DNA of 64,000 nt from Natrinema halophilum (GTDB lineage Archaea; Halobacteriota; Halobacteria; Halobacteriales; Natrialbaceae), in the NCBI RefSeq assembly GCF_013402815.2, contig NZ_CP058601.1:1922001-1986000 (forward strand), given 5' to 3'. Position 1 is the first letter of the stretch; every line of letters begins with the position of its first letter. Below the pieces are notes generated by a model. It made no database searches. It was given only the letters and a program-made list of their open reading frames with translations, and was not told the origin of the DNA. Positions 1 to 64,000 of this stretch are shown here, piece by piece. The translations under genes and the position numbers were made by a program.

Positions 1-2
1 AA

Positions 3-215
3 CACGAAGGGATTGACACTCTTTCACACAACGAACGTATCCGTGTTGCTTGTCGCCTTCTCCGGTACGGGTGGGAACCCACTTGGGAGTGGTTCAAGGA
101 GCGGTTCGGTTCATCGTTCAAGCCCGAGGTAACACACTGTTTCCTCAGAGGGATAGTTGAGGAGAGTAGCTTTGAGGAGTACAACCACATCGACGTTCCT
201 GCCCTCCCCGCTTGA
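3..215 (+). CDS. C-terminal fragment of an unrecognised protein (5' end outside window)
   Basis: An open frame enters from the left edge and runs about 70 codons to a TGA at 213-215. The visible tail contains the stretches LSHNERIRVACRLLRYGWEP and HCFLRGIVEESSFEEYNHID. It has a helical, mixed-charge composition and no transmembrane segment. The phrase around LSHNER and a following cysteine recalls C-terminal parts of replication or primase-type proteins of archaeal plasmids and proviruses, but that is only an impression. Its position in a probable integrated element fits an element-borne gene. Function is not assigned. Confidence 0.5.
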   Translation, partial: HEGIDTLSHNERIRVACRLLRYGWEPTWEWFKERFGSSFKPEVTHCFLRGIVEESSFEEYNHIDVPALPA

Positions 216-717
216 CTTCATGGCTCCTTCCTCTCTCTACCTACTGCCTCTCCATCCCTACTCCCCCACACCCCCCACCTAAGTTATGGTGCAAAATCGC
301 TGTACGGCGAAGGGGCTTCCCCCGAATAGGGATTATCCGCTTATAAATGGGTTAGAGTAGAGGAATCCACTCCCTATTGAGTGATCGATTGGATTGTGTT
401 ACTCGCACCCTCGATGCGGGGAATCGCTTGGAAGAAAAAGTGAGAGAAGCTTCGCTGTCGGAGTCCCCATACGCCCAGTTTCGGGATAATCAACACACGG
501 GAATTTTGGCGGCTCAGACAAGTGGTGATCGCCGCTTGATGTTGTGGAACCGGCGGTAGATACAGGTCAAGCAGTTACCGCAAAGGCAGTCAATACCTAT
601 GATAACTGCCAAGAACAGCGTGCTGAATACAGAGCATACGTTCAGCACGAAACGGAAGACGAGCAACGGTCGAGTCACGTCGACTCAGTCATCAGACCAT
701 TGATATTCGCGCCCTTG
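216..717. other. Intergenic stretch with one promoter-like element
   Basis: No convincing gene. A C-rich run (about 255-280) is followed by a box A-like sequence, cttataaatgg, near 340-350. A TTG-initiated 60-codon frame (377-559) and a 20-codon GTG frame (381) follow at the right distance for leaderless transcripts, but neither has haloarchaeal codon preference or a recognisable sequence, so neither is called. The end of this stretch is the 3' flank of the convergent DUF1254/DUF1214 gene. Confidence 0.4.
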
Positions 718-1848
718 TCACTCGATCGGCTCGGCTTCGGGGAACTGATAGCTCCCGTCGAGAATCTCCTCGCGCGGACCGTAGAGCCGGACCACGTAGA
801 ACCACTCCGCTGGCGTGTAGAGGAAGTTCGGTTGATCGGGGTCACCGCCGAAATGGATCGTGACACTACCGTCATCGTTCGGCTCTGCAGTCACGTTGTT
901 GAACGAGTACGCGTCGTACTCGTTCTCCTCGAGAAACCCGTCGTTGTTGTAGACGGTGACCGACCAGAATCCGTCGACGGGGACGTCCTGGACGGTGAAC
1001 GTGTGTGGCGTGTCACCGTCGTTCTGGTCGGGGACCCTTTGCAGATAGATCGTTTCTGGCTCCGGAACGCCGCCCGGTGTCACAGTGGCGAGATAGTACT
1101 TCACAGGGTTGACCTCGTCGACGTCGCCATAAGCACCGCTGTAGTCGTCAATCGTTTTCATGACTGTGACGAGCGCGTCGAAGAGTTCTTGGTGTGCCTG
1201 GCGGTCCCAATTGGGAATCTCGAACGCGCCGGCTGAGTCCTGGCTCACCGCGAGTTCGTCCTGTAATTCCTGGACAGTTGCTACGTCATCCGGATCGTTC
1301 GGGTCGACGAACGTGCGGACGATGACCCACACGTACCGCGTCCCGACCCCGTCCTGGGTCAACGTGTACTCGCCGGAATCCTGATACGCCTCTTTCACAT
1401 ACGCGTCCTCATCCATGACGACCATCGACTGGTGACGATCACCGGAGTCCGGCTTGGTAATGGTGACCGGCTCGGTCAGGTCGAAGACACCGATCGAATA
1501 GATCGTGTCGCGATTGGGCAAGGCCGCGATCCGCACGTCAGGGCCGACTATCGTCGGGAAATGATAAAACTCGCCGAACCCGCCTTGTTCGACGATGTTC
1601 TCCATCATTAGATGTATCTGTGACCGTGGGAAGTTTTCCCACGTGACTGGAACTGACCCGTCATCTGCTGACGTCTCGGTTTCAGCCTCGTGGGTGTTCG
1701 CCTCCGAGGGGTTTCGGCTGGCAGTGGCACTGCCACCACCCAGCGCGAGCATGCCGGCAAGGCCCGCCCCGCGAAGTGCGCTTCGGCGCGTTGCCCGCAG
1801 CAGTTCGGAACTCGATTCTGGCGTCGTGTGATGTGTCTCGTTACTCAT
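718..1848 (-). CDS. Tat-exported DUF1254/DUF1214 domain protein
   Basis: 376 aa. The N-terminus has a twin-arginine signal (TRRSALRGAGLAGMLALGGG, about residues 20-39), so it is predicted to be exported folded and perhaps lipid- or membrane-anchored. Residues about 70-170 match the DUF1254 core, with the phrase LPNRDTIYSIGVFDLTEPV, and about 245-370 match DUF1214 (YYLATVTPGG, GFWSVTVYNNDGFL, ending near the C-terminus). Bacterial relatives of this two-domain family have no settled biochemical role. The protein is shorter than many relatives because the N-terminal domain is compact. It is a lone gene, with an A/T-rich promoter-like element at about 1918-1927 on its upstream side. Confidence 0.85.
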   Translation of the reverse strand: MSNETHHTTPESSSELLRATRRSALRGAGLAGMLALGGGSATASRNPSEANTHEAETETSADDGSVPVTWENFPRSQIHLMMENIVEQGGFGEFYHFPTIVGPDVRIAALPNRDTIYSIGVFDLTEPVTITKPDSGDRHQSMVVMDEDAYVKEAYQDSGEYTLTQDGVGTRYVWVIVRTFVDPNDPDDVATVQELQDELAVSQDSAGAFEIPNWDRQAHQELFDALVTVMKTIDDYSGAYGDVDEVNPVKYYLATVTPGGVPEPETIYLQRVPDQNDGDTPHTFTVQDVPVDGFWSVTVYNNDGFLEENEYDAYSFNNVTAEPNDDGSVTIHFGGDPDQPNFLYTPAEWFYVVRLYGPREEILDGSYQFPEAEPIE

Positions 1849-2601
1849 GGCTCATGCCTCTCTGAGTGGCCCACAGCAGCAGTTGTTACCGACTCACACG
1901 CCCGTACTCCAGCATTCCATATAATACAGTGACGATACTTGAGAAGAATTTCATGACATGACGATCGTAATAGATAGCTGACCATATCTGAATTCTTGTC
2001 AGTTCTCTGTACCTGTAGTGAGCGATCAGAAAGATCAGTTCGTGCTGCATTCGCGCTCTGTATTCAACACGACCCAGCGAACATCATCGGCACCTAATGG
2101 AAATTTCGGCGTTCAGTTTGCAGTAGATACCTATCGGCGGTTTCACGACTCCATAGCCGAAACGAAAAATCCTGACACTCAGCCGGAAAATTCGCACGCG
2201 GGGTTACCAAATACGCGCTCTCAGGCGCCGGTCAATGTTCTAACCGGACGGGGTTACTGCATTGAGTCGGTTGTTCTTCCCGACGCTCGATGCAGTAGAT
2301 CACTCTGGTAGTTCCTCGTAGAGATCGAGCTGGATCTCGCACAGGATCGCCACGCCGATCGTGAGTTCGCCCCCGATCCTTCGACAGACTGATGATATGG
2401 TTTGAGGTAGTGGCGGCTCCCATCGACGTTATCCACCACCTCAATGCGGCAAAGCCTTCAGACAAACCTCACGGATTCATTGTGAATTGAGGCAGCTTTT
2501 CTCAGGTGTAGAGCTTGACCGTTTATTTTCTGTATCTTAGATAAGCTATCATCTCCGTATTTCACCTAAGAACTATTTCATAGCAAAGTATAGATAGACG
2601 C
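1849..2601. other. Long spacer with a decayed minus-strand coding remnant
   Basis: 753 bases without an intact gene. Base composition is lower in G/C than the flanking chromosome-like genes. The only coding-like material is a minus-strand remnant at 2300-2428, listed separately. The last 80 bases are A/T-rich and presumably carry the promoter of the gene starting at 2602. Confidence 0.4.
2300..2428 (-). pseudogene. Remnant of an unrecognised gene (C-terminal end)
   Basis: A short minus-strand frame with no start codon ends in CRRIGGELTIGVAILCEIQL followed by DLYEELPE and a stop at 2300-2302. This composition looks like a genuine protein C-terminus, while the frame is closed upstream by a TAA near 2429. 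A second frame just upstream (about 2375-2437) reads VDNVDGSRHYLKPYHQSV, which suggests a frameshift inside one former gene. The family was not recognised. A chance open frame remains possible. Confidence 0.35.
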
Positions 2602-2964
2602 ATGGAAGGTCCAACAGAAGGTGATACGCTATATGTGGTCGTAGATAAAGTAGCGAACGGCAGCGGAGATGGTCTGGCTCGGCCTACTGATGACCCATCT
2701 TATGCTGGGAAGAATATTCATATTCCTGATTCAGACCGTGGCGACATTTATGAAATTGAGATCGTCCATACATCTCCAATGCATGTTGTTGGTAAGCCAA
2801 TTCAGGAATTTTCGCTTGATGATGATGTGGTGAATGCCAAGGAGGTAAAGGAGACAAACAACCTTGAGGAACAAAAGCTGGTCATCAGGAAGGAGAATGA
2901 TTACGGGGTAGAATACAAGAAACAAGTGAAATCAACTCGAGAGAAGATGCCTGACCGAATATGA
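2602..2964 (+). CDS. Small A/T-rich protein with a TRAM-like N-terminal domain
   Basis: 120 aa. Residues about 5-65 have the pattern of a TRAM/OB-type RNA-binding fold: LYVVVDKVANGSGDGLARP, then NIHIPDSDRGDIYEIEIV and HVVGKPI. That is the alternation of short strands with a GDG.A motif seen in archaeal TRAM proteins. The remainder (about 70-120) is charged, Lys/Glu-rich and probably helical. Codon use is strongly A/T-biased compared with the rest of the window, indicating recent acquisition, and the next gene (3045) shares that bias. Archaeal TRAM proteins bind RNA; a similar role here is inference. Confidence 0.6.
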   Translation: MEGPTEGDTLYVVVDKVANGSGDGLARPTDDPSYAGKNIHIPDSDRGDIYEIEIVHTSPMHVVGKPIQEFSLDDDVVNAKEVKETNNLEEQKLVIRKENDYGVEYKKQVKSTREKMPDRI

Positions 2965-3044
2965 GTTATCAATCTATTGTGAATTAGCTCAGTTGACTTC
3001 TAATCATCCCAAATGCTATCACCAACCCAATACTATATTGTCTC

Positions 3045-3479
3045 ATGGAAATCTCGGATAGAAAAGACAAGACAGGGCGTTTGAAAATAAACATCAGTAA
3101 CCTGTCAAAAGAATATACGAGGCTAACAATTGGGGAGCAAAAGTTCCAACTTCAAGAGACTGAATTACGTTTGTTAGAAGATCAAGCCAGTAAGGCAGTT
3201 GATCGCCAGACCCCTTCTAAACGCCCAATTGACCACCCTACACGCATAAATGATGTCGAGGTGGGAATGGACTTTGACGAACGGGTGCTATTTGATAGTT
3301 TAATTGAGATAAACCGTGTTGGAGAGGTAACTGCATTGAATATCCTTGAAAAGATAGTGGTTAGTACATTGGATGAAATAACAAAAGAAGATCTGAAAGA
3401 TATAGATGGGGTAAAGGAAGATTCAGTAGACAAAATTTGGTTGTATCTAAGGGGGTTCTACGATGGGGCTACAGAGTAA
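3045..3479 (+). CDS. Small A/T-rich protein with C-terminal helix-hairpin-helix
   Basis: 144 aa. The N-terminal half (1-75) is basic and unrecognised. The C-terminal half (about 85-135) fits a helix-hairpin-helix DNA-binding unit: INRVGEVTALNILEKI followed by TLDEITKEDLKDIDGVKEDS. This is the tandem HhH pattern with two glycine-containing hairpins (RVG.. and DGV..). It follows the TRAM-like gene by 80 nt on the same strand, shares its A/T-rich codon use, and ends two bases before the convergent integrase gene, so it is likely element cargo. DNA binding is predicted from the motif; the biological role is unknown. Confidence 0.6.
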   Translation: MEISDRKDKTGRLKINISNLSKEYTRLTIGEQKFQLQETELRLLEDQASKAVDRQTPSKRPIDHPTRINDVEVGMDFDERVLFDSLIEINRVGEVTALNILEKIVVSTLDEITKEDLKDIDGVKEDSVDKIWLYLRGFYDGATE

Positions 3480-3480
3480 A

Positions 3481-4485
3481 TTAGATATCCATTAGGTGTT
3501 CCTCCCGTCGTTCCATCTTCTCACTCTTTGTTGCGTGATCATAGTGCTTATCCAGTACTTCGATAGTCATATCCACTCTGTCTGCTGTCACATCTCGAGG
3601 CTGACCAGCATTGAGCGATTCCGTCACATATCCCCGACGGAGTGCGTGCGGACCGACTGAACCTGGACACTTACTCGCCGTATTGTAGGAGGTCGCTTCA
3701 CACCCCTCAATGCTTCTATCCATTGGACATTCTGCAGTGTAATGACACGGACGAGTTGCTGTGTAGATATTCCGCTGGATGGTTGATGGCTCACATCGTT
3801 TTCCGTGAGAGGTCATGAGAAGCGGCATCCGTCCCTGTTCATCCACTCCACCTGAATGGTTCCACTCGAGATAATCCTCGATCACCTCGACTGTCTCACG
3901 GTCGATACGCACGTCACGTTCGCCCTTGCGCTTGTTCTTTAGCGGAGTTCCGGTGTTCGGACGGTGACGGACCTTCAGGTGGGGCTTGGGTCCAGCATCG
4001 AGATCGTCAATATCGAGCGCGTACAGCGAACTTCGTCGCATACCCGTCTTCCAAAGAACAGCGAAGATAACGTGGCGCAGCGAAGCATACTCGTGTTTCT
4101 GTAGGTGGCCGAGTATCTGTGTGGCTTCTTCACGTGTGAGCATATCACTGGACACTTCCTCCTCGCGGCTCGGCTTGGGGATACGAACCATCATGTGCAG
4201 ACCGTCGGGAACGGCGTTGACGTGTTCGCAGAAGCGGATGAAGTCCTTAATGCAGGTCATGTCCGTCTTCAGCGTGATCGGCTTCACGCAGTCGAGACGC
4301 CACTCCTTGAACCGCTGAATCTCGTCGCTGGTTAGCGTGTTCAGGTCATTGATACCACGCTCGATGAGCTGATCACAGAAGATATTCAGCGTCGTCTTGT
4401 AGTTCGCAAGCGTCGAATCGGTAACGTCGGTGGACTTGTCTTTCAGGTAGCGGTTCTTCGCTTCGTGCGGTGGGGTAGCATTCAT
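3481..4485 (-). CDS. Tyrosine recombinase / phage-type integrase
   Basis: 334 aa from the ATG at 4483-4485. Tyrosine recombinases cut and rejoin DNA through a 3'-phosphotyrosine link. An N-terminal SAM-like core-binding domain (about 10-105) precedes the catalytic domain. The first catalytic Arg is in WKTGMRRSSLYALD, the HxxR box is HALRRGYVTE, and the nucleophile Tyr is in VLDKHYDHAT near the C-terminus. A Cys-rich insert (CHYTAECPMD, GCEATS, KCPGS) resembles those of other haloarchaeal integrases and may bind zinc. The open frame continues 57 codons further upstream, but that part merely translates a tRNA fragment, so the inner ATG is preferred. Its neighbouring tRNA 3' ends are probable attachment sites. 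Confidence 0.92.
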   Translation of the reverse strand: MNATPPHEAKNRYLKDKSTDVTDSTLANYKTTLNIFCDQLIERGINDLNTLTSDEIQRFKEWRLDCVKPITLKTDMTCIKDFIRFCEHVNAVPDGLHMMVRIPKPSREEEVSSDMLTREEATQILGHLQKHEYASLRHVIFAVLWKTGMRRSSLYALDIDDLDAGPKPHLKVRHRPNTGTPLKNKRKGERDVRIDRETVEVIEDYLEWNHSGGVDEQGRMPLLMTSHGKRCEPSTIQRNIYTATRPCHYTAECPMDRSIEGCEATSYNTASKCPGSVGPHALRRGYVTESLNAGQPRDVTADRVDMTIEVLDKHYDHATKSEKMERREEHLMDI

Positions 4486-4565
4486 TGTCGTATCTTCCAC
4501 CGAACACGCGAGAGCGCGGGCAATGAGATCAACACCCCGAGCGCTTCCACTCTCACGCTGAGGAC

Positions 4566-4590
4566 GGCCCCATACGTTGCGTGTGGGGCC
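4566..4590. promoter_or_regulatory. 11-bp inverted repeat upstream of the integrase
   Basis: ggccccatacg (4566-4576), a 3-nt loop, then cgtgtggggcc (4580-4590). The arms pair throughout with one G-T pair. It lies about 80 nt before the integrase start and 24 nt before the first tRNA 3' end. It could be a recombinase arm site, an operator or a transcript hairpin. The sequence alone does not decide. Confidence 0.4.
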
Positions 4591-4613
4591 ATTGTCCGAA
4601 GCGTAAGAGACCT

Positions 4614-4639
4614 CGGGTTCAAATCCCGGCGAGTCCATA
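4614..4639 (+). repeat. tRNA 3'-end copy (att-like), copy 1
   Basis: Reads as a T-arm and acceptor 3' strand ending in cggcgagtcca, resembling the 3' end of haloarchaeal tRNA-Ala. There is no matching 5' half upstream, so this is not a whole tRNA. It matches copy 2 (4746-4771) at 25 of 26 positions. Consistent with an attachment site remnant left by integration into a tRNA gene. Confidence 0.7.
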
Positions 4640-4686
4640 ATTTTCGCCGCGAGCAAATTCGCGAGCGGTGCGAATTGTCGGCGATG

Positions 4687-4702
4687 CCCGGATTTGAAGC
4701 CC
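4687..4702 (-). repeat. Inverted T-arm-like sequence between the two tRNA ends
   Basis: cccggatttgaagccc is close to the reverse complement of the T-loop part of the flanking tRNA ends (about 12 of 15 positions). Folded as a tRNA T-arm it does not pair, so it is no tRNA gene. It may be another degraded target-site copy in inverted orientation. Confidence 0.3.
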
Positions 4703-4745
4703 TACCAGTCGCAGCGCCGAGCGTCGCGAGGTAACCGTCTGGTTC

Positions 4746-4771
4746 CGGGTTCAAATCTCGGCGAGTCCATA
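4746..4771 (+). repeat. tRNA 3'-end copy (att-like), copy 2
   Basis: Second copy of the T-arm plus acceptor end, differing from copy 1 by one base, 132 nt further right. Everything to the right is chromosome-like, so this copy may mark the outer element border. An intact tRNA gene is not present in the window. Confidence 0.65.
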
Positions 4772-4797
4772 CGCGCTCCGCGCGTTCGGTAATCGCA

Positions 4798-5070
4798 CTA
4801 AGACGCACGTACGATACTGTCCCGAAACTCGTCGAGGCCGGCCGTAAGGTCCTTGACCAGGACGCTCTGTCGCTCGAGCTCTAAACAGCAGTGGTGATAC
4901 GGCGCGCTTGGCCACAGGGCGTGCGCCAGTCGAGCCGTCCGCACTCGCCGCTTCGAGATGCCGGTCGACCACACCCGCCCCGAGAGCGAGCCGGCGTCGT
5001 TGCAGGACCCGATCGAATCCTCGACGATGAGCGATTCGTCGTCCAGACGAATCTCGTCGCCACTCTGCAT
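4798..5070 (-). CDS. Small hypothetical protein downstream of MFS transporter
   Basis: 90 aa from the ATG at 5068-5070. Starts MQSGDEIRLDDESLIVEDS and ends with a helical LVKDLTAGLDEFRDSIV. One Cys pair (YHHCCLE) and no membrane segment. The start lies 11 nt after the stop of the MFS gene on the same strand, so the two are probably co-transcribed. Acidic composition and G/C-rich third positions fit a real haloarchaeal gene. The family is not recognised; a role linked to the transporter is only suggested by position. Confidence 0.55.
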   Translation of the reverse strand: MQSGDEIRLDDESLIVEDSIGSCNDAGSLSGRVWSTGISKRRVRTARLAHALWPSAPYHHCCLELERQSVLVKDLTAGLDEFRDSIVRAS

Positions 5071-5081
5071 GGCGATCGGGT

Positions 5082-6308
5082 TTACGTCTCTCCTGGCTCG
5101 GGCGCGTACCACGCCAGGACTGCTCCGAGCGCCCCGAGGGTGCCAGCGACGAGGAAGGCCGTCTCGTAGTTCGAGGCGTCGATGAGCCGCCCGGCGGCGA
5201 TGGGTGCGATGAACGCCCCCGCCAGGCCGACGCTCGTGAGGAAGGCGACGGCTGTTGCGGCGACGGCTGGCTCGACCAGCTCACGGACGTACGCGAAGAC
5301 GAGGCCGAGGCACAGTTGGATGGCGAACCCGGCGATAAGCAGCGCCGCGACGACGACGGGGATGGTGCGAATCGCAGTAAAGCCAGTGATGACGGGCGTC
5401 GCCACGAGGAAGGAAAGCAGGACGACCGGGCGGCGGCGGCCGCCGAAGAGGGTATCCGAAAGGACGCCGCCGGCCACTCGCGAGAGCACGCCAACGGCCG
5501 GAAACAGGGCGACGAGTGCACCGCTGAGCCCCAGCGACAGCTGCAGGTCTTCGGTGAGGTACGATGGTGCCCAACTGTTGATGAACAGATACAGCGTGTA
5601 GCTGAGGAACCCGACGAGGCCGACCGTCCAGACGCGGCGGTTCGTGACGACGCGACCGAGGTCCGACAGCGTCGGCGCCGACGTCCCGGTAGCGTGTCCG
5701 CTGCCGCGACTCATCGGCCAGAAGATGAGCACTCCTACGAACGCGATGCCCGTGAAGATGGGAAAGATAGCCGGCCATCCGAACTGCTCGGCGACGATGG
5801 GGCCGGTGCCCTGCCCGATGGCGAAGCCGACCGGCCCGCCCGCGGAGAGCGTCGCCACGGCCGTCCCCTGCCTGGCAGGGCCGAACGAGCGCGCGACGAT
5901 GTCGATGCTTGCGTTCCAGACGACGATGTAGGCGACGCCGCCGAGGACGCGTGAGGCGACGAGCGACCAGTAGGCGCCAGCAGTCGCGGCCTGCCAGCCC
6001 CACACTCCGGCGACGAGAAGGAGACCGACCGCCACGGCGACGGCGTACCGTGAGTTCGTTCGGTCGAGCACAATCCCGACCGGAATGCTCGCGAGAACCG
6101 CCGTCCCGAACATGACACTAACGAGGAGGCCAGCCGCCGAGGCGCTGACTCCCAGCGACTCCCGAATGAGCGGCGTCACGCTCGCCGGCACGAGTTCGTA
6201 GGCGCCGAGCGCCATGGACATAAGAATCGCGCCCGCGAGCAGTCCCCAGCGGGCGCGCCTGCTCGTCACGGCCGTCGTGTCATCCAACGTGGCGTCCGCG
6301 CTCGACAC
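5082..6308 (-). CDS. MFS transporter
   Basis: 408 aa, GTG start. Twelve hydrophobic segments in two bundles of six, with a cytoplasmic loop near residues 205-225 (RGSGHATGTSAPTLSDLG). The signature of the major facilitator superfamily is seen after TM2 (GIVLDRTNSRYA) and in the second half (GVLSDTLFGGRRRP). It resembles the CynX/NarK-like and drug-proton antiporter branches, but the substrate cannot be read from the sequence. It is the first gene of a likely two-gene unit with the 90-aa protein that follows. It sits at the chromosomal side of the att-like repeats. Confidence 0.9.
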   Translation of the reverse strand: MSSADATLDDTTAVTSRRARWGLLAGAILMSMALGAYELVPASVTPLIRESLGVSASAAGLLVSVMFGTAVLASIPVGIVLDRTNSRYAVAVAVGLLLVAGVWGWQAATAGAYWSLVASRVLGGVAYIVVWNASIDIVARSFGPARQGTAVATLSAGGPVGFAIGQGTGPIVAEQFGWPAIFPIFTGIAFVGVLIFWPMSRGSGHATGTSAPTLSDLGRVVTNRRVWTVGLVGFLSYTLYLFINSWAPSYLTEDLQLSLGLSGALVALFPAVGVLSRVAGGVLSDTLFGGRRRPVVLLSFLVATPVITGFTAIRTIPVVVAALLIAGFAIQLCLGLVFAYVRELVEPAVAATAVAFLTSVGLAGAFIAPIAAGRLIDASNYETAFLVAGTLGALGAVLAWYAPEPGET

Positions 6309-6535
6309 ACAGACACGGTCTATTCCGGCGCCGTATTAACCTAGCGCGATGCGTTCGAATTGCCCGCTCGCTGTGCCGAATTAACTCACCACCGAGCGAG
6401 TGAAATATAGCTCCGTTATCTGCTGCATCAACTCCCCGTATTCAGCAGGCCACTTCTGACAGCGACTCAGGAGATTGGTTCCGGCCGTGATGAATACAGC
6501 GCGTCTCTCCCGGATCGGGGCCACGAACTCCCCCG

Positions 6536-6546
6536 ATTATTTATAG
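6536..6546 (+). promoter_or_regulatory. Box A (TATA) for the membrane protein at 6567
   Basis: attatttatag is centred about 26 nt before the ATG at 6567, the spacing for a leaderless haloarchaeal mRNA. It rules out the in-frame ATG at 6552, which would precede the transcription start. Confidence 0.6.
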
Positions 6547-6566
6547 ACCGTATGTATGTCCTCTAT

Positions 6567-7199
6567 ATGGGTAGTGCTACCCTTTCACGCTGGGAGACGG
6601 TCGAACAGTGGAGTCCCACGCTGTTTCTCCTCGGCGGATGTTTGATGGCTGGACACGCGGCACTGTCGGGAATTCGAGCATTCACGGAGCTGGCCACGCC
6701 ACCAGACGTGTTTGTGACCGTAGGGCATTTCGTCGCGCTCGTTGGATTACTCGGTCTGTATCCCGTACTCGTCGACCGGACGCCAGTAGTCGCACGGATC
6801 GCTCGCGCCGTGCTCGTCGTCGCAGCCGCGAGTTGGTGCGTGATGACCGGCACGCAACTGCTCGCGCTCGCCGGAATCGTGGCCTCGTTAGAGGCCGTCC
6901 TTCCAGACAGCTTCTTTATGATCGTGCTCACGACCACGATTCTCACGTACGGGCTGTTCGGCATCTCGGCGCTTCGAGCGGACAGACAGTCGCGGAGAGT
7001 CGGGCTCTTTGTCCTCGCACCGGGTGGACTTACTGTTGTCCTGATTGTGAATTCTGCCATCGGCGGGGCGAACGCAGTTGCCGGTGTCGGTATCGGCGGA
7101 GGACTGACGCTGTCCATGCTGGCGCTGGGATACATCCTCCGATCGTGGGGCGGTCAGTCTGAACGCACACCACCGGTCGGCGATGCGAGCGCTGGGTGA
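6567..7199 (+). CDS. Multi-pass membrane protein, paralogue of the protein at 8472
   Basis: 210 aa, start chosen from the box A position. Five or six hydrophobic helices with short loops. The opening, LSRWETVEQWSPTLFLLGGC, aligns with LERRSPTLYLIAAV of the second copy. The two also share GLLGLYPVL versus GLMGLYRPL after the second helix, and YGLFGISALR versus YGLFGVTSMQ after the fourth. This gene ends 6 nt before the ArsR-type regulator gene, so the two are likely co-transcribed. No enzymatic motif is visible. The family is known to me only as a haloarchaeal membrane protein; function unknown. Confidence 0.75.
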   Translation: MGSATLSRWETVEQWSPTLFLLGGCLMAGHAALSGIRAFTELATPPDVFVTVGHFVALVGLLGLYPVLVDRTPVVARIARAVLVVAAASWCVMTGTQLLALAGIVASLEAVLPDSFFMIVLTTTILTYGLFGISALRADRQSRRVGLFVLAPGGLTVVLIVNSAIGGANAVAGVGIGGGLTLSMLALGYILRSWGGQSERTPPVGDASAG

Positions 7200-7205
7200 T
7201 GCGGT

Positions 7206-8210
7206 GTGAGTAATACAGATACCACTGAGTCGCAACGGAAGGGGTCCCATGGGTCCCATGGACCAATTGGGCGACACGCGATCGAGGCGTTCGCGTTGCT
7301 CGGGCACAAGACGCGATTGGAAATCCTCTTGGCAATCTGGAAGGCCCATGATTTGCGGGCGGACGACAACGCTGTTGCGTTCTCCCAAATCCGTAAGCGG
7401 GTGGAACATGACGATCCGGGAAACCTGCGCTATCATCTCGAGCAACTCGACGGACAGTTCGTGCGCCAGCAGGCCGACCGCGGCGGGTACGAACTCCGCG
7501 TCCCCGCCCAACAGCTCATTCAGACAGTGATTGCGGGTGCTGGAGTTCACGATGAGTACCTCGAGCCGACCGACATCGACCAGCAGTGTCCATTCTGTGG
7601 TGCCCAGACAGTGATGAGCTACCGCGAGGGGATTCTCTTCTGGGCCTGCCACGAGTGTGGCGGCATGACGCCAGGACAAGACTTTGCCTCGTTTGACCCG
7701 CCCGGACCGCTGACCGCACACCCCTTCGATCCGGCCGGCCTCGACGAATGGACGCCCGATGAACTCCGGGCAGCGAGTACGGTCGTCGGTCGGCGACGAC
7801 TCCGGTCGGCGTTCGACGGCGTCTGTCCAAACTGTTCCAGTCCAGTAGACAGCTGGTTCGACTGGTGCCCAGACCACAACTCGGATGGGTGTGACGACTG
7901 CGGGCTTCGGTTCGGGACGACAGCTCATTTCCGGTGTCGCACCTGCGACCATCACGACGGGTCCACGCCGAAGCACCTCGCGCTCTTTCATCCGGCCGTT
8001 GTCTCGTTCTACGACAATCACGGCATCTCGACACGAGTTCGCGCCGATGACTTCGAACACGCGAGACGCATCTATAGCCTCATGCTCAGCCACCAGGTAA
8101 CGGTGGTCGAGGACGACCCGATTCGCGTGACGGTCACGGCGTCGCAAGATGATGAGATGATTCGACTCACCTTCGACGAGACTGTCAGAGTCGTTGACGT
8201 GTGTCGGTGA
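7206..8210 (+). CDS. ArsR-like winged-helix regulator with zinc-ribbon domains
   Basis: 334 aa, GTG start 6 nt after the preceding membrane protein gene. Residues about 22-100 form an ArsR-type winged helix (FALLGHKTRLEILLAI, then DDPGNLRYHLEQLDG as recognition region). A first zinc ribbon follows at about 125-155 (CPFCG then CHECGG). A second Cys-rich stretch at about 207-250 (CPNC, CPDH, CDDC, CRTC) could hold one or two more metal sites. The C-terminus is a mixed alpha/beta region of unknown type. The architecture is common in haloarchaea. It probably controls the two flanking membrane protein genes; metal sensing is possible but not shown. Confidence 0.82.
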   Translation: MSNTDTTESQRKGSHGSHGPIGRHAIEAFALLGHKTRLEILLAIWKAHDLRADDNAVAFSQIRKRVEHDDPGNLRYHLEQLDGQFVRQQADRGGYELRVPAQQLIQTVIAGAGVHDEYLEPTDIDQQCPFCGAQTVMSYREGILFWACHECGGMTPGQDFASFDPPGPLTAHPFDPAGLDEWTPDELRAASTVVGRRRLRSAFDGVCPNCSSPVDSWFDWCPDHNSDGCDDCGLRFGTTAHFRCRTCDHHDGSTPKHLALFHPAVVSFYDNHGISTRVRADDFEHARRIYSLMLSHQVTVVEDDPIRVTVTASQDDEMIRLTFDETVRVVDVCR

Positions 8211-16840: not shown

Positions 16841-17896
16841 ATGATGACCGTGATCGTCGTGCTCCGTGACCGACTACTCGTTTGTACGGGCGAGTCCGAA
16901 CCCGGCGAGTGGACGACGACGACCCGACTCGAGGGATTCGATCTCGAGTGCGCCGCAATTCAGCCTGACGCACCGGAACAGGTTTTCGCCGGGACCGTCG
17001 AGGATGGACTCTTTCGTAGCCGCGGCGACCGGTTCGAGCGACTCGAAGCGGAGTTCGGACCAGCGGATCTGGCAGCCTCTCGCCCAGACGGGAAAAGCGC
17101 GAACGAAGCGGGTCCAGAGAGCGGAACCGTGATGGCCGTAACGATCAGCCCGCACGACCCGCAGGTCGTCTACGTCGGCACGGAACCGAGTCGGATCTAC
17201 CGGTCGCGAGACGGCGGTGACTCCTGGTCGCACCTCGAAGGGCTGGTCGACCTCCCGTCGGCCGACGAGTGGTATTTCCCGCCCCGGCCGGATACCCACC
17301 ACGTCCGCTGGCTCGAGGTCGATCCGTTCGATCCCGAGCGGCTTTACGTCGGTATCGAGGCGGGCGCCTTCGTGTACACGCGAGACGGCGGCGAAACCTG
17401 GCACGAGCGGCCCGATGGTGCTCGCCGTGACGTTCACAGCATGGCGATGCACGCGGATCAGGAGGGGCGAGTCTACACCGCGGCGGGCGACGGCTACGCC
17501 GAGAGCGACGACAGCGCCCGGTCGTGGCGACGACCGCAGGACGGCCTCGAACACCGATACTGCTGGTCGGTCGTCCCCGACCCCGGCGACCCGGACCGCG
17601 TTCTCATCTCGAGTGCCCGCGGTGCTCGGACGGCCCACACCGCAAGCAGGGCAGACTCGCACGTCTATCGCAAGAACGGCGACTCGTGGGTGCGGCTCGA
17701 CGATCGGGGCTTGCCAACCGGAGAGGGTGTCGTCCGGACGGTATTCGCAACGACAGGAGAACCGGGAGTCGTCTTCGCCGTGAACAACCGCGGGCTGTTC
17801 GCGACGCGAGATTTCGGCGACTCGTGGAGCCGACAGGATATCGACTGGGGCGGAGAGTTCGAGGGCCGGACGCCGCGCGGGCTGGTGGCCGGATGA
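16841..17896 (+). CDS. BNR/sialidase-like beta-propeller protein
   Basis: 351 aa without signal peptide or membrane helix. Several BNR-type repeats with the Asp-box pattern are visible: YRSRDGGDSWSHLEG, VYTRDGGETWHERP, AESDDSARSWRRP and FATRDFGDSWSRQ, spaced 50-100 residues apart. Each sits after a hydrophobic strand such as VVYVGT, RLYVGI or VVFAV. This matches the WD40/YVTN-like propellers of sialidase-type and photosystem-stability-factor-like proteins, which often act as scaffolds. No sialidase active-site Arg triad is evident, so enzymatic activity is doubtful. Single gene, preceded by about 110 bases of spacer. Confidence 0.8.
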   Translation: MMTVIVVLRDRLLVCTGESEPGEWTTTTRLEGFDLECAAIQPDAPEQVFAGTVEDGLFRSRGDRFERLEAEFGPADLAASRPDGKSANEAGPESGTVMAVTISPHDPQVVYVGTEPSRIYRSRDGGDSWSHLEGLVDLPSADEWYFPPRPDTHHVRWLEVDPFDPERLYVGIEAGAFVYTRDGGETWHERPDGARRDVHSMAMHADQEGRVYTAAGDGYAESDDSARSWRRPQDGLEHRYCWSVVPDPGDPDRVLISSARGARTAHTASRADSHVYRKNGDSWVRLDDRGLPTGEGVVRTVFATTGEPGVVFAVNNRGLFATRDFGDSWSRQDIDWGGEFEGRTPRGLVAG

Positions 17897-18376
17897 GCCA
17901 AGTCACCTCTCGCTGCTCGGGACCGGCCTTCGTCACCGCATTTCCGCTTCGCTTCCGACGGTTTCAGGTTTGCAAACCGGGCGTCGAACGATCGCAGACG
18001 CCGCTACGGGAGGGGACGCTCTGGTGTGATCGATTCGATCCGCTCGAGAATTGTCCCTATCAACCGGCAGAAGTCGCTCACGATGTCGGTTTCATCACCC
18101 GCCTAGAGTGATCGGGGTTTGGTTGGAATACTCGTTTCGGAAGCGTTCGCTCGAGTCGCCGGATTCGAATAGCGTACCGGCGTAGCCAAGATTCAGAAGT
18201 GACACAGACCACTCAAGGCGGGTTTATTCACCTCAGAGTCTCTATAACACAAAGTACAGCATCCGTGAGCGAGCTGATTTCCGGCCGGTCGTCCTCGAGC
18301 GGCGCCTTCGAACGGGTGGGCGCTTCGAAATCCTTTTAGGCGCTACACGGGGATAGTAGGGTAACTGAGTGATATC
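17897..18376. other. Spacer upstream of the ribosomal protein genes
   Basis: 480 bases. A 72-codon frame (17893-18111) overlaps the stop of the propeller gene by ATGA, but it is Arg/Pro/Phe-rich and poor in acidic residues, so it is not called. The last 50 bases hold a promoter-like tccttttagg for rps24e. Confidence 0.35.
18331..18340 (+). promoter_or_regulatory. Box A of the rps24e-rps27ae unit
   Basis: tccttttagg, centred about 41 nt before the rps24e ATG, would give a short 5' leader of roughly 14 nt. Confidence 0.45.
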
Positions 18377-18697
18377 ATGGACGTCGACATCATCTCCGAA
18401 GAGGAAAACCCCATGTTGCATCGAACCGACGTGACCTTCGAACTCATCCACGAGGACGCCACGCCCTCCCGTCTCCAGGTCCGTGACAGCCTCGCCGCGA
18501 AGCTAAACAAGGACGCAGACGAGGTCGTCATCCGCAAACTCGACACCAAGTTCGGGATGCGAAAGACCGTCGGACAGGCGAAAGTCTACGACACGGCCGA
18601 TTACGCCCGAGAAGTCGAACAAAATCACATGCTCGAGCGGAACAAGATCGGTGCCGAAGACGACGCGGAGGCCGAAGCCGAGCCGGAGGAAGCATAG
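18377..18697 (+). CDS. rps24e: 30S ribosomal protein S24e
   Basis: 106 aa. Archaeal/eukaryotic-specific small-subunit protein. Recognised by MLHRTDVTFELIHEDATPSR, LAAKLNKDADEVVIRKLDTK and FGMRKTVGQAKVYDTADYAR, in the usual order, ending with an acidic tail typical of haloarchaea. Its TAG is followed directly by the ATG of rps27ae with no gap, the conserved archaeal arrangement, so the two are co-translated. Length is normal for the family. Confidence 0.97.
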   Translation: MDVDIISEEENPMLHRTDVTFELIHEDATPSRLQVRDSLAAKLNKDADEVVIRKLDTKFGMRKTVGQAKVYDTADYAREVEQNHMLERNKIGAEDDAEAEAEPEEA

Positions 18698-18832
18698 ATG
18701 ACGCGCTACGAGCTCTACGCCGACGACGGCAGCACCGACGGCGAACTGTGTCCGCGCTGTGGCGACGTCTTCCTCGCCGATCACGGCGACCGCAAACACT
18801 GCGGGAAGTGCAGCTACACCGAGTGGGAATAA
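18698..18832 (+). CDS. rps27ae: 30S ribosomal protein S27ae
   Basis: 44 aa. Zinc-ribbon ribosomal protein: [11 protein letters not shown], then the four zinc ligands in LCPRCGD and KHCGKCSY, ending TEWE. The ATG begins directly after the rps24e stop. The size and Cys spacing match archaeal S27ae; the ubiquitin extension of the eukaryotic form is absent, as expected. Confidence 0.95.
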
Positions 18833-18931
18833 CGGCGATGCGCCGAGCGCGAGCGGGGGCGGTCGGCCCGCAAGCGCGATATTCCGCGAGCGATTCGGGG
18901 TGTCAGCCCGGAACTACATTCGTTCTAATAC

Positions 18932-20593
18932 GTGACTGCTAGCGTTCGTATCCTCGGGATCGAAGGGACTGCCTGGGCCGCCAGCGCAGCCGTTTTCGAC
19001 GCCGAGAGCGACGACGTGTTCATCGAGAGCGACGCGTACCAGCCCGAAAGCGGCGGCATTCACCCCCGCGAGGCGGCCGAACACATGCACGACGCCGTTC
19101 CGGCGGTCGTCGAACGAGCCCTCGAATACGCTCGCGAGACCGACGACGGCCCGGAAACGGAGCCGCCGGTCGACGCGGTCGCGTTTTCCCGCGGCCCCGG
19201 ATTGGGGCCGTGCTTACGCATCGTCGGCACCGCCGCTCGAGCGCTGAGCCAGGCGCTTTCGGTGCCGCTGGTCGGCGTCAATCACATGGTCGCCCACCTC
19301 GAGATCGGGCGTCACACCTCGGGCTTCGAGGCGCCGGTCTGTCTCAACGCGAGCGGAGCGAACGCACACCTGCTGGCCTACCGTAACGGACGCTACCGCG
19401 TCCTCGGGGAGACGATGGACACGGGAGTCGGCAACGCGATCGACAAGTTTACGCGCCACGTCGGCTGGTCGCATCCCGGTGGGCCGAAGGTCGAAAGGGC
19501 TGCAGAAGACGGCAAGTACGTCGATCTCCCGTACGTCGTCAAGGGAATGGACTTCTCGTTTTCCGGGATCATGAGCGCCGCCAAGCAGGCGGCCGACGAC
19601 GGAGTGCCGGTAGCGGACGTCTGCTATTCGCTTCAGGAGAACATTTTCGGGATGCTGACCGAGGTTTCCGAGCGAGCGCTGTCACTGACCGGGAGCGACG
19701 AACTCGTCCTCGGCGGCGGCGTCGGGCAAAACGCTCGCCTCCGGGAGATGCTCGCGACGATGTGTGAACAACGCGGCGCGCAGTTCCACGCACCCCAACC
19801 GCGGTTCTTGCGAGATAACGCGGGAATGATCGCCGTGCTCGGCGCAAAGATGTACGACGCAGGCGATACGATCGCGATCGAGGAGTCCCGCGTCGACTCC
19901 GATTTTCGACCCGACCAGGTCCCCGTCACGTGGCGGACGAACGAGCCAGCGCTTACGGCCGGGCGTGGCGTCGACGAAACGCGGGTTCGCGGTGCCGAAG
20001 CACTCGTCGACATCGATCGCGACGGTGGTCGCGTAACGAAGCGCCGCGAGTCGAAGCGCTACCGCCACCCAACGCTCGACGACCGGCTTCAGAGGGAACG
20101 GACCACGCTCGAGGCGCGCCTCACCAGCCAGGCTCGTCGCGAGGGAGTCCCGACGCCGGTCCTGACCGACGTCGATCCCCGGGAGGCGCGACTCGAGTTC
20201 GAATACGTCGGTGACTGCGACCTTCGGGACGGACTGACGGTCGAGCGGGTTCGAGACGTTGGCCGCCACCTCGCACGGCTCCACGCCGCGGGCATCGTCC
20301 ACGGCGATCCGACGACGCGAAACGTCCGCGTCAGTCACCCGGAACGCAATAGGGCCGAATGCGAGCGGGAGGACGAGCGGACGTACCTCATCGACTTCGG
20401 GCTCGGCTACCACACCGACCACGTCGAGGACTACGCGATGGATCTGCACGTCTTCGATCAGAGCCTCGTCGGCACCGCAGACGATCCCGAGCCGCTTCGC
20501 GAAGCGGTTCGTTCGGGGTACGCCGAGGTCGGCAACGACCGAGTTCTCGAGCGACTGCAGGACGTCGAGGGACGGGGTCGGTACCAGTCGTAA
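18932..20593 (+). CDS. kae1-bud32: Fused Kae1-Bud32: tRNA threonylcarbamoyladenosine synthase and KEOPS kinase
   Basis: 553 aa, GTG start. The N-terminal 330 residues are Kae1/TsaD: RILGIEGTAWAASAAVFD, FSRGPGLGPCLRIVGTAARA, the metal-binding NHMVAHLEIGRH and LVLGGGVGQNARLREM. They transfer the threonylcarbamoyl group to A37 of ANN-decoding tRNAs. After a linker (about 330-355), the C-terminal part is Bud32, an atypical small kinase/ATPase with GIVHGDPTTRNVRV (catalytic loop) and YLIDFGLGYHTD (metal-binding DFG). Many euryarchaea have this fusion. The other KEOPS subunits (Cgi121, Pcc1) are not in the window. It lies 99 nt after rps27ae, a linkage common in haloarchaea. Confidence 0.97.
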   Translation: MTASVRILGIEGTAWAASAAVFDAESDDVFIESDAYQPESGGIHPREAAEHMHDAVPAVVERALEYARETDDGPETEPPVDAVAFSRGPGLGPCLRIVGTAARALSQALSVPLVGVNHMVAHLEIGRHTSGFEAPVCLNASGANAHLLAYRNGRYRVLGETMDTGVGNAIDKFTRHVGWSHPGGPKVERAAEDGKYVDLPYVVKGMDFSFSGIMSAAKQAADDGVPVADVCYSLQENIFGMLTEVSERALSLTGSDELVLGGGVGQNARLREMLATMCEQRGAQFHAPQPRFLRDNAGMIAVLGAKMYDAGDTIAIEESRVDSDFRPDQVPVTWRTNEPALTAGRGVDETRVRGAEALVDIDRDGGRVTKRRESKRYRHPTLDDRLQRERTTLEARLTSQARREGVPTPVLTDVDPREARLEFEYVGDCDLRDGLTVERVRDVGRHLARLHAAGIVHGDPTTRNVRVSHPERNRAECEREDERTYLIDFGLGYHTDHVEDYAMDLHVFDQSLVGTADDPEPLREAVRSGYAEVGNDRVLERLQDVEGRGRYQS

Positions 20594-20660
20594 GGGATCG
20601 CCGGCCGCTCTCACCTGCCCGCAGGTCGATCGATTGCATCGAACGTCACTGCACACAATA

Positions 20661-20670
20661 CTCTTATCAG
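20661..20670 (+). promoter_or_regulatory. Box A of the DUF5808 gene
   Basis: ctcttatcag, centred about 26 nt before the ATG at 20691, predicts a leaderless transcript for this small gene, independent of kae1-bud32. Confidence 0.5.
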
Positions 20671-20690
20671 GGGAGGACGTATCACCGGCC

Positions 20691-20981
20691 ATGGCAGAGA
20701 AGCCGACTTCCGGTGAGATTCTCGGGGTACCGTATAATTTCGAACGACCGAGCATCGGCCGTATGCTCTCGTCGTACTGGCAACCGGGCGAAGGGATGCT
20801 CGTCGAAAAACCGTTCGGCGTCGGCTACTCCCTGAACCTCGCCAACTGGCGGTCGTGGGTCATCATCCTCGTCGCAGGCGGCCTGCTTTGGCAGGAGGAA
20901 AAGGGGACATCGGATGGCGAAACAGAGCGGACCGACGAACCGGTCGAGGTCATCGTCGACGACAACGAATCCGACGATTGA
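20691..20981 (+). CDS. DUF5808 domain protein with one membrane helix
   Basis: 96 aa. The first 50 residues match DUF5808: LGVPYNFERPSIGRMLSSYW, then PFGVGYSLNLANWRSW, the pattern found at the start of some larger membrane proteins. One hydrophobic helix (SWVIILVAGGLLW) follows and the acidic C-terminus ends DDNESDD. The longer reading frame that starts at 20259 overlaps the Bud32 gene and is rejected. The gene is convergent with nuoCD. Function unknown; a small membrane-associated protein is likely. Confidence 0.85.
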   Translation: MAEKPTSGEILGVPYNFERPSIGRMLSSYWQPGEGMLVEKPFGVGYSLNLANWRSWVIILVAGGLLWQEEKGTSDGETERTDEPVEVIVDDNESDD

Positions 20982-21060
20982 ACGCTGGATGCGCCTGGCT
21001 GCGTCTCGCGCGACCTGAAACCGCGGTGTAGTTCACACACGACGGCCGAGTGACGGTCGA

Positions 21061-22719
21061 TCAGCGGTCGACCTCGCCCATGATACAGTCGAGACTCCCG
21101 ATGGCGGCGACCAGGTCGGCGACGTACTCGCCTTCCGTAATGTCGGGTAACACGGAGAGATTCGAGAAACAGGGACTGCGAATCTTGAACCGCGCCGGCG
21201 TTTCGGTGCCGTCCGAGCGAATGTAGATCCCGAGTTCTCCTTTCGCCCCTTCGACGGCGCGGTAGGTTTCGGTGTCGGAATCGGGCTTGAGCGTCCGGGG
21301 AACGTTGCTCTGGATCTCGCGATCGTCTTCCGGCCAGTCCGCGAGGAGGTCGAGACACTGCTCGATGATCTTCGCGGACTCCTCGACTTCCTGCATGCGG
21401 ACGAGCACTCGAGCGAAGTTGTCGCCGTCGGGTTCGGTGACGACGTCCCACTCGAGGTGTTCGTAGTAGCCGTACGGATCGTCGCGCCGGAGGTCGTAGT
21501 CGATGCCGGACCCCCGTGCGACGGGGCCGGTACAGCCGTACAGTTTGGCGACCTCGGGCTCGAGAATCCCGGTATCGATACACCGACGCTGGAAGATCTC
21601 GTTCGTGACCAGCAGGTCGTGGTACTCGTCGATTTTGGCCGGGAGGCCGTCGAGGAAGTCCCGAGTCTTTTCGATGAACTCCTCGCGAGGTTCGGGCAGG
21701 TCCCAGGCGACCCCACCGAGCCGGAAGTAGTTGTACATCATCCGCTGGCCGGTCAGGTCCTCGAGGCGGTCGAGGACGATTTCCCGGTCGCGGATCGCGT
21801 ACTGAAAGGTGGCGGTGAACTCGCCGAAGACGTCGAGCGCGTAGGTGCCAAGCGAGATGAAGTGGGAGGCCAGCCGCGAGAGTTCGGCGCCCATCGTGCG
21901 GACGACCTGAGCGTAGTCGGGGACCTCGATGTCGGCCAGATCCTCGGCAGCGCGAGCGTAGGCCCACTCGTTGCACAGCCCCGACATCCAATCCCAGCGA
22001 TCCGGATAGGGCATGATCTGGTGTCGGTAGGTTCCCTGCTGGCACATCTGTTCCTCGCAGCGATGGATGTAGCCGATGTCTGGATCGACGTTGACGACCG
22101 TCTCACCGTCCAGTACGGCTTTGACGTGCATGACGCCGTGGGTCGACGGATGGTGCGGTCCGATGTTGAGAAACATCGTATTCGAGACGTCGTCGCGTTC
22201 GTCGCCCGCGATGGGATTTGCGTGTTCGGAAAGCGTCACGATCTGGGGTTGCTCCTGATCGTACTCCGGCGAGAGGGGATGACCTTGCCAGGTGTCCGGT
22301 AACAGAATCCGCCGAAGGTCGGGGTGGTCCTCGTACTCGATGCCGACGAGGTCGTAGGCTTCGCGCTCGTGCCAGTCCGCGGTTCGGAAGACCGGTTCGG
22401 CCGACTCGCTGACCGGCTCGTCGACCGTCGTCGGGACGACGACGCTCACCTCGCGAGTCGGGTCATCGTAGGACTTCAGGTGATATATCGTCTCGAACCG
22501 ATCCGGGTACCGCTGGGCGGTCACACAGGAACAGTGATCGAAGCCGGCCTCGTCACGGAGCGTCGCGAGGACCGCCTGTACCTCGTCCGGTCGGATCACG
22601 ACGCCCGGCGCGTTCAGATGATTGTCGCGAGCGAGAACGGCACCACCGAGGAGGCCCTCGAGGTCGAGATCCGCAGCGAACTCGGTCGTCTCGGACTCGA
22701 GCGTCGAGCGTTGGGACAT
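21061..22719 (-). CDS. nuoCD: NuoCD fusion: complex I-like hydrophilic subunits C and D
   Basis: 552 aa. The N-terminal 180 residues are the 30-kDa (NuoC/NDUFS3) domain: FDHCSCVTAQRYPDRFETIY, DWHEREAYDLVGIEYEDHPD, LRRILLPDTWQGHPL. Residues 185-552 are the 49-kDa (NuoD/NDUFS2) domain: NIGPHHPSTHGVMHV, GYIHRCEEQMCQQGTYRHQI, and the C-terminal FKIRSPCFSNLSVLPD. These subunits form the quinone-side arm of complex I or of the archaeal Fpo-type enzyme. Haloarchaeal nuoCD normally sits inside a nuo operon; here no other nuo gene adjoins it, so it is an orphan or second copy. It is divergent from the bat-type regulator, with an 83-bp shared promoter region. Confidence 0.95.
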   Translation of the reverse strand: MSQRSTLESETTEFAADLDLEGLLGGAVLARDNHLNAPGVVIRPDEVQAVLATLRDEAGFDHCSCVTAQRYPDRFETIYHLKSYDDPTREVSVVVPTTVDEPVSESAEPVFRTADWHEREAYDLVGIEYEDHPDLRRILLPDTWQGHPLSPEYDQEQPQIVTLSEHANPIAGDERDDVSNTMFLNIGPHHPSTHGVMHVKAVLDGETVVNVDPDIGYIHRCEEQMCQQGTYRHQIMPYPDRWDWMSGLCNEWAYARAAEDLADIEVPDYAQVVRTMGAELSRLASHFISLGTYALDVFGEFTATFQYAIRDREIVLDRLEDLTGQRMMYNYFRLGGVAWDLPEPREEFIEKTRDFLDGLPAKIDEYHDLLVTNEIFQRRCIDTGILEPEVAKLYGCTGPVARGSGIDYDLRRDDPYGYYEHLEWDVVTEPDGDNFARVLVRMQEVEESAKIIEQCLDLLADWPEDDREIQSNVPRTLKPDSDTETYRAVEGAKGELGIYIRSDGTETPARFKIRSPCFSNLSVLPDITEGEYVADLVAAIGSLDCIMGEVDR

Positions 22720-22770
22720 GTGCGGTCGTTCGTATGGAGCGGACGAGTCAGTGCTGCGACAGCCACTAGG

Positions 22771-22781
22771 CTATTTATATA
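22771..22781 (+). promoter_or_regulatory. Box A between nuoCD and the bat-type regulator
   Basis: ctatttatata is centred about 27 nt before the regulator's GTG at 22803, so that mRNA should be leaderless. The core is nearly symmetric and could also serve nuoCD on the other strand. Confidence 0.6.
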
Positions 22782-22802
22782 CTGAAGCCAGAATGACGCG
22801 TC

Positions 22803-23459
22803 GTGAAGACGGTCCGGCTCATCCTCCAGTACGACGACGAGACGATCCATCCGATGCACCGGTTCGTCGCCAACAGTGACGCCTTCGACGCCTATCGGAT
22901 GGTTCACGGAAACTTCACCAACAGTGACGACGACGATAACGCCTTCATTTTCCACGTCGTCGGAGACCCGGACGTCTACGAAACCGCCCTCGAGGAGACC
23001 AGTCGGGTGAGCGACTACGAACTCACGCGAACCGGCGACCGGTCGTTTACCGTGTACGTGCGCGACGTTCCGGCAGACGTCGACGATCGATTGCTCGATA
23101 GTTTCACCCGCAGAAGCCTCGTCGCCTTGCCCCCCCTCGAGTACCGATCCGACTGGACGGTTCGGTTCTCGGTCGTCGGCGAACCGACGGATATCCGGCG
23201 TGCGCTCGAGGACGTGCCGGCGGGAATCGAGACGACTATCGGTCGCGTCGGCGAGTACGACGGCAGCGACGCCGCGGTCGCCGCGTTGACCACGCGCCAA
23301 CGCGAGGCGCTCCGAGTCGCGCGAGACCTCGGCTACTTCGACGTGCCCCGATCCGCGAGCGTCGAAGACGTCGCCGGGGTACTCGACTGTGCGCCCGGAA
23401 CGGCCGCCGAACACCTCCGAAAAGCGGAATCAGCGGTGATGGAGGCCCTCGAACTGTAA
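22803..23459 (+). CDS. Bacterio-opsin activator-type HTH regulator
   Basis: 218 aa, GTG start. The N-terminal 155 residues are the divergent sensory part of bat-like proteins (VRLILQYDDETIHPMHRFVA, with two ACT/GAF-like halves). The C-terminal 55 residues are the HTH_10 domain: ALTTRQREALRVARDLGYFD, VPRSASVEDVAGVLDCAPGT, AAEHLRKAESAVM. This is the canonical layout of haloarchaeal bacterio-opsin-activator-type transcription factors. It is divergent from nuoCD and its product may control that gene; no other target is hinted at. Confidence 0.92.
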   Translation: MKTVRLILQYDDETIHPMHRFVANSDAFDAYRMVHGNFTNSDDDDNAFIFHVVGDPDVYETALEETSRVSDYELTRTGDRSFTVYVRDVPADVDDRLLDSFTRRSLVALPPLEYRSDWTVRFSVVGEPTDIRRALEDVPAGIETTIGRVGEYDGSDAAVAALTTRQREALRVARDLGYFDVPRSASVEDVAGVLDCAPGTAAEHLRKAESAVMEALEL

Positions 23460-23530
23460 GAGAGACGGTTGGAAGGGATACGGCCGTCACCGAGCCGAAG
23501 ACGCTCGTCGAGAACGCAGACAACCGACGC

Positions 23531-23540
23531 CTATTTTCCG
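23531..23540 (+). promoter_or_regulatory. Box A of the ITP pyrophosphatase gene
   Basis: ctattttccg, centred 27 nt before the ATG at 23562, predicts a leaderless mRNA and supports that start over the in-frame codon at 23469. Confidence 0.5.
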
Positions 23541-23561
23541 TCCGGGGACGCCGCCTCGTAC

Positions 23562-24113
23562 ATGGCCATTCGATTCGTCACCGGCAACGAGGGCAAGGTC
23601 CGCGAGGCGCGGACGTACCTCGAGGGAGTCGAACCCGTCGAGCAACTCGAGTACGACTACACGGAGATTCAGAGCGACTCGCTCGCGGATATCGCGGCCT
23701 ACGGCGCTCGCGAGGCCTTCGAGGAACGGAGCAACGAGGAGCCGATACTCGTCGACGATACGGGGCTGTTCGTCGACGCGCTCGGCGGTTTCCCGGGACC
23801 GTATTCGGCGTACGTCGAGGATACAGTCGGCGTCGAGCGTCTCTGGCGTCTCGCAGCGGACGAAGAGAACCGCCGCGCACACTTTCGCACCGTCCTCGCG
23901 TACGCGGACGAAAAGGGAACCGAAACCTTCGACGGAGCCGTCGCCGGCACGCTCGTCGCGCCCCGCGGAGACGGCGGGTTCGGCTACGATCCGATCTTCG
24001 AGCACAACGGGCAGACGATGGCGGAAATGAGCACCGAGGAGAAAAACGCGATTTCGCATCGGGGGCGAGCGTTGGCGAAGTTCACGGAGTGGTACGCAGA
24101 GCGAGAGACGTGA
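23562..24113 (+). CDS. rdgB: Non-canonical purine NTP pyrophosphatase (RdgB/HAM1/ITPase)
   Basis: 183 aa. Hydrolyses ITP, dITP and XTP to the monophosphate, keeping deaminated purines out of nucleic acids. Signature residues: IRFVTGNEGKVREARTYL at the N-terminus (phosphate-binding TGN..K), DDTGLFVDALGGFPGPYSAY (metal-binding acid), and GGFGYDPIFEHNGQT with MSTEEKNAISHRGRAL near the end. The length is normal. It lies 102 nt downstream of the bat-type regulator with its own box A, and is convergent with the ABC permease gene. Confidence 0.95.
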   Translation: MAIRFVTGNEGKVREARTYLEGVEPVEQLEYDYTEIQSDSLADIAAYGAREAFEERSNEEPILVDDTGLFVDALGGFPGPYSAYVEDTVGVERLWRLAADEENRRAHFRTVLAYADEKGTETFDGAVAGTLVAPRGDGGFGYDPIFEHNGQTMAEMSTEEKNAISHRGRALAKFTEWYAERET

Positions 24114-24134
24114 TCGATCGGACGACCGCAACGC

Positions 24135-24935
24135 TCACCCGGAGATGTCCCGACGCTCGAAGTATTCACTGCTGACGACGACGAGGACGACGACGGCGAC
24201 GAGAAGGACTGAGAGGTCGGTCAACGAAACCTCGCCGTCGACGAGTATCGCACCGGGGTCGAAGTACCGGGAGACGGCGACGTCGCCGAGCCACTCGTAA
24301 TCGGTATCGAACGTAAACGTATCGAGCAAAAATAGCCCGAACACCGACCCGGCCCCTACAGTCTGCGCTCGCCGAATCGAATCGAACGTGACGGAAGCCA
24401 GCAGGCCGACGCCGGCGCACGCGAGCAGATAGGGGATCGACGAGAGATGGACGGCAAACAGGGACGGGACGTCGATCGTCTCGTCGACGAGTCTAACGCC
24501 GAGGTACACCGCGAGGAACGTAATCGCGTTGACCAGGACGAGTCCCGGAACGAGCGACAGGAACTTGCCGACGACGAATCGCGTTCGAGTCACCGGCAAC
24601 GAAAGCATCATGCCCACAGTTCCCCGCTCGACCTCGCCGGCGACCGTCGAAGCTGCGGCGTACGCGTAGTAAATCGCGAGCAGCAACACCCAGCCGAACT
24701 GGTAGAGTTGGGAGACGAGGTATCCCTCGATCGTCGTCAGCGTCGTCACGTTGCCGACGAACGCCCGTCTGGCCTCGGGCGGCAACGATTCGAGATAGGC
24801 GTCGAAATCGGCACCAGTCTCCTGAATCGATGGAAAGAGGCCGACGGTGAGCGCGATCAACGCGATCAGCGCACCCGAGAGTAACAGGGCACCGCGGAAC
24901 CGACGACCCGCCTCGAACGACGTGATCTCGAGCAT
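24135..24935 (-). CDS. ABC-2 type transporter permease
   Basis: 266 aa with six predicted helices: an N-terminal one after SFEAGRRFRGALLLSG, a large extracytoplasmic loop (ETGADFDAYLESLPPEARRA), a helix pair around YLVSQLYQFGWVLLLAIYYA, then GEVERGTVGMMLSLPVTRTR, the cytoplasmic coupling segment typical of ABC-2 exporters. The C-terminal SSEYFERRDISG contains the usual basic/acidic end. The matching ATPase is most likely the gene at 26414-27385 on the same strand; between them lies an opposite-strand gene. The substrate is unknown. A box A-like cctataagg is at about 24970-24978. Confidence 0.87.
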   Translation of the reverse strand: MLEITSFEAGRRFRGALLLSGALIALIALTVGLFPSIQETGADFDAYLESLPPEARRAFVGNVTTLTTIEGYLVSQLYQFGWVLLLAIYYAYAAASTVAGEVERGTVGMMLSLPVTRTRFVVGKFLSLVPGLVLVNAITFLAVYLGVRLVDETIDVPSLFAVHLSSIPYLLACAGVGLLASVTFDSIRRAQTVGAGSVFGLFLLDTFTFDTDYEWLGDVAVSRYFDPGAILVDGEVSLTDLSVLLVAVVVLVVVSSEYFERRDISG

Positions 24936-25116
24936 TCGTTCCGTCGGCCCCGTCGACGAGAGCCGGTCCCTTATAGGTCGATTCCGACTCGACGGGACAG
25001 TTCCAGGTAACTACCTGTTGTCAACACGGCAATCCGGTGCCAGGTCGGTAAGTGAGCGGTTTGAGATCGGAACGGGGACGTGCCTTTATTTTGTTGATCT
25101 CCGTTCCGGAACGGAC

Positions 25117-26307
25117 ATGACGGGTCAGGCGGACGGGTCGAAGCGTTACGTTCGTCGTCGCACCGGAGTCGCCGGTTGTTTGCTCGTCGCGCTGGTGATT
25201 TCCAGCGTCCCGGCCGCTTTCATAGCCGGACCCACCGCGGCCGTCGCACTGCAAGATGGCCCGGCGCGCAACGACACGAATACGAACGATTCGACTGCGA
25301 CCCAAACCAGCGGTCAGCGAACCCCGCCTGGCGGGACGTCTCCCGAAATCGAGTCCGATACCGCACCTCGAGGGGTGACCGACCAGGAAGCGGCCGCCGC
25401 GCTCGGAGACGAGACGTCGGCGGCGGAAATACCGAGAGCGCGTCCGCCCGACGAGAACGTCACCGTTGCCGTCGCGGAAAACCAGTCCGTTCGGGCTGGC
25501 GACGCCGCGACGATCGCCCTCGAGGTGACCAACGACGGCGATGAGGAGGTGACGGACGTCGTCGTGACGGTGCGAGCACTGGACAGCGCGTTGACCCTCG
25601 GTTCGGCCGACGCGCGGCAGGCGACGCAGTCGGTCTATCTCGAGGATATCTGGTCGGGCGATACCGAAACCGTCGACCTCGATATCGCGGCGGCCGACGT
25701 CGAACCCGGGACGTATCCACTGTTCGCGAGCGTCCGGTACACGATCGACGAGGACGATGACGAGGACGACGAGTTTGGCGACGTGATCGACGACGATACT
25801 GACACCGATAGCGACGACGAAGACGATGCCAACGAAACGGTGGTGGCCGACGGCCTCTCACCGATGGGGCTCTCAGTCGTCGAATCCCGCTCGTTGGACG
25901 TCACGCCCCGAAATGGCGGGATTCCCGTCGACGGGACGGGGACGTACGAGGTAGAGATCACCAACGACGGCACAGAACCCGTGATGAGTCTCGTCGCCGC
26001 GATTAACGTCAGTCCGCCGCTATCGACGGACTCTCCCACGGCGTACATCGGAATGCTCGATCCGGGCGAGTCCGAAACGGTTCGGTTCCCGCTCGAGTCA
26101 TCGACGGACGCGGTCGAGACGACCGCCAGCGCGACGGTTGTGCTCACCTACGATACAGGCACCGGCCAGCGAACGAGTACTGACCCGGTTCCGATCCCGG
26201 TCTCCATCGTCGACGACGAGGAGGCGGACATCGACTCCGTCGCTCCGTTCGCCGCCGTGGCCGTAATCTTCGTTCTCGCCGCGATCTGGTGGCTTCGCAG
26301 GCGCTGA
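25117..26307 (+). CDS. Secreted CARDB-like surface protein with C-terminal membrane anchor
   Basis: 396 aa from the ATG at 25117 (the longer frame to 24847 runs through the permease gene and is rejected). A signal peptide (TGVAGCLLVALVISSVPAAF) is followed by a low-complexity Asn/Thr/Ser region, then two CARDB/Ig-like beta domains, near 110-205 (VTVAVAENQSVRAGDAATIA) and 255-360 (LDVTPRNGGIPVDGTGTYEV). They are separated by an extremely acidic stretch (about 205-240). One hydrophobic helix near the C-terminus is followed by Arg-Arg-Arg. This is the COG1361 type of S-layer-associated protein. It lies opposite to, and between, the ABC permease and ATPase genes. Confidence 0.8.
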   Translation: MTGQADGSKRYVRRRTGVAGCLLVALVISSVPAAFIAGPTAAVALQDGPARNDTNTNDSTATQTSGQRTPPGGTSPEIESDTAPRGVTDQEAAAALGDETSAAEIPRARPPDENVTVAVAENQSVRAGDAATIALEVTNDGDEEVTDVVVTVRALDSALTLGSADARQATQSVYLEDIWSGDTETVDLDIAAADVEPGTYPLFASVRYTIDEDDDEDDEFGDVIDDDTDTDSDDEDDANETVVADGLSPMGLSVVESRSLDVTPRNGGIPVDGTGTYEVEITNDGTEPVMSLVAAINVSPPLSTDSPTAYIGMLDPGESETVRFPLESSTDAVETTASATVVLTYDTGTGQRTSTDPVPIPVSIVDDEEADIDSVAPFAAVAVIFVLAAIWWLRRR

Positions 26308-26413
26308 CAGTTCGGGACCGATACCGCTACTCACCGCGATATTTCCCGGACAGACAGGGCTGCGAGCGCCGATCACCCTCCGGTCTGACCTGCCGGCGCG
26401 TCGGACCCATCGG

Positions 26414-27385
26414 TCAGGACCCGTCGTCGGGCGCTGCGGGCCCGTCACCCTCGGCGTCGTCGGGCGCTGCGGGCCTGTCACCCTCGGCGTCGTCGGCCTC
26501 CCCGTAGAAGTGCATGAACACGTCCTCGATGGACGCCTCGCGGACCTCGAGGTCGAGAACCGTATACTCGTGCAGCCGATCGATCAGCGAATCGAATTCC
26601 TGTGAGATCACGAGTCGGTAGCTTCCGTCCTGCCGTTCGACGTGTGCAGTTCCAGGAAACTCGAGCGCGGCGGCCGACGGCTCCTCGGCCAGACGAACGG
26701 TGACGACCGTGCCGCCCTCCGCGAGGATGTTCTCGACGGTATCGAGTTCTATCAGCCGCCCGTTCCTGATGATCCCGACGCGGTCGCAGACGCGACGAAC
26801 CTCGCTCAGGATGTGCGACGAGAAGAAACTCGTCCGTCCCTGCGCCGTTCGCTCCCCAAGCAGGTCGTAGAACTCGTTCTGGACGAGCGGATCTAGCCCC
26901 GAGGTCGGCTCGTCCATAATCGCCAGTTCGGGATCGTGCATGAACGTCGCGACGATGGCGAGTTTCTGTTTGTTCCCGCTCGAGTAGGCTTTCACGGGTC
27001 GGTCGAGGGGGACGGGAAACCGCTCCAGAAGCTCCGTGCGGCGCTCGTGGCCGCGCAACCGCCCGAAGAACTCGAGGATTTCTGCGCCTGTCACGCGATC
27101 GTAGAAGGTCACGTCGCTCGGCAAGTATCCGATGTGACGTTTCAGATCGCGTAGCTCCGCTCGGTCGGTGACGTCACGCCCGAGCAGGGTAGCGTCGCCG
27201 TCGGTGGGTTTCAACAGGCCGAGCAGCACGCGAATCGCCGTCGACTTTCCCGCTCCGTTCGGGCCGAGAAAGCCGAATGTTTCCCCTCGGTCGACGGTGA
27301 ACGTGAGATCCTCGACGCCGCGGACGTCCCCGTAATACTTCGTCAGTCCATCGACACTCACCGGCTGTGGCTCAGCGGCGGTCAC
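26414..27385 (-). CDS. ABC-2 type transporter ATP-binding protein
   Basis: 323 aa. Walker A GFLGPNGAGKSTAIRVLLGL, Q-loop KRHIGYLPSDV, signature YSSGNKQKLAI (replacing LSGGQ), Walker B PELAIMDEPTSGLDPL and H-loop FFSSHILSEV are all present. A C-terminal regulatory domain as in exporters follows (about 215-300). The last 25 residues consist of an 11-residue acidic repeat (DDAEGDRPAAP then DDAEGDGPAAP), encoded by a 33-nt tandem repeat at 26423-26488. It likely pairs with the permease at 24135, but an opposite-strand gene separates them. A box A lies 29 nt upstream. Confidence 0.93.
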   Translation of the reverse strand: MTAAEPQPVSVDGLTKYYGDVRGVEDLTFTVDRGETFGFLGPNGAGKSTAIRVLLGLLKPTDGDATLLGRDVTDRAELRDLKRHIGYLPSDVTFYDRVTGAEILEFFGRLRGHERRTELLERFPVPLDRPVKAYSSGNKQKLAIVATFMHDPELAIMDEPTSGLDPLVQNEFYDLLGERTAQGRTSFFSSHILSEVRRVCDRVGIIRNGRLIELDTVENILAEGGTVVTVRLAEEPSAAALEFPGTAHVERQDGSYRLVISQEFDSLIDRLHEYTVLDLEVREASIEDVFMHFYGEADDAEGDRPAAPDDAEGDGPAAPDDGS

Positions 27386-27407
27386 GATCGAGACGACGAC
27401 GGCTCGC

Positions 27408-27421
27408 GAGATATATCTATC
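27408..27421 (-). promoter_or_regulatory. Box A of the ABC ATPase gene
   Basis: gagatatatctatc, centred about 29 nt upstream of the ATG at 27383-27385, predicts a leaderless or near-leaderless mRNA. Confidence 0.5.
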
Positions 27422-27634
27422 AGGGGGCGACTTTGGCCGGGTCCGAGACGGTTAGACGGGCTTTGGATCGTGGGGACTCTCGGTTCGGCGGCTGTCTACG
27501 GGCGTGAGATGGCCCGGTCGACGAGCGTTCGTTCGGCTGATTGCCATGTGCCACACGCTGTTCGTTGGGGCGGACACTCTACTCCTGTTAGATGTCCCCC
27601 GCACGGCTTTGTCCGTAGATGGGCTACGACACGT

Positions 27635-28294
27635 ATGCGATCGATACGCCGCCTACTGATCGGAATTGCCGGCCTGGTAGCGGTGTGGATCGGCTGGGGT
27701 GTGTACGTCTCTCGGACGACCGAGCGCGTGCCGTCGGAAACGGTGGACCGATTCGACGGGGGCGAAATCCGGCGGTATCCGCAACTGGTCCTCGTCGAAA
27801 CGACAGCCGAAAACGAGAGGGTCGCATTCCGTCGTCTGTTTCGGTACATATCGGGCGAAAACGTACGGAGCGAGGACGTCGCGATGACGACACCGGTGGC
27901 GACCCGAGGCGAGTCGATTTCGATGACCGCGCCCGTTCGAACGGAATCTGCTGAGAACGGCGTGACGATGGCGTTTACCCTTCCCGCGACGGACACGCCC
28001 GAGCGAGCGCCGACGCCGACCGATCCCGCAGTTCATCTCGTCGTCGAATCGCCAAAAACGGTTGCGGTGCGACGATTTTCGTGGTACGCGACGAGCGAAC
28101 GCGTCGACCGCCAACGGAAGCGCCTGCTCGAGCGACTCTCTGAACGGGGGATAGAGAGACGCGGCCAACCGGTGGTACTCCAGTACAACGATCCGTGGAC
28201 GCCACCGTTCCTGCGAACGAACGAAGTCGAAGTCGCCATCGAGGTCCCCGAAAGTCAGCTTCCGGAAGACGGACGGCGGATCACGCCCGAGTAG
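27635..28294 (+). CDS. SOUL-family heme-binding protein
   Basis: 219 aa from the ATG at 27635; the frame upstream to 27470 has no protein character. The N-terminus is a signal anchor (RRLLIGIAGLVAVWIGWGVY), placing the domain outside or at the membrane. The SOUL domain runs from about 30 to 205: VDRFDGGEIRRYPQLVLVET, RRLFRYISGENV, the characteristic MTTPVATR followed by SMTAPVRTE, and the C-terminal QYNDPWTPPFLRTNEVEVAI. SOUL proteins bind heme or bile pigments, and many family members occur in haloarchaea. No heme gene is adjacent. Confidence 0.9.
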   Translation: MRSIRRLLIGIAGLVAVWIGWGVYVSRTTERVPSETVDRFDGGEIRRYPQLVLVETTAENERVAFRRLFRYISGENVRSEDVAMTTPVATRGESISMTAPVRTESAENGVTMAFTLPATDTPERAPTPTDPAVHLVVESPKTVAVRRFSWYATSERVDRQRKRLLERLSERGIERRGQPVVLQYNDPWTPPFLRTNEVEVAIEVPESQLPEDGRRITPE

Positions 28295-28311
28295 GGAACC
28301 GTCTCGCAATC

Positions 28312-28764
28312 TTACTGGTCGTCTACCGGATTCTTCTCTCGGATGATCGTCACCGATCCGGGCGAGCGTCTGGCGACTCGTTCAGCAACGCTACCGAGCA
28401 GGAACCGCGATATCCCCCGCCGACCGTGACTGCCGAGGACGATGTGATCGATGTCGTGCTCCTCGGCGTAGTCGACGATCGTTTCGGCTACCATTCCGAC
28501 CTGGGAAGCCGTCGTCACCGTCGTGTCGTACTCCTGTGCGATGTCTTCTGCCTCCTCGAGCAACGATTCGGCCGACTCCTTCGATTGTTCGAACGCCGCC
28601 TCGGAATAGAAGAAGCCGTCGAGTCCGTCCCCGGTCGACCACTCTCGCGGATCGTTTACGTGGAGAACGTGGATTTCGGCGTCGTCGTAGGTCGAAAGTG
28701 CGTGACGCAACGCGGCGGTTGCCTGCGGCGATTCGTCGAACGCGACGAGGATCGTTGGTTCCAT
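28312..28764 (-). CDS. Universal stress protein (UspA family)
   Basis: 150 aa from the ATG at 28762-28764 (MEPTILVAFDESPQA). Rossmann-like alpha/beta fold with the ATP-binding pattern at the end, HIVLGSHGRRGISRFLLGSV followed by SPGSVTIIRE, that is G-x2-G-x9-G-S. Expected to bind ATP and to dimerise. One of several UspA-like genes in the window (see 39792, 43395 and 60251), but this is a classical single-domain one. It is convergent with the SOUL gene, with 17 nt between stops. Confidence 0.93.
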   Translation of the reverse strand: MEPTILVAFDESPQATAALRHALSTYDDAEIHVLHVNDPREWSTGDGLDGFFYSEAAFEQSKESAESLLEEAEDIAQEYDTTVTTASQVGMVAETIVDYAEEHDIDHIVLGSHGRRGISRFLLGSVAERVARRSPGSVTIIREKNPVDDQ

Positions 28765-28944
28765 ATCCGTTTCGTCGGGTCCCAACGGTAAAATCGTTCC
28801 AGGTAACTCCCACGGACCGGAATTTGCTCGAGTCATCGTACTCGCGTTCGTCGCATTCGCTGCAGCGTAGGTAGATCGGGTCGCCAGGAGGTGCCGAACG
28901 GATGCCGACGCACAACCGTGGTCGGGTTCGGTCGGAAACGGTAG

Positions 28945-29250
28945 ATGACGTTTCCGCAGCAACCGGGGATTCAACAGGGAGCGGAGCGTCGGATCACTGT
29001 GCCGACCGATAGACGATCCGATTCACCCGCTGACGACCGAATTCCCGCAGAAACCGTCGTCGAATCGATACGCGCTGCGCCGATGCCGGTCGTGAACACC
29101 CGGTATCTGGCGGAGGAGCACGACGTCCCGACCGACGAAATGGTCGAGCGACTCGAGGCGATGGTCGACGCCGGGATGCTCGAGAGCCACGAAATCGAGG
29201 GGCTGGCTCGCCTCTGGTGGCTCTCGCTCGAATCCGACCTCGCGGAGTGA
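28945..29250 (+). CDS. Small winged-helix-like protein
   Basis: 101 aa. The conserved part starts near residue 30: RIPAETVVESIRAAPMPVVN, TRYLAEEHDVPTDEMVERLE, AMVDAGMLESHEIEGLARLW. This is the shape of a small winged helix, as in archaeal regulators and as a partner domain in larger proteins. An alternative GTG start at 28999 would remove 18 residues without family character and may be the true start. No effector domain. It ends 24 nt before the convergent IMPDH-like gene. Confidence 0.65.
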   Translation: MTFPQQPGIQQGAERRITVPTDRRSDSPADDRIPAETVVESIRAAPMPVVNTRYLAEEHDVPTDEMVERLEAMVDAGMLESHEIEGLARLWWLSLESDLAE

Positions 29251-29273
29251 GCCGGTCGGTAGTCGAGGGAAGA

Positions 29274-30401
29274 CTAGTCGTCGCTTTCGGCGGCATCGTT
29301 TGCGGGATCGGTGACAGAAATTTCAGACTCGCTGCCCTCCGAGACTTCGCTATCCACGCTGACGCCCTCCCAGTCCTGGTCGGCGTGGTACCCCTCTCGT
29401 TCCTTTGCGCTAGGCGCGACGCGGATGAATTCGGCATTTTCGCGCGCCGCTGGGATCGTATGGCCGCCGCAGTAGGAGAGCCCCGACTGAATGCCGGCGC
29501 GGAACTCGTCGACGACGTCGGTAACGGGCCCCTTGTACGGCGTCAGCGCCTCGACACCCTCGTCGGCGCGAACGTCGGCCTCTTTGTCGTCTCGTTTTTC
29601 CGCGGCCGTCGTGGTCGCCATTCCGCGCGAGCGCTTGTATTGCGTTCCCTCGACCTCGACGACCGCGCCGGGGGCTTCCTCGGTGCCGGCGAAGAGGCTT
29701 CCGAGCATTACGGAGTCCGCCCCGGCCATCAGTGCCTTTACCGCATCGCCGGATGTTCGGATACCGCCGTCTGCACAGATCGTCACGTCGAGATTCTCGG
29801 CCGCCGTCGCGCAGTCGTCGATGGCGGTCAACTGCGGGACGCCCGCGCCAGCGACCTTCCGGGTCGTGCAGTGAGAGCCGGGACCGATGCCGACTTTGAC
29901 GCAGTCGGCTCCAGCGGCTGCGAGGTCTTCGACGCCGGCCGGTGTCGCGACGTTGCCGGCGACGAGATCGGTCTCTGGAAACTCCGTTCGGAGTCGCTCG
30001 ACGGCCTCGAGCGCGCTCTCGAGGTGACCGTGGGCAACGTCGACGACGAGCGCGTCGACGCCGGCCGCAACGAGCGCGTCGCTACGGGCGACATAGTCCT
30101 CGTTGATTCCGACGGCGGCGGCTACCTGTTCGCCGGCTTCGGCCACTCGTTCCACCTGGTCCGCCTGTTCATCCGGCGTCAGAAATCTGTGCAGAACGCC
30201 GATCCCCCCGGCGCGAGAGAGTTCGATCGCCAGCTCGGCCTCCGTCACGGTATCCATCGCGGCGGAAACGAGCGGAGTCTGCAATTCGACTGACGATGTA
30301 AACGACGACGTGAGATCTACGTCGCTGCGGCTATCGACTGGTGAGCGGTTCGGGACGAGGAGGACGTCACCGTAGCTCAACCCGGTTCGGAGATCGTTCA
30401 T
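29274..30401 (-). CDS. guaB: IMP dehydrogenase / GMP reductase family protein without CBS domains
   Basis: 375 aa. TIM barrel of the IMPDH/GMPR family: [15 protein letters not shown], the metal- and nucleotide-binding region [20 protein letters not shown], the loop [20 protein letters not shown] with the catalytic Cys, and [20 protein letters not shown]. The C-terminus has the flap-containing [15 protein letters not shown] and [20 protein letters not shown]. The CBS regulatory module of classical IMPDH is absent, so it resembles the short guaB paralogue or GMP reductase; sequence alone does not decide between oxidation of IMP and reduction of GMP. The acidic C-terminal extension of about 40 residues is haloarchaeal. 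Confidence 0.9.
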
Positions 30402-30427
30402 GACCCCTTACTATTTCGTGCTCTCGG

Positions 30428-30438
30428 CATATAAGAGT
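30428..30438 (-). promoter_or_regulatory. Box A of the IMPDH-like gene
   Basis: gcatataagag on the plus strand; the minus-strand reading ctcttatatgc is centred 32 nt upstream of the ATG at 30399-30401, giving a leader of about 5 nt. Confidence 0.55.
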
Positions 30439-30553
30439 CTCGACTACGGACACGGTCGCCGTTCAGATGTGAGAGCATCGACGATCAATCGGCGGATCAC
30501 CGCCCAACTCGTCACCGATCGCACTCGACGGACACCTGGAAATCGTGGGTCGA

Positions 30554-31027
30554 CTACGTCCGTGGATTCCGGTCCGGTCCCGCGTACTCGCCCCCCTCGG
30601 TAGCCTCGTAGAGGCTCGCAGCGTCGAACAGGGTTACGAACGCGTCCGGCGGCCGGATGCTAACTGCAACGCGAGGTTGCAGCGTCAGGCCCGCTTCTGC
30701 CGATCGGAGCCGTTCGTCGTACGACAGCAGGTGCGCCGCACCCCCCTGATACGCTGAGGCCAGGGCGGGATGGTCCCCTTCCGGCTGATCGACTCGGATG
30801 CGTTCGGCCTCGAGTCGTGCCCGATGGTCGGCGGCGAGGTCGGGATCGGCGAGGGTCGCCACGAGCCGTTCGGTTTCTTCGAGGAGCGGATCGCTCGCGA
30901 CGAGGTCGATCCATGAGTGTCGACGGACGTGGTCCAGTGACTCGCGGGCGTCACCACCGAGGAGGAGATCCGCCGCGAGCACGTCCGCATCGGCAACCAC
31001 GCGGGCAGGATCCGATTCCTCAGGCAT
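30554..31027 (-). CDS. PIN-domain protein (probable toxin-like nuclease)
   Basis: 157 aa from the ATG at 31025-31027 (MPEESDPARV). PIN-fold acidic residues: first Asp in RVVADADVLAADLLLGGDAR, second acid in SDPLLEETERLVATLAD, third Asp in EGDHPALASAYQGGAAHLLS followed by YDERL. PIN domains cut RNA with metal ions, and many are toxins of type II pairs. The start codon lies inside the preceding 37-aa reading frame (8 nt overlap), so the two are tightly coupled. Its partner has the size of a small antitoxin. A housekeeping role in RNA processing is an alternative. Confidence 0.72.
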   Translation of the reverse strand: MPEESDPARVVADADVLAADLLLGGDARESLDHVRRHSWIDLVASDPLLEETERLVATLADPDLAADHRARLEAERIRVDQPEGDHPALASAYQGGAAHLLSYDERLRSAEAGLTLQPRVAVSIRPPDAFVTLFDAASLYEATEGGEYAGPDRNPRT

Positions 31028-31133
31028 CCTCGCCCTCCCGACCCCGAATCGCCTCGAGTTCCGTTCGGATGCGCTCGAGGTCGCCGTCGTACGCCGCTCC
31101 ACGGTCGAACAGGTCGTCCCAGCTTGCGGTCAT
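31020..31133 (-). CDS. 37-aa micro-ORF, possible antitoxin-like partner of the PIN protein
   Basis: Starts at the ATG 31131-31133 and reads MTASWDDLFDRGAAYDGDLE followed by RIRTELEAIRGREGEDA, ending at the TGA 31020-31022. The strongly amphipathic, acidic helix composition and G/C-rich third positions argue for a real gene. It overlaps the start of the PIN-domain gene by 8 nt. Small antitoxins are typically longer than 37 aa, so a different small-partner role is possible. Confidence 0.65.
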   Translation of the reverse strand: MTASWDDLFDRGAAYDGDLERIRTELEAIRGREGEDA

Positions 31134-31229
31134 CGATCGTGGTTCGTCCGCCGGCGCAAAAGGTCGCCCGACTCGAGGCGAGTCGATCATCGATCGGATG
31201 AGATCGATCGCTCGTCCGTGGTGTGGCGA

Positions 31230-32525
31230 TCACTCGTTGGAGACGAGATAGGGTTCGGCGCTCCAGCCCCAGAGATCGTACGCGGGAACGTAAAGGCCCC
31301 ACCAGCGGATGCCGTCGTTAGTTTCGGGGCCGTTGACGATCGTTTCGGTGGTCCCCTGCGGGAGTACTCGCTTGACGGTGTATCCCAGACCGGGAGCCTG
31401 TCGGGCTCTGAGGGCCGTCGTCGTGGTCACCGTCTCGTCGACGTGGAATGCGACCCTGGAGAGGTAGTTCTCCGAACACCAAACCCAGACGTCGTGCGTC
31501 GAGAAGTGTAGCCCCCACCAGCGGATGCCGTCGTTGGTTTCGGGGCCGTTCATGATTCGGCCGACCGAGCCTGCCGGCAGCGTTTCGACGACTCCGTAGT
31601 CGAGTCCCGGTCCCTCACGTCCGTTCAGGTCGGCCGTGGTCACCGCTCCATCTTCCATCTCGAACGGACGATTCCCGTCACTACCGTCACCGCCATCGCC
31701 ACCATCGTCGCTACTATCGCCACCATTGTTGCTGCTATCGCCACCATCGTCGCTACTACCGCCACCATTGTTGCTGCTATCGCCACCATTGTTGCTGCTA
31801 TCGCTACCATCGTCGCTGCTATCGCCACCATCGTCGCTGCTATCGCTGCTATCGCTACCATCGCTGTCGTTACCGCTCCCACCGTTTCGAACGTACTTCA
31901 TGAAGATGCCCGGGTCCCAGTCGGGACCCGGACAGGACTTCGACGGAAGGTGGTTGCAGGCGGAGTCCTGGGGCGCGTGGCGGTGGCCGATAATCCCGCC
32001 CGACTCGTTGCAGTGAGCGCTACCGTACTCGTAGTACTCGAGGGGAACGTCGTATCGTTCGGCCAGTTCGCGGACGACTGCGGCCGACGCCCGGTAACAT
32101 TCGTCGGTGAAGTACCGGCCGTAGTTCCGGTGCCACTCGTGCTCGATGCCGATCGAGGAGGTGTTCGAGCCGCGTGCGTGCCAGGCGACGTCTTCATGGG
32201 GTACCATCTGGGTCACGTGTCCCGGCGCGTAGTCGGTGTGCTCGTAGTTGCTGATTACGTAGTGGGCGCTGACGTTAGCGCTCGGGGTCTGAAAGTGGCT
32301 GATCGCTCCGGCGTACCTACCCACGGTACAGTGGATCACGATCCAGTCGATGTCGGCCGCGTCACGGGACGAACCCGAGTAGTTAGTCGAATCGGCCGCG
32401 ACGAAACGGTCGGCAGCCTCCGCCTGCGTCCGCGAATGGGCGCGCGCAGTCGACGAGCCGACCGCGTACAGCTCGCCGATACCGGCGGAGAGGACCGTCG
32501 CGGTGAGGAACGGTCGTCGTTCCAT
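31230..32525 (-). CDS. Predicted secreted zinc N-acetylmuramoyl-alanine amidase with two SH3-like domains
   Basis: 431 aa from the ATG at 32523-32525 (MERRPFLTATVLSAGIGELY). The start is fixed by a box A just upstream, which overlaps the longer frame's start codon. Signal peptide, then an Amidase_2/PGRP-type domain (about 45-205): IDWIVIHCTVGRYAGAISHF, GHVTQMVPHEDVAWHARGSN, SIGIEHEWHR, GIIGHRHAPQ and SKSCPGPDWDPGIF. Predicted zinc ligands are His65, His181 and Cys198, as in PGRPs. A 70-residue linker of Ser/Asp/Gly/Asn repeats (about 215-288) joins two bacterial-type SH3 domains, each with NGPETNDGIRWWGL. The enzyme would cut murein, which archaea lack, so bacterial walls are the likely target. 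Confidence 0.88.
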   Translation of the reverse strand: MERRPFLTATVLSAGIGELYAVGSSTARAHSRTQAEAADRFVAADSTNYSGSSRDAADIDWIVIHCTVGRYAGAISHFQTPSANVSAHYVISNYEHTDYAPGHVTQMVPHEDVAWHARGSNTSSIGIEHEWHRNYGRYFTDECYRASAAVVRELAERYDVPLEYYEYGSAHCNESGGIIGHRHAPQDSACNHLPSKSCPGPDWDPGIFMKYVRNGGSGNDSDGSDSSDSSDDGGDSSDDGSDSSNNGGDSSNNGGGSSDDGGDSSNNGGDSSDDGGDGGDGSDGNRPFEMEDGAVTTADLNGREGPGLDYGVVETLPAGSVGRIMNGPETNDGIRWWGLHFSTHDVWVWCSENYLSRVAFHVDETVTTTTALRARQAPGLGYTVKRVLPQGTTETIVNGPETNDGIRWWGLYVPAYDLWGWSAEPYLVSNE

Positions 32526-32550
32526 GCACCACTGAAACCGATCCACCGCG

Positions 32551-32560
32551 TAATATATAC
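32551..32560 (-). promoter_or_regulatory. Box A of the secreted amidase gene
   Basis: taatatatac, centred about 31 nt upstream of the ATG at 32523-32525; transcription would start about 4 nt before it. The in-frame ATG at 32564 lies upstream of the predicted transcription start and is excluded. Confidence 0.6.
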
Positions 32561-32609
32561 ACAAAATACGTTCGTTGCACGTTCCGTTGTACGTGCCCGA
32601 ACTGAGCGT

Positions 32610-33731
32610 TTATCCCGTCTCGCTCGCCGACGGACGGTGCTGAAGTGCCACGTACGCGACGGCCCCGACGCCGAACGCGATGCCGACGTTTACGGCCACT
32701 CCGACGAGACCGACACTGACGACCAGCGCGAGCGACCAGGGGTTCGAGACGGGCTCGAACGCCGCTCGAGAGAGTTCGAGTGCAACGACGGCGAGCAGGA
32801 CGCCGAGGATCGCCATCGGGAAGGCCGCGAGGACGACACCCGAAGCAACCAACGCGAGCGCGAGGTATCCCACCCCGAGCAGAACGTTCGCGCCGCCGGT
32901 TTGCGCGCCGAAGGCGTACTTTCCGGCGAGGCCGCCGCTGCCGTGACACATCGGGATGCCACCGACCGGAATCGCGGCGAGGCAGGTCAGGCCCATACTC
33001 CTCGAGAGCGCGTCCGCCGAAATCTCCCGATCGTAGAGATCGCCACAGAGCAGGGCCGTCGCGATGGCCGCGTTCCCGATCGTCATCCCGAGCTGGGCCA
33101 CGGTCCCCTCGATCGCGGCCGTACTGATGGACGGGGGTCCCGCAGGAAACAATGCGAGTTCCGGAATCGCTGGCGTCGGGATTCCGGCCGTCGCGGCGGT
33201 CGCGATTCCACCGAGTCCGAGCACGACGAGGACGCTGGCTGCACCGTACCCGGCGAGAGCCAGCACACCGACGACAACCAGCCCGGCAACAGCGATCGGC
33301 GGATTTCCGACCGAGAGGTCGACGGCCGCCTCGAGTAAGAGTAACGCGACTGCAAACTGGACGCCGCGGATAACCGGTTCGCCGACGATGCGCTGAAGTT
33401 TGCCGACGAGACCGAGGTAGCCGACCAGAAGCAAAACGCTACCCGCGAGTAGTCCGGCCGCGGCGAGTTCGGCGTAGGAGAGTCCGCCGACGATCGCCAG
33501 GCCGATCAGGGCTTTCATCGGTTCGACGGAAAGCGGCAGCCCGTAGTAGAGACCCCAGACGATCTGAAAGACGCCGAATCCCACGAGTACGTGTGGAAGC
33601 GAGACGGTCGTCGTCGCAGCCAGCGCGACGACTAGCGGGAGGACCGTAACCGAATCGCCTAGCGCACCCGTCAGTTCGTTGGCGGAGAACTCGAGATCCG
33701 CGTCCGACTGCGACCGGAACGAGTGCGCCAT
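32610..33731 (-). CDS. MOT1-type molybdate/sulfate transporter
   Basis: 373 aa with about ten hydrophobic segments. Family landmarks: LEFSANELTGALGDSVTVLP at the N-terminus, PLSVEPMKALIGLAIVGGLS, IGNAAIATALLCGDLY, and GGIPMCHGSGGLAGKYAFGA followed by QTGG. These match the MOT1/SulP-like family that moves molybdate with high affinity in plants and algae; prokaryotic members are annotated as putative sulfate or molybdate transporters. The gene is divergent from the AIR-synthase-like gene at 34014. Molybdate as substrate is inferred. Confidence 0.87.
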   Translation of the reverse strand: MAHSFRSQSDADLEFSANELTGALGDSVTVLPLVVALAATTTVSLPHVLVGFGVFQIVWGLYYGLPLSVEPMKALIGLAIVGGLSYAELAAAGLLAGSVLLLVGYLGLVGKLQRIVGEPVIRGVQFAVALLLLEAAVDLSVGNPPIAVAGLVVVGVLALAGYGAASVLVVLGLGGIATAATAGIPTPAIPELALFPAGPPSISTAAIEGTVAQLGMTIGNAAIATALLCGDLYDREISADALSRSMGLTCLAAIPVGGIPMCHGSGGLAGKYAFGAQTGGANVLLGVGYLALALVASGVVLAAFPMAILGVLLAVVALELSRAAFEPVSNPWSLALVVSVGLVGVAVNVGIAFGVGAVAYVALQHRPSASETG

Positions 33732-34013
33732 CTATGCCCGCTAGGCCGGGGATTTACTTGACTGTTGTCTGTAACCGCTGGCGGTTGTCCGCTGTCGGCG
33801 ACGAAATTATATTCGGTTACTGCCGGGTGCAACCCGTTGCTCGAATCGTCCGATACCAGTTCTCGGCATCGCCTCGAGAATCGAGAGATTCGACGATTCG
33901 CCCGTCTCCGCGGGATGATACTCGTCGAACCCGCACGGACCGAGGGGTCCGAAAGCCTGCGTTGCTGCCAGTGGATCGCCACGGATAAGGTATCTCGACG
34001 AAACCGACCACGC

Positions 34014-35042
34014 GTGACCGATCTCGGAAAAATCGATCGGACGTTCTTCGACCGTCACATCGCGCCGAATCTCGGTGCCGATCGCGACGACGTCGCGGTC
34101 GGGCCGACCCACGGCGTGGATTTCGGTGTACTGGACATCGGCGGTCAGGCGCTGGTCACGGCCACCGACCCGCTCTCGATCCTGCCCGATCTCGGTCTCG
34201 AGTGGGCATCACGGTTCGCCCTCGACGTCGTTCTCGCGGACGTCGCGGTAAGCGGCGTCGATCCATCCCACCTTTCGATCTGTTTTACCCTCCCCGAGGA
34301 GGTGACGGACGACGACTTTGCGACGATCTGGCAGACGATTCACGCGGAGTGTGAAGACCTCGGAGTCGCGGTCGTCACGGGCCACACCGCACGCTACGCC
34401 GACCTGTCGTATCCGTGGCTCGGTGCCGCGACCGCGATGGGCGTCGGCACCCACGAGGATATCGTTCGCCCCGACGGTGCCAACAAAGGCGACCGCCTGC
34501 TCCTGACGAACGGCCCCGCCGTCGAGTCGGTCGGATTGCTCAGCACCCTCTTCGGCGAGCAGTTGCCGCTTTCCGACGACGTGATCACGGCCGCACGAGG
34601 CCGTCTCGAGGAAGTGTTTTCCGTCCGAGACGCGCTCACCGCGGCCGCTGCGGGGACCGTCACGGCGATGCACGACGTAACCGAGGGCGGTCTCGCCGGG
34701 GCGCTCACCGAAATGGCCGACGGTGCGGGCGTTCGGTTTGCGATAAACCGCGCGGCCGTCCCGATGCGCCCCGGCGTCCGGGAGGTGTGTGATTCCCTCG
34801 AGATCGATCCCTGGGCGGCGACCAGTTGCGGGTCGCTCGTAATTGCGGTCGAACCCGACAGCGTGGACGACGTTCGAAAGGCGCTCGCGGACCGTGGCAC
34901 GCCGGTCGCCGAGATCGGCCGCGTCGAAGCCGCCGGAACGACCGGCGGGACGGTAACCGTCGACGACGAGCGACTCGAGCACCCGCGTGTCGACCCGTCT
35001 TGGGAAGCGTACGCGAAACTGGCAAACGAGACGAACACCTGA
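34014..35042 (+). CDS. AIR synthase-related protein (HypE/SelD-like)
   Basis: 342 aa, GTG start at 34014; the frame is open to 33765 but that part is not protein-like. The two-domain PurM-like fold is clear: DRDDVAVGPTHGVDFGVLDI, DPLSILPDLGLEWASRFALD, VVLADVAVSGVDPSHLSICF, VTGHTARYADLSYPWLGAAT, then the second half with AMHDVTEGGLAGALTEMADG. Such proteins bind ATP at the dimer interface (PurM, PurL, HypE, SelD, ThiL). The C-terminus ends in NETNT and lacks the terminal Cys that HypE uses in [NiFe] hydrogenase maturation, so true HypE activity is unlikely. It is divergent from the MOT1-type transporter. Confidence 0.82.
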   Translation: MTDLGKIDRTFFDRHIAPNLGADRDDVAVGPTHGVDFGVLDIGGQALVTATDPLSILPDLGLEWASRFALDVVLADVAVSGVDPSHLSICFTLPEEVTDDDFATIWQTIHAECEDLGVAVVTGHTARYADLSYPWLGAATAMGVGTHEDIVRPDGANKGDRLLLTNGPAVESVGLLSTLFGEQLPLSDDVITAARGRLEEVFSVRDALTAAAAGTVTAMHDVTEGGLAGALTEMADGAGVRFAINRAAVPMRPGVREVCDSLEIDPWAATSCGSLVIAVEPDSVDDVRKALADRGTPVAEIGRVEAAGTTGGTVTVDDERLEHPRVDPSWEAYAKLANETNT

Positions 35043-35223
35043 TCCGGATTTCGATACGGCCGACGACTGTCAGCGACTACCGGTACCCGCCCACGTCACT
35101 CGCCGGACCGCTTGCAGTACCGCGTCGACGGTGAGTTGAACGATGCCGGACACGCGTCTCTCACTCCTCGAGCGCGTCGACCCACTCCGGGCGATCGACC
35201 GAGACATTTCCCAGTTCAGTGAC

Positions 35224-35846
35224 TCAAAAGGACTGATTGCGCGTAATCGCCGTTCCGTTAACATCCCCGCCGAGCGAGAGGCTGACCTCGATGACGATTC
35301 CGTCGAAAGAGGCGAGGACCGTTGCATCCGATTCCAGACTCTCGACGGACGGTTCCCCGACTGTGACCGCCTCGAGATCGTACTTTCGGAGTTCACGGCT
35401 GCACCGGGTGACCGTTCCTGCGGGTGCGTCGGTCCCGGCGTCGAAAATGCCGCCGAGGCTCTCCCGTCCGGAAATGTGGTCTGGCTCGTGAGTCTCCGCG
35501 AACGGTCTGTGCAGTTCCGTCAGTGACGACGCCGTGTTGGCTTCGCTCGTCGTCTGCGTATATCGGGTGTCCCGTCTACGTATACCTGAGTCGTTTCGGA
35601 AAGCGAATCCGAGACGAACAACTGACATCCGTCGGTGCGGCTACTCCGCGTCCGCTGGAAGATGTCTGTCGAGGCGGTGCCAGTGGTCGCAATCTTTTCG
35701 GTGAGCGCGTATCCCCGTTCGGCCAACGATCGACGAATGGCCGTGATGAGGGCCCAGTCTTCGATACCGTTCGCGTCGTTTCCGGTCGGACTTACGCTCG
35801 CCGACGACGTTTCGTTCGATTCGTCGTCCGGTGCAGTCGTCGACAT
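35224..35846 (-). pseudogene. Hypothetical protein gene with an apparent frameshift
   Basis: The 5' part starts at the ATG 35844-35846 (MSTTAPDDESNETSSA) and reads IEDWALITAIRRSLAERGYA and GCQLFVSDSLSETTQVYVDG, then turns Arg-rich and stops at 35520. From about 35560 the neighbouring frame continues with SEANTASSLTELHRPFAETH, CSRELRKYDLEAVTVGEPSV and ATVLASFDGIVIEVSLSLGG, ending at 35224. Together they would make one acidic protein of about 205 aa, so a frameshift near 35550 (or a sequencing error) is the simplest reading. The family is not recognised. A shared A/T element at about 35900-35910 may serve both this gene and the divergent thiD gene. Confidence 0.55.
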
Positions 35847-35899
35847 AACCGCGATAGATCCCCCGTGGCATCGGATATCCGATTTCTGACCATCACCGC

Positions 35900-35910
35900 T
35901 TAGTATAACC
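35900..35910. promoter_or_regulatory. Box A between the frameshifted gene and thiD
   Basis: ttagtataacc lies about 23 nt before the thiD ATG at 35928; its reverse reading sits about 60 nt from the start of the minus-strand gene. No TPP riboswitch-like sequence was seen in the 80-base gap. Confidence 0.4.
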
Positions 35911-35927
35911 AGGGAATACAATATCAC

Positions 35928-37289
35928 ATGCGAACACCAGCACCCGATGGCAGACCGGTCGGGTTGACGATCGCGGGAAGCGACTCCGGTGGCGGCGCGG
36001 GGATTCAGGCTGACCTCGCAACGATGGCCGCCCACGGCGTCTTCGGTACGTCGGCGATTACCGCCGTTACCGCCCAGCATACGCGTGGCGTCGAATCCAC
36101 GCACGTAATGCCACCCGAGGAAGTCGACGCGCAACTCGGGGCCGTCACCGACGACTTCGCGATCGGTGGTGCAAAGACGGGCATGTTGGCGACTGCCGAG
36201 GTCATCGAAACCGTCACCGACCGCGCCGGTGACTTCGACTTTCCACTAGTCGTCGATCCCGTGATGGTGGCGACCTCCGGCGATCGGCTGCTCGAGCGCG
36301 CGGCTGAACGCGCCTACGAGGATCTGCTCGCCCAGGCGACGCTGGCGACGCCCAACGCCGACGAAGCCGCGGTACTGACCGACGTCGACATCACCGACGA
36401 AGAGAGCGCCCGCGAGGCCGGTAAAGCGATCCTCGAGACCGGCGTCGACGCCGTTCTTGTAAAGGGCGGTCACGTCCCCGGCGAGCACGTCAGGGACGTG
36501 CTGGTCACCGCCGACACCGTCCGAACCTTCGAACATCCTCGCGTCGAAACGGATGCGACCCACGGCTCAGGCTGTGCACTCGCTGCGGCGATCGCGGCTC
36601 GCCTCGCAAAGGACGAACCGCTCGAAACCGCCGTCGCTGGCGCAACCGACTTCCTCGCACGCGCGGTGCGGTATCACTACGACGTCGGTCGGGGTCACGG
36701 CGCGGTCAACCACATGGTTCCGCTGCGAAACGAAGCCACGCGCGAGACGAGCGCCGAGGAAGTGCAGGCGGCCGTCGATCGATTCGTCGACGCCGACGTC
36801 TCGGCGCTCGTTCCCGAGGTCGGTATGAACGTCGTCGGCGCGACGCCTTACGCCGAATCCGTCGCCGAAACCGCCGCCGTTGAGGGTCGTATTACGCGTA
36901 CGCTCTCCGGTGTCCAGCCGAACCGCGGCGTCAGATTCGGCGCTTCGAGTCACGTCGCCCGCTTCCTGCTCTCGGGGCGAGAGTTTTTCCCTGCGTTGCG
37001 GTTTGCGGTCAACTGCCGGTTCGACGCGGATGTGGAGAGGGCCCTCGAGACGATCGACTGGCCGATCGCGGAGTTCGATCGCGCCGCCGAACCCGACAAG
37101 GTCAAGGAGACGGAGGGGAGCACGATGGGCTGGGGCGCCCGCCAGGCGTTCGCGGATCGTGACGAGCCACCCGTCGCCGTCGTCGACCGAGGCGAGATCG
37201 GCAAGGAGGCAATCGTGAAACTGGTCGCCGAGGACGCGACGACGCTCGCCGATCGGACGCTGGCACTGGACGAGGAGGTGGCCAAGTGA
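35928..37289 (+). CDS. thiD: Bifunctional ThiD-ThiN: HMP(-P) kinase fused to thiamine phosphate synthase
   Basis: 453 aa. Residues about 1-265 are ThiD, which phosphorylates hydroxymethylpyrimidine twice: VGLTIAGSDSGGGAGIQADL, VVDPVMVATSGDRLLERAAE, TLATPNADEAAVLTDVDITD, VLVKGGHVPGEHVRDVLV, DATHGSGCALAAAIAA. Residues about 275-450 are the ThiN domain, which replaces ThiE in archaea and joins HMP-PP with the thiazole phosphate: EVGMNVVGATPYAESVAETA, VRFGASSHVARFLL and STMGWGARQAFADR. This fusion is widespread in archaea. The stop overlaps the start of the LLM oxidoreductase gene by 4 nt, so the two are translationally coupled. Confidence 0.95.
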   Translation: MRTPAPDGRPVGLTIAGSDSGGGAGIQADLATMAAHGVFGTSAITAVTAQHTRGVESTHVMPPEEVDAQLGAVTDDFAIGGAKTGMLATAEVIETVTDRAGDFDFPLVVDPVMVATSGDRLLERAAERAYEDLLAQATLATPNADEAAVLTDVDITDEESAREAGKAILETGVDAVLVKGGHVPGEHVRDVLVTADTVRTFEHPRVETDATHGSGCALAAAIAARLAKDEPLETAVAGATDFLARAVRYHYDVGRGHGAVNHMVPLRNEATRETSAEEVQAAVDRFVDADVSALVPEVGMNVVGATPYAESVAETAAVEGRITRTLSGVQPNRGVRFGASSHVARFLLSGREFFPALRFAVNCRFDADVERALETIDWPIAEFDRAAEPDKVKETEGSTMGWGARQAFADRDEPPVAVVDRGEIGKEAIVKLVAEDATTLADRTLALDEEVAK

Positions 37290-38260
37290 CCGAAAGCGAC
37301 CTCGACGTCGGGATCATCCTCCCGCAGTACGGCACCGACGTGGGGACGGTTCGGGACACCGCACTCGAGGCCGAACGGCTGGGCTACGACGCGGTCTGGC
37401 TCGAGGATCACTTCCAGTCGTGGATCGGCGAGCCGCGGCGGACGACACAGGAGTGCTGGACGACGTTGAGTGCCGTCGCAGAGGCGACCGACCGGGTGCG
37501 TCTCGGGACGCTCGTAACCAGCCAGTCGTACCGGCATCCGGCCCTGCTCGCGAAGATGGCCGCGACGGTCGATCACGTAAGCGACGGCCGGCTCGAACTG
37601 GGGCTGGGCGCGGGCTGGTATGCAGACGAGTACGATCGGTTCGGCTACGAGTTTCGGGAACCGCCGGCGGAACGGCTCCGCCGGCTCGCCGAGACCGTCG
37701 AGATCCTGCAGGGGCTGTGGACGTCCGAGACGTACAGCCACGAAGGCGAACACCTCGAGATCGATCTCGCGGGCGCCTTCTGCGAGCCGAAACCTGTACA
37801 GGACCCGCACCCGCCGATCTGGATCGGTGGCGGCGGCGAAGACTTCACGCTTCGATACACCGCCGAGCTGGCGGACGGCTGGAACTACGGGACCCTCGAA
37901 CCCGAGGGCTTCGCAGAGAAACTCGACGTCCTCCGAGCGCACTGTGGTGACGAAGACCGGTACGACGAAATCCGGAAGTCTGCCGAGCTGTTCGTCTTCG
38001 TCGGCGAGACGAGCGAGGCGGCCGAAACGAAGCGCGAGGCGTTCCGGGACGCGTTCCTGCCGGACGAGCCGAGCGAACCGCGCGAGTTCTTCCTCGCGGG
38101 CTACGTGGAGACGGCCCCGACCGGGACGCCCGCCGCGGTTCGCGAGCGGCTCTCGGAGTACGCGGCCGTCGGCATCGAGGAGGTCATGCTCGCGATTCCG
38201 GACGCTGCCGACGGCGAAGACGACAGCTTGGCGCTGCTGGCAGACGAACTCGCCGGCTAA
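37286..38260 (+). CDS. LLM-class (luciferase-like, probably F420-dependent) oxidoreductase
   Basis: 324 aa, GTG start within the thiD stop (GTGA). TIM barrel of the luciferase-like monooxygenase superfamily: VGIILPQYGTDVGTVRDTAL, AERLGYDAVWLEDHFQSW, RVRLGTLVTSQSYRHPALLA, KMAATVDHVSDGRLELGLGA, GWYADEYDRFGYEF, IWIGGGGEDFTLRYTAELAD. The GLGAGWY segment and the substrate-side residues fit F420-dependent members, which are common in haloarchaea. The coupling to thiDN suggests a role near thiamine metabolism, but the substrate is unknown. Confidence 0.9.
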   Translation: MTESDLDVGIILPQYGTDVGTVRDTALEAERLGYDAVWLEDHFQSWIGEPRRTTQECWTTLSAVAEATDRVRLGTLVTSQSYRHPALLAKMAATVDHVSDGRLELGLGAGWYADEYDRFGYEFREPPAERLRRLAETVEILQGLWTSETYSHEGEHLEIDLAGAFCEPKPVQDPHPPIWIGGGGEDFTLRYTAELADGWNYGTLEPEGFAEKLDVLRAHCGDEDRYDEIRKSAELFVFVGETSEAAETKREAFRDAFLPDEPSEPREFFLAGYVETAPTGTPAAVRERLSEYAAVGIEEVMLAIPDAADGEDDSLALLADELAG

Positions 38261-38373
38261 CACGCTGGACACGAACGCTCCCGAGGTCCGATCGCACGGT
38301 GTCGGCGGCGGTCCCATGTACCCCAGTCAGCAGCAGAGATATACGGAAGGCGTGAATCACTATCACCATCGCT

Positions 38374-39795
38374 ATGGGAGATACGTCGCCGGCCGGCGGA
38401 ACCAACATCGAGGGAGAGTCACCGCAGGGCGAGCCGACGGTCGACACCGACGAGGCGACGATCACAGACGACGCCGAACTCGAGCGAACGCTCGGCCTCT
38501 CCGGCGGACTCGCGATCGGGATCGGGACGATGATCGGCGCCGGAATCTTCGTTTTTCCGGGGCTCGCGGCCGGACGGGCCGGTCCCGCTGCAGCCGCGTC
38601 GTTCTTGATCGGCGCGATCGTCGCCTTGCTGGTCGCGCTGCCGGCATCCGAACTCGCGACAGCGATGCCAAAAAGCGGCGGCGGCTACTACTACATTTCG
38701 CGTGGATTGGGGACGCTTCCCGGTGCAGTCGTCGGGCTGTCGCTGTGGTTCGGACTGGTGTTCGCGTCGGCGTTTTACCTCGTCGGCTTCGGCTACTACG
38801 CCGTCGACACGCTCGCCGAACTCGGCGTCGCGGTCGGCGACGGGCTCGTCATCCCGCTGGCGCTGCTGTTCGGTGCGGCCTTTACCGTATTGAACGTGAC
38901 GGGGACGGAAAACGCGGCGAAACTGCAAAACGGTATCGTCGCCCTGTTGCTGTCGATTCTGGCGGCGTTTCTCGGGTACGGCGGGCTCGATGCGATCGGA
39001 CTCGTCGGCGATCCGTCCACCCCCGAACAGTTCGCGCCGTTCGGGCCGCTTCCCGTGCTGTCGACCGCGGCGCTCGTGTTCACCTCGTATCTCGGCTTCG
39101 CACAGGTGGCGACCGTCGCCGGTGAGATGAAAGATCCCGGTCGGAACCTGCCGCTTTCGATGGTCGGCTCCGTCCTCGTCGTCGGCGTTCTCTACGTGGT
39201 GACGATCCTGGTCGCAACCAGCGCGTTCAGCAGCGAGGACCTCTCGACATTCGGGGAGACGGCGATGGTCGAGGTCGGTCGCCACTACCTCGGCTCGATC
39301 GGCGCGTTCGCGATCGTTTTCGGTGGGCTGCTCGCGACGGTATCCAGCGCCAACGCATCGGTGCTCAGCACGTCTCGAGCCATCTACGCCGTCTCGAAGG
39401 ATGCCCTGTTACCGCGTCGAGCGAGCCGCATCAACCTCCGGTACGGAACGCCACACGTCGCCCTTGGGATGGCCGGCGGGCCGATCCTCGTGCTGGTCGC
39501 GACCGGTCGCGTGGAGCTGCTCGCGGAGGTCGCTTCGTTCCTCCATCTCATCATGTACGGGCTGATCTGCGTGGCGCTGCTCGCACTACGCCGAAACGAG
39601 CCAGCGTGGTACGATCCCGACTTCCGTGTCCCCGGCTACCCCGTCGTCCCCGTTCTCGGGACGGTCGCCAGTTTCGCTCTGATCGGGTTCATGCAACCCG
39701 TCTCACAACTCACTGGCATCGCGATCATGATCGCGACCGCCGGATGGTACGCCTACTACGCTCGAGACGTGAACCTGAAGGGGGCGTTCCAATGA
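38374..39795 (+). CDS. APC-family amino acid permease
   Basis: 473 aa with twelve hydrophobic segments after an acidic N-terminal tail of about 40 residues. Family landmarks: LSGGLAIGIGTMIGAGIFVF (TM1), a Gly-rich TM2, ELATAMPKSGGGYYYISRGL, FTSYLGFAQVATVAGEMKDP (TM6-loop), STSRAIYAVSKDALLPRRAS. This is the basic amino acid/polyamine/organocation superfamily. The last four bases overlap the start of a USP-like gene (ATGA); in many haloarchaeal homologues the USP domain is fused to the permease, so here it is split in two but coupled. The substrate is unknown. Confidence 0.92.
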   Translation: MGDTSPAGGTNIEGESPQGEPTVDTDEATITDDAELERTLGLSGGLAIGIGTMIGAGIFVFPGLAAGRAGPAAAASFLIGAIVALLVALPASELATAMPKSGGGYYYISRGLGTLPGAVVGLSLWFGLVFASAFYLVGFGYYAVDTLAELGVAVGDGLVIPLALLFGAAFTVLNVTGTENAAKLQNGIVALLLSILAAFLGYGGLDAIGLVGDPSTPEQFAPFGPLPVLSTAALVFTSYLGFAQVATVAGEMKDPGRNLPLSMVGSVLVVGVLYVVTILVATSAFSSEDLSTFGETAMVEVGRHYLGSIGAFAIVFGGLLATVSSANASVLSTSRAIYAVSKDALLPRRASRINLRYGTPHVALGMAGGPILVLVATGRVELLAEVASFLHLIMYGLICVALLALRRNEPAWYDPDFRVPGYPVVPVLGTVASFALIGFMQPVSQLTGIAIMIATAGWYAYYARDVNLKGAFQ

Positions 39796-40502
39796 CGCGC
39801 GTCCTCGTACCGGTGGCGATACTCGAGGGTGAATCGGTCTCGACCGGGCTCCCGACGCTGCTCGAGCCGGTGGACGTGACCGTCCTCGGCTATCACGTCC
39901 TGCCCGAGCAGACGCCGCCCGACCAGGCGCGCCTCCAGTACGAGGACCGAGCGATCGCCGCGCTCGACGACCTCGTCGCACAGTTCGAGGCTGCCGGCGG
40001 GACCGCCGATCACCGTCTCGTGTTCACCCACGACCGAGAGCAAACGATCGATCGCATCGCCGAGGAGACGGCGGCGGACGCCTCCGCGATCACGGGGGTG
40101 ACCGGGGCCGTCGATCGCCTTCTCGTGTCGCTGACGGGCGACGTCGCCATCGACCGGATCACCTCGTTCGTCGCCGAACTGGTCGGCGACCGCGAAATCG
40201 ACGTCACGCTCTTTCTCGCGACTGACGACGAACCCGGCGGCCAGGAATCGCTCGAGGCGGCTGCCGCGGCCCTCTCCGAGCACGATATTGACGCGGGGAC
40301 CGAACTCGTGGCCGACGAGTCCCCGTTCGAGGCGCTCGTCGACGCCGCGGCCGACCACGATGCCATCGTCGTCGGCGAGCGGGCCCCATCGCTGCAATCG
40401 TTTCTCTTCGGCGATGCGGCCGAACGCGTCGCTGCCGAGTCGGTCGGCCCGGTGCTCGTCGTCCGGAGTCTGGACGAGCGTGACGGTGGGGCCGCGCTGT
40501 GA
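39792..40502 (+). CDS. USP-like protein coupled to the APC permease
   Basis: 236 aa. Two UspA-like halves: the first with TRVLVPVAILEGESVSTGLP, DVTVLGYHVLPEQTPPDQAR and HRLVFTHDREQTIDRIAEET; the second with DVTLFLATDDE, DHDAIVVGERAPSLQSFLFG and RVAAESVGPVLVVRS. The ATP-binding glycine motif is partly degenerate (VGER versus GxxG). The ATG overlaps the permease stop. It is paralogous to the minus-strand gene at 43395. A regulator of the permease is the usual suggestion for such pairs; not shown here. Confidence 0.85.
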   Translation: MTRVLVPVAILEGESVSTGLPTLLEPVDVTVLGYHVLPEQTPPDQARLQYEDRAIAALDDLVAQFEAAGGTADHRLVFTHDREQTIDRIAEETAADASAITGVTGAVDRLLVSLTGDVAIDRITSFVAELVGDREIDVTLFLATDDEPGGQESLEAAAAALSEHDIDAGTELVADESPFEALVDAAADHDAIVVGERAPSLQSFLFGDAAERVAAESVGPVLVVRSLDERDGGAAL

Positions 40503-40617
40503 CCGAGGCGTCAGATAACGCTGGTCGGACGCTCGAGACGCGATCTCCCGTCGGCTACGGACGAGCAACCACGTTCGGCTCCCCCGTGGCAGTGTCCTCG
40601 CGTTTTTGTAGCTCGAT

Positions 40618-40630
40618 CACTTAAAACAGG
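40618..40630 (+). promoter_or_regulatory. Box A of the second ABC-2 operon
   Basis: cacttaaaacagg, centred about 37 nt before the ATG at 40661. The in-frame GTG at 40634 would lie before the transcription start, supporting the later ATG. Confidence 0.5.
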
Positions 40631-40660
40631 ACTGTGACCGCTCGAGAAAACGGTCGGACC

Positions 40661-41774
40661 ATGAGCAGTGAGATGGCTTCGACGCCGGTCGGTGAAGAGA
40701 CGGTTGTAGACCCCGCCGATAGCGTAGCGGTCTCGGATATCGACAGCGACGAGCGGGCTGCAGCCGCTGATACTCGTACTCGCCCGGACAGCGCCGAGTC
40801 GTCGGCGGCGACCAACCGTGATATCGCCGTTTCGGTGACCGGTCTGTCCAAGCGGTTCGGTGAGGGAAACGCGACGGTTACTGCCGTGGACGACGTCAGC
40901 TTCGACGTCGAGACCGGATCGATCGTGGGACTACTGGGGCCCAACGGAGCCGGGAAGACGACGCTCATCAAGTCGATTCTGGGCATGGTGGTCCCGGATG
41001 CGGGAACCGTCCGGATCCAGGGCGTCGACCTCTACGAGCGGCCGCGGGAGGCGTACGCCTCCGTCGACGCGATGTTAGAAGGTGCGCGCAACGATTACTG
41101 GCGGCTGACCGTCCGAGAGAACCTCCGGTATTTCGCCACGATCGGCGGGATCGATCCGGAGTCAGTCCGCGACCGCCACGAACGGCTGCTGGCGCAGTTG
41201 GATCTCGCGGAAAAAGCGGACGTTCCCGTCCGAGAACTCTCCCGCGGGATGAAACAGAAAGTATCGCTGGCGAGCGTCCTCGCCGGAGGCGCATCGGTCG
41301 TCTTTCTCGACGAGCCCACACTTGGGTTGGACATCGAGAGTTCGCGAGCGCTCCAACGGGAACTGCGGCGTCTCGCCGAGGAGGAAGACCTCACCGTCGT
41401 CCTCAGCAGTCACGACTATGGACGTCGTCGAGGCGGTCTGCGACCGCGTCCTCATCATGTCCGACGGAGAGATCATCGCGGACGACACCGTCGAGGCGCT
41501 CCTCTCCGGTACGGACCGACACTGCGTTCGGATCACGAGCGGCGATCTCGATACCCCAGTCGTGTCGGCCCTGCGACGACGATTCGACGCGATAGACGTC
41601 GAACCACTCGACTCCGGCCGCCGAATCGAGGTCGTGACCGACAGTGACGGGCTGTACGAGCTGATGGATCTCCTCCGGCGAAACGACGTGGCGCTCGAGC
41701 GCGTCCGGACGGTCGATCCGGACCTCGAGGACGTCTTCGTCGACCTGACGACGACCGAACGGGGGTACCGATGA
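40661..41774 (+). pseudogene. ABC-2 exporter ATP-binding protein, one-base frameshift after the H-loop
   Basis: An acidic N-terminal tail of about 60 residues precedes the ATPase domain: ISVTGLSKRF-like start, Walker A GLLGPNGAGKTTLIKSILGM, Q-loop region YASVDAMLEGARNDYWRLTV, signature LSRGMKQKVSLASVLAGG, Walker B SVVFLDEPTLGLDIESS and H-loop VVLSSHD. There the frame breaks at 41417: an extra base in cacgactatggac. The next frame (ATG at 41418) continues MDVVEAVCDRVLIMSDGEII and the C-terminal domain, ending VFVDLTTTERGYR and overlapping the permease ATG. Without the extra base the protein would be 370 aa and normal. Sequencing error or recent inactivation; the intact N-terminal frame runs on to 41647 with Arg-rich sequence. 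Confidence 0.85.
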
Positions 41775-42583
41775 CCGCGGGCCAGCCCGACGCGGGAGAG
41801 ACGCCGCGGACGGCCGGGTATCGACACCTCGCGCGGGCCGTTCTTTACCGCGAGTACCTGATCTTCGTCCGCTATCCCGCAAACGCCGTCGGTGGGCTCG
41901 TCATCTCGGTGTTCTTTTTCGGGCTCCTCTTCTACGGCGGGCGAATGGTCGCGGGGCGGGCACTCACCGACTCGATCGAGGGAATCATCGTCGGCTACTT
42001 CCTGTGGTCGCTGTCCGTGGGCGCGTACTCCTCGATATCGAACGACATCGGGAGCGAAGTGCAGTGGGGGACCCTCGAGCGACACGTGATGTCGCCGTTC
42101 GGGTTCGCCCCCGTCGCGCTGTTGAAAGGCGTCGCGAAGATCGTCCGATCGTTCGTCACCTCGACGATACTGCTTTCGGTGATGATCGTCATCACCGGCA
42201 CGACCCTCGAGTTGAACCTGCTGACGATCGTCGTCGTCGCGACGCTCAGTATCGTTTCGGTGCTCGGTCTCGGGCTCGCGGCCGGCGGCGTCACCGTTCT
42301 CTACAAGCAGATCGGCAACTGGCTCAACCTGCTCCAGTTCGGGTTCATCGTCCTCGTCTCGGCGCCCGCGTTCGACCTCGGCTGGCTGCGATATCTCCCG
42401 CTCGCCCAGGGCAGCGCGCTCCTCCAGCGGACGATGATCGACGACGTCCGACTCTGGGAATTCCCGCCGGCCGACCTCGGGATTCTGCTCGGAGTCGCCG
42501 TCGGTTACTTCGTCCTCGGCTATGCGGTCTTCCAGTATGCGACCCGCCGGGCGAGACGCCTCGGCGTCCTCGGGGACTACTGA
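41771..42583 (+). CDS. ABC-2 type transporter permease
   Basis: 270 aa. An amphipathic N-terminus (HLARAVLYREYLIFVRYPAN) is followed by six hydrophobic segments: AVGGLVISVFFFGLLFYGGR, GIIVGYFLWSLSVGAYSSIS, IVRSFVTSTILLSVMIVITG and GILLGVAVGYFVLGYAVFQY among them. The coupling region SSISNDIGSEVQWGTLERHV corresponds to the conserved E...GTL/L segment of the family. The ATG overlaps the ATPase stop by 4 nt (ATGA), so the two are coupled. Exporter of unknown substrate. The C-terminal RRARRLGVLGDY is typical of the family. Confidence 0.9.
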   Translation: MTAGQPDAGETPRTAGYRHLARAVLYREYLIFVRYPANAVGGLVISVFFFGLLFYGGRMVAGRALTDSIEGIIVGYFLWSLSVGAYSSISNDIGSEVQWGTLERHVMSPFGFAPVALLKGVAKIVRSFVTSTILLSVMIVITGTTLELNLLTIVVVATLSIVSVLGLGLAAGGVTVLYKQIGNWLNLLQFGFIVLVSAPAFDLGWLRYLPLAQGSALLQRTMIDDVRLWEFPPADLGILLGVAVGYFVLGYAVFQYATRRARRLGVLGDY

Positions 42584-42663
42584 CGGGGTCCCCGACCGCA
42601 CCGAATCGGACGCTCTTTCGCTGACCCGCCACACTCACCGTCGAGGCGCTCCTTCGACTCCGT

Positions 42664-42909
42664 ATGGCCCACGACAGGATCCACGCACGAAAACCGACCC
42701 ACGACCGCGAGCGGTGGTCCGTCGGGACCATCGAAGCCGTCCGCGAGCGCGACGGCCACTGCGTCTTCGAGGTGGCGACCAACGAGGGGGACGTAATCGA
42801 ACTCGTCGTGACGGTCGCTATCCGGGAGTTAGTCCTTGAAAGACTGGATCTCGCTGAGGACGAGTCACCGATCGGTGCTCGCGTCTGGTATCGAAAGCAC
42901 GGCGGGTGA
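42664..42909 (+). CDS. Small haloarchaeal hypothetical protein
   Basis: 81 aa. Beta-rich and charged: RERWSVGTIEAVRERDGHCV, FEVATNEGDVIELVVTVAIR, LDLAEDESPIGARVWYRKHG. The closing sequence VWYRKHGG is strikingly conserved-looking, and I recall similar small haloarchaeal proteins, but no function is known to me. It follows the ABC permease by 80 nt on the same strand and could be in the same transcript. No metal site or membrane segment. Confidence 0.72.
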   Translation: MAHDRIHARKPTHDRERWSVGTIEAVRERDGHCVFEVATNEGDVIELVVTVAIRELVLERLDLAEDESPIGARVWYRKHGG

Positions 42910-43057
42910 CGCCCGTTCGGCGACGTATCCGGCTCTGTTGAAACCCACCACCACTGACACAAGTCTCGTTTCTGAATGCAGAGGATATCTCTCCCACCGA
43001 CTATCGGGGTCTTTTGACCTCCCTCAGCGCATCGGGGGGAATTGGCTGGCGAACGTC

Positions 43058-43228
43058 TCACTCCTCTTCACCGGTCGAAACGTCCTGCCACGACGACTCG
43101 CCGAAGAACGTCTGAAGCGCCCCGAGAACTCCCAGGTACGTCCCGAAGACAACGACCACGAGCGGGACCACTAACGCCAGCACGAAACTACCTAGTGGAT
43201 TGATTCCGAACATTTGGAGGGCCGTCAT
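43058..43228 (-). CDS. 56-aa single-span membrane protein
   Basis: Starts at the ATG 43226-43228 with MTALQMFGINPLGSFVLALV, continues VPLVVVVFGTYLGVLGALQT and ends FFGESSWQDVSTGEEE before the TGA at 43058-43060. One strong membrane helix with an acidic C-terminal tail, and G/C-rich codons with haloarchaeal preference. The convergent neighbour is the 81-aa gene. The family is not recognised; small one-span proteins of this kind are often subunits or regulators. Confidence 0.6.
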   Translation of the reverse strand: MTALQMFGINPLGSFVLALVVPLVVVVFGTYLGVLGALQTFFGESSWQDVSTGEEE

Positions 43229-43394
43229 ACCATACCGTAGACTCTACTTTTGCATAGTATTGTCGATATCGACCACAACTATCCCGTATCTGTGACTTCT
43301 GGACGTGCCTCAGATGGGTTCGCTATTCAGAAAAAGCCTAGAAACCGATCATCGATTGAGGACGTGATTCGACCGCGGGCCGGTGCTCGACTCG

Positions 43395-44162
43395 TCAGCC
43401 GTCGGGTTCGCTGTTTCCAGACTCACCGTCACTCGCTGACTCGAGGTATTCGCCGCGGATCACGAGGACCGGATCGACCGTTCGTCGGGCCAGCCGTTCG
43501 GCCCGATCGCGAAAGACGAACCGGCGGATCGACGGCCTGCTCTCGCCGGCGACGAGGAGGTCGTGATCGGCCGCTGCCTCGAGGATAGCCGCCGTGGGCG
43601 CCCCGTCGACGACGACCCTGCTGTCGATCCGATCACGATCGACTCCCGCAGCCACCAGTTCCGACCGCGCCGCTTCGAGCAGTTCCGTTCCCGCGTCTCG
43701 CTTCGATTCGTCCGACGCAACGTGAAAGAGCGTTAGCTCGAGTTCCGTTCCTGCGAGAACCGTCGCGAGTAGTCGAGCGATGTATTCGACGTTCACGTCG
43801 CTCCGGATCGCGACGAGCACCGTCTCGAGGACGGGTGCCGGATTGAGCAACAGGATGGCGTCGCACGAGTCGCTGACGGCGACGGATTCGAACGTCTCCA
43901 GCCGGTCGTGGGTGAACGCGAGTCGCGACGTGACGTCACAGCCCGCGTCCTCGAACACCGTCCGGAGTTCCTCGAGATCGGCTCGTGCGCGGTCGCCGAA
44001 CTGTTCGCGCGCCTGATCCGGCACGGTCTGGTCGGGTATTTCGCGATACCCGAGCAAGACGATCGGAATCGATGCGAATGCGTCGACGATCGTCCGTGGA
44101 ACGCTCTGGCCCTCGAGGACGTCGACCGGAATCAGCACGCGATGGTCGCGGGGTACTGACAT
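43395..44162 (-). CDS. USP-like two-domain protein, paralogue of 39792
   Basis: 255 aa. It parallels the permease-coupled USP at 39792: HRVLIPVDVLEGQSVPRTIV, SIPIVLLGYREIPDQTVPDQ followed by AREQFGDRARADLEEL, SRLAFTHDRLETFESVAVSD, and in the second half DHDLLVAGESRPSIRRFVFR, then RTVDPVLVIRGEYL. The glycine-rich ATP motif is similarly reduced. Here there is no adjacent permease on the same strand, so it stands alone, 39 nt downstream of a box A (44196-44206). Role unknown; regulation of transport is a guess from the paralogue. Confidence 0.85.
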   Translation of the reverse strand: MSVPRDHRVLIPVDVLEGQSVPRTIVDAFASIPIVLLGYREIPDQTVPDQAREQFGDRARADLEELRTVFEDAGCDVTSRLAFTHDRLETFESVAVSDSCDAILLLNPAPVLETVLVAIRSDVNVEYIARLLATVLAGTELELTLFHVASDESKRDAGTELLEAARSELVAAGVDRDRIDSRVVVDGAPTAAILEAAADHDLLVAGESRPSIRRFVFRDRAERLARRTVDPVLVIRGEYLESASDGESGNSEPDG

Positions 44163-44195
44163 CTGTTCGGTCTCGTCTCTCCTACCATGGTGAGC

Positions 44196-44206
44196 GTAAT
44201 ATAGCC
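44196..44206 (-). promoter_or_regulatory. Box A of the USP-like gene at 43395
   Basis: gtaatatagcc on the plus strand (minus-strand ggctatattac), centred 39 nt upstream of the ATG at 44160-44162, giving a leader of about 12 nt. Confidence 0.5.
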
Positions 44207-44363
44207 CCTGCCGGAGGTCGGTGACATCTCCACGGCGAATTCGCGAACCCCGTCACCTCGGCCGACAAAGCCGACGGGTTCGAAGTTGCTACTGGTCGAC
44301 GGCCCTATCACCAGGATGGGACGAACCGACAGCTAGTTTCCGGCGGCACGGATACCGGACGAC

Positions 44364-44687
44364 ATGGTCGAGAGTCCGTTCGACGTGGAGATCGAAGTTG
44401 GAGAGGTGATCGACGCGGAACCGTTTCCCGAGGCCGAAAAGCCGAAGATGACCAAACTCTGGATCGACCTGGGCGACGAGGAGAGACAGTCTGCCGGCCA
44501 GCTGGACCACCACTACGACGCAGACGACCTCGCCGGCCGACAGGTCCTGTGTGCGACGAACCTCGGTTCAGTTCGAGTCGCCGGATTCGAATCCGAGGCA
44601 CTTACCGTCGGTGTTCCCGGCGAAGACGGCTATCCCGTGCTGGTGTCGCCGGACGAGTCGGTGCCGCTGGGTGGATCGCTGTATTGA
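44364..44687 (+). CDS. tRNA-binding-domain (EMAP/CsaA-like) protein
   Basis: 107 aa. The OB-fold of the tRNA-binding domain is recognisable: FDVEIEVGEVIDAEPFPEAE followed by KPKMTKLWIDLGDEE, then LAGRQVLCATNLGSVRVAGF, ESEALTVGVPGEDGYPVLVS, and the closing PDESVPLGGSLY. It is the stand-alone form seen in CsaA and in archaeal MetG C-terminal proteins, which bind tRNA or act as chaperone-like partners. The N-terminal KPKMTKLWIDLG helps place it in this family. Its natural partner is not indicated. It lies 201 nt after a divergent USP-like gene. Confidence 0.9.
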   Translation: MVESPFDVEIEVGEVIDAEPFPEAEKPKMTKLWIDLGDEERQSAGQLDHHYDADDLAGRQVLCATNLGSVRVAGFESEALTVGVPGEDGYPVLVSPDESVPLGGSLY

Positions 44688-46120
44688 TTCGGATGGCCGA
44701 CGAATAACGCCTTGTATTATTCCGGGTGCCAGACGGGTCGCGCCTCGCTCGAGGTGACGGATCGCGGACCAGCCCCGTCTCCGACTGGTATTCCGAGACG
44801 ACCGTCCCGGAGGACGTCTCAGACTGGTATTCCAGTTCGGCGAGTCGCTCCCGAGTCCGGTCGGACTCTCGTGACTATCGTGGGCACATCCACGAAAGAC
44901 CGGCGGGAACAGCACGGATGATCCGGCCCGTCGTCGCTTAGTTTTACGATTGTGGCCGTTAACACAGTTTTAACTGCCGAATAAGTTTCCATAGGTGTCT
45001 CAAAGAAATGATCGGCGAGGGAGCGACTTCGGTCGTTGCCAGACTGACCGTTCGGCTATCCGAGACATCATCGCGACCCTCGCCGTGATCGGATATCGTT
45101 CCAACATCAGGCCATGCGGTGACGATTCCGATCCTCCCCTACCCATCACTGACACATCATTCGGAGTTCCGCTCCGGCGTCGGCATCCGCCGGCGTTTCC
45201 GGGATACTGGAGGGGTCCCCGCTGAACGCCGGCGAAACCGACCGTCGGACGATAACGCTGCTATCGAAGTGGTGTGACCTTTTCGAGAGTCGGCGAAATC
45301 GAACGTGTAGATTCGACGACTGAAATTCTCAGTAGCGGTCGTGCCGGTATTGCCGTTCAGAGCTGTTTCTGCCAGGCGTCGACGTTCAGAGCGTTTCTGG
45401 CACTCGCTGACCCTGAAGGTCCCTGCAACTGGATCCGGCGGCGGGAACGGACAGACACCTCTATCCGCCCCAGATCGGGGAATCGATCGGAGTCAGAAGA
45501 CCTCTGAAGACGCTGCTCGCTCCAACGAGCTACGCTCACGCAGTTCGGGTGGCTGAAACTCGATGGTGACGAAGAGCGGTCAGTGATCCGATTCCATCGC
45601 CAGCGGATTTTCGTCGAACAGGTCGATTCGTCGGAGTTGGTCCTGTTTCGACGGCCGTATCCTCTCCTCGAGAGGGGCAACATGATTCCGACGACCTGGC
45701 AGGTCGAAATCGAGCGAGGTCGACGGCCACGAGCGAAGAGTCGGCACGCAATACCGAAATCCCATGGCAGTTCGTCGAGTGAGCAGCGTCGATGAGCCGC
45801 CCAGTATCCCGGCCATGATACACCCAATTATAGGAAATAAATACATTATAGGTTTCAATAATCTTCGCAAGATATTCAACAGCATTATATGTGCGATTGT
45901 GGGACACCGGCTTACGTGAAATGGCATACACATCACTTCCGATTCTAAGACCCGATGTATCGAGGAATCGCGTGCATTTGGAGTTAGCAACGTTATCGAA
46001 GGAGTCCACCTCTCGTCTCGACAACGCTCTGAGGATTGTAAAACCGACTCGAAATAGCGTTCGGCAGCCGACTAGATTCTAGAACGAGAATATTATCCAA
46101 CATAATTCAAAAACGATTAT
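44688..46120. other. 1.4-kb region without a convincing gene
   Basis: The left part has chromosome-like G/C content and a frame with a repeated phrase, SDWYSETTVPEDVSDWYSS (about 44778-44834), which looks like a former protein end. Around 45545-45795 a frame reads QFGWLKLDGDEERSVIRF and FVEQVDSSELVLFRRPYPLL, without a start codon. Both are probably decayed coding sequence. 45820-46120 is A/T-rich and includes the box A of the MCP gene. No RNA gene or repeat array was recognised. Confidence 0.45.
46089..46098 (+). promoter_or_regulatory. Box A of the MCP transducer gene
   Basis: aatattatcc is centred 27 nt before the ATG at 46121, typical for a leaderless transcript. Confidence 0.6.
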
Positions 46121-47815
46121 ATGATAGTCACATTGCTAATTGTAACCGGAGCAACCGTAATGGCCGGGTCGGTTCTCTATACGAGGAGGCTGCTGGGGCG
46201 ACTCGACGAGAACGCCTATCGACGACGGTGGGCCGGACTGTTCGTATTGATGGCGTTTTTTCTGGTCGGGTACCTCGCCGCCCTCTGGGTGACAATTAAC
46301 GGGTTCGAAGGGACGTTCCGGCTGCTGACGGGGTTCGTATTCCTGTTTGGCGCCGTGTTCGTCTCGCTAGTAGTTAATACCGGGATCCGAACGGTCGACG
46401 ATTTACAGCGCAAAAGCGATGCCATCCGACGGAAAAAGGACGAAGCAGAGGAGGCGCGTCGTGAGGCCATCGCGCTCCAGGAGGAAGCCGAACGGGCGAA
46501 TCGGCGTTTGGGAAAGAAAGCCGACGACTATGCTGCCGTGATGCAGGCGTGTGCGGCGGGCGACCTGACCCGGCGTATGGATCCCGAAAGCGAGAACGAA
46601 GCGATGCGTGAGGTCGCGACTGAGTTCAACGAGATGATCGCCGAACTCGAGTCGACGACGGAATTCCTCAAGCAATTTGCCGAGAACGTCGCTATCGCCT
46701 CTGAAGAAGCGACGGCGAGCTCGGAGGAGGTGCAAGCAGCCTCCGAAAAGGTCGCCGGATCGGTCCAGGACATCTCCGAGGGTGCACAGCGACAGCACGA
46801 GAGTCTCCGATCGGTCGACGCCGAGATGAGCGGTCTCTCGAGTACCATCGAGGAAATCGCCTCAGCGTCGAACCGGGTTGCGGACATCGCAGCGCAAACC
46901 GAACGGACCGGCGAAGAGGGACGCGAAGCCGCCCGAGAGGCACTCGTGGGTATAAACGAGATTGAATCCGAGTCCGAACGGGCCGTCGAGGAAATAGAGG
47001 CCCTCCAGTCCGAGATCGATCAGATCGACGACCTCGTCGAATTCATCTCGACGGTCGCGGATCAGACGAATATGCTGGCGCTCAACGCCAGCATCGAGGC
47101 GTCCCGCTCGGCAGGGGCCGGGGACAGCGGGTTCAGCGCGGTCGCAGGTGAAGTCAAAAATCTCGCCTCAGAGACCAAAGACGCCGCAGAAAACATTGAC
47201 GCGCGTATCGAGGGTATCAAAGATCAGACCGATCGGACAGCCGACACCGTCCGAGCGACCAGCGAGGAGGTCGCCAGTCACCGCGAGGCGATCGAGAACA
47301 CCGCGGACGCCCTCGAGAAGATAGCAACCTATACCGGAGAAACGAACGACGGCGTGCAAGAAATCTCCGCCGCGACGGAACAACAGGCCGCTTCAACCCA
47401 GCAAGTCGTCGCTATGGTCGAGGAAGCAACCGTGATCTCGGAGCAGACCGTTTCCGAAGCCGAAACCGTCGCCGCAGCGGCCGAAGAGCAGACGAGTTCG
47501 CTCGCCGAGGTCTCGCATGCTATCACGGATCTCTCCCAACAGGCGGCACAACTCGCCGAGAAACTCGATACTTTTCGGACAGAGGGGAACAACAACTCCG
47601 TGCCATCGCCGCTCGACGAAGGGGACGGCGAAGACGCGTTTCAACCCGAGGAGATCACGACGGAAACGGTGGGTCAGCCCCCCACCGACGAGGAGTCCAA
47701 CCGAACACTCGATGATGCAAGCGCGAACTTCGACGAGGGAGAGACGGTCACTGAATTCAAATCCGTCGGCGAGTCCTCCCCGGCGAACGGAGAGCGGTTA
47801 GCCGATCAGGATTGA
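46121..47815 (+). CDS. Methyl-accepting chemotaxis-type transducer (MCP/Htr)
   Basis: 564 aa. Three hydrophobic helices in the first 90 residues (VTLLIVTGATVMAGSVLYTR, RWAGLFVLMAFFLVGYLAAL, LLTGFVFLFGAVFVSLVVNT) with almost no extracellular domain, so it senses membrane or cytoplasmic signals. A HAMP-like region (about 120-180, with ACAAGDLTRRMDPESENEAM) leads into a long coiled-coil signalling domain. The hairpin tip VADQTNMLALNASIEASRSA, with GFSAVAGEVKNLASE, matches the CheA/CheW contact region. Glu/Gln-rich methylation sites are likely in EEIASASNR and related segments. No che gene adjoins it; it must couple to a distant array. Confidence 0.94.
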   Translation: MIVTLLIVTGATVMAGSVLYTRRLLGRLDENAYRRRWAGLFVLMAFFLVGYLAALWVTINGFEGTFRLLTGFVFLFGAVFVSLVVNTGIRTVDDLQRKSDAIRRKKDEAEEARREAIALQEEAERANRRLGKKADDYAAVMQACAAGDLTRRMDPESENEAMREVATEFNEMIAELESTTEFLKQFAENVAIASEEATASSEEVQAASEKVAGSVQDISEGAQRQHESLRSVDAEMSGLSSTIEEIASASNRVADIAAQTERTGEEGREAAREALVGINEIESESERAVEEIEALQSEIDQIDDLVEFISTVADQTNMLALNASIEASRSAGAGDSGFSAVAGEVKNLASETKDAAENIDARIEGIKDQTDRTADTVRATSEEVASHREAIENTADALEKIATYTGETNDGVQEISAATEQQAASTQQVVAMVEEATVISEQTVSEAETVAAAAEEQTSSLAEVSHAITDLSQQAAQLAEKLDTFRTEGNNNSVPSPLDEGDGEDAFQPEEITTETVGQPPTDEESNRTLDDASANFDEGETVTEFKSVGESSPANGERLADQD

Positions 47816-47876
47816 ACGAGCGCTGTGATTGGACGAGCATCAAGGATTGAACAAGCGCTGTGATTGGACGAGCAGA
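47811..47876 (+). repeat. Two-copy 35-nt tandem repeat across the MCP stop
   Basis: attgaacgagcgctgtgatt then ggacgagca is repeated at 47846 with one difference (attgaacaagcgctgtgatt). The first copy contains the MCP stop codon (TGA at 47813-47815) and the second is non-coding. It adds nothing to the protein; probably a local duplication. Confidence 0.6.
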
Positions 47877-48314
47877 CGTCACGGGCTCACCTCGAGACCA
47901 GATGCACTACGCCCGATCGCAACCGAGGTCACAGTCGACCGTATACGAGGTCCCAACCGAGCGCGCTCGAGGTGACGGTCGGCCGTACTCGATGTCCCGC
48001 AACGGTCCCACATGGCGATCATAGGTTGGGACCGGTGTTGCGGTCGGGACGGATTGCCTCCGTGGCACGAGCGGACGGGACGAATCGGCCGCAGACGGTA
48101 CATCCGACACCCCGACAACGTACATCCGATACTCGGCGTAGGGGACGTTCCTTCGGATGGTCGAGTATAAACCGCGACAGGTCCGTCGGTCGAAGGGAGG
48201 TCGTGGGACGAATCGCCGCTCCCTGATCACCGGACGGGACCAGATCAAGTCACGCCGGACTACTTCCACCGTGAATCCCGCAGAGTTTTTGCGGTGGGAA
48301 GATACTCACTGCAC
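47816..48314. other. Spacer between the MCP and mutS genes
   Basis: About 500 bases with several open frames of no protein character; the repeat noted separately occupies its left end. Short inverted matches around cgtacatccg and cgacaacgtacatccgatac (about 48095-48130) occur but form no clear structure. No gene called. Confidence 0.35.
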
Positions 48315-51026
48315 ATGACCGAGGCGACGGGTATCGTCGGCGAGTTCTTTTCGCTCAAAGAGGAGACCGATGCGGAACTCCTTGCGATGCAGTGTGGCGA
48401 TTTCTACGAGTTCTTCGGCAAAGACGCAGAAACTGTCAGCGCGGAACTCGACCTCAAAATTTCCCAGAAATCCTCCCACGGTTCGTCCTACCCCATGGCC
48501 GGCGTACCGGTCGATGACCTCACGCCCTACCTCAAAGCGCTGGTCGAACGGGGCTACCGCGTCGCCGTCGCGGATCAGTACGAGACCGATTCCGGCCACG
48601 CTCGCGAACTCGTCCGTACTGTTACCCCGGGAACGCTGCTCGAGACCAGCGACGCTGACGCCCAGTACCTCGCGGCGATAGTCGACGGGAACGGCAGCGC
48701 TGGCGGCTCGAGCGCCCACACCTCGACCGATGCGAACTACGGGCTCGCCTTCGCGGACGTAACGACCGGCCGCTTTCTCGTCGCAGCGGCCGCTGACGCC
48801 GACGACGCGTTGACCGAACTCTACCGGTTCGATCCGGTCGAAATCCTGCCCGGACCCGACGTTCGATCCGATGACGACTTGCTGAACCGAGTCCGAGAAC
48901 GCAGCGATGCGACGCTGACACTTCACGATACGGAGTCGTTCGCACCGAAACGGGCGGACAACCGGGTTTGCGAGCAGTTCGGAACGGAAACCGTCGAGCG
49001 GTTGTCGGTCGCGAGACCGGCGATCGCGGCCGCCGGAGCGATTCTTTCGTACGTCGAGGAAACGGGTGCCGGCGTGTTGGCTTCGATGACCCGCATTCAG
49101 GCCCACCACGGCGCCGATCACGTGACGCTAGACGCGACCACCCAGCGCAACCTCGAGTTGACCGAAACCATGCAAGGCGAACGCGTCGGGTCACTGTTCG
49201 CGACGATCGATCACACCGAGACCAGCGCCGGCGGTCGCCTGTTGAAGGAATGGCTCCAGCGTCCACGACGGTCGCTCGAGATGCTCGAAAACCGCCAGGA
49301 GAGTGTCGCCGCACTCTCGTCTGCGGCGCTTTCTCGGGACGAAATCAGGGACGCGCTCGACGACGCGTACGACCTCGCTCGGCTCGCGTCGAAGGCGACA
49401 CACGGCAGTGCGGACGCTCGAGACCTCCTTGCGGTCCAGAACACGCTTTCGGTCTTGCCCGCCCTGGCGGAGACGATCGCGTCGAATCCGGATCTGGCCG
49501 AGTCACCGCTGTCTGAGATAATCGACTCGCCCGACAGAGACGCTGCGCGGGAGTTACGCGAGACGCTCGAAGAGGCCATCGCAGCAGAACCCCCGTCGAC
49601 GGTGACCCAGGGTGAACTCCTCCAGCGAGGGTACGACGACGAACTCGACGACGTGATCGAGCGCCACGAGGCGATCACGGAGTGGCTCGAGACGCTCGCC
49701 GAACGGGAAAAGCGCCAGTACGGCCTGTCACACGTGACGGTCGACCGGAACAAGACCGACGGCTACTACATTCAGGTCGGCAAGTCCGCCGCCGACGGCG
49801 TGCCGGATCACTACGAGGAGATCAAGACGCTGAAGAATTCGAAACGGTTTACGACCGACGAACTCGAGGAGAAAGAACGCGAAATTCTCCGACTCGAGGA
49901 GCGCCGCGGCGACCTCGAATACGAGCTCTTCGAGGCGCTTCGCGAGGACGTCGCCGCGAAAGCCGAACTGCTGCAAGACGTCGGACGCGCGCTGGCGACG
50001 GTCGACGCGCTCGCCAGTCTGGCTTCCCACGCGGCCGAGAACCGGTGGGTCAAGCCCGACTTGCACCGGGGTGATCGACTCGAGATCGAGCAGGGCCGTC
50101 ATCCGGTCGTCGAACAGACGACGGAGTTCGTCCCGAACGACGTCCGCATGGACGACGAACGCGGGTTCCTCGTCGTGACCGGGCCAAACATGTCCGGGAA
50201 ATCGACGTACATGCGTCAGGTCGCCTGTATCGTCCTGTTGGCCCAGATCGGCAGTTTCGTCCCCGCAAAAGAGGTTGAGATCGGGCTGGTCGACGGTATC
50301 TTCACCCGCGTCGGCGCATTGGACGAACTCGCACAGGGCCGGTCGACGTTCATGGTGGAGATGAGCGAACTCTCGAACATCCTCCACGCCGCGACCGAAG
50401 AGTCGCTCGTCATTTTAGACGAGGTAGGACGGGGCACCGCAACCTACGACGGCATCTCGATCGCCTGGGCCGCGACGGAATATCTGCACAACGAGGTGAA
50501 GGCGAAGACGCTCTTTGCGACCCACTACCACGAACTGACCGGGCTCGCGGAGACCCTCCCTCGCGTCGCCAACGTTCACGTCGCCGCAGATGAGCGCGAC
50601 GGCGACGTCACGTTCCTTCGAACGGTCCGCGACGGGCCGACCGACCGTTCGTACGGGATTCACGTTGCCGACCTCGCGGGGGTTCCCGACCCCGTCGTCG
50701 AGCGCTCGAGAGGCGTTCTCGAACGCCTGCGCGAGGAGAAGGCCATCGAGGCCAAAGGTGGTTCGAGCGAGCCCGTCCAGGCCGTCTTCGACCTGGGAAG
50801 CGGAACGATGCAGACGCACGGGCAATCCGAAGCGCGGTCGCAGGCCGCAACGACCGACGGCGGCTCAGCGACCGCGGACGAACCCGGCCCCGAATCCGAC
50901 GGCCAGCCCCTCGATCCCGAAACCGAAGCCGTTCTCGCTGAACTCGAGTCGATCGACGTGAACGCGACGCCGCCGATCGAACTCGTCTCGAAGGTACAGG
51001 AGTTACAAAAACGCCTCGAGGAGTGA
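48315..51026 (+). CDS. mutS: DNA mismatch repair protein MutS
   Basis: 903 aa from the ATG at 48315. Recognises mismatches and starts repair. Mismatch-binding N-terminus with MQCGDFYEFFGKDAETVSAE (F-x-E-type motif Phe-Tyr-Glu), connector and core domains, lever around LELTETMQGERVGSLFATID, and the ATPase: FLVVTGPNMSGKSTYMRQVA (Walker A), LVILDEVGRGTATYDGISIA (Walker B) and LFATHYHELTGLAETLPRVA. A Ser/Ala/Asp-rich insert (about 800-860) precedes the C-terminal helix motif NATPPIELVSKVQELQKRLE. It is of the bacterial MutS1 type, as in other haloarchaea. mutL is on the same strand but 3.4 kb away. Confidence 0.96.
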   Translation: MTEATGIVGEFFSLKEETDAELLAMQCGDFYEFFGKDAETVSAELDLKISQKSSHGSSYPMAGVPVDDLTPYLKALVERGYRVAVADQYETDSGHARELVRTVTPGTLLETSDADAQYLAAIVDGNGSAGGSSAHTSTDANYGLAFADVTTGRFLVAAAADADDALTELYRFDPVEILPGPDVRSDDDLLNRVRERSDATLTLHDTESFAPKRADNRVCEQFGTETVERLSVARPAIAAAGAILSYVEETGAGVLASMTRIQAHHGADHVTLDATTQRNLELTETMQGERVGSLFATIDHTETSAGGRLLKEWLQRPRRSLEMLENRQESVAALSSAALSRDEIRDALDDAYDLARLASKATHGSADARDLLAVQNTLSVLPALAETIASNPDLAESPLSEIIDSPDRDAARELRETLEEAIAAEPPSTVTQGELLQRGYDDELDDVIERHEAITEWLETLAEREKRQYGLSHVTVDRNKTDGYYIQVGKSAADGVPDHYEEIKTLKNSKRFTTDELEEKEREILRLEERRGDLEYELFEALREDVAAKAELLQDVGRALATVDALASLASHAAENRWVKPDLHRGDRLEIEQGRHPVVEQTTEFVPNDVRMDDERGFLVVTGPNMSGKSTYMRQVACIVLLAQIGSFVPAKEVEIGLVDGIFTRVGALDELAQGRSTFMVEMSELSNILHAATEESLVILDEVGRGTATYDGISIAWAATEYLHNEVKAKTLFATHYHELTGLAETLPRVANVHVAADERDGDVTFLRTVRDGPTDRSYGIHVADLAGVPDPVVERSRGVLERLREEKAIEAKGGSSEPVQAVFDLGSGTMQTHGQSEARSQAATTDGGSATADEPGPESDGQPLDPETEAVLAELESIDVNATPPIELVSKVQELQKRLEE

Positions 51027-51118
51027 GCGTCGGACGGTATCACGCGACCCGTCGCTCGAGTCGGCCGCCTCGTGTCGTGGTTCCATCGTCGGTCCGTCCA
51101 GTTCCGAACGAATCCGCG

Positions 51119-51313
51119 TCAGCACATTTCGCCGAGATCCCGCCACTCGTGGAGGTCGTGGAGGGTGATCTCGAGCTCGAAGCCGCAGCCGTCGCAATGA
51201 AACGCGACCGATCGATACCCCGGCTGGAACTCTTCCGACTCGCCGTGTTCGTCGCACTCGATTCGAATGCCGCGTTCTTGCCCATCGGGCACTTCGACCG
51301 TGTAATTGCTCAT
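51119..51313 (-). CDS. Small zinc-binding-type haloarchaeal protein
   Basis: 64 aa: MSNYTVEVPDGQERGIRIEC, DEHGESEEFQPGYRSVAFHC and DGCGFELEITLHDLHEWRDL, ending GEMC. Cys/His spacing (C20, H23, C40, C43) fits a compact zinc ribbon; acidic overall. Convergent with mutS, 92 nt between stops. I recognise it as a typical haloarchaeal small zinc protein but know no function. The overlapping plus-strand frame 51023-51547 is its shadow. Confidence 0.75.
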   Translation of the reverse strand: MSNYTVEVPDGQERGIRIECDEHGESEEFQPGYRSVAFHCDGCGFELEITLHDLHEWRDLGEMC

Positions 51314-51461
51314 AGTTGTCGAACACCCGTCTCCGCGTCCGCCGATGGTACCGAGGGTCGGACGAAACTTAGCCCTTTCACCGAAGCCCCACTCGTTCGC
51401 TTTCGGAGACGCGCGAGTCTAGCATCGCGTACGAATGACGGTGTGCGTCGCCGCCGTCACC

Positions 51462-51965
51462 TTACGGACGAACGAAACCGGTTGGATCTCGGTCGCCGCT
51501 GCCGAACGATCCTGCGTCTGACGCCCGACCACCGAGAACGACGGTGACCGCTGCGCCGACGAGCAAAACGAATGCGGACTCGGAGAGCCAGATCATCAGG
51601 AGGATGAACGCGCCGAAGGTGTCGAAAACCTCCCAGTGGTGGTGACACGATCCGCGTACACGCCGAAGAGCGCCTCCAGGGCGACCCAGCCTGCGACGGC
51701 GATGACAGTCACCGGCAGGGCTTCGCGCGCCGAGACGTCCGGAGCGGGAAACACGTAGTAACTGGGGAAAAAGGCGAGGATCAGGCCCCAGAACAACACG
51801 AGCGGGGTCAGCGCCAGGACGACGGGGTGGTCGGTCGGTGCCAGCGTCGCTGTCGTGAACCCGATGCCGATGGTCGCGACCAGAAGAACGACGAAGACGA
51901 CGAGACGGGCGACGGCCTTCTGGCCGATCGCATCGTTCGGCTGGCTCGCGATGTGACAGCCGGTG
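51462..51965 (-). pseudogene. YihY/BrkB-family membrane protein remnant (frameshifted, 5' end lost)
   Basis: A minus-strand frame reads ASQPNDAIGQKAVARLVVFV, LAPTDHPVVLALTPLVLFWG, FFPSYYVFPAPDVSAREALP and VALEALFGVYADRV, then breaks. In another frame it continues WEVFDTFGAFILLMIWLSES, AFVLLVGAAVTVVLGG and ends VRP at the TAA 51462-51464. The TFGAFILLMIWLSESAFVLL segment is the hallmark of YihY/BrkB (once called ribonuclease BN). The N-terminal half of a normal 260-300 aa protein is missing and a frameshift lies near 51640. Inactive remnant. Confidence 0.75.
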
Positions 51966-51993
51966 AGATTGGATGGCGACAGTCCGAAACGGA

Positions 51994-53289
51994 TCAGTCG
52001 CCCGGTGAGGGAACCTCCGACGCGACGCGTGTTGCGTGAGCGCGATGAGCGGTAATGACGAAGGCCGACGTCGCGACGAGGATGAAACCGGCAGCGAGGA
52101 AAAACCCCGCCTCGGTCGAGATGAAATCCATCGTCGTGCCGACGAGGATCGGTCCAGTCACCTGCCCAACCTTCCAGGAGATCGACCGCAACGACATGGC
52201 GCTCGCGACAGAGTTGTACCGTTCGCCCTCGTCGACGAACAGCGACATGCTGGCCGGCAGTCGGACGGAGTCGGCGATTCCGAGCAGGGAGTAAGCACAG
52301 AAGAGCGCGACGAAGGCACCACCGAGGGTCTGCGTACTTCCGTGTACCGTGACCGCGACGGAACCGATCCGGCCCTCTACGTATCCGGCCAGCGGGATCG
52401 CGGCCGTCCCGATTCCGTACAGAATAGCGCCGGTCGCGACGAAGTAGTGTTTGTGCCCGTGACGGTCGGTGAGGTTGCCGACGAACCCCTGCGTGAGCGC
52501 CTTGGTGAGCTTTCCGCCGGCCATGATCCAGCCGATGGCGAACGCGGAGATACCGAAACTCGTCCGCGCGTAGATGGGGAGAAAGAGAATGACTGCCATC
52601 TTGCCGAAGCTAAACACGAACCGGAAGCCCACGAGCGCTCGGAGCATCGGAAGCGCAAGCAGCGATCGGAACGTCTCCGCGCCCCCTGCTTCCTCGGGAT
52701 CTTTCCGCCCGCCGGGATTGTCACGGAGAAACGCAAAGACGAGCACGAAGGTCCCGAGCGTGATCGCGGAGAGAACGACGTAGGTCGCGGTGAAGCCGTA
52801 GGCGTACAGCAGGTACCCGCCGACCAGGTCGCCGGCAAGCGACGAAATGGATGCAAACTGATTGTAGGAGCCGAGCCACCGCCCCTGTTGCTCGTCGGGG
52901 CTGATCTCGCCGACGATGGCCGCGCCGGTGATCCAGAGAATGCTCGCCCCGAGTCCCTGAAGCATGCGGACGAGGACGACGTGGGCCGCAGTGCTGGCGA
53001 GAGTAAATCCGACGAAAACGCAGACGTTGATGAGGAAGCCGGCGAGCAGATAGCGCTTTGCATTCCCCGTGTCGACTCGCCGGCCGAGCGGCAGAACGAT
53101 GAGCAACTGGACGAACGCGAACGTCGCGCCGAACAATCCCTCGACGAATCCCGACGTCCCGAAGAGATCGGCGTACAGCGCCAGGGCGATCAGGATCGTC
53201 GAATACGCTTGACTCCTCGCGAAGGCAGTCCCGGCCAGTGCCGCAAACTCCCGATTTCGTAGGAGCGCGACGGAAGTAAACCGCGTCAC
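51994..53289 (-). CDS. MFS transporter
   Basis: 431 aa, GTG start. Twelve hydrophobic segments; MFS loop LPLGRRVDTGNAKRYLLAGF after TM2, VRMLQGLGASILWITGAAIV (TM4), EISPDEQQGRWLGSYNQFAS, and the second-half loop GFVGNLTDRHGHKHYFVATG. Similar to sugar- and drug-exporting branches of the superfamily, but with no diagnostic substrate motif. A Gly/Glu-rich cytoplasmic loop (LRDNPGGRKDPEEAGGAETF) joins the bundles. It is divergent from the SDR gene and lies between mutS and mutL. The start codon is 145 nt from the SDR start. Confidence 0.9.
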   Translation of the reverse strand: MTRFTSVALLRNREFAALAGTAFARSQAYSTILIALALYADLFGTSGFVEGLFGATFAFVQLLIVLPLGRRVDTGNAKRYLLAGFLINVCVFVGFTLASTAAHVVLVRMLQGLGASILWITGAAIVGEISPDEQQGRWLGSYNQFASISSLAGDLVGGYLLYAYGFTATYVVLSAITLGTFVLVFAFLRDNPGGRKDPEEAGGAETFRSLLALPMLRALVGFRFVFSFGKMAVILFLPIYARTSFGISAFAIGWIMAGGKLTKALTQGFVGNLTDRHGHKHYFVATGAILYGIGTAAIPLAGYVEGRIGSVAVTVHGSTQTLGGAFVALFCAYSLLGIADSVRLPASMSLFVDEGERYNSVASAMSLRSISWKVGQVTGPILVGTTMDFISTEAGFFLAAGFILVATSAFVITAHRAHATRVASEVPSPGD

Positions 53290-53434
53290 CCGCTTCGATA
53301 GTAGGCACTACCAGACGAACGCGAGTAAAAAACCTCTCGAACGTGGAAATCCGTGACGGGTATCCGCAGTTCCAGGTCGATCGGACCGACGTTCACCGGT
53401 AGAATTTTGAGACGAAAGTCCACCTGTTAGCACG

Positions 53435-54235
53435 ATGCACGAACCAGACTACGACGTTGCGGGAAAGGTCGCCATCGTCACCGGTGCGAGCCAGGGCATC
53501 GGACAGTCAATCGCAGAGACGCTTGCAGCCAGCGGAGCGAACGTTGCGATCTGTTCGCGGTCGATGGACCGCGTGGGTCCGGTCGCGGAGGGCATAAACG
53601 ATGCCGACGTCCCTGGAGAGGCGATCGCCCTCGAGTGTAACGTCAGAGAGCGCGAGCAGGTCCAGAACCTGGTCGACGAAACCGTCGACGCGTTCGGCGA
53701 CATCGATATCTTGGTCAACAACGCGGGTGGCGAGTTCGTCGCGCCGTTCGAAGACATCTCCGAAAACGGCTGGAAAACCATCATCGACCTCAACTTACAT
53801 AGCACGGTCCACTGCACCCAGCTCGCAGGCGAAGTAATGCGCGAGGGCGACGGTGGTGCCATCATCAATCTCTCGAGTGTCAATGGCCAGCACTCGGCCC
53901 CCGGCGAGAGCCATTACGGCGCTTCCAAGGCGGCGATCATCCGACTCACTGAAACCCTCGCGACCGAATGGGCCGAGGACGGCATTCGAGTCAACTGCAT
54001 CGCCCCCGGTCTCGTCCAGACGCCCGGCGTCGCCGAAACGCTCGGAATCGACAGCGAGGACATGCCACCTCGCGAGGAGGCCAACCGACGCATCGGCCAC
54101 CCCGAAGAGATCGCCGACGTCGCACAGTTCCTCTCGAGTCCGGCTGCCTCGTTCATGAACGGCGAGACGGTCACCGTCAAAGGGGTCCCGCGGGCAGGAA
54201 ATTCGATGTCCCAGGATCTCGGTCTCGAAGACTAA
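53435..54235 (+). CDS. Short-chain dehydrogenase/reductase (SDR)
   Basis: 266 aa. Classical SDR: cofactor loop AIVTGASQGIGQSIAETLAA, the aspartate or Ser/Arg position ICSRSMDR (favouring NADP(H)), NNAG motif DILVNNAGGEFVAPFEDISE, the active site NLSSVNGQHSAPGESHYGAS followed by KAAI (Ser, Tyr, Lys), and VNCIAPGLVQTPGV. FabG-like; the substrate is unknown, glucose-1-dehydrogenase-like annotations are common but not supported by specific residues. It is divergent from the MFS gene, and mutL follows 148 nt after it. Confidence 0.93.
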   Translation: MHEPDYDVAGKVAIVTGASQGIGQSIAETLAASGANVAICSRSMDRVGPVAEGINDADVPGEAIALECNVREREQVQNLVDETVDAFGDIDILVNNAGGEFVAPFEDISENGWKTIIDLNLHSTVHCTQLAGEVMREGDGGAIINLSSVNGQHSAPGESHYGASKAAIIRLTETLATEWAEDGIRVNCIAPGLVQTPGVAETLGIDSEDMPPREEANRRIGHPEEIADVAQFLSSPAASFMNGETVTVKGVPRAGNSMSQDLGLED

Positions 54236-54383
54236 CCGCGCCCGTAGAACGACCAGAACGACCGTCGTTTCGAGGCGGTCGATGCAGGCGAGTGGGACGT
54301 AAGACCTAACCAGCCGCCGTCTGTAGGGATATCCAGTACATCTTGAGCATCGCAACTGACCGCTGCGTCGACGCCAGATATTC

Positions 54384-56612
54384 ATGAGTGACGAGAGTAC
54401 GCCATCCGAAGACGAGACCGACATCCACGAGCTAGACGAGGACACCGTCGCCCGAATCGCCGCCGGCGAGGTCGTCGAGCGACCCGCCAGCGCGGTAAAA
54501 GAACTCGTCGAGAACAGTCTCGACGCCGACGCCAAAAGCGTCGACGTCACCGTCGAAGCGGGCGGTACGGAACGAATACGGGTCGCCGATGACGGGCGCG
54601 GCATGTCCGAGGCTGGCGTCCGCGCGGCCGTCCGGGAGCACACGACCAGCAAGATCGACGGACTCGAGGATCTCGAGTCAGGCGTCGCGACGCTCGGGTT
54701 TCGGGGCGAGGCGCTGCACACGATCGGGTCGGTATCGCGGCTGACGATCCGCTCGCGTCCTCGGGATGCGGCCGGTGCTGGGACGGAACTCACCTACGAA
54801 GGCGGCGACGTCGTTTCGGTCGAGCCGACGGGCTGTCCCGACGGAACGATCGTCGAGGTCGAGGACCTGTTCTACAACACGCCCGCCCGACGAAAGTTCC
54901 TCAAGACGACGGCGACAGAGTTCGCCCACGTCAACCGGGTCGTCACACGATACGCACTCGCGAATCCGGAGGTTGCCGTCTCCCTGACTCACGACGGCCG
55001 CGAGGTGTTTTCGACGACCGGACAGGACGACCTGCAGGCCGCCGTCCTGGCCGTCTACGGCCGTGAGGTCGCGTCGTCGATGATCCCGGTCGAGACAGAC
55101 GGCGACGAACTCCCTCCGGGGCCGCTCGATGCCGTCTCGGGGCTCGTCTCCCACCCCGAGGTCAACCGCTCGAGTCGGGACTATCTCGCGACCTACGTGA
55201 ACGGGCGGGCCGTGACCGCCGACGCCGTTCGCGAGGGGATCATGGGGGCCTACGGCACCCAACTTGGCGGCGATCGATACCCCTTCGTCACGCTCTTCCT
55301 CGAGGTTCCCGGCGAAGCGGTCGACGTCAACGTCCATCCTCGGAAACGAGAGGTGCGGTTCGACGACGACGATGCGGTCCGCAGGCAAGTCGACGCCGCC
55401 GTGGAGTCTGCCCTGCTCGAGCACGGGCTGCTCCGATCTCGTGCACCCCGCGGCCGGTCGGCGCCGGGCGAGGCGCGGGTCGAACCAGGTACTGATCGCG
55501 AGAGCGGTGCCGGCGCGCCCGGCCGCGAGTCGACGACGCTCGAGCAACGCGCTGATGCTGGATCGTCCGCCACCGACGAACCCGCCGCCACCGACGAACC
55601 CGCCGCCACCGACGAACCGGAAGGGGACACTCTCGCTTCGACGGCCGAGCAATCAGACGTTCCGGAAGGAAAACCACTGACGAACGACGAACAGGCGAGC
55701 GTGAATACGTCGTCTGCCTCGAGTCAGTCGGCCGCCGACGCTGCCGAACCGTCCTCGCGTCCGCCAGCGGAGTCAGACGACCCGATCCCGGCCGCGCCGT
55801 CGACCGACGCTCCGTCCACGGAATCAGCGGAGATGGATAGCAAACCGGCAAGCGACGCAGGCAGTAGTCCCGTTACGCCGGGACGGAACGACGATCGGAA
55901 AGACGATCGCGACCCGTCCCTCGACCCCGATCGAAAGTTCGCAAGCGCGACCGAACAGCGGACGCTGACCGGCGAGGCCGCGTCGGGCGACGGGGCCGAA
56001 CTCGACTCGCTCCCGTCGCTACGCGTCCTCGGTCAACTCCACGACACGTACCTGGTCTGCGAGACGGCAGACAGCCTCGTCTTGGTCGACCAACACGCCG
56101 CCGACGAGCGGGTCAATTACGAACGCCTACAGGAAGCGTTCGACGACGATCCGAGCGCACAGGCGCTTGCATCCCCGGTCGAACTCGAGTTAACGGCGGC
56201 GGAGGCAGAAGCCTTCGATCACTATCGCGAGGCGCTCTCGCGGCTCGGATTCTACGCCGACCGGATCGACGACCGGACCGTAGCAGTGACGACTGTGCCC
56301 GCAGTGTTCGCGGAGACCCTCGAGCCAAACCGGTTGCGGGACGTCCTCGCGTCGTTCGTCGCCGGCGATCGCGAGGCGGGTGCCGAGACGGTCGATGCAC
56401 TGGCCGACGAGTTCCTCGGGGATCTTGCCTGTTATCCATCGATCACGGGGAATACGTCGCTGACGGAGGGATCGGTCGTCGACCTGCTGACGGCGTTAGA
56501 CGACTGTGAAAACCCCTACTCCTGTCCGCACGGACGGCCCGTAATCGTACAGATCGACGAGTCGGAGATCGAAGAGCGGTTCGAGCGGGATTATCCCGGA
56601 CACGGCGGCTAA
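54384..56612 (+). CDS. mutL: DNA mismatch repair protein MutL
   Basis: 742 aa. N-terminal GHKL ATPase: IAAGEVVERPASAVKELVEN, IRVADDGRGMSEAGVRAAVR, TLGFRGEALHTIGSVSRLTI, YNTPARRKFLKTTATEFAHV. A very long linker (about 355-545) is low-complexity, with a threefold ATDEPA repeat encoded by 18-nt repeats near 55567-55618. The C-terminal domain has the endonuclease motif DQHAADERVNYE (DQHAx2Ex4E), followed by ACYPSITGN and CPHGRP, so it is predicted to nick DNA like MutL of non-E. coli bacteria. It works with MutS at 48315. The gene's ATG is preceded by ATTC-rich sequence but no clear box A. Confidence 0.96.
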   Translation: MSDESTPSEDETDIHELDEDTVARIAAGEVVERPASAVKELVENSLDADAKSVDVTVEAGGTERIRVADDGRGMSEAGVRAAVREHTTSKIDGLEDLESGVATLGFRGEALHTIGSVSRLTIRSRPRDAAGAGTELTYEGGDVVSVEPTGCPDGTIVEVEDLFYNTPARRKFLKTTATEFAHVNRVVTRYALANPEVAVSLTHDGREVFSTTGQDDLQAAVLAVYGREVASSMIPVETDGDELPPGPLDAVSGLVSHPEVNRSSRDYLATYVNGRAVTADAVREGIMGAYGTQLGGDRYPFVTLFLEVPGEAVDVNVHPRKREVRFDDDDAVRRQVDAAVESALLEHGLLRSRAPRGRSAPGEARVEPGTDRESGAGAPGRESTTLEQRADAGSSATDEPAATDEPAATDEPEGDTLASTAEQSDVPEGKPLTNDEQASVNTSSASSQSAADAAEPSSRPPAESDDPIPAAPSTDAPSTESAEMDSKPASDAGSSPVTPGRNDDRKDDRDPSLDPDRKFASATEQRTLTGEAASGDGAELDSLPSLRVLGQLHDTYLVCETADSLVLVDQHAADERVNYERLQEAFDDDPSAQALASPVELELTAAEAEAFDHYREALSRLGFYADRIDDRTVAVTTVPAVFAETLEPNRLRDVLASFVAGDREAGAETVDALADEFLGDLACYPSITGNTSLTEGSVVDLLTALDDCENPYSCPHGRPVIVQIDESEIEERFERDYPGHGG

Positions 56613-56754
56613 CGGCGACCAGAACCGGCCCAGGTGCAGTACAGGACCAGGTGTGGTGTCGATCACTCTTGCTCGAGTCGGACACCGCCCCAGTTTCGGG
56701 CCGTGTTCGCGGCCGTTCGCTCACTCGGAGTCCGCGGCAAACGATTCTCGAGAA

Positions 56755-58092
56755 TTAATCATCGTCGTTCTCACAGAGGCCATCGGTGTTCGAATTACCG
56801 GCATCGGCCGACCGAGGCGTCGTGCGTTCGTGATGGTAGAGCCAGAGCGCACAGCCGAACGCGGTCGCGCCGGCAACGGTGGCGATGCCGAACGCGACCC
56901 GGTAGCCAAACGGCGTGTAGACGCGAACGCCGCCGACGATTTCGCCGGTCCAGTAGGTGTCGAGCGCCCAGCCCATCACCGTCGGCAGGGTTGCGGCACC
57001 GACGAACGCTCCGGCGTTGACCGTCCCGGTCGAGATTCCGCTCGCGCCGGCAGGGTGGCGATTCTTGACGACGGTGAAACCGAGGAGGAACGCGCCGAGG
57101 AGAAACCCGGTCGAGAAGAAGATGACGCCGAGGACGGGCAGCGGCGGCCGCCCGACGACCGTGACCAGGGCGAGACAAGCGACGAAGCAGCCACCGCCGG
57201 CCACGAGTAGCTCCAATCGCCGATCGAGGCGGTCCGACACCCAGCCGATCGCCGGTGGCCCGGTCATGATGCCGACGCTCCCGAGCAGGGTGATCGTAGA
57301 CGCCGTCGTGACCGTCACATCGTACGATTGAACCACGTACGGGACGCCCCAGAGCCCGAACAGGGTGAGGTTCACGCCGGTCGCACAGAACAGCATGAGC
57401 GCAACGACCCAGACTTGCGGGTCTCGAATCACGTTCTCGAGGGATGTTCGAAGCTCTGCGTTCGTGAGGGGGGCCTGTTCCGGGACGCCTTCGATCGACT
57501 CGAATCCCGCCTGCGTCGGCGTATCTCGGATGAGCGCAAATACGGCCACGGCCGTGACGAATCCGACGATTCCCAGCGACCCGATCGCGGTCCGCCAGCC
57601 AACGGCACCGACGGCAATCGCGAGCGGGGTCGTCGCGATAACGCCGCCGAGACCGGAGATCGTGAAGGTGAGCCCGCTCATCGTCGCGAACTCGTCGGCG
57701 CGAAACCAGGTCGCACAGAACCGGAGGATGCAGACGAAGATCACGCTACCGCCAAGTCCGATCAACCCTCGAGCGAGCACCGCCACGAGATACGTCTCCG
57801 CGGCAGCGAAACCGATCGTGCCGACGCTCATTACCGCCGCGCCGGCCGCCGCGGTCGCCCGCGGGCCGACTCGGTCGGCCAGGATGCCCGACGGGATCTG
57901 CATCGCGGCGTACACCCAGAAGAAGAACGCGTGAAGCGTCCCCAGTTGCGCACCCGTCGTTCCAAACGCAGCCATGAGGTCCTCCGCGAGGACTGCCGTC
58001 GAGAGCCGGTTTGCGTTGACCAGTAGGAAGCCGACGCCCATCATTGCCCAGAGAATCCACCGCCAGCGGAGCGGATCGCGCCAGAGTCGCAT
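56755..58092 (-). CDS. MFS transporter
   Basis: 445 aa from the ATG at 58090-58092 (MRLWRDPLRWRWILWAMMGV); the 30 upstream codons lack protein character. Twelve hydrophobic segments. MFS loop GILADRVGPRATAAAGAAVM after TM2, ARGLIGLGGSVIFVCILRFC, TWFRADEFATMSGLTFTISG, second half VSDRLDRRLELLVAGGGCFV. Resembles the oxalate/formate or hexuronate (ACS) branch: TWF-x-A-D/R after TM4 is typical of those. Substrate unknown. Acidic, Asn/Asp-rich C-terminal tail. Convergent with mutL. Confidence 0.9.
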   Translation of the reverse strand: MRLWRDPLRWRWILWAMMGVGFLLVNANRLSTAVLAEDLMAAFGTTGAQLGTLHAFFFWVYAAMQIPSGILADRVGPRATAAAGAAVMSVGTIGFAAAETYLVAVLARGLIGLGGSVIFVCILRFCATWFRADEFATMSGLTFTISGLGGVIATTPLAIAVGAVGWRTAIGSLGIVGFVTAVAVFALIRDTPTQAGFESIEGVPEQAPLTNAELRTSLENVIRDPQVWVVALMLFCATGVNLTLFGLWGVPYVVQSYDVTVTTASTITLLGSVGIMTGPPAIGWVSDRLDRRLELLVAGGGCFVACLALVTVVGRPPLPVLGVIFFSTGFLLGAFLLGFTVVKNRHPAGASGISTGTVNAGAFVGAATLPTVMGWALDTYWTGEIVGGVRVYTPFGYRVAFGIATVAGATAFGCALWLYHHERTTPRSADAGNSNTDGLCENDDD

Positions 58093-58419
58093 TGACTCTC
58101 CTCTCTGGACCGGAGCACCGAAAAGATTCACCAATCGGAAGCGGACTCGCTTCGCGGACGAGGAAGACTGTCGGCACCCCATGCTGTGGTCACTCTGTCA
58201 GAGAGACTGTTCGACGTATCTGACGAGTTGTATAGTCGCTACCAGATCCATTCAGGAGAGGAAAACTCTCTAGACAGCGAGACAAGTGGGGTGTAAAAGC
58301 GGACTTACGTGTCGAATACCGGATTATAAGGCGATTAGAAATTCTACCATCTGCTAAGATTTCAACGGCCGGCAACGGAAAGCCATCCGCTATTGTCCCT
58401 TTAGAAGGAATAATCAGTC
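58093..58419. other. Spacer with an A/T-rich right half
   Basis: About 330 bases. The part from 58300 is lower in G/C. A promoter-like cctttagaagg (58398-58408) precedes the repeat-protein gene, but only about 17 nt before its ATG. No other feature recognised. Confidence 0.35.
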
Positions 58420-58791
58420 ATGCGACGCAGACTGACGACGGAGGAAACTGAGGACGATTCAGGCGGCCTGTTCGACCGAGTAAGAGGCGGGTCAACGGAC
58501 TCGTCGACAGACGATTCGAGCAGCTTCTTGAACCGGGCGAGAGGTAGCTCGGAGGACACGGCGACGACGAACGATTCGAGCAGCTTCTTGAACCGGGCGA
58601 GAGGTAGCTCGGAGGATACGGCGACGACGAACAACTCGGGGAGCTGGTTCGACCGGGCGAGAGCGAAGTACGGGCTCGGAACCCTGCTGGTCGCCGCAGG
58701 GGCCGTCCTCTTTCTTTTCCCCGAACCGATCACCTCGACTGCAGGTCTCGTATTGATCGGAATCGGGGTCCTGGTCTGGTTCGTCGGTTGA
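58420..58791 (+). CDS. Repeat-containing small membrane protein
   Basis: 123 aa. The N-terminal 80 residues are soluble, acidic and Ser-rich, and contain a 20-residue unit DSSSFLNRARGSSEDTATTN twice in perfect copy, with a shorter first version (GGLFDRVRGGSTDSST) and a last variant (NSGSWFDRARAKY). The C-terminal 45 residues form two membrane helices (GLGTLLVAAGAVLFLFPEPI and TAGLVLIGIGVLVWFVG). The central repeats are encoded by a 60-nt tandem repeat (58511-58630) with one mismatch. The repeat's F-x-R-A/V-R core looks like a short amphipathic binding motif. The family is not recognised. Confidence 0.75.
   Translation: MRRRLTTEETEDDSGGLFDRVRGGSTDSSTDDSSSFLNRARGSSEDTATTNDSSSFLNRARGSSEDTATTNNSGSWFDRARAKYGLGTLLVAAGAVLFLFPEPITSTAGLVLIGIGVLVWFVG
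58511..58630 (+). repeat. 60-nt tandem repeat inside the membrane protein gene
   Basis: Two adjacent copies (58511-58570 and 58571-58630) differ at a single base (c/t at the 46th position of each). The period is 20 codons, so copy number changes preserve the reading frame. Confidence 0.85.
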
Positions 58792-59075
58792 CGTCGGGAG
58801 GTAGGCCCGACGATCGAATCGGGGCGACCAACCTCGAGTACCCCGCTCGCAGTTGGTTCCAGCCTTCGTGCGGAGCGGGCTATAGAGAGAGCTGACGACG
58901 GTTCTTACTTCTCCACCACGAACGCGAGTCGCCATCTGGCCGGTAGCGCGGTCGTTGGCCGCGGCGGCCGTGGCCCGTCGCCCGCGAGAAAACCCGGTCG
59001 AGAGATCGGATCGCGCCGCATCCCGAACTGAACGCCGTCGCCATCGGTAGGTGCCTCGAGCCCGAACCACCGATC

Positions 59076-60146
59076 ATGACCAGAACGCTCGACGGCTCGA
59101 GCGCCGGCGGCCAGTACCTCCGGACCGCGCTCGCGCTGTCGGTCCTCGAAAACGAACCGGTCCGTATCGAGAACGTCCGCGGCGATCGGCCGTCGCCCGG
59201 CCTGGGCCACCAGCACCTGGCGGTTCTCGAAGCAATGGTCGACATCTGCGATGCCGACGCGACGGGTGCCGAACTCGGCGCAGAAACCGTCGAGTTCGAC
59301 CCGGATTTCGAGGCTGTCGACGGGCAAGCGAAACGCGAACGCCTCCCGGGCGGACGCTTCGCCGTCGACATCGGCACGGCCGGCAGCGCGACGTTGCTGG
59401 TCGATGCCCTGATGCCGCTTTCGACGATCCTCGAGTCGACCCTGACGGTAACGGTCACTGGGGGGACGGACGTCGCGTGGTCGCCGCCGCTGGATTACGT
59501 TCGGCACGTGAAGCTGCCGTTGCTCCGCCGGTTCGGCCTCGCAGCCGCTCTCGAGGTCGACCGACGGGGGTTCTATCCCGCCGGCGGCGGCCGGACGACG
59601 CTGTCTCTCGCACCCTCGACCCTCGAGCGAATCGACCTCGTCGATCGCGGATCTCCCGAGAGCATCCGTCTTTACTCGACGGAGTCGGCATCGCTCGCCG
59701 ACCGCGACGTCGCGTTCCGCCAGGCGGAAGGGGCGCTCGAACGGTTGACGTACGACCACCCGCTCGAACTCGAAGAGCGCTGTGAGACGACCGCAGCGAG
59801 CGCCTGTCCCGGCTCGTCGCTTGTGGTCCGCGTCGATCACGGGACGGGCGTCGGCGGCTTTACTTCGCTTGGCGAACGAGGAAAGCCGGCCGAACGCGTC
59901 GGCGAAGACGCTGCGGATGCTGCGAATCGCTTTCTTGCGGGGACGGCGCCGGTCGATCGGCACATGGCCGACCAGTTGCTGGTGTTCCTCGCACTCGCCG
60001 GCGGTCGAGTTCGCGTTCCCGCCGTGACAGACCACGTCGAAACGGGGTGTGCACTGCTCGAGGAGTTCGGGGTTCGAGTCGACCTCCAGCGAAAGAACGA
60101 GACGGCGATCGTCTCGGTTTCCGCCCCGCTCAGTGGTGACGAGTAG
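59076..60146 (+). CDS. rtcA: RNA 3'-terminal phosphate cyclase
   Basis: 356 aa. RtcA converts RNA 3'-phosphates to 2',3'-cyclic phosphates using ATP. Recognised by LDGSSAGGQYLRTALALSVL, RGDRPSPGLGHQHLAVLEAM (near the guanylylate pocket), FAVDIGTAGSATLLVDALMP and GGTDVAWSPPLDYVRHVKLP, and by ASLADRDVAFRQAEG. The C-terminal VDRHMADQLLVFLALAGGRV includes the conserved His that becomes adenylylated. Length matches archaeal relatives. The RtcB ligase is not in the window. It is a single gene between a spacer and a convergent USP gene. Confidence 0.95.
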   Translation: MTRTLDGSSAGGQYLRTALALSVLENEPVRIENVRGDRPSPGLGHQHLAVLEAMVDICDADATGAELGAETVEFDPDFEAVDGQAKRERLPGGRFAVDIGTAGSATLLVDALMPLSTILESTLTVTVTGGTDVAWSPPLDYVRHVKLPLLRRFGLAAALEVDRRGFYPAGGGRTTLSLAPSTLERIDLVDRGSPESIRLYSTESASLADRDVAFRQAEGALERLTYDHPLELEERCETTAASACPGSSLVVRVDHGTGVGGFTSLGERGKPAERVGEDAADAANRFLAGTAPVDRHMADQLLVFLALAGGRVRVPAVTDHVETGCALLEEFGVRVDLQRKNETAIVSVSAPLSGDE

Positions 60147-60250
60147 TTCGCCGAGACGACATCAGCAAACGGACATCGTCAATCGGGTAGTTCATCGAAA
60201 AGCAGACGAACGCTTCTCCGACGCGACGAGACGGAGAGAAGCAGGATCGC

Positions 60251-60688
60251 TCAGGCGGTGAACACGGGAATCTCGAGGGAACCGACGACCCGGTTGGTGA
60301 TCGAACCGACGAGTGGTTTGTCAGGGTCAGACCGGCCTCGTTTGCCCATGACCACGAGGTCGATGTCGTGTTCGTCGACGTACTCGAGGATGGCCTCGAC
60401 CGGCGTATTCGCCCTGACGCTCGTAACGCAGGAGACGTCCGCATCCGCAGCGATCTCTTCTATCTCGGCGACGTACGTCTCCCCTTTCGTCTCCAGGCGC
60501 TTTCGCGTCTGAGCGATGTCGCTTGGGACTGCGACGTAGTCGGCGTCGCCCATGTCCATCGCGTACAGCACGTGGAGGGTCGCGTCGTTTCGCTGTGCGA
60601 ACTTGACGGCCTGCTCGGCACCGTTGCGAGCGGATTTGCTTCCGTCGGTCGGAATGAGGATATCGTCGAACTCGGGTGGATCGTCCAT
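60251..60688 (-). CDS. Universal stress protein (UspA family)
   Basis: 145 aa from the ATG at 60686-60688 (MDDPPEFDDILIPTDGSKSA); an ATG three codons upstream is an alternative. Classical single-domain USP, with the nucleotide-binding end LVVMGKRGRSDPDKPLVGSI followed by TNRVVGSLEIPVFTA, close to G-x2-G-x9-G-(S/T), here slightly altered. It is convergent with rtcA, 104 nt between stops. It probably forms an ATP-binding dimer. Confidence 0.93.
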   Translation of the reverse strand: MDDPPEFDDILIPTDGSKSARNGAEQAVKFAQRNDATLHVLYAMDMGDADYVAVPSDIAQTRKRLETKGETYVAEIEEIAADADVSCVTSVRANTPVEAILEYVDEHDIDLVVMGKRGRSDPDKPLVGSITNRVVGSLEIPVFTA

Positions 60689-61131
60689 AGTTATCATACG
60701 ACCCGGAAGGAGGTGATTGTTGCCTGTTCGTATCGTCGTCGTGAACGTATCGGTAGGTGACAGGCAGTCGATGATCGGGTTCTCCGGACGGCTCGGTGAA
60801 ACAGGTGGGACGCACGATTCAGGCCACTGGTGCGATACCGCCGACGAAATGACGACGATCCCTCGAGAGACGGACACTCGAATTGCAATCGCCAATCGAG
60901 CGCTTCAGTGGGACGTACTGTCGCTACTCTGCCCTCGACCGCGACCGGGACGATCGATGGCACGCTCGATCCCCATTCGTCTGTCGACCGAATCATCGCT
61001 CGTGCCCATATCGGATCGACCATAATTGTGTGTCGAGGACCGCCATAACTTATAGCGGAGCCGTTCGTTGGGTCGAGTATGGCCGACGGAGACATCGCCG
61101 TTCACTGTGGACCGATCCGGGGTGCCGAGCC
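60689..61131. other. Spacer upstream of the KDG kinase gene
   Basis: About 440 bases of mixed G/C content. A box A-like aacttatagcg (61046-61056) lies about 80 nt before the KDG kinase GTG, so that mRNA would have a leader of about 55 nt. An ATG at 61079 is in another frame and closes quickly. No gene recognised. Confidence 0.4.
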
Positions 61132-62091
61132 GTGAGCGAGAGCGACATCGTCACGTTCGGTGAGACGATGCTCCGGCTGTCGCCGCCGGGAAACGAACGC
61201 CTCGAGAACGCAGCCGAGTTCGAAGTTCGCGCCGCGGGTGCCGAAAGTAACGTCGCCATCGCGGCGAGTCGACTGGGTGCCTCCGCAACCTGGCTCTCGA
61301 AAGTTCCAGAAACGGCGCTCGGACGGCGTGTCGTCGGGGAACTGCGCGGTCACGGCATCGAAACGGATGTCGTCTGGAACCACCGCGGCCGTCAGGGGAC
61401 GTACTACCTCGAGCACGCCGGGAAACCTCGCGGAACGAACGTGATCTACGACCGAGAGAACACTGCCATCTCGACGGCGGAGGCCCGCGAATTCAACATC
61501 GATCGGATTCAGAACGCACAGGTCTTCTTTACGACCGGTATCACACCTGCACTCTCCTCGACACTCAGAGAGACGACCGCAAATCTGCTCAAAGCGGCTC
61601 GGAAAGGCGGCACGTCGACGGCCTTCGATTTCAACTATCGTCGCAAGCTCTGGCCACCCGACGATGCCAGGGAGACGCTGACCCGGCTGTTCCCGGGCAT
61701 CGACATCCTCATCATCGCCGCCCGTGACGCACGAACCGTCCTCGGGTTCGAGGGCGATCCGCGACAGCTCGCGCACAAACTCGGCACGCAGTACGACTTC
61801 ACGACGGTCGTCGTCACGCGCGGGTCCCAGGGCGCTGTGGGATGGCACGACAGCGTCGTTCACGATCACGACGCGTACGCGACCGACACCGTCGACCCGA
61901 TCGGTACCGGCGATGCCTTCACCGGCGCGTTCATCGCCCGCCGACTCGACGGCGACGACGTGGCAACGGCCCTCGAGTACGCCGCGGCGACGGCGTCGCT
62001 CAAGCGGACGATTCCGGGCGACGTGGCACTGGTTACTGCCGACGAGGTCGAACAAGTCGTCTCGGAAGATGCTGAAGAAATTTCGCGGTAG
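61132..62091 (+). CDS. kdgK: PfkB-family sugar kinase, probable 2-keto-3-deoxygluconate kinase
   Basis: 319 aa, GTG start. PfkB/ribokinase fold: DIVTFGETMLRLSPPGNERL, FEVRAAGAESNVAIAASRLG (sugar lid region), QGTYYLEHAGKPRGTNVIYD, DFNYRRKLWPPDDARETLTR, VTRGSQGAVGWHDSVVHD, and the C-terminal anion hole VDPIGTGDAFTGAFIARRLD with the catalytic Asp. The D-F-N-x-R-x-x-L-W segment is typical of KDG kinases, which phosphorylate 2-keto-3-deoxygluconate in the semi-phosphorylative Entner-Doudoroff route used by haloarchaea. The pathway aldolase and dehydrogenase are not nearby. Confidence 0.9.
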   Translation: MSESDIVTFGETMLRLSPPGNERLENAAEFEVRAAGAESNVAIAASRLGASATWLSKVPETALGRRVVGELRGHGIETDVVWNHRGRQGTYYLEHAGKPRGTNVIYDRENTAISTAEAREFNIDRIQNAQVFFTTGITPALSSTLRETTANLLKAARKGGTSTAFDFNYRRKLWPPDDARETLTRLFPGIDILIIAARDARTVLGFEGDPRQLAHKLGTQYDFTTVVVTRGSQGAVGWHDSVVHDHDAYATDTVDPIGTGDAFTGAFIARRLDGDDVATALEYAAATASLKRTIPGDVALVTADEVEQVVSEDAEEISR

Positions 62092-62358
62092 CTCAACGCC
62101 GTTCTCACTGCCCGTCCGTGATTGGGTAGAGTAGTACAGATCGGTCAAATCAGCAGCGTGTAATTTGAAGCCACCGGACGCTGTCCTGTCTCACGGGTAC
62201 GTGACCAACCCGACGAGTGCGCACCGGCGGAAGCAATGAATACGTGAGAGGAGCCTCCGCAATCGAAACGACGGTCTGATCTCACACGACCGAACTAATC
62301 GATCCCACGGAGCCGGGTGAGAATAGCTACCACAATTGGACGGATCTGTCAGAAGGGC

Positions 62359-62367
62359 CTTTACAAG
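62359..62367 (+). promoter_or_regulatory. Box A of the PGF-CTERM-like protein gene
   Basis: cctttacaa, centred 27 nt before the ATG at 62390, predicts a leaderless mRNA and rules out the in-frame codon at 62336. Confidence 0.55.
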
Positions 62368-62389
62368 ACACGGTCATCGGCCGAGTGCA

Positions 62390-63580
62390 ATGAATCGAAA
62401 CACGACTATCGTACTTGCCCTTCTCGTCGCGACGACGGCCCTGCCGGTCGCGGTCGTCGGCGCAGGTGCAAACGCAGCATCGCCCTCCCAACAGTCTGAC
62501 GGCAGTTCCGACGCAAGCGCCTACGCAGGGACGCACGTCGAATTCGACACCACGAGCGACGCCATCGTCGATTACCGCGTCAACGGCGAGCAGGTGTTCG
62601 AGAACGTGACGGTTGCCTCCCAGAGCGACCACCACAGCAAAACCGGCCTTGGAGCCAACACCGGTATCGACGCAGTGGTGAACCTCTCGGGACTCGGCCT
62701 CGAGCTCGGCGCAACGACCGAGACTCGCGCCGAGGTCCAAACCGAGGGATCCGCATCGCTGACGGCCCACGACAGCGAGCGCGGAATCCTGACCGTCGAC
62801 GCCGGCGACGAGGCCCAGTACGTCGAAGTGGACCTCGTCGGAAGCGGGTCAGCCGAAGCGAAAAGCGAGGACCGCGTCGTCGTGAACAGCGGTAATCGGA
62901 CCGGCGCGTTCGTCGTGGCCGGCGACGGTGCAGTGACCGTCAACAGCGCTGGCGACGTGACGGCAGACCTCGAGAAAAACGCGACGCTGGTCTTCCGTTC
63001 GTACACGGAAGGTGAGCGAGGCGAGAGCGCGAAATCCCAGGAGCAGTTGATCGCGAACGGGACCGCGACCGCTGAAGTCTACGCCGAGCAACGCAACGAC
63101 GAAACGGTCACCGATGTCGCGACCTACGGCCAGGACATCACCGTCGAGACCGCAAGCGAGAGCCAGCAGCGCCTCGAGATGACCGTCGAACGAGCGAAAA
63201 GCGACGGAACCGTCGTCATCGCGAGCATCTCCGAAGCCGCAGTGTCCGGAGCGGAACGCGCCGACGACATCACGGTGACCGTCGACGGCGAGGCCGCCGC
63301 GCAGGCGTCTTCGTACGGCGAACTTGAGGGCGGAATCGGCGAGGAACCCCGGTACATGGTGACCCAGTCGAGCGACGCGTCGGCGGACGCCGACGTGTTA
63401 GTCGCAATCGATCACTTCTCGAAACGAGAAGTGTCCATCGGGAGTGCTGACAGCGACGGTTCGGACGACGGATCGGACGGCGGAGCCGACGGAAGCAGCG
63501 GTGACAGCGTGCCCGGCTTCGGAGCCGGCGCTGCACTGGTTGCCTTGCTGACCGGTACCGCGGCGCGGATTCGATTGTAA
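62390..63580 (+). CDS. Secreted surface protein with PGF-CTERM-like anchor
   Basis: 396 aa. The N-terminus is a Sec signal (TIVLALLVATTALPVAVVGA). The mature part is beta-rich and acidic, with repeated strands such as FDTTSDAIVDYRVNGEQVFE, GLGLELGATTETRAEVQTEG and GAVTVNSAGDVTADLEKNAT. The C-terminus has an Asp/Ser/Gly-rich stretch, then SVPGFGAGAALVALLTGTAA, then a basic end, the tripartite PGF-CTERM sorting signal recognised by archaeosortase A. It is therefore expected to be lipid-anchored on the cell surface. No archaeosortase gene is in the window. The internal domain is not recognised. Confidence 0.88.
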   Translation: MNRNTTIVLALLVATTALPVAVVGAGANAASPSQQSDGSSDASAYAGTHVEFDTTSDAIVDYRVNGEQVFENVTVASQSDHHSKTGLGANTGIDAVVNLSGLGLELGATTETRAEVQTEGSASLTAHDSERGILTVDAGDEAQYVEVDLVGSGSAEAKSEDRVVVNSGNRTGAFVVAGDGAVTVNSAGDVTADLEKNATLVFRSYTEGERGESAKSQEQLIANGTATAEVYAEQRNDETVTDVATYGQDITVETASESQQRLEMTVERAKSDGTVVIASISEAAVSGAERADDITVTVDGEAAAQASSYGELEGGIGEEPRYMVTQSSDASADADVLVAIDHFSKREVSIGSADSDGSDDGSDGGADGSSGDSVPGFGAGAALVALLTGTAARIRL

Positions 63581-64000
63581 CGCGACCACTCGGCGACATT
63601 TCTCGTTCCTATCGCTTCCTCGTGGCTTTTTCGTCCGCCGCTGCTGTCTCCGTGGTGTCGAGGACGACCGACGGCGAGGATTGCGGATGACTCGAGTAGC
63701 TCCACACCCCGTCGGACGAAAGCCGACCCGCCGAAGACGGCAAACCGATTGGATGACAGCACTGGCCAGATACATGCGAGTAGAACCATCATCGAATCGC
63801 CCCTCGAGAACGAGCGGATCCGAACCTCGTTGCCACGTTTCGTGACGGAAGAGAAGGTTATGGCAGCCTTGTGACAGTAGCCTACAGAAAAGGCAGGCCG
63901 AGGCGGTTCACTATCAGTTGCGATACGCGAATCGTATCGATATCTTCCAGCCGATTCATGGCTCCCTGACCGTATCGATGCGGTGCCTGTCGGGTATCGC
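63581..64000. other. Right-edge stretch with no called gene
   Basis: 420 bases. Minus-strand frames near 63400-63790 have shadow-like, Arg-rich composition. The last 150 bases are lower in G/C (agttgcgatacgcgaatcg and similar) and may be an upstream region of a gene beyond the window. Nothing is called. Confidence 0.35.

Follow-up and report, generated by a model that had tools for sequence, protein, structure and literature searches.

The gene at positions 31230-32525 of the window (the whole 64,000-nucleotide stretch of Natrinema halophilum DNA analyzed here) very likely encodes a Tat-exported zinc murein amidase with SH3b domains that lyses or inhibits neighboring bacteria. Haloarchaea have no murein of their own, and the target of such an enzyme must therefore be other cells. 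From the sequence, we assign the identity as a secreted murein amidase and the target as bacteria rather than self with high confidence, and killing rather than feeding as the main use with moderate confidence; in this explanation we infer the export itself, the activity, the target, the killing, and the cooperation with a second enzyme. The open reading frame originally proposed is real and the gene is intact, reading on the minus strand from an ATG at 32525 to a stop at 31230 and translating into 431 amino acids. The gene, its parts, and its neighbors are as follows, with the evidence for each in parentheses.

32610..33731, minus strand: MFS_MOT1 molybdate-type transporter, the upstream syntenic neighbor (Pfam PF16983; conserved neighbor in relatives)
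32551..32559, minus strand: TATATATT(A) element, a probable archaeal TATA box (sequence, by eye)
31230..32525, minus strand: Tat-type Amidase_2 protein with two SH3b domains, 431 aa (open reading frame, translation, Pfam, homologues of the same layout)
32433..32525, minus strand: twin-arginine signal region, MERRPFLTATVLSAG..., residues 1-31 (RRxFL motif, conserved R3/R4)
31881..32435, minus strand: catalytic Amidase_2 domain, residues 31-215 as modeled (Pfam, conservation, T7 lysozyme and AmpD equivalences, fold)
31668..31880, minus strand: Gly/Ser/Asp/Asn linker (Tandem Repeats Finder, composition)
31455..31667, minus strand: SH3b domain 1, residues 287-357 (SH3 alignment; fold matches to LytB and other SH3 domains)
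31233..31454, minus strand: SH3b domain 2, residues 358-431 (Pfam SH3_3 at 371-427; fold matches 2krs and 8b2s)
30554..31102, minus strand: DUF7384 protein, the downstream syntenic neighbor (Pfam PF24109; conserved neighbor in relatives)

The TATATATT element lies ~26-34 nt upstream of the amidase ATG, and a TATA-like element at such a distance is the expectation for a leaderless haloarchaeal transcript. A scan for bacterial-type promoters and terminators found none, a result that is uninformative for an archaeon. Both GC and GC3 of the gene are similar to those of neighboring genes, and the catalytic domain is under purifying selection (dN 0.15 and dS 0.98 against Halovivax; dN/dS ~0.15). The signal peptide of the original prediction is probably one of Tat type, with predicted export: the N terminus, MERRPFLTATVLSAG, shows the Tat-type pattern (MERRPFL, RRxFL), and R3 of the motif is present in 24/24 and R4 in 23/24 homologue rows.

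Pfam Amidase_2 (PF01510) matches residues 57-201 with an E value of 1.1e-25 (90.9 bits against a cut-off of 26), spanning profile positions 3-131 of 131. The zinc ligands, read at the outset as H, H, and C, are H65, H181, and C198, and all are intact together with the catalytic E128; H65, H181, and E128 are invariant in 24 homologue rows, and the third ligand position, 198, is occupied by Cys in 16 and by Asp in 8 of them. In an alignment to T7 lysozyme, H65, H181, K196, and C198 correspond to its H17, H122, K128, and C130 (numbering without Met), and Ala87 sits where that enzyme has its catalytic Tyr46, a position occupied by A or S in the aligned relatives, both bacterial and archaeal. K196 is variable, with T, R, or H in relatives. 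As E128 falls on AmpD E116 in a profile alignment and Ala replaces Tyr46, the catalytic site is predicted to be of the AmpD/PlyL type (Glu128) and not of the T7/PGRP type; of the Amidase_2/PGRP domain first described, the Amidase_2 assignment thus holds, but a T7/PGRP-type site does not. A profile search of the PDB placed AmpD among the best sequence matches (E 1.3e-5); phmmer with the single amidase sequence against the PDB gave no match. Fold prediction and comparison with PGRP and AmpD folds had been suggested as a check, and the model does match the PlyL, AmpD, and LytA amidases: the AlphaFold model of the catalytic domain, of moderate confidence, gave Z values of 9.4-10.5 (VIA), with rmsd 3.5-4.2 over 135-159 residues, to PlyL, LytA, AmpD, and others (~9.5-10.5 for PlyP100, PlyL, LysC, LytA, and AmpD), and all matches listed for it have the Amidase_2/PGRP fold. 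It should be noted that the AlphaFold models have a mean pLDDT of 59-60 (catalytic domain pTM 0.68), with a pLDDT <50 for the zinc-ligand loop 184-199.

The predicted linker of ~70 residues is present at approximately residues 216-286, where G, S, D, and N predominate. Tandem Repeats Finder showed that it is encoded by a 21-bp tandem repeat (7.2 copies, 31695-31846). Close relatives have short Gly/Asp linkers, for which reason the long acidic linker appears to be a local expansion peculiar to this copy and a dispensable part; with its length coming from tandem-repeat expansion, the idea that it suits high salt is a weak one. The repeat is in frame, and its length is likely variable between strains. 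The two C-terminal SH3-like repeats were recovered as two SH3-like barrels in the fold model, and matched SH3_3 twice at 24.3 bits, just below the Pfam cut-off of 27; the Halovivax-type orthologue (L004) scores above it, at 39.1 bits. Fold matches of this part include, among others, the Clostridium SH3b domain 2krs, the SH3-like wall-binding domain 8b2s of a GH24 muramidase, and LytB.

Taken as a mechanism, a zinc N-acetylmuramoyl-L-alanine amidase would be exported via Tat, and outside the archaeal cell its two SH3b domains would anchor it to the bacterial wall. With Zn on H65/H181/C198, E128 would act as general base and K196 as transition-state helper; cutting of the MurNAc-L-Ala bond would weaken the sacculus, and halotolerant bacteria would be lysed or inhibited, with nutrient release as a likely side benefit. 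The amidase would probably work beside an SLT-SH3-M23 enzyme bearing a related SH3 domain. This 402-aa Tat-type protein, consisting of an SLT transglycosylase, an SH3 domain, and an M23 peptidase, is encoded in the same genome (G000, contig 1 at ~3,446,300-3,447,600; L002 1018-2226, plus strand), and its SH3 domain is 45% identical to the amidase SH3. Judged from their domains, the two enzymes between them could cleave amide, glycan, and peptide bonds. Proteins matching the SH3 domain were also seen in the genus members G012 and G017, and a second M23 gene lies near 3,559,500 of contig 1 in G000 (L083 760-2421, minus strand); its product, ~542 aa long, combines an M23 domain with a hydrophobic N-terminal region.

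Amidase_2 proteins occur in 51/391 sampled Halobacteria genomes, representing 21/86 genera, and their architectures comprise the amidase alone, the amidase with one to four SH3 domains, SH3 followed by the amidase, the amidase with two PG_binding_1 domains, and the amidase with four SH3 domains and a glucosaminidase. Fusion to a glucosaminidase is found in L012 and to PG_binding_1 pairs in L022 and L036/L037; because the recognized fusion modules are murein modules, murein is the common substrate theme of the family. The glucosaminidase fusion, from Natronosalvus hydrolyticus (L012 73-2103, minus strand; L031 4001-6025, plus strand), is a Tat-type amidase with four SH3 domains and a C-terminal glucosaminidase, and by its domain content a predicted two-activity murein hydrolase. 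Phylogenetic analysis placed the modular haloarchaeal amidases, including the window protein, in a supported clade (98/93), and the single-domain Tat amidases in a separate one (100/99). Bacterial sequences in the tree were drawn from a plasmid collection only, whose matches were mostly actinobacterial (the best from Nonomuraea, 43%); those from actinobacteria group in a clade by themselves (100/99). An actinobacterial donor gains no support from the tree, which with this plasmid-collection sampling does not put the haloarchaeal clades within the actinobacterial sequences.

Natronococcus (L029, L030) and the genomes G029 and G089 share the order MOT1-amidase-DUF7384, and in Halovivax the amidase adjoins DUF7384; beyond DUF7384 in the window, at 29274-30401, lies a putative guaB, named by reading. 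The amidases of the syntenic locus form one clade of seven rows (support 96/91). None of the 28 further genomes of the same genus has the gene: among 14 of the genus examined, MOT1 and DUF7384 are directly adjacent in 13 and separated by an unrelated gene in one, and a search of three longer MOT1-DUF7384 gaps of sister genomes revealed no amidase remnants. The intervening gene (L090 1152-3047) is an unrelated ORF of ~436 aa, apparently a membrane protein. In the simplest history the gene is old in the family and most of the genus has lost it; regain through recombination at the site may have occurred. A recent mobile-element insertion is ruled out, as the neighbors that could be recognized are normal chromosomal genes, and Natronococcus, Halovivax (on the DUF7384 side), and two further genomes have the amidase at this site as well. 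The amidase is 72% identical to that of Halovivax and ~52% to that of Natronococcus, whereas its flanks resemble those of Natronococcus more. This pattern first suggested an allele exchange in which the donor was Halovivax-like, an explanation that was dropped, since the long Natronococcus branch lies within the same syntenic clade (96/91) and simple divergence with loss therefore suffices.

Haloarchaeal murein hydrolases that kill a halophilic bacterium were described in August 2025 by Strock et al. (PMC12352652), which reduces the novelty implied in the original prediction. In that study Woldo (M23 with PG_binding_1) and Danwoldo (glucosaminidase with PG_binding_1) of Halogranum salarium have Tat signals, were found in the supernatant, and kill Halalkalibacterium halodurans; the question of weapon or scavenging was left open (PMC12352652). 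The window protein resembles these two in being haloarchaeal, in its predicted Tat-type signal, and in joining a catalytic domain to putative tandem wall-binding domains, and its genome, like that of Halogranum salarium, encodes two such enzymes with related binding domains, within a patchy distribution. It differs in having Amidase_2 and not M23 or glucosaminidase, and SH3b in place of PG_binding_1. Strock et al. defined their peptidoglycan hydrolases (PGHs) by at least one Pfam murein-cutting domain and at least one Pfam wall-binding domain (PMC12352652); Amidase_2 supplies the former in the window protein, and because a binding domain was required and SH3_3 falls below its cut-off, this copy could have escaped their survey. 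Whereas they treat a plasmid location of PGH genes as a sign of conflict (PMC12352652), the window locus, in contrast to their plasmid-biased PGHs, is old, chromosomal, and common to several genera, a point against the antibacterial reading.

Among bacterial and phage enzymes, PlyL/PlyG, LytA, and XlyA share the Amidase_2 fold, the zinc site, the catalytic Glu (PlyL E90), and often a C-terminal wall-binding domain with the window protein; they belong to phages or murein-bearing bacteria, whereas the window protein bears a predicted Tat signal and comes from an archaeon. AmpD/AmiD/AmpDh are similar in the equivalence of E128 and AmpD E116 and in the PDB profile match, but AmpD works in the cytoplasm, recycling the murein of its own cell, whereas the window protein has a predicted export signal, Cys and not Asp as third ligand, and added SH3 domains.

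The original prediction had named both an antibacterial weapon and a feeding enzyme aimed at bacteria. Its biochemical part, a secreted zinc murein amidase with wall-binding SH3 domains directed at bacteria and not at self, has good support from the protein family, the motifs, the fold, the conservation, and the haloarchaeal precedent (PMC12352652); feeding on murein sugar has become less probable. For the latter use, the relevant comparison is with other haloarchaea, in which the set known from bacterial murein salvage (NamZ, NagZ, amidase, AnmK) is clustered, in some with a single-domain amidase. Three Halorussus species have a plasmid cluster encoding AnmK, a single-domain amidase, a beta-lactamase-family protein, NamZ, NagZ, GH18 enzymes, an IclR regulator, and an ABC transporter, of which Pfam confirmed AnmK, the N and C domains of NamZ, the GH3 NagZ-type enzyme, and the amidase. 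An example is found at L113 11473-25398 on plasmid NZ_CP100402.1 of Halorussus aquaticus (others are L114, L115, L144, L146, and L147), and the conserved cluster also holds a glycosidase-like protein. G122, G029, and G083 have clusters of a related kind, of which only that in G122 includes the amidase. NamZ is encoded in 16 and AnmK in 15 of 391 Halobacteria genomes, and all 15 AnmK genomes have NamZ. From its gene content, the NamZ-AnmK-NagZ-ABC transporter cluster is probably a murein-eating island; no paper on the haloarchaeal NamZ-AnmK cluster was found in the literature collection searched.

If the window enzyme likewise served feeding, the uptake as food of peptides and glycan freed from dead or living bacterial walls would be its purpose and killing incidental, a reading that we regard as possible but on balance rather unlikely. 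It gains from the union of single-domain Tat amidases with AnmK, NamZ, NagZ, beta-lactamase-family, and ABC transporter genes on the Halorussus plasmids, from Amidase_2 being commoner in genomes with NamZ (11/16 against 40/375; by genus, 8/12 of those with NamZ, p 0.001, with relatedness partly controlled), and from the higher frequency of Opp/MppA uptake genes in PGH genomes (Strock et al., PMC12352652). The amidase in the clusters read, however, belongs to the single-domain clade and not to the SH3 clade, and the window amidase stands alone, with no recognized uptake or catabolic gene adjoining it. Moreover, searches for NamZ (PF07075) and AnmK (PF03702) gave no match in G000, and this absence, together with the second secreted-type wall hydrolase, favors lysis or killing over eating of murein sugar. 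Feeding on peptides, lysate, or cell contents without use of murein sugar is possible, and feeding and killing are compatible with each other.

More generally, haloarchaea could be split into "killers", with exported SH3 or PG_binding hydrolases and no use of MurNAc, among them the window organism with its matched pair of enzymes, and island-bearing "eaters" with single-domain amidases that live on bacterial wall, a proposal we make tentatively and hold to be doubtful. In G029 and G083 the island occurs together with an SH3 amidase, and the split would therefore not be clean. If true, the proposal would settle for each lineage separately whether these enzymes serve as weapons or for food, which Strock et al. 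left open.

An amide bond in the glycoprotein or glycan envelope of the archaeon itself, or of another archaeon, is a very unlikely substrate. A gamma-glutamyl polymer is reported for Natronococcus walls, Natronococcus has orthologues at the same locus, and the gene is long resident in the family; the patchy occurrence (51/391 Halobacteria genomes, and none of the 28 further ones in the genus) nevertheless argues against a housekeeping wall enzyme, and the recognized fusion partners of the family are murein modules. A protein that binds or senses without catalysis, like the non-catalytic animal PGRPs, would be consistent with the presence of T, R, or H in place of K196 in related proteins, but is extremely unlikely given that E128 and every zinc ligand are preserved here and conserved across the homologues and that the third ligand is only C or D, each found in active amidases (T7 lysozyme and AmpD, respectively). 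An endolysin of a provirus or phage remnant is scarcely credible despite PHROG matches (best E 1.2e-17, unknown function; 3e-14, lysis, amidase) and a fold close to endolysins, as no relative was found among 50,697 phage records (tblastn) or in IMG/VR (pattern search), the recognized neighbors are ordinary chromosomal genes at a locus common to several genera, the Tat signals are conserved, and a haloarchaeal virus would find no murein in its own host.

With a secreted antibacterial amidase thus the preferred reading, what is new here, as judged from sequence, is that both the catalytic family and the binding domain differ from those already known in such enzymes and that the locus is chromosomal and common to several genera. 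Salt-adapted murein amidases would also be of practical interest. To the archaeal murein hydrolases discovered in 2025 the finding would add an Amidase_2/SH3b branch, present in part of the Halobacteria, that can be a resident chromosomal gene and not plasmid cargo. The contrast between G000, with two secreted-type hydrolases and neither NamZ nor AnmK, and its island-bearing relatives would offer a direct genetic test of whether such archaea kill or eat.
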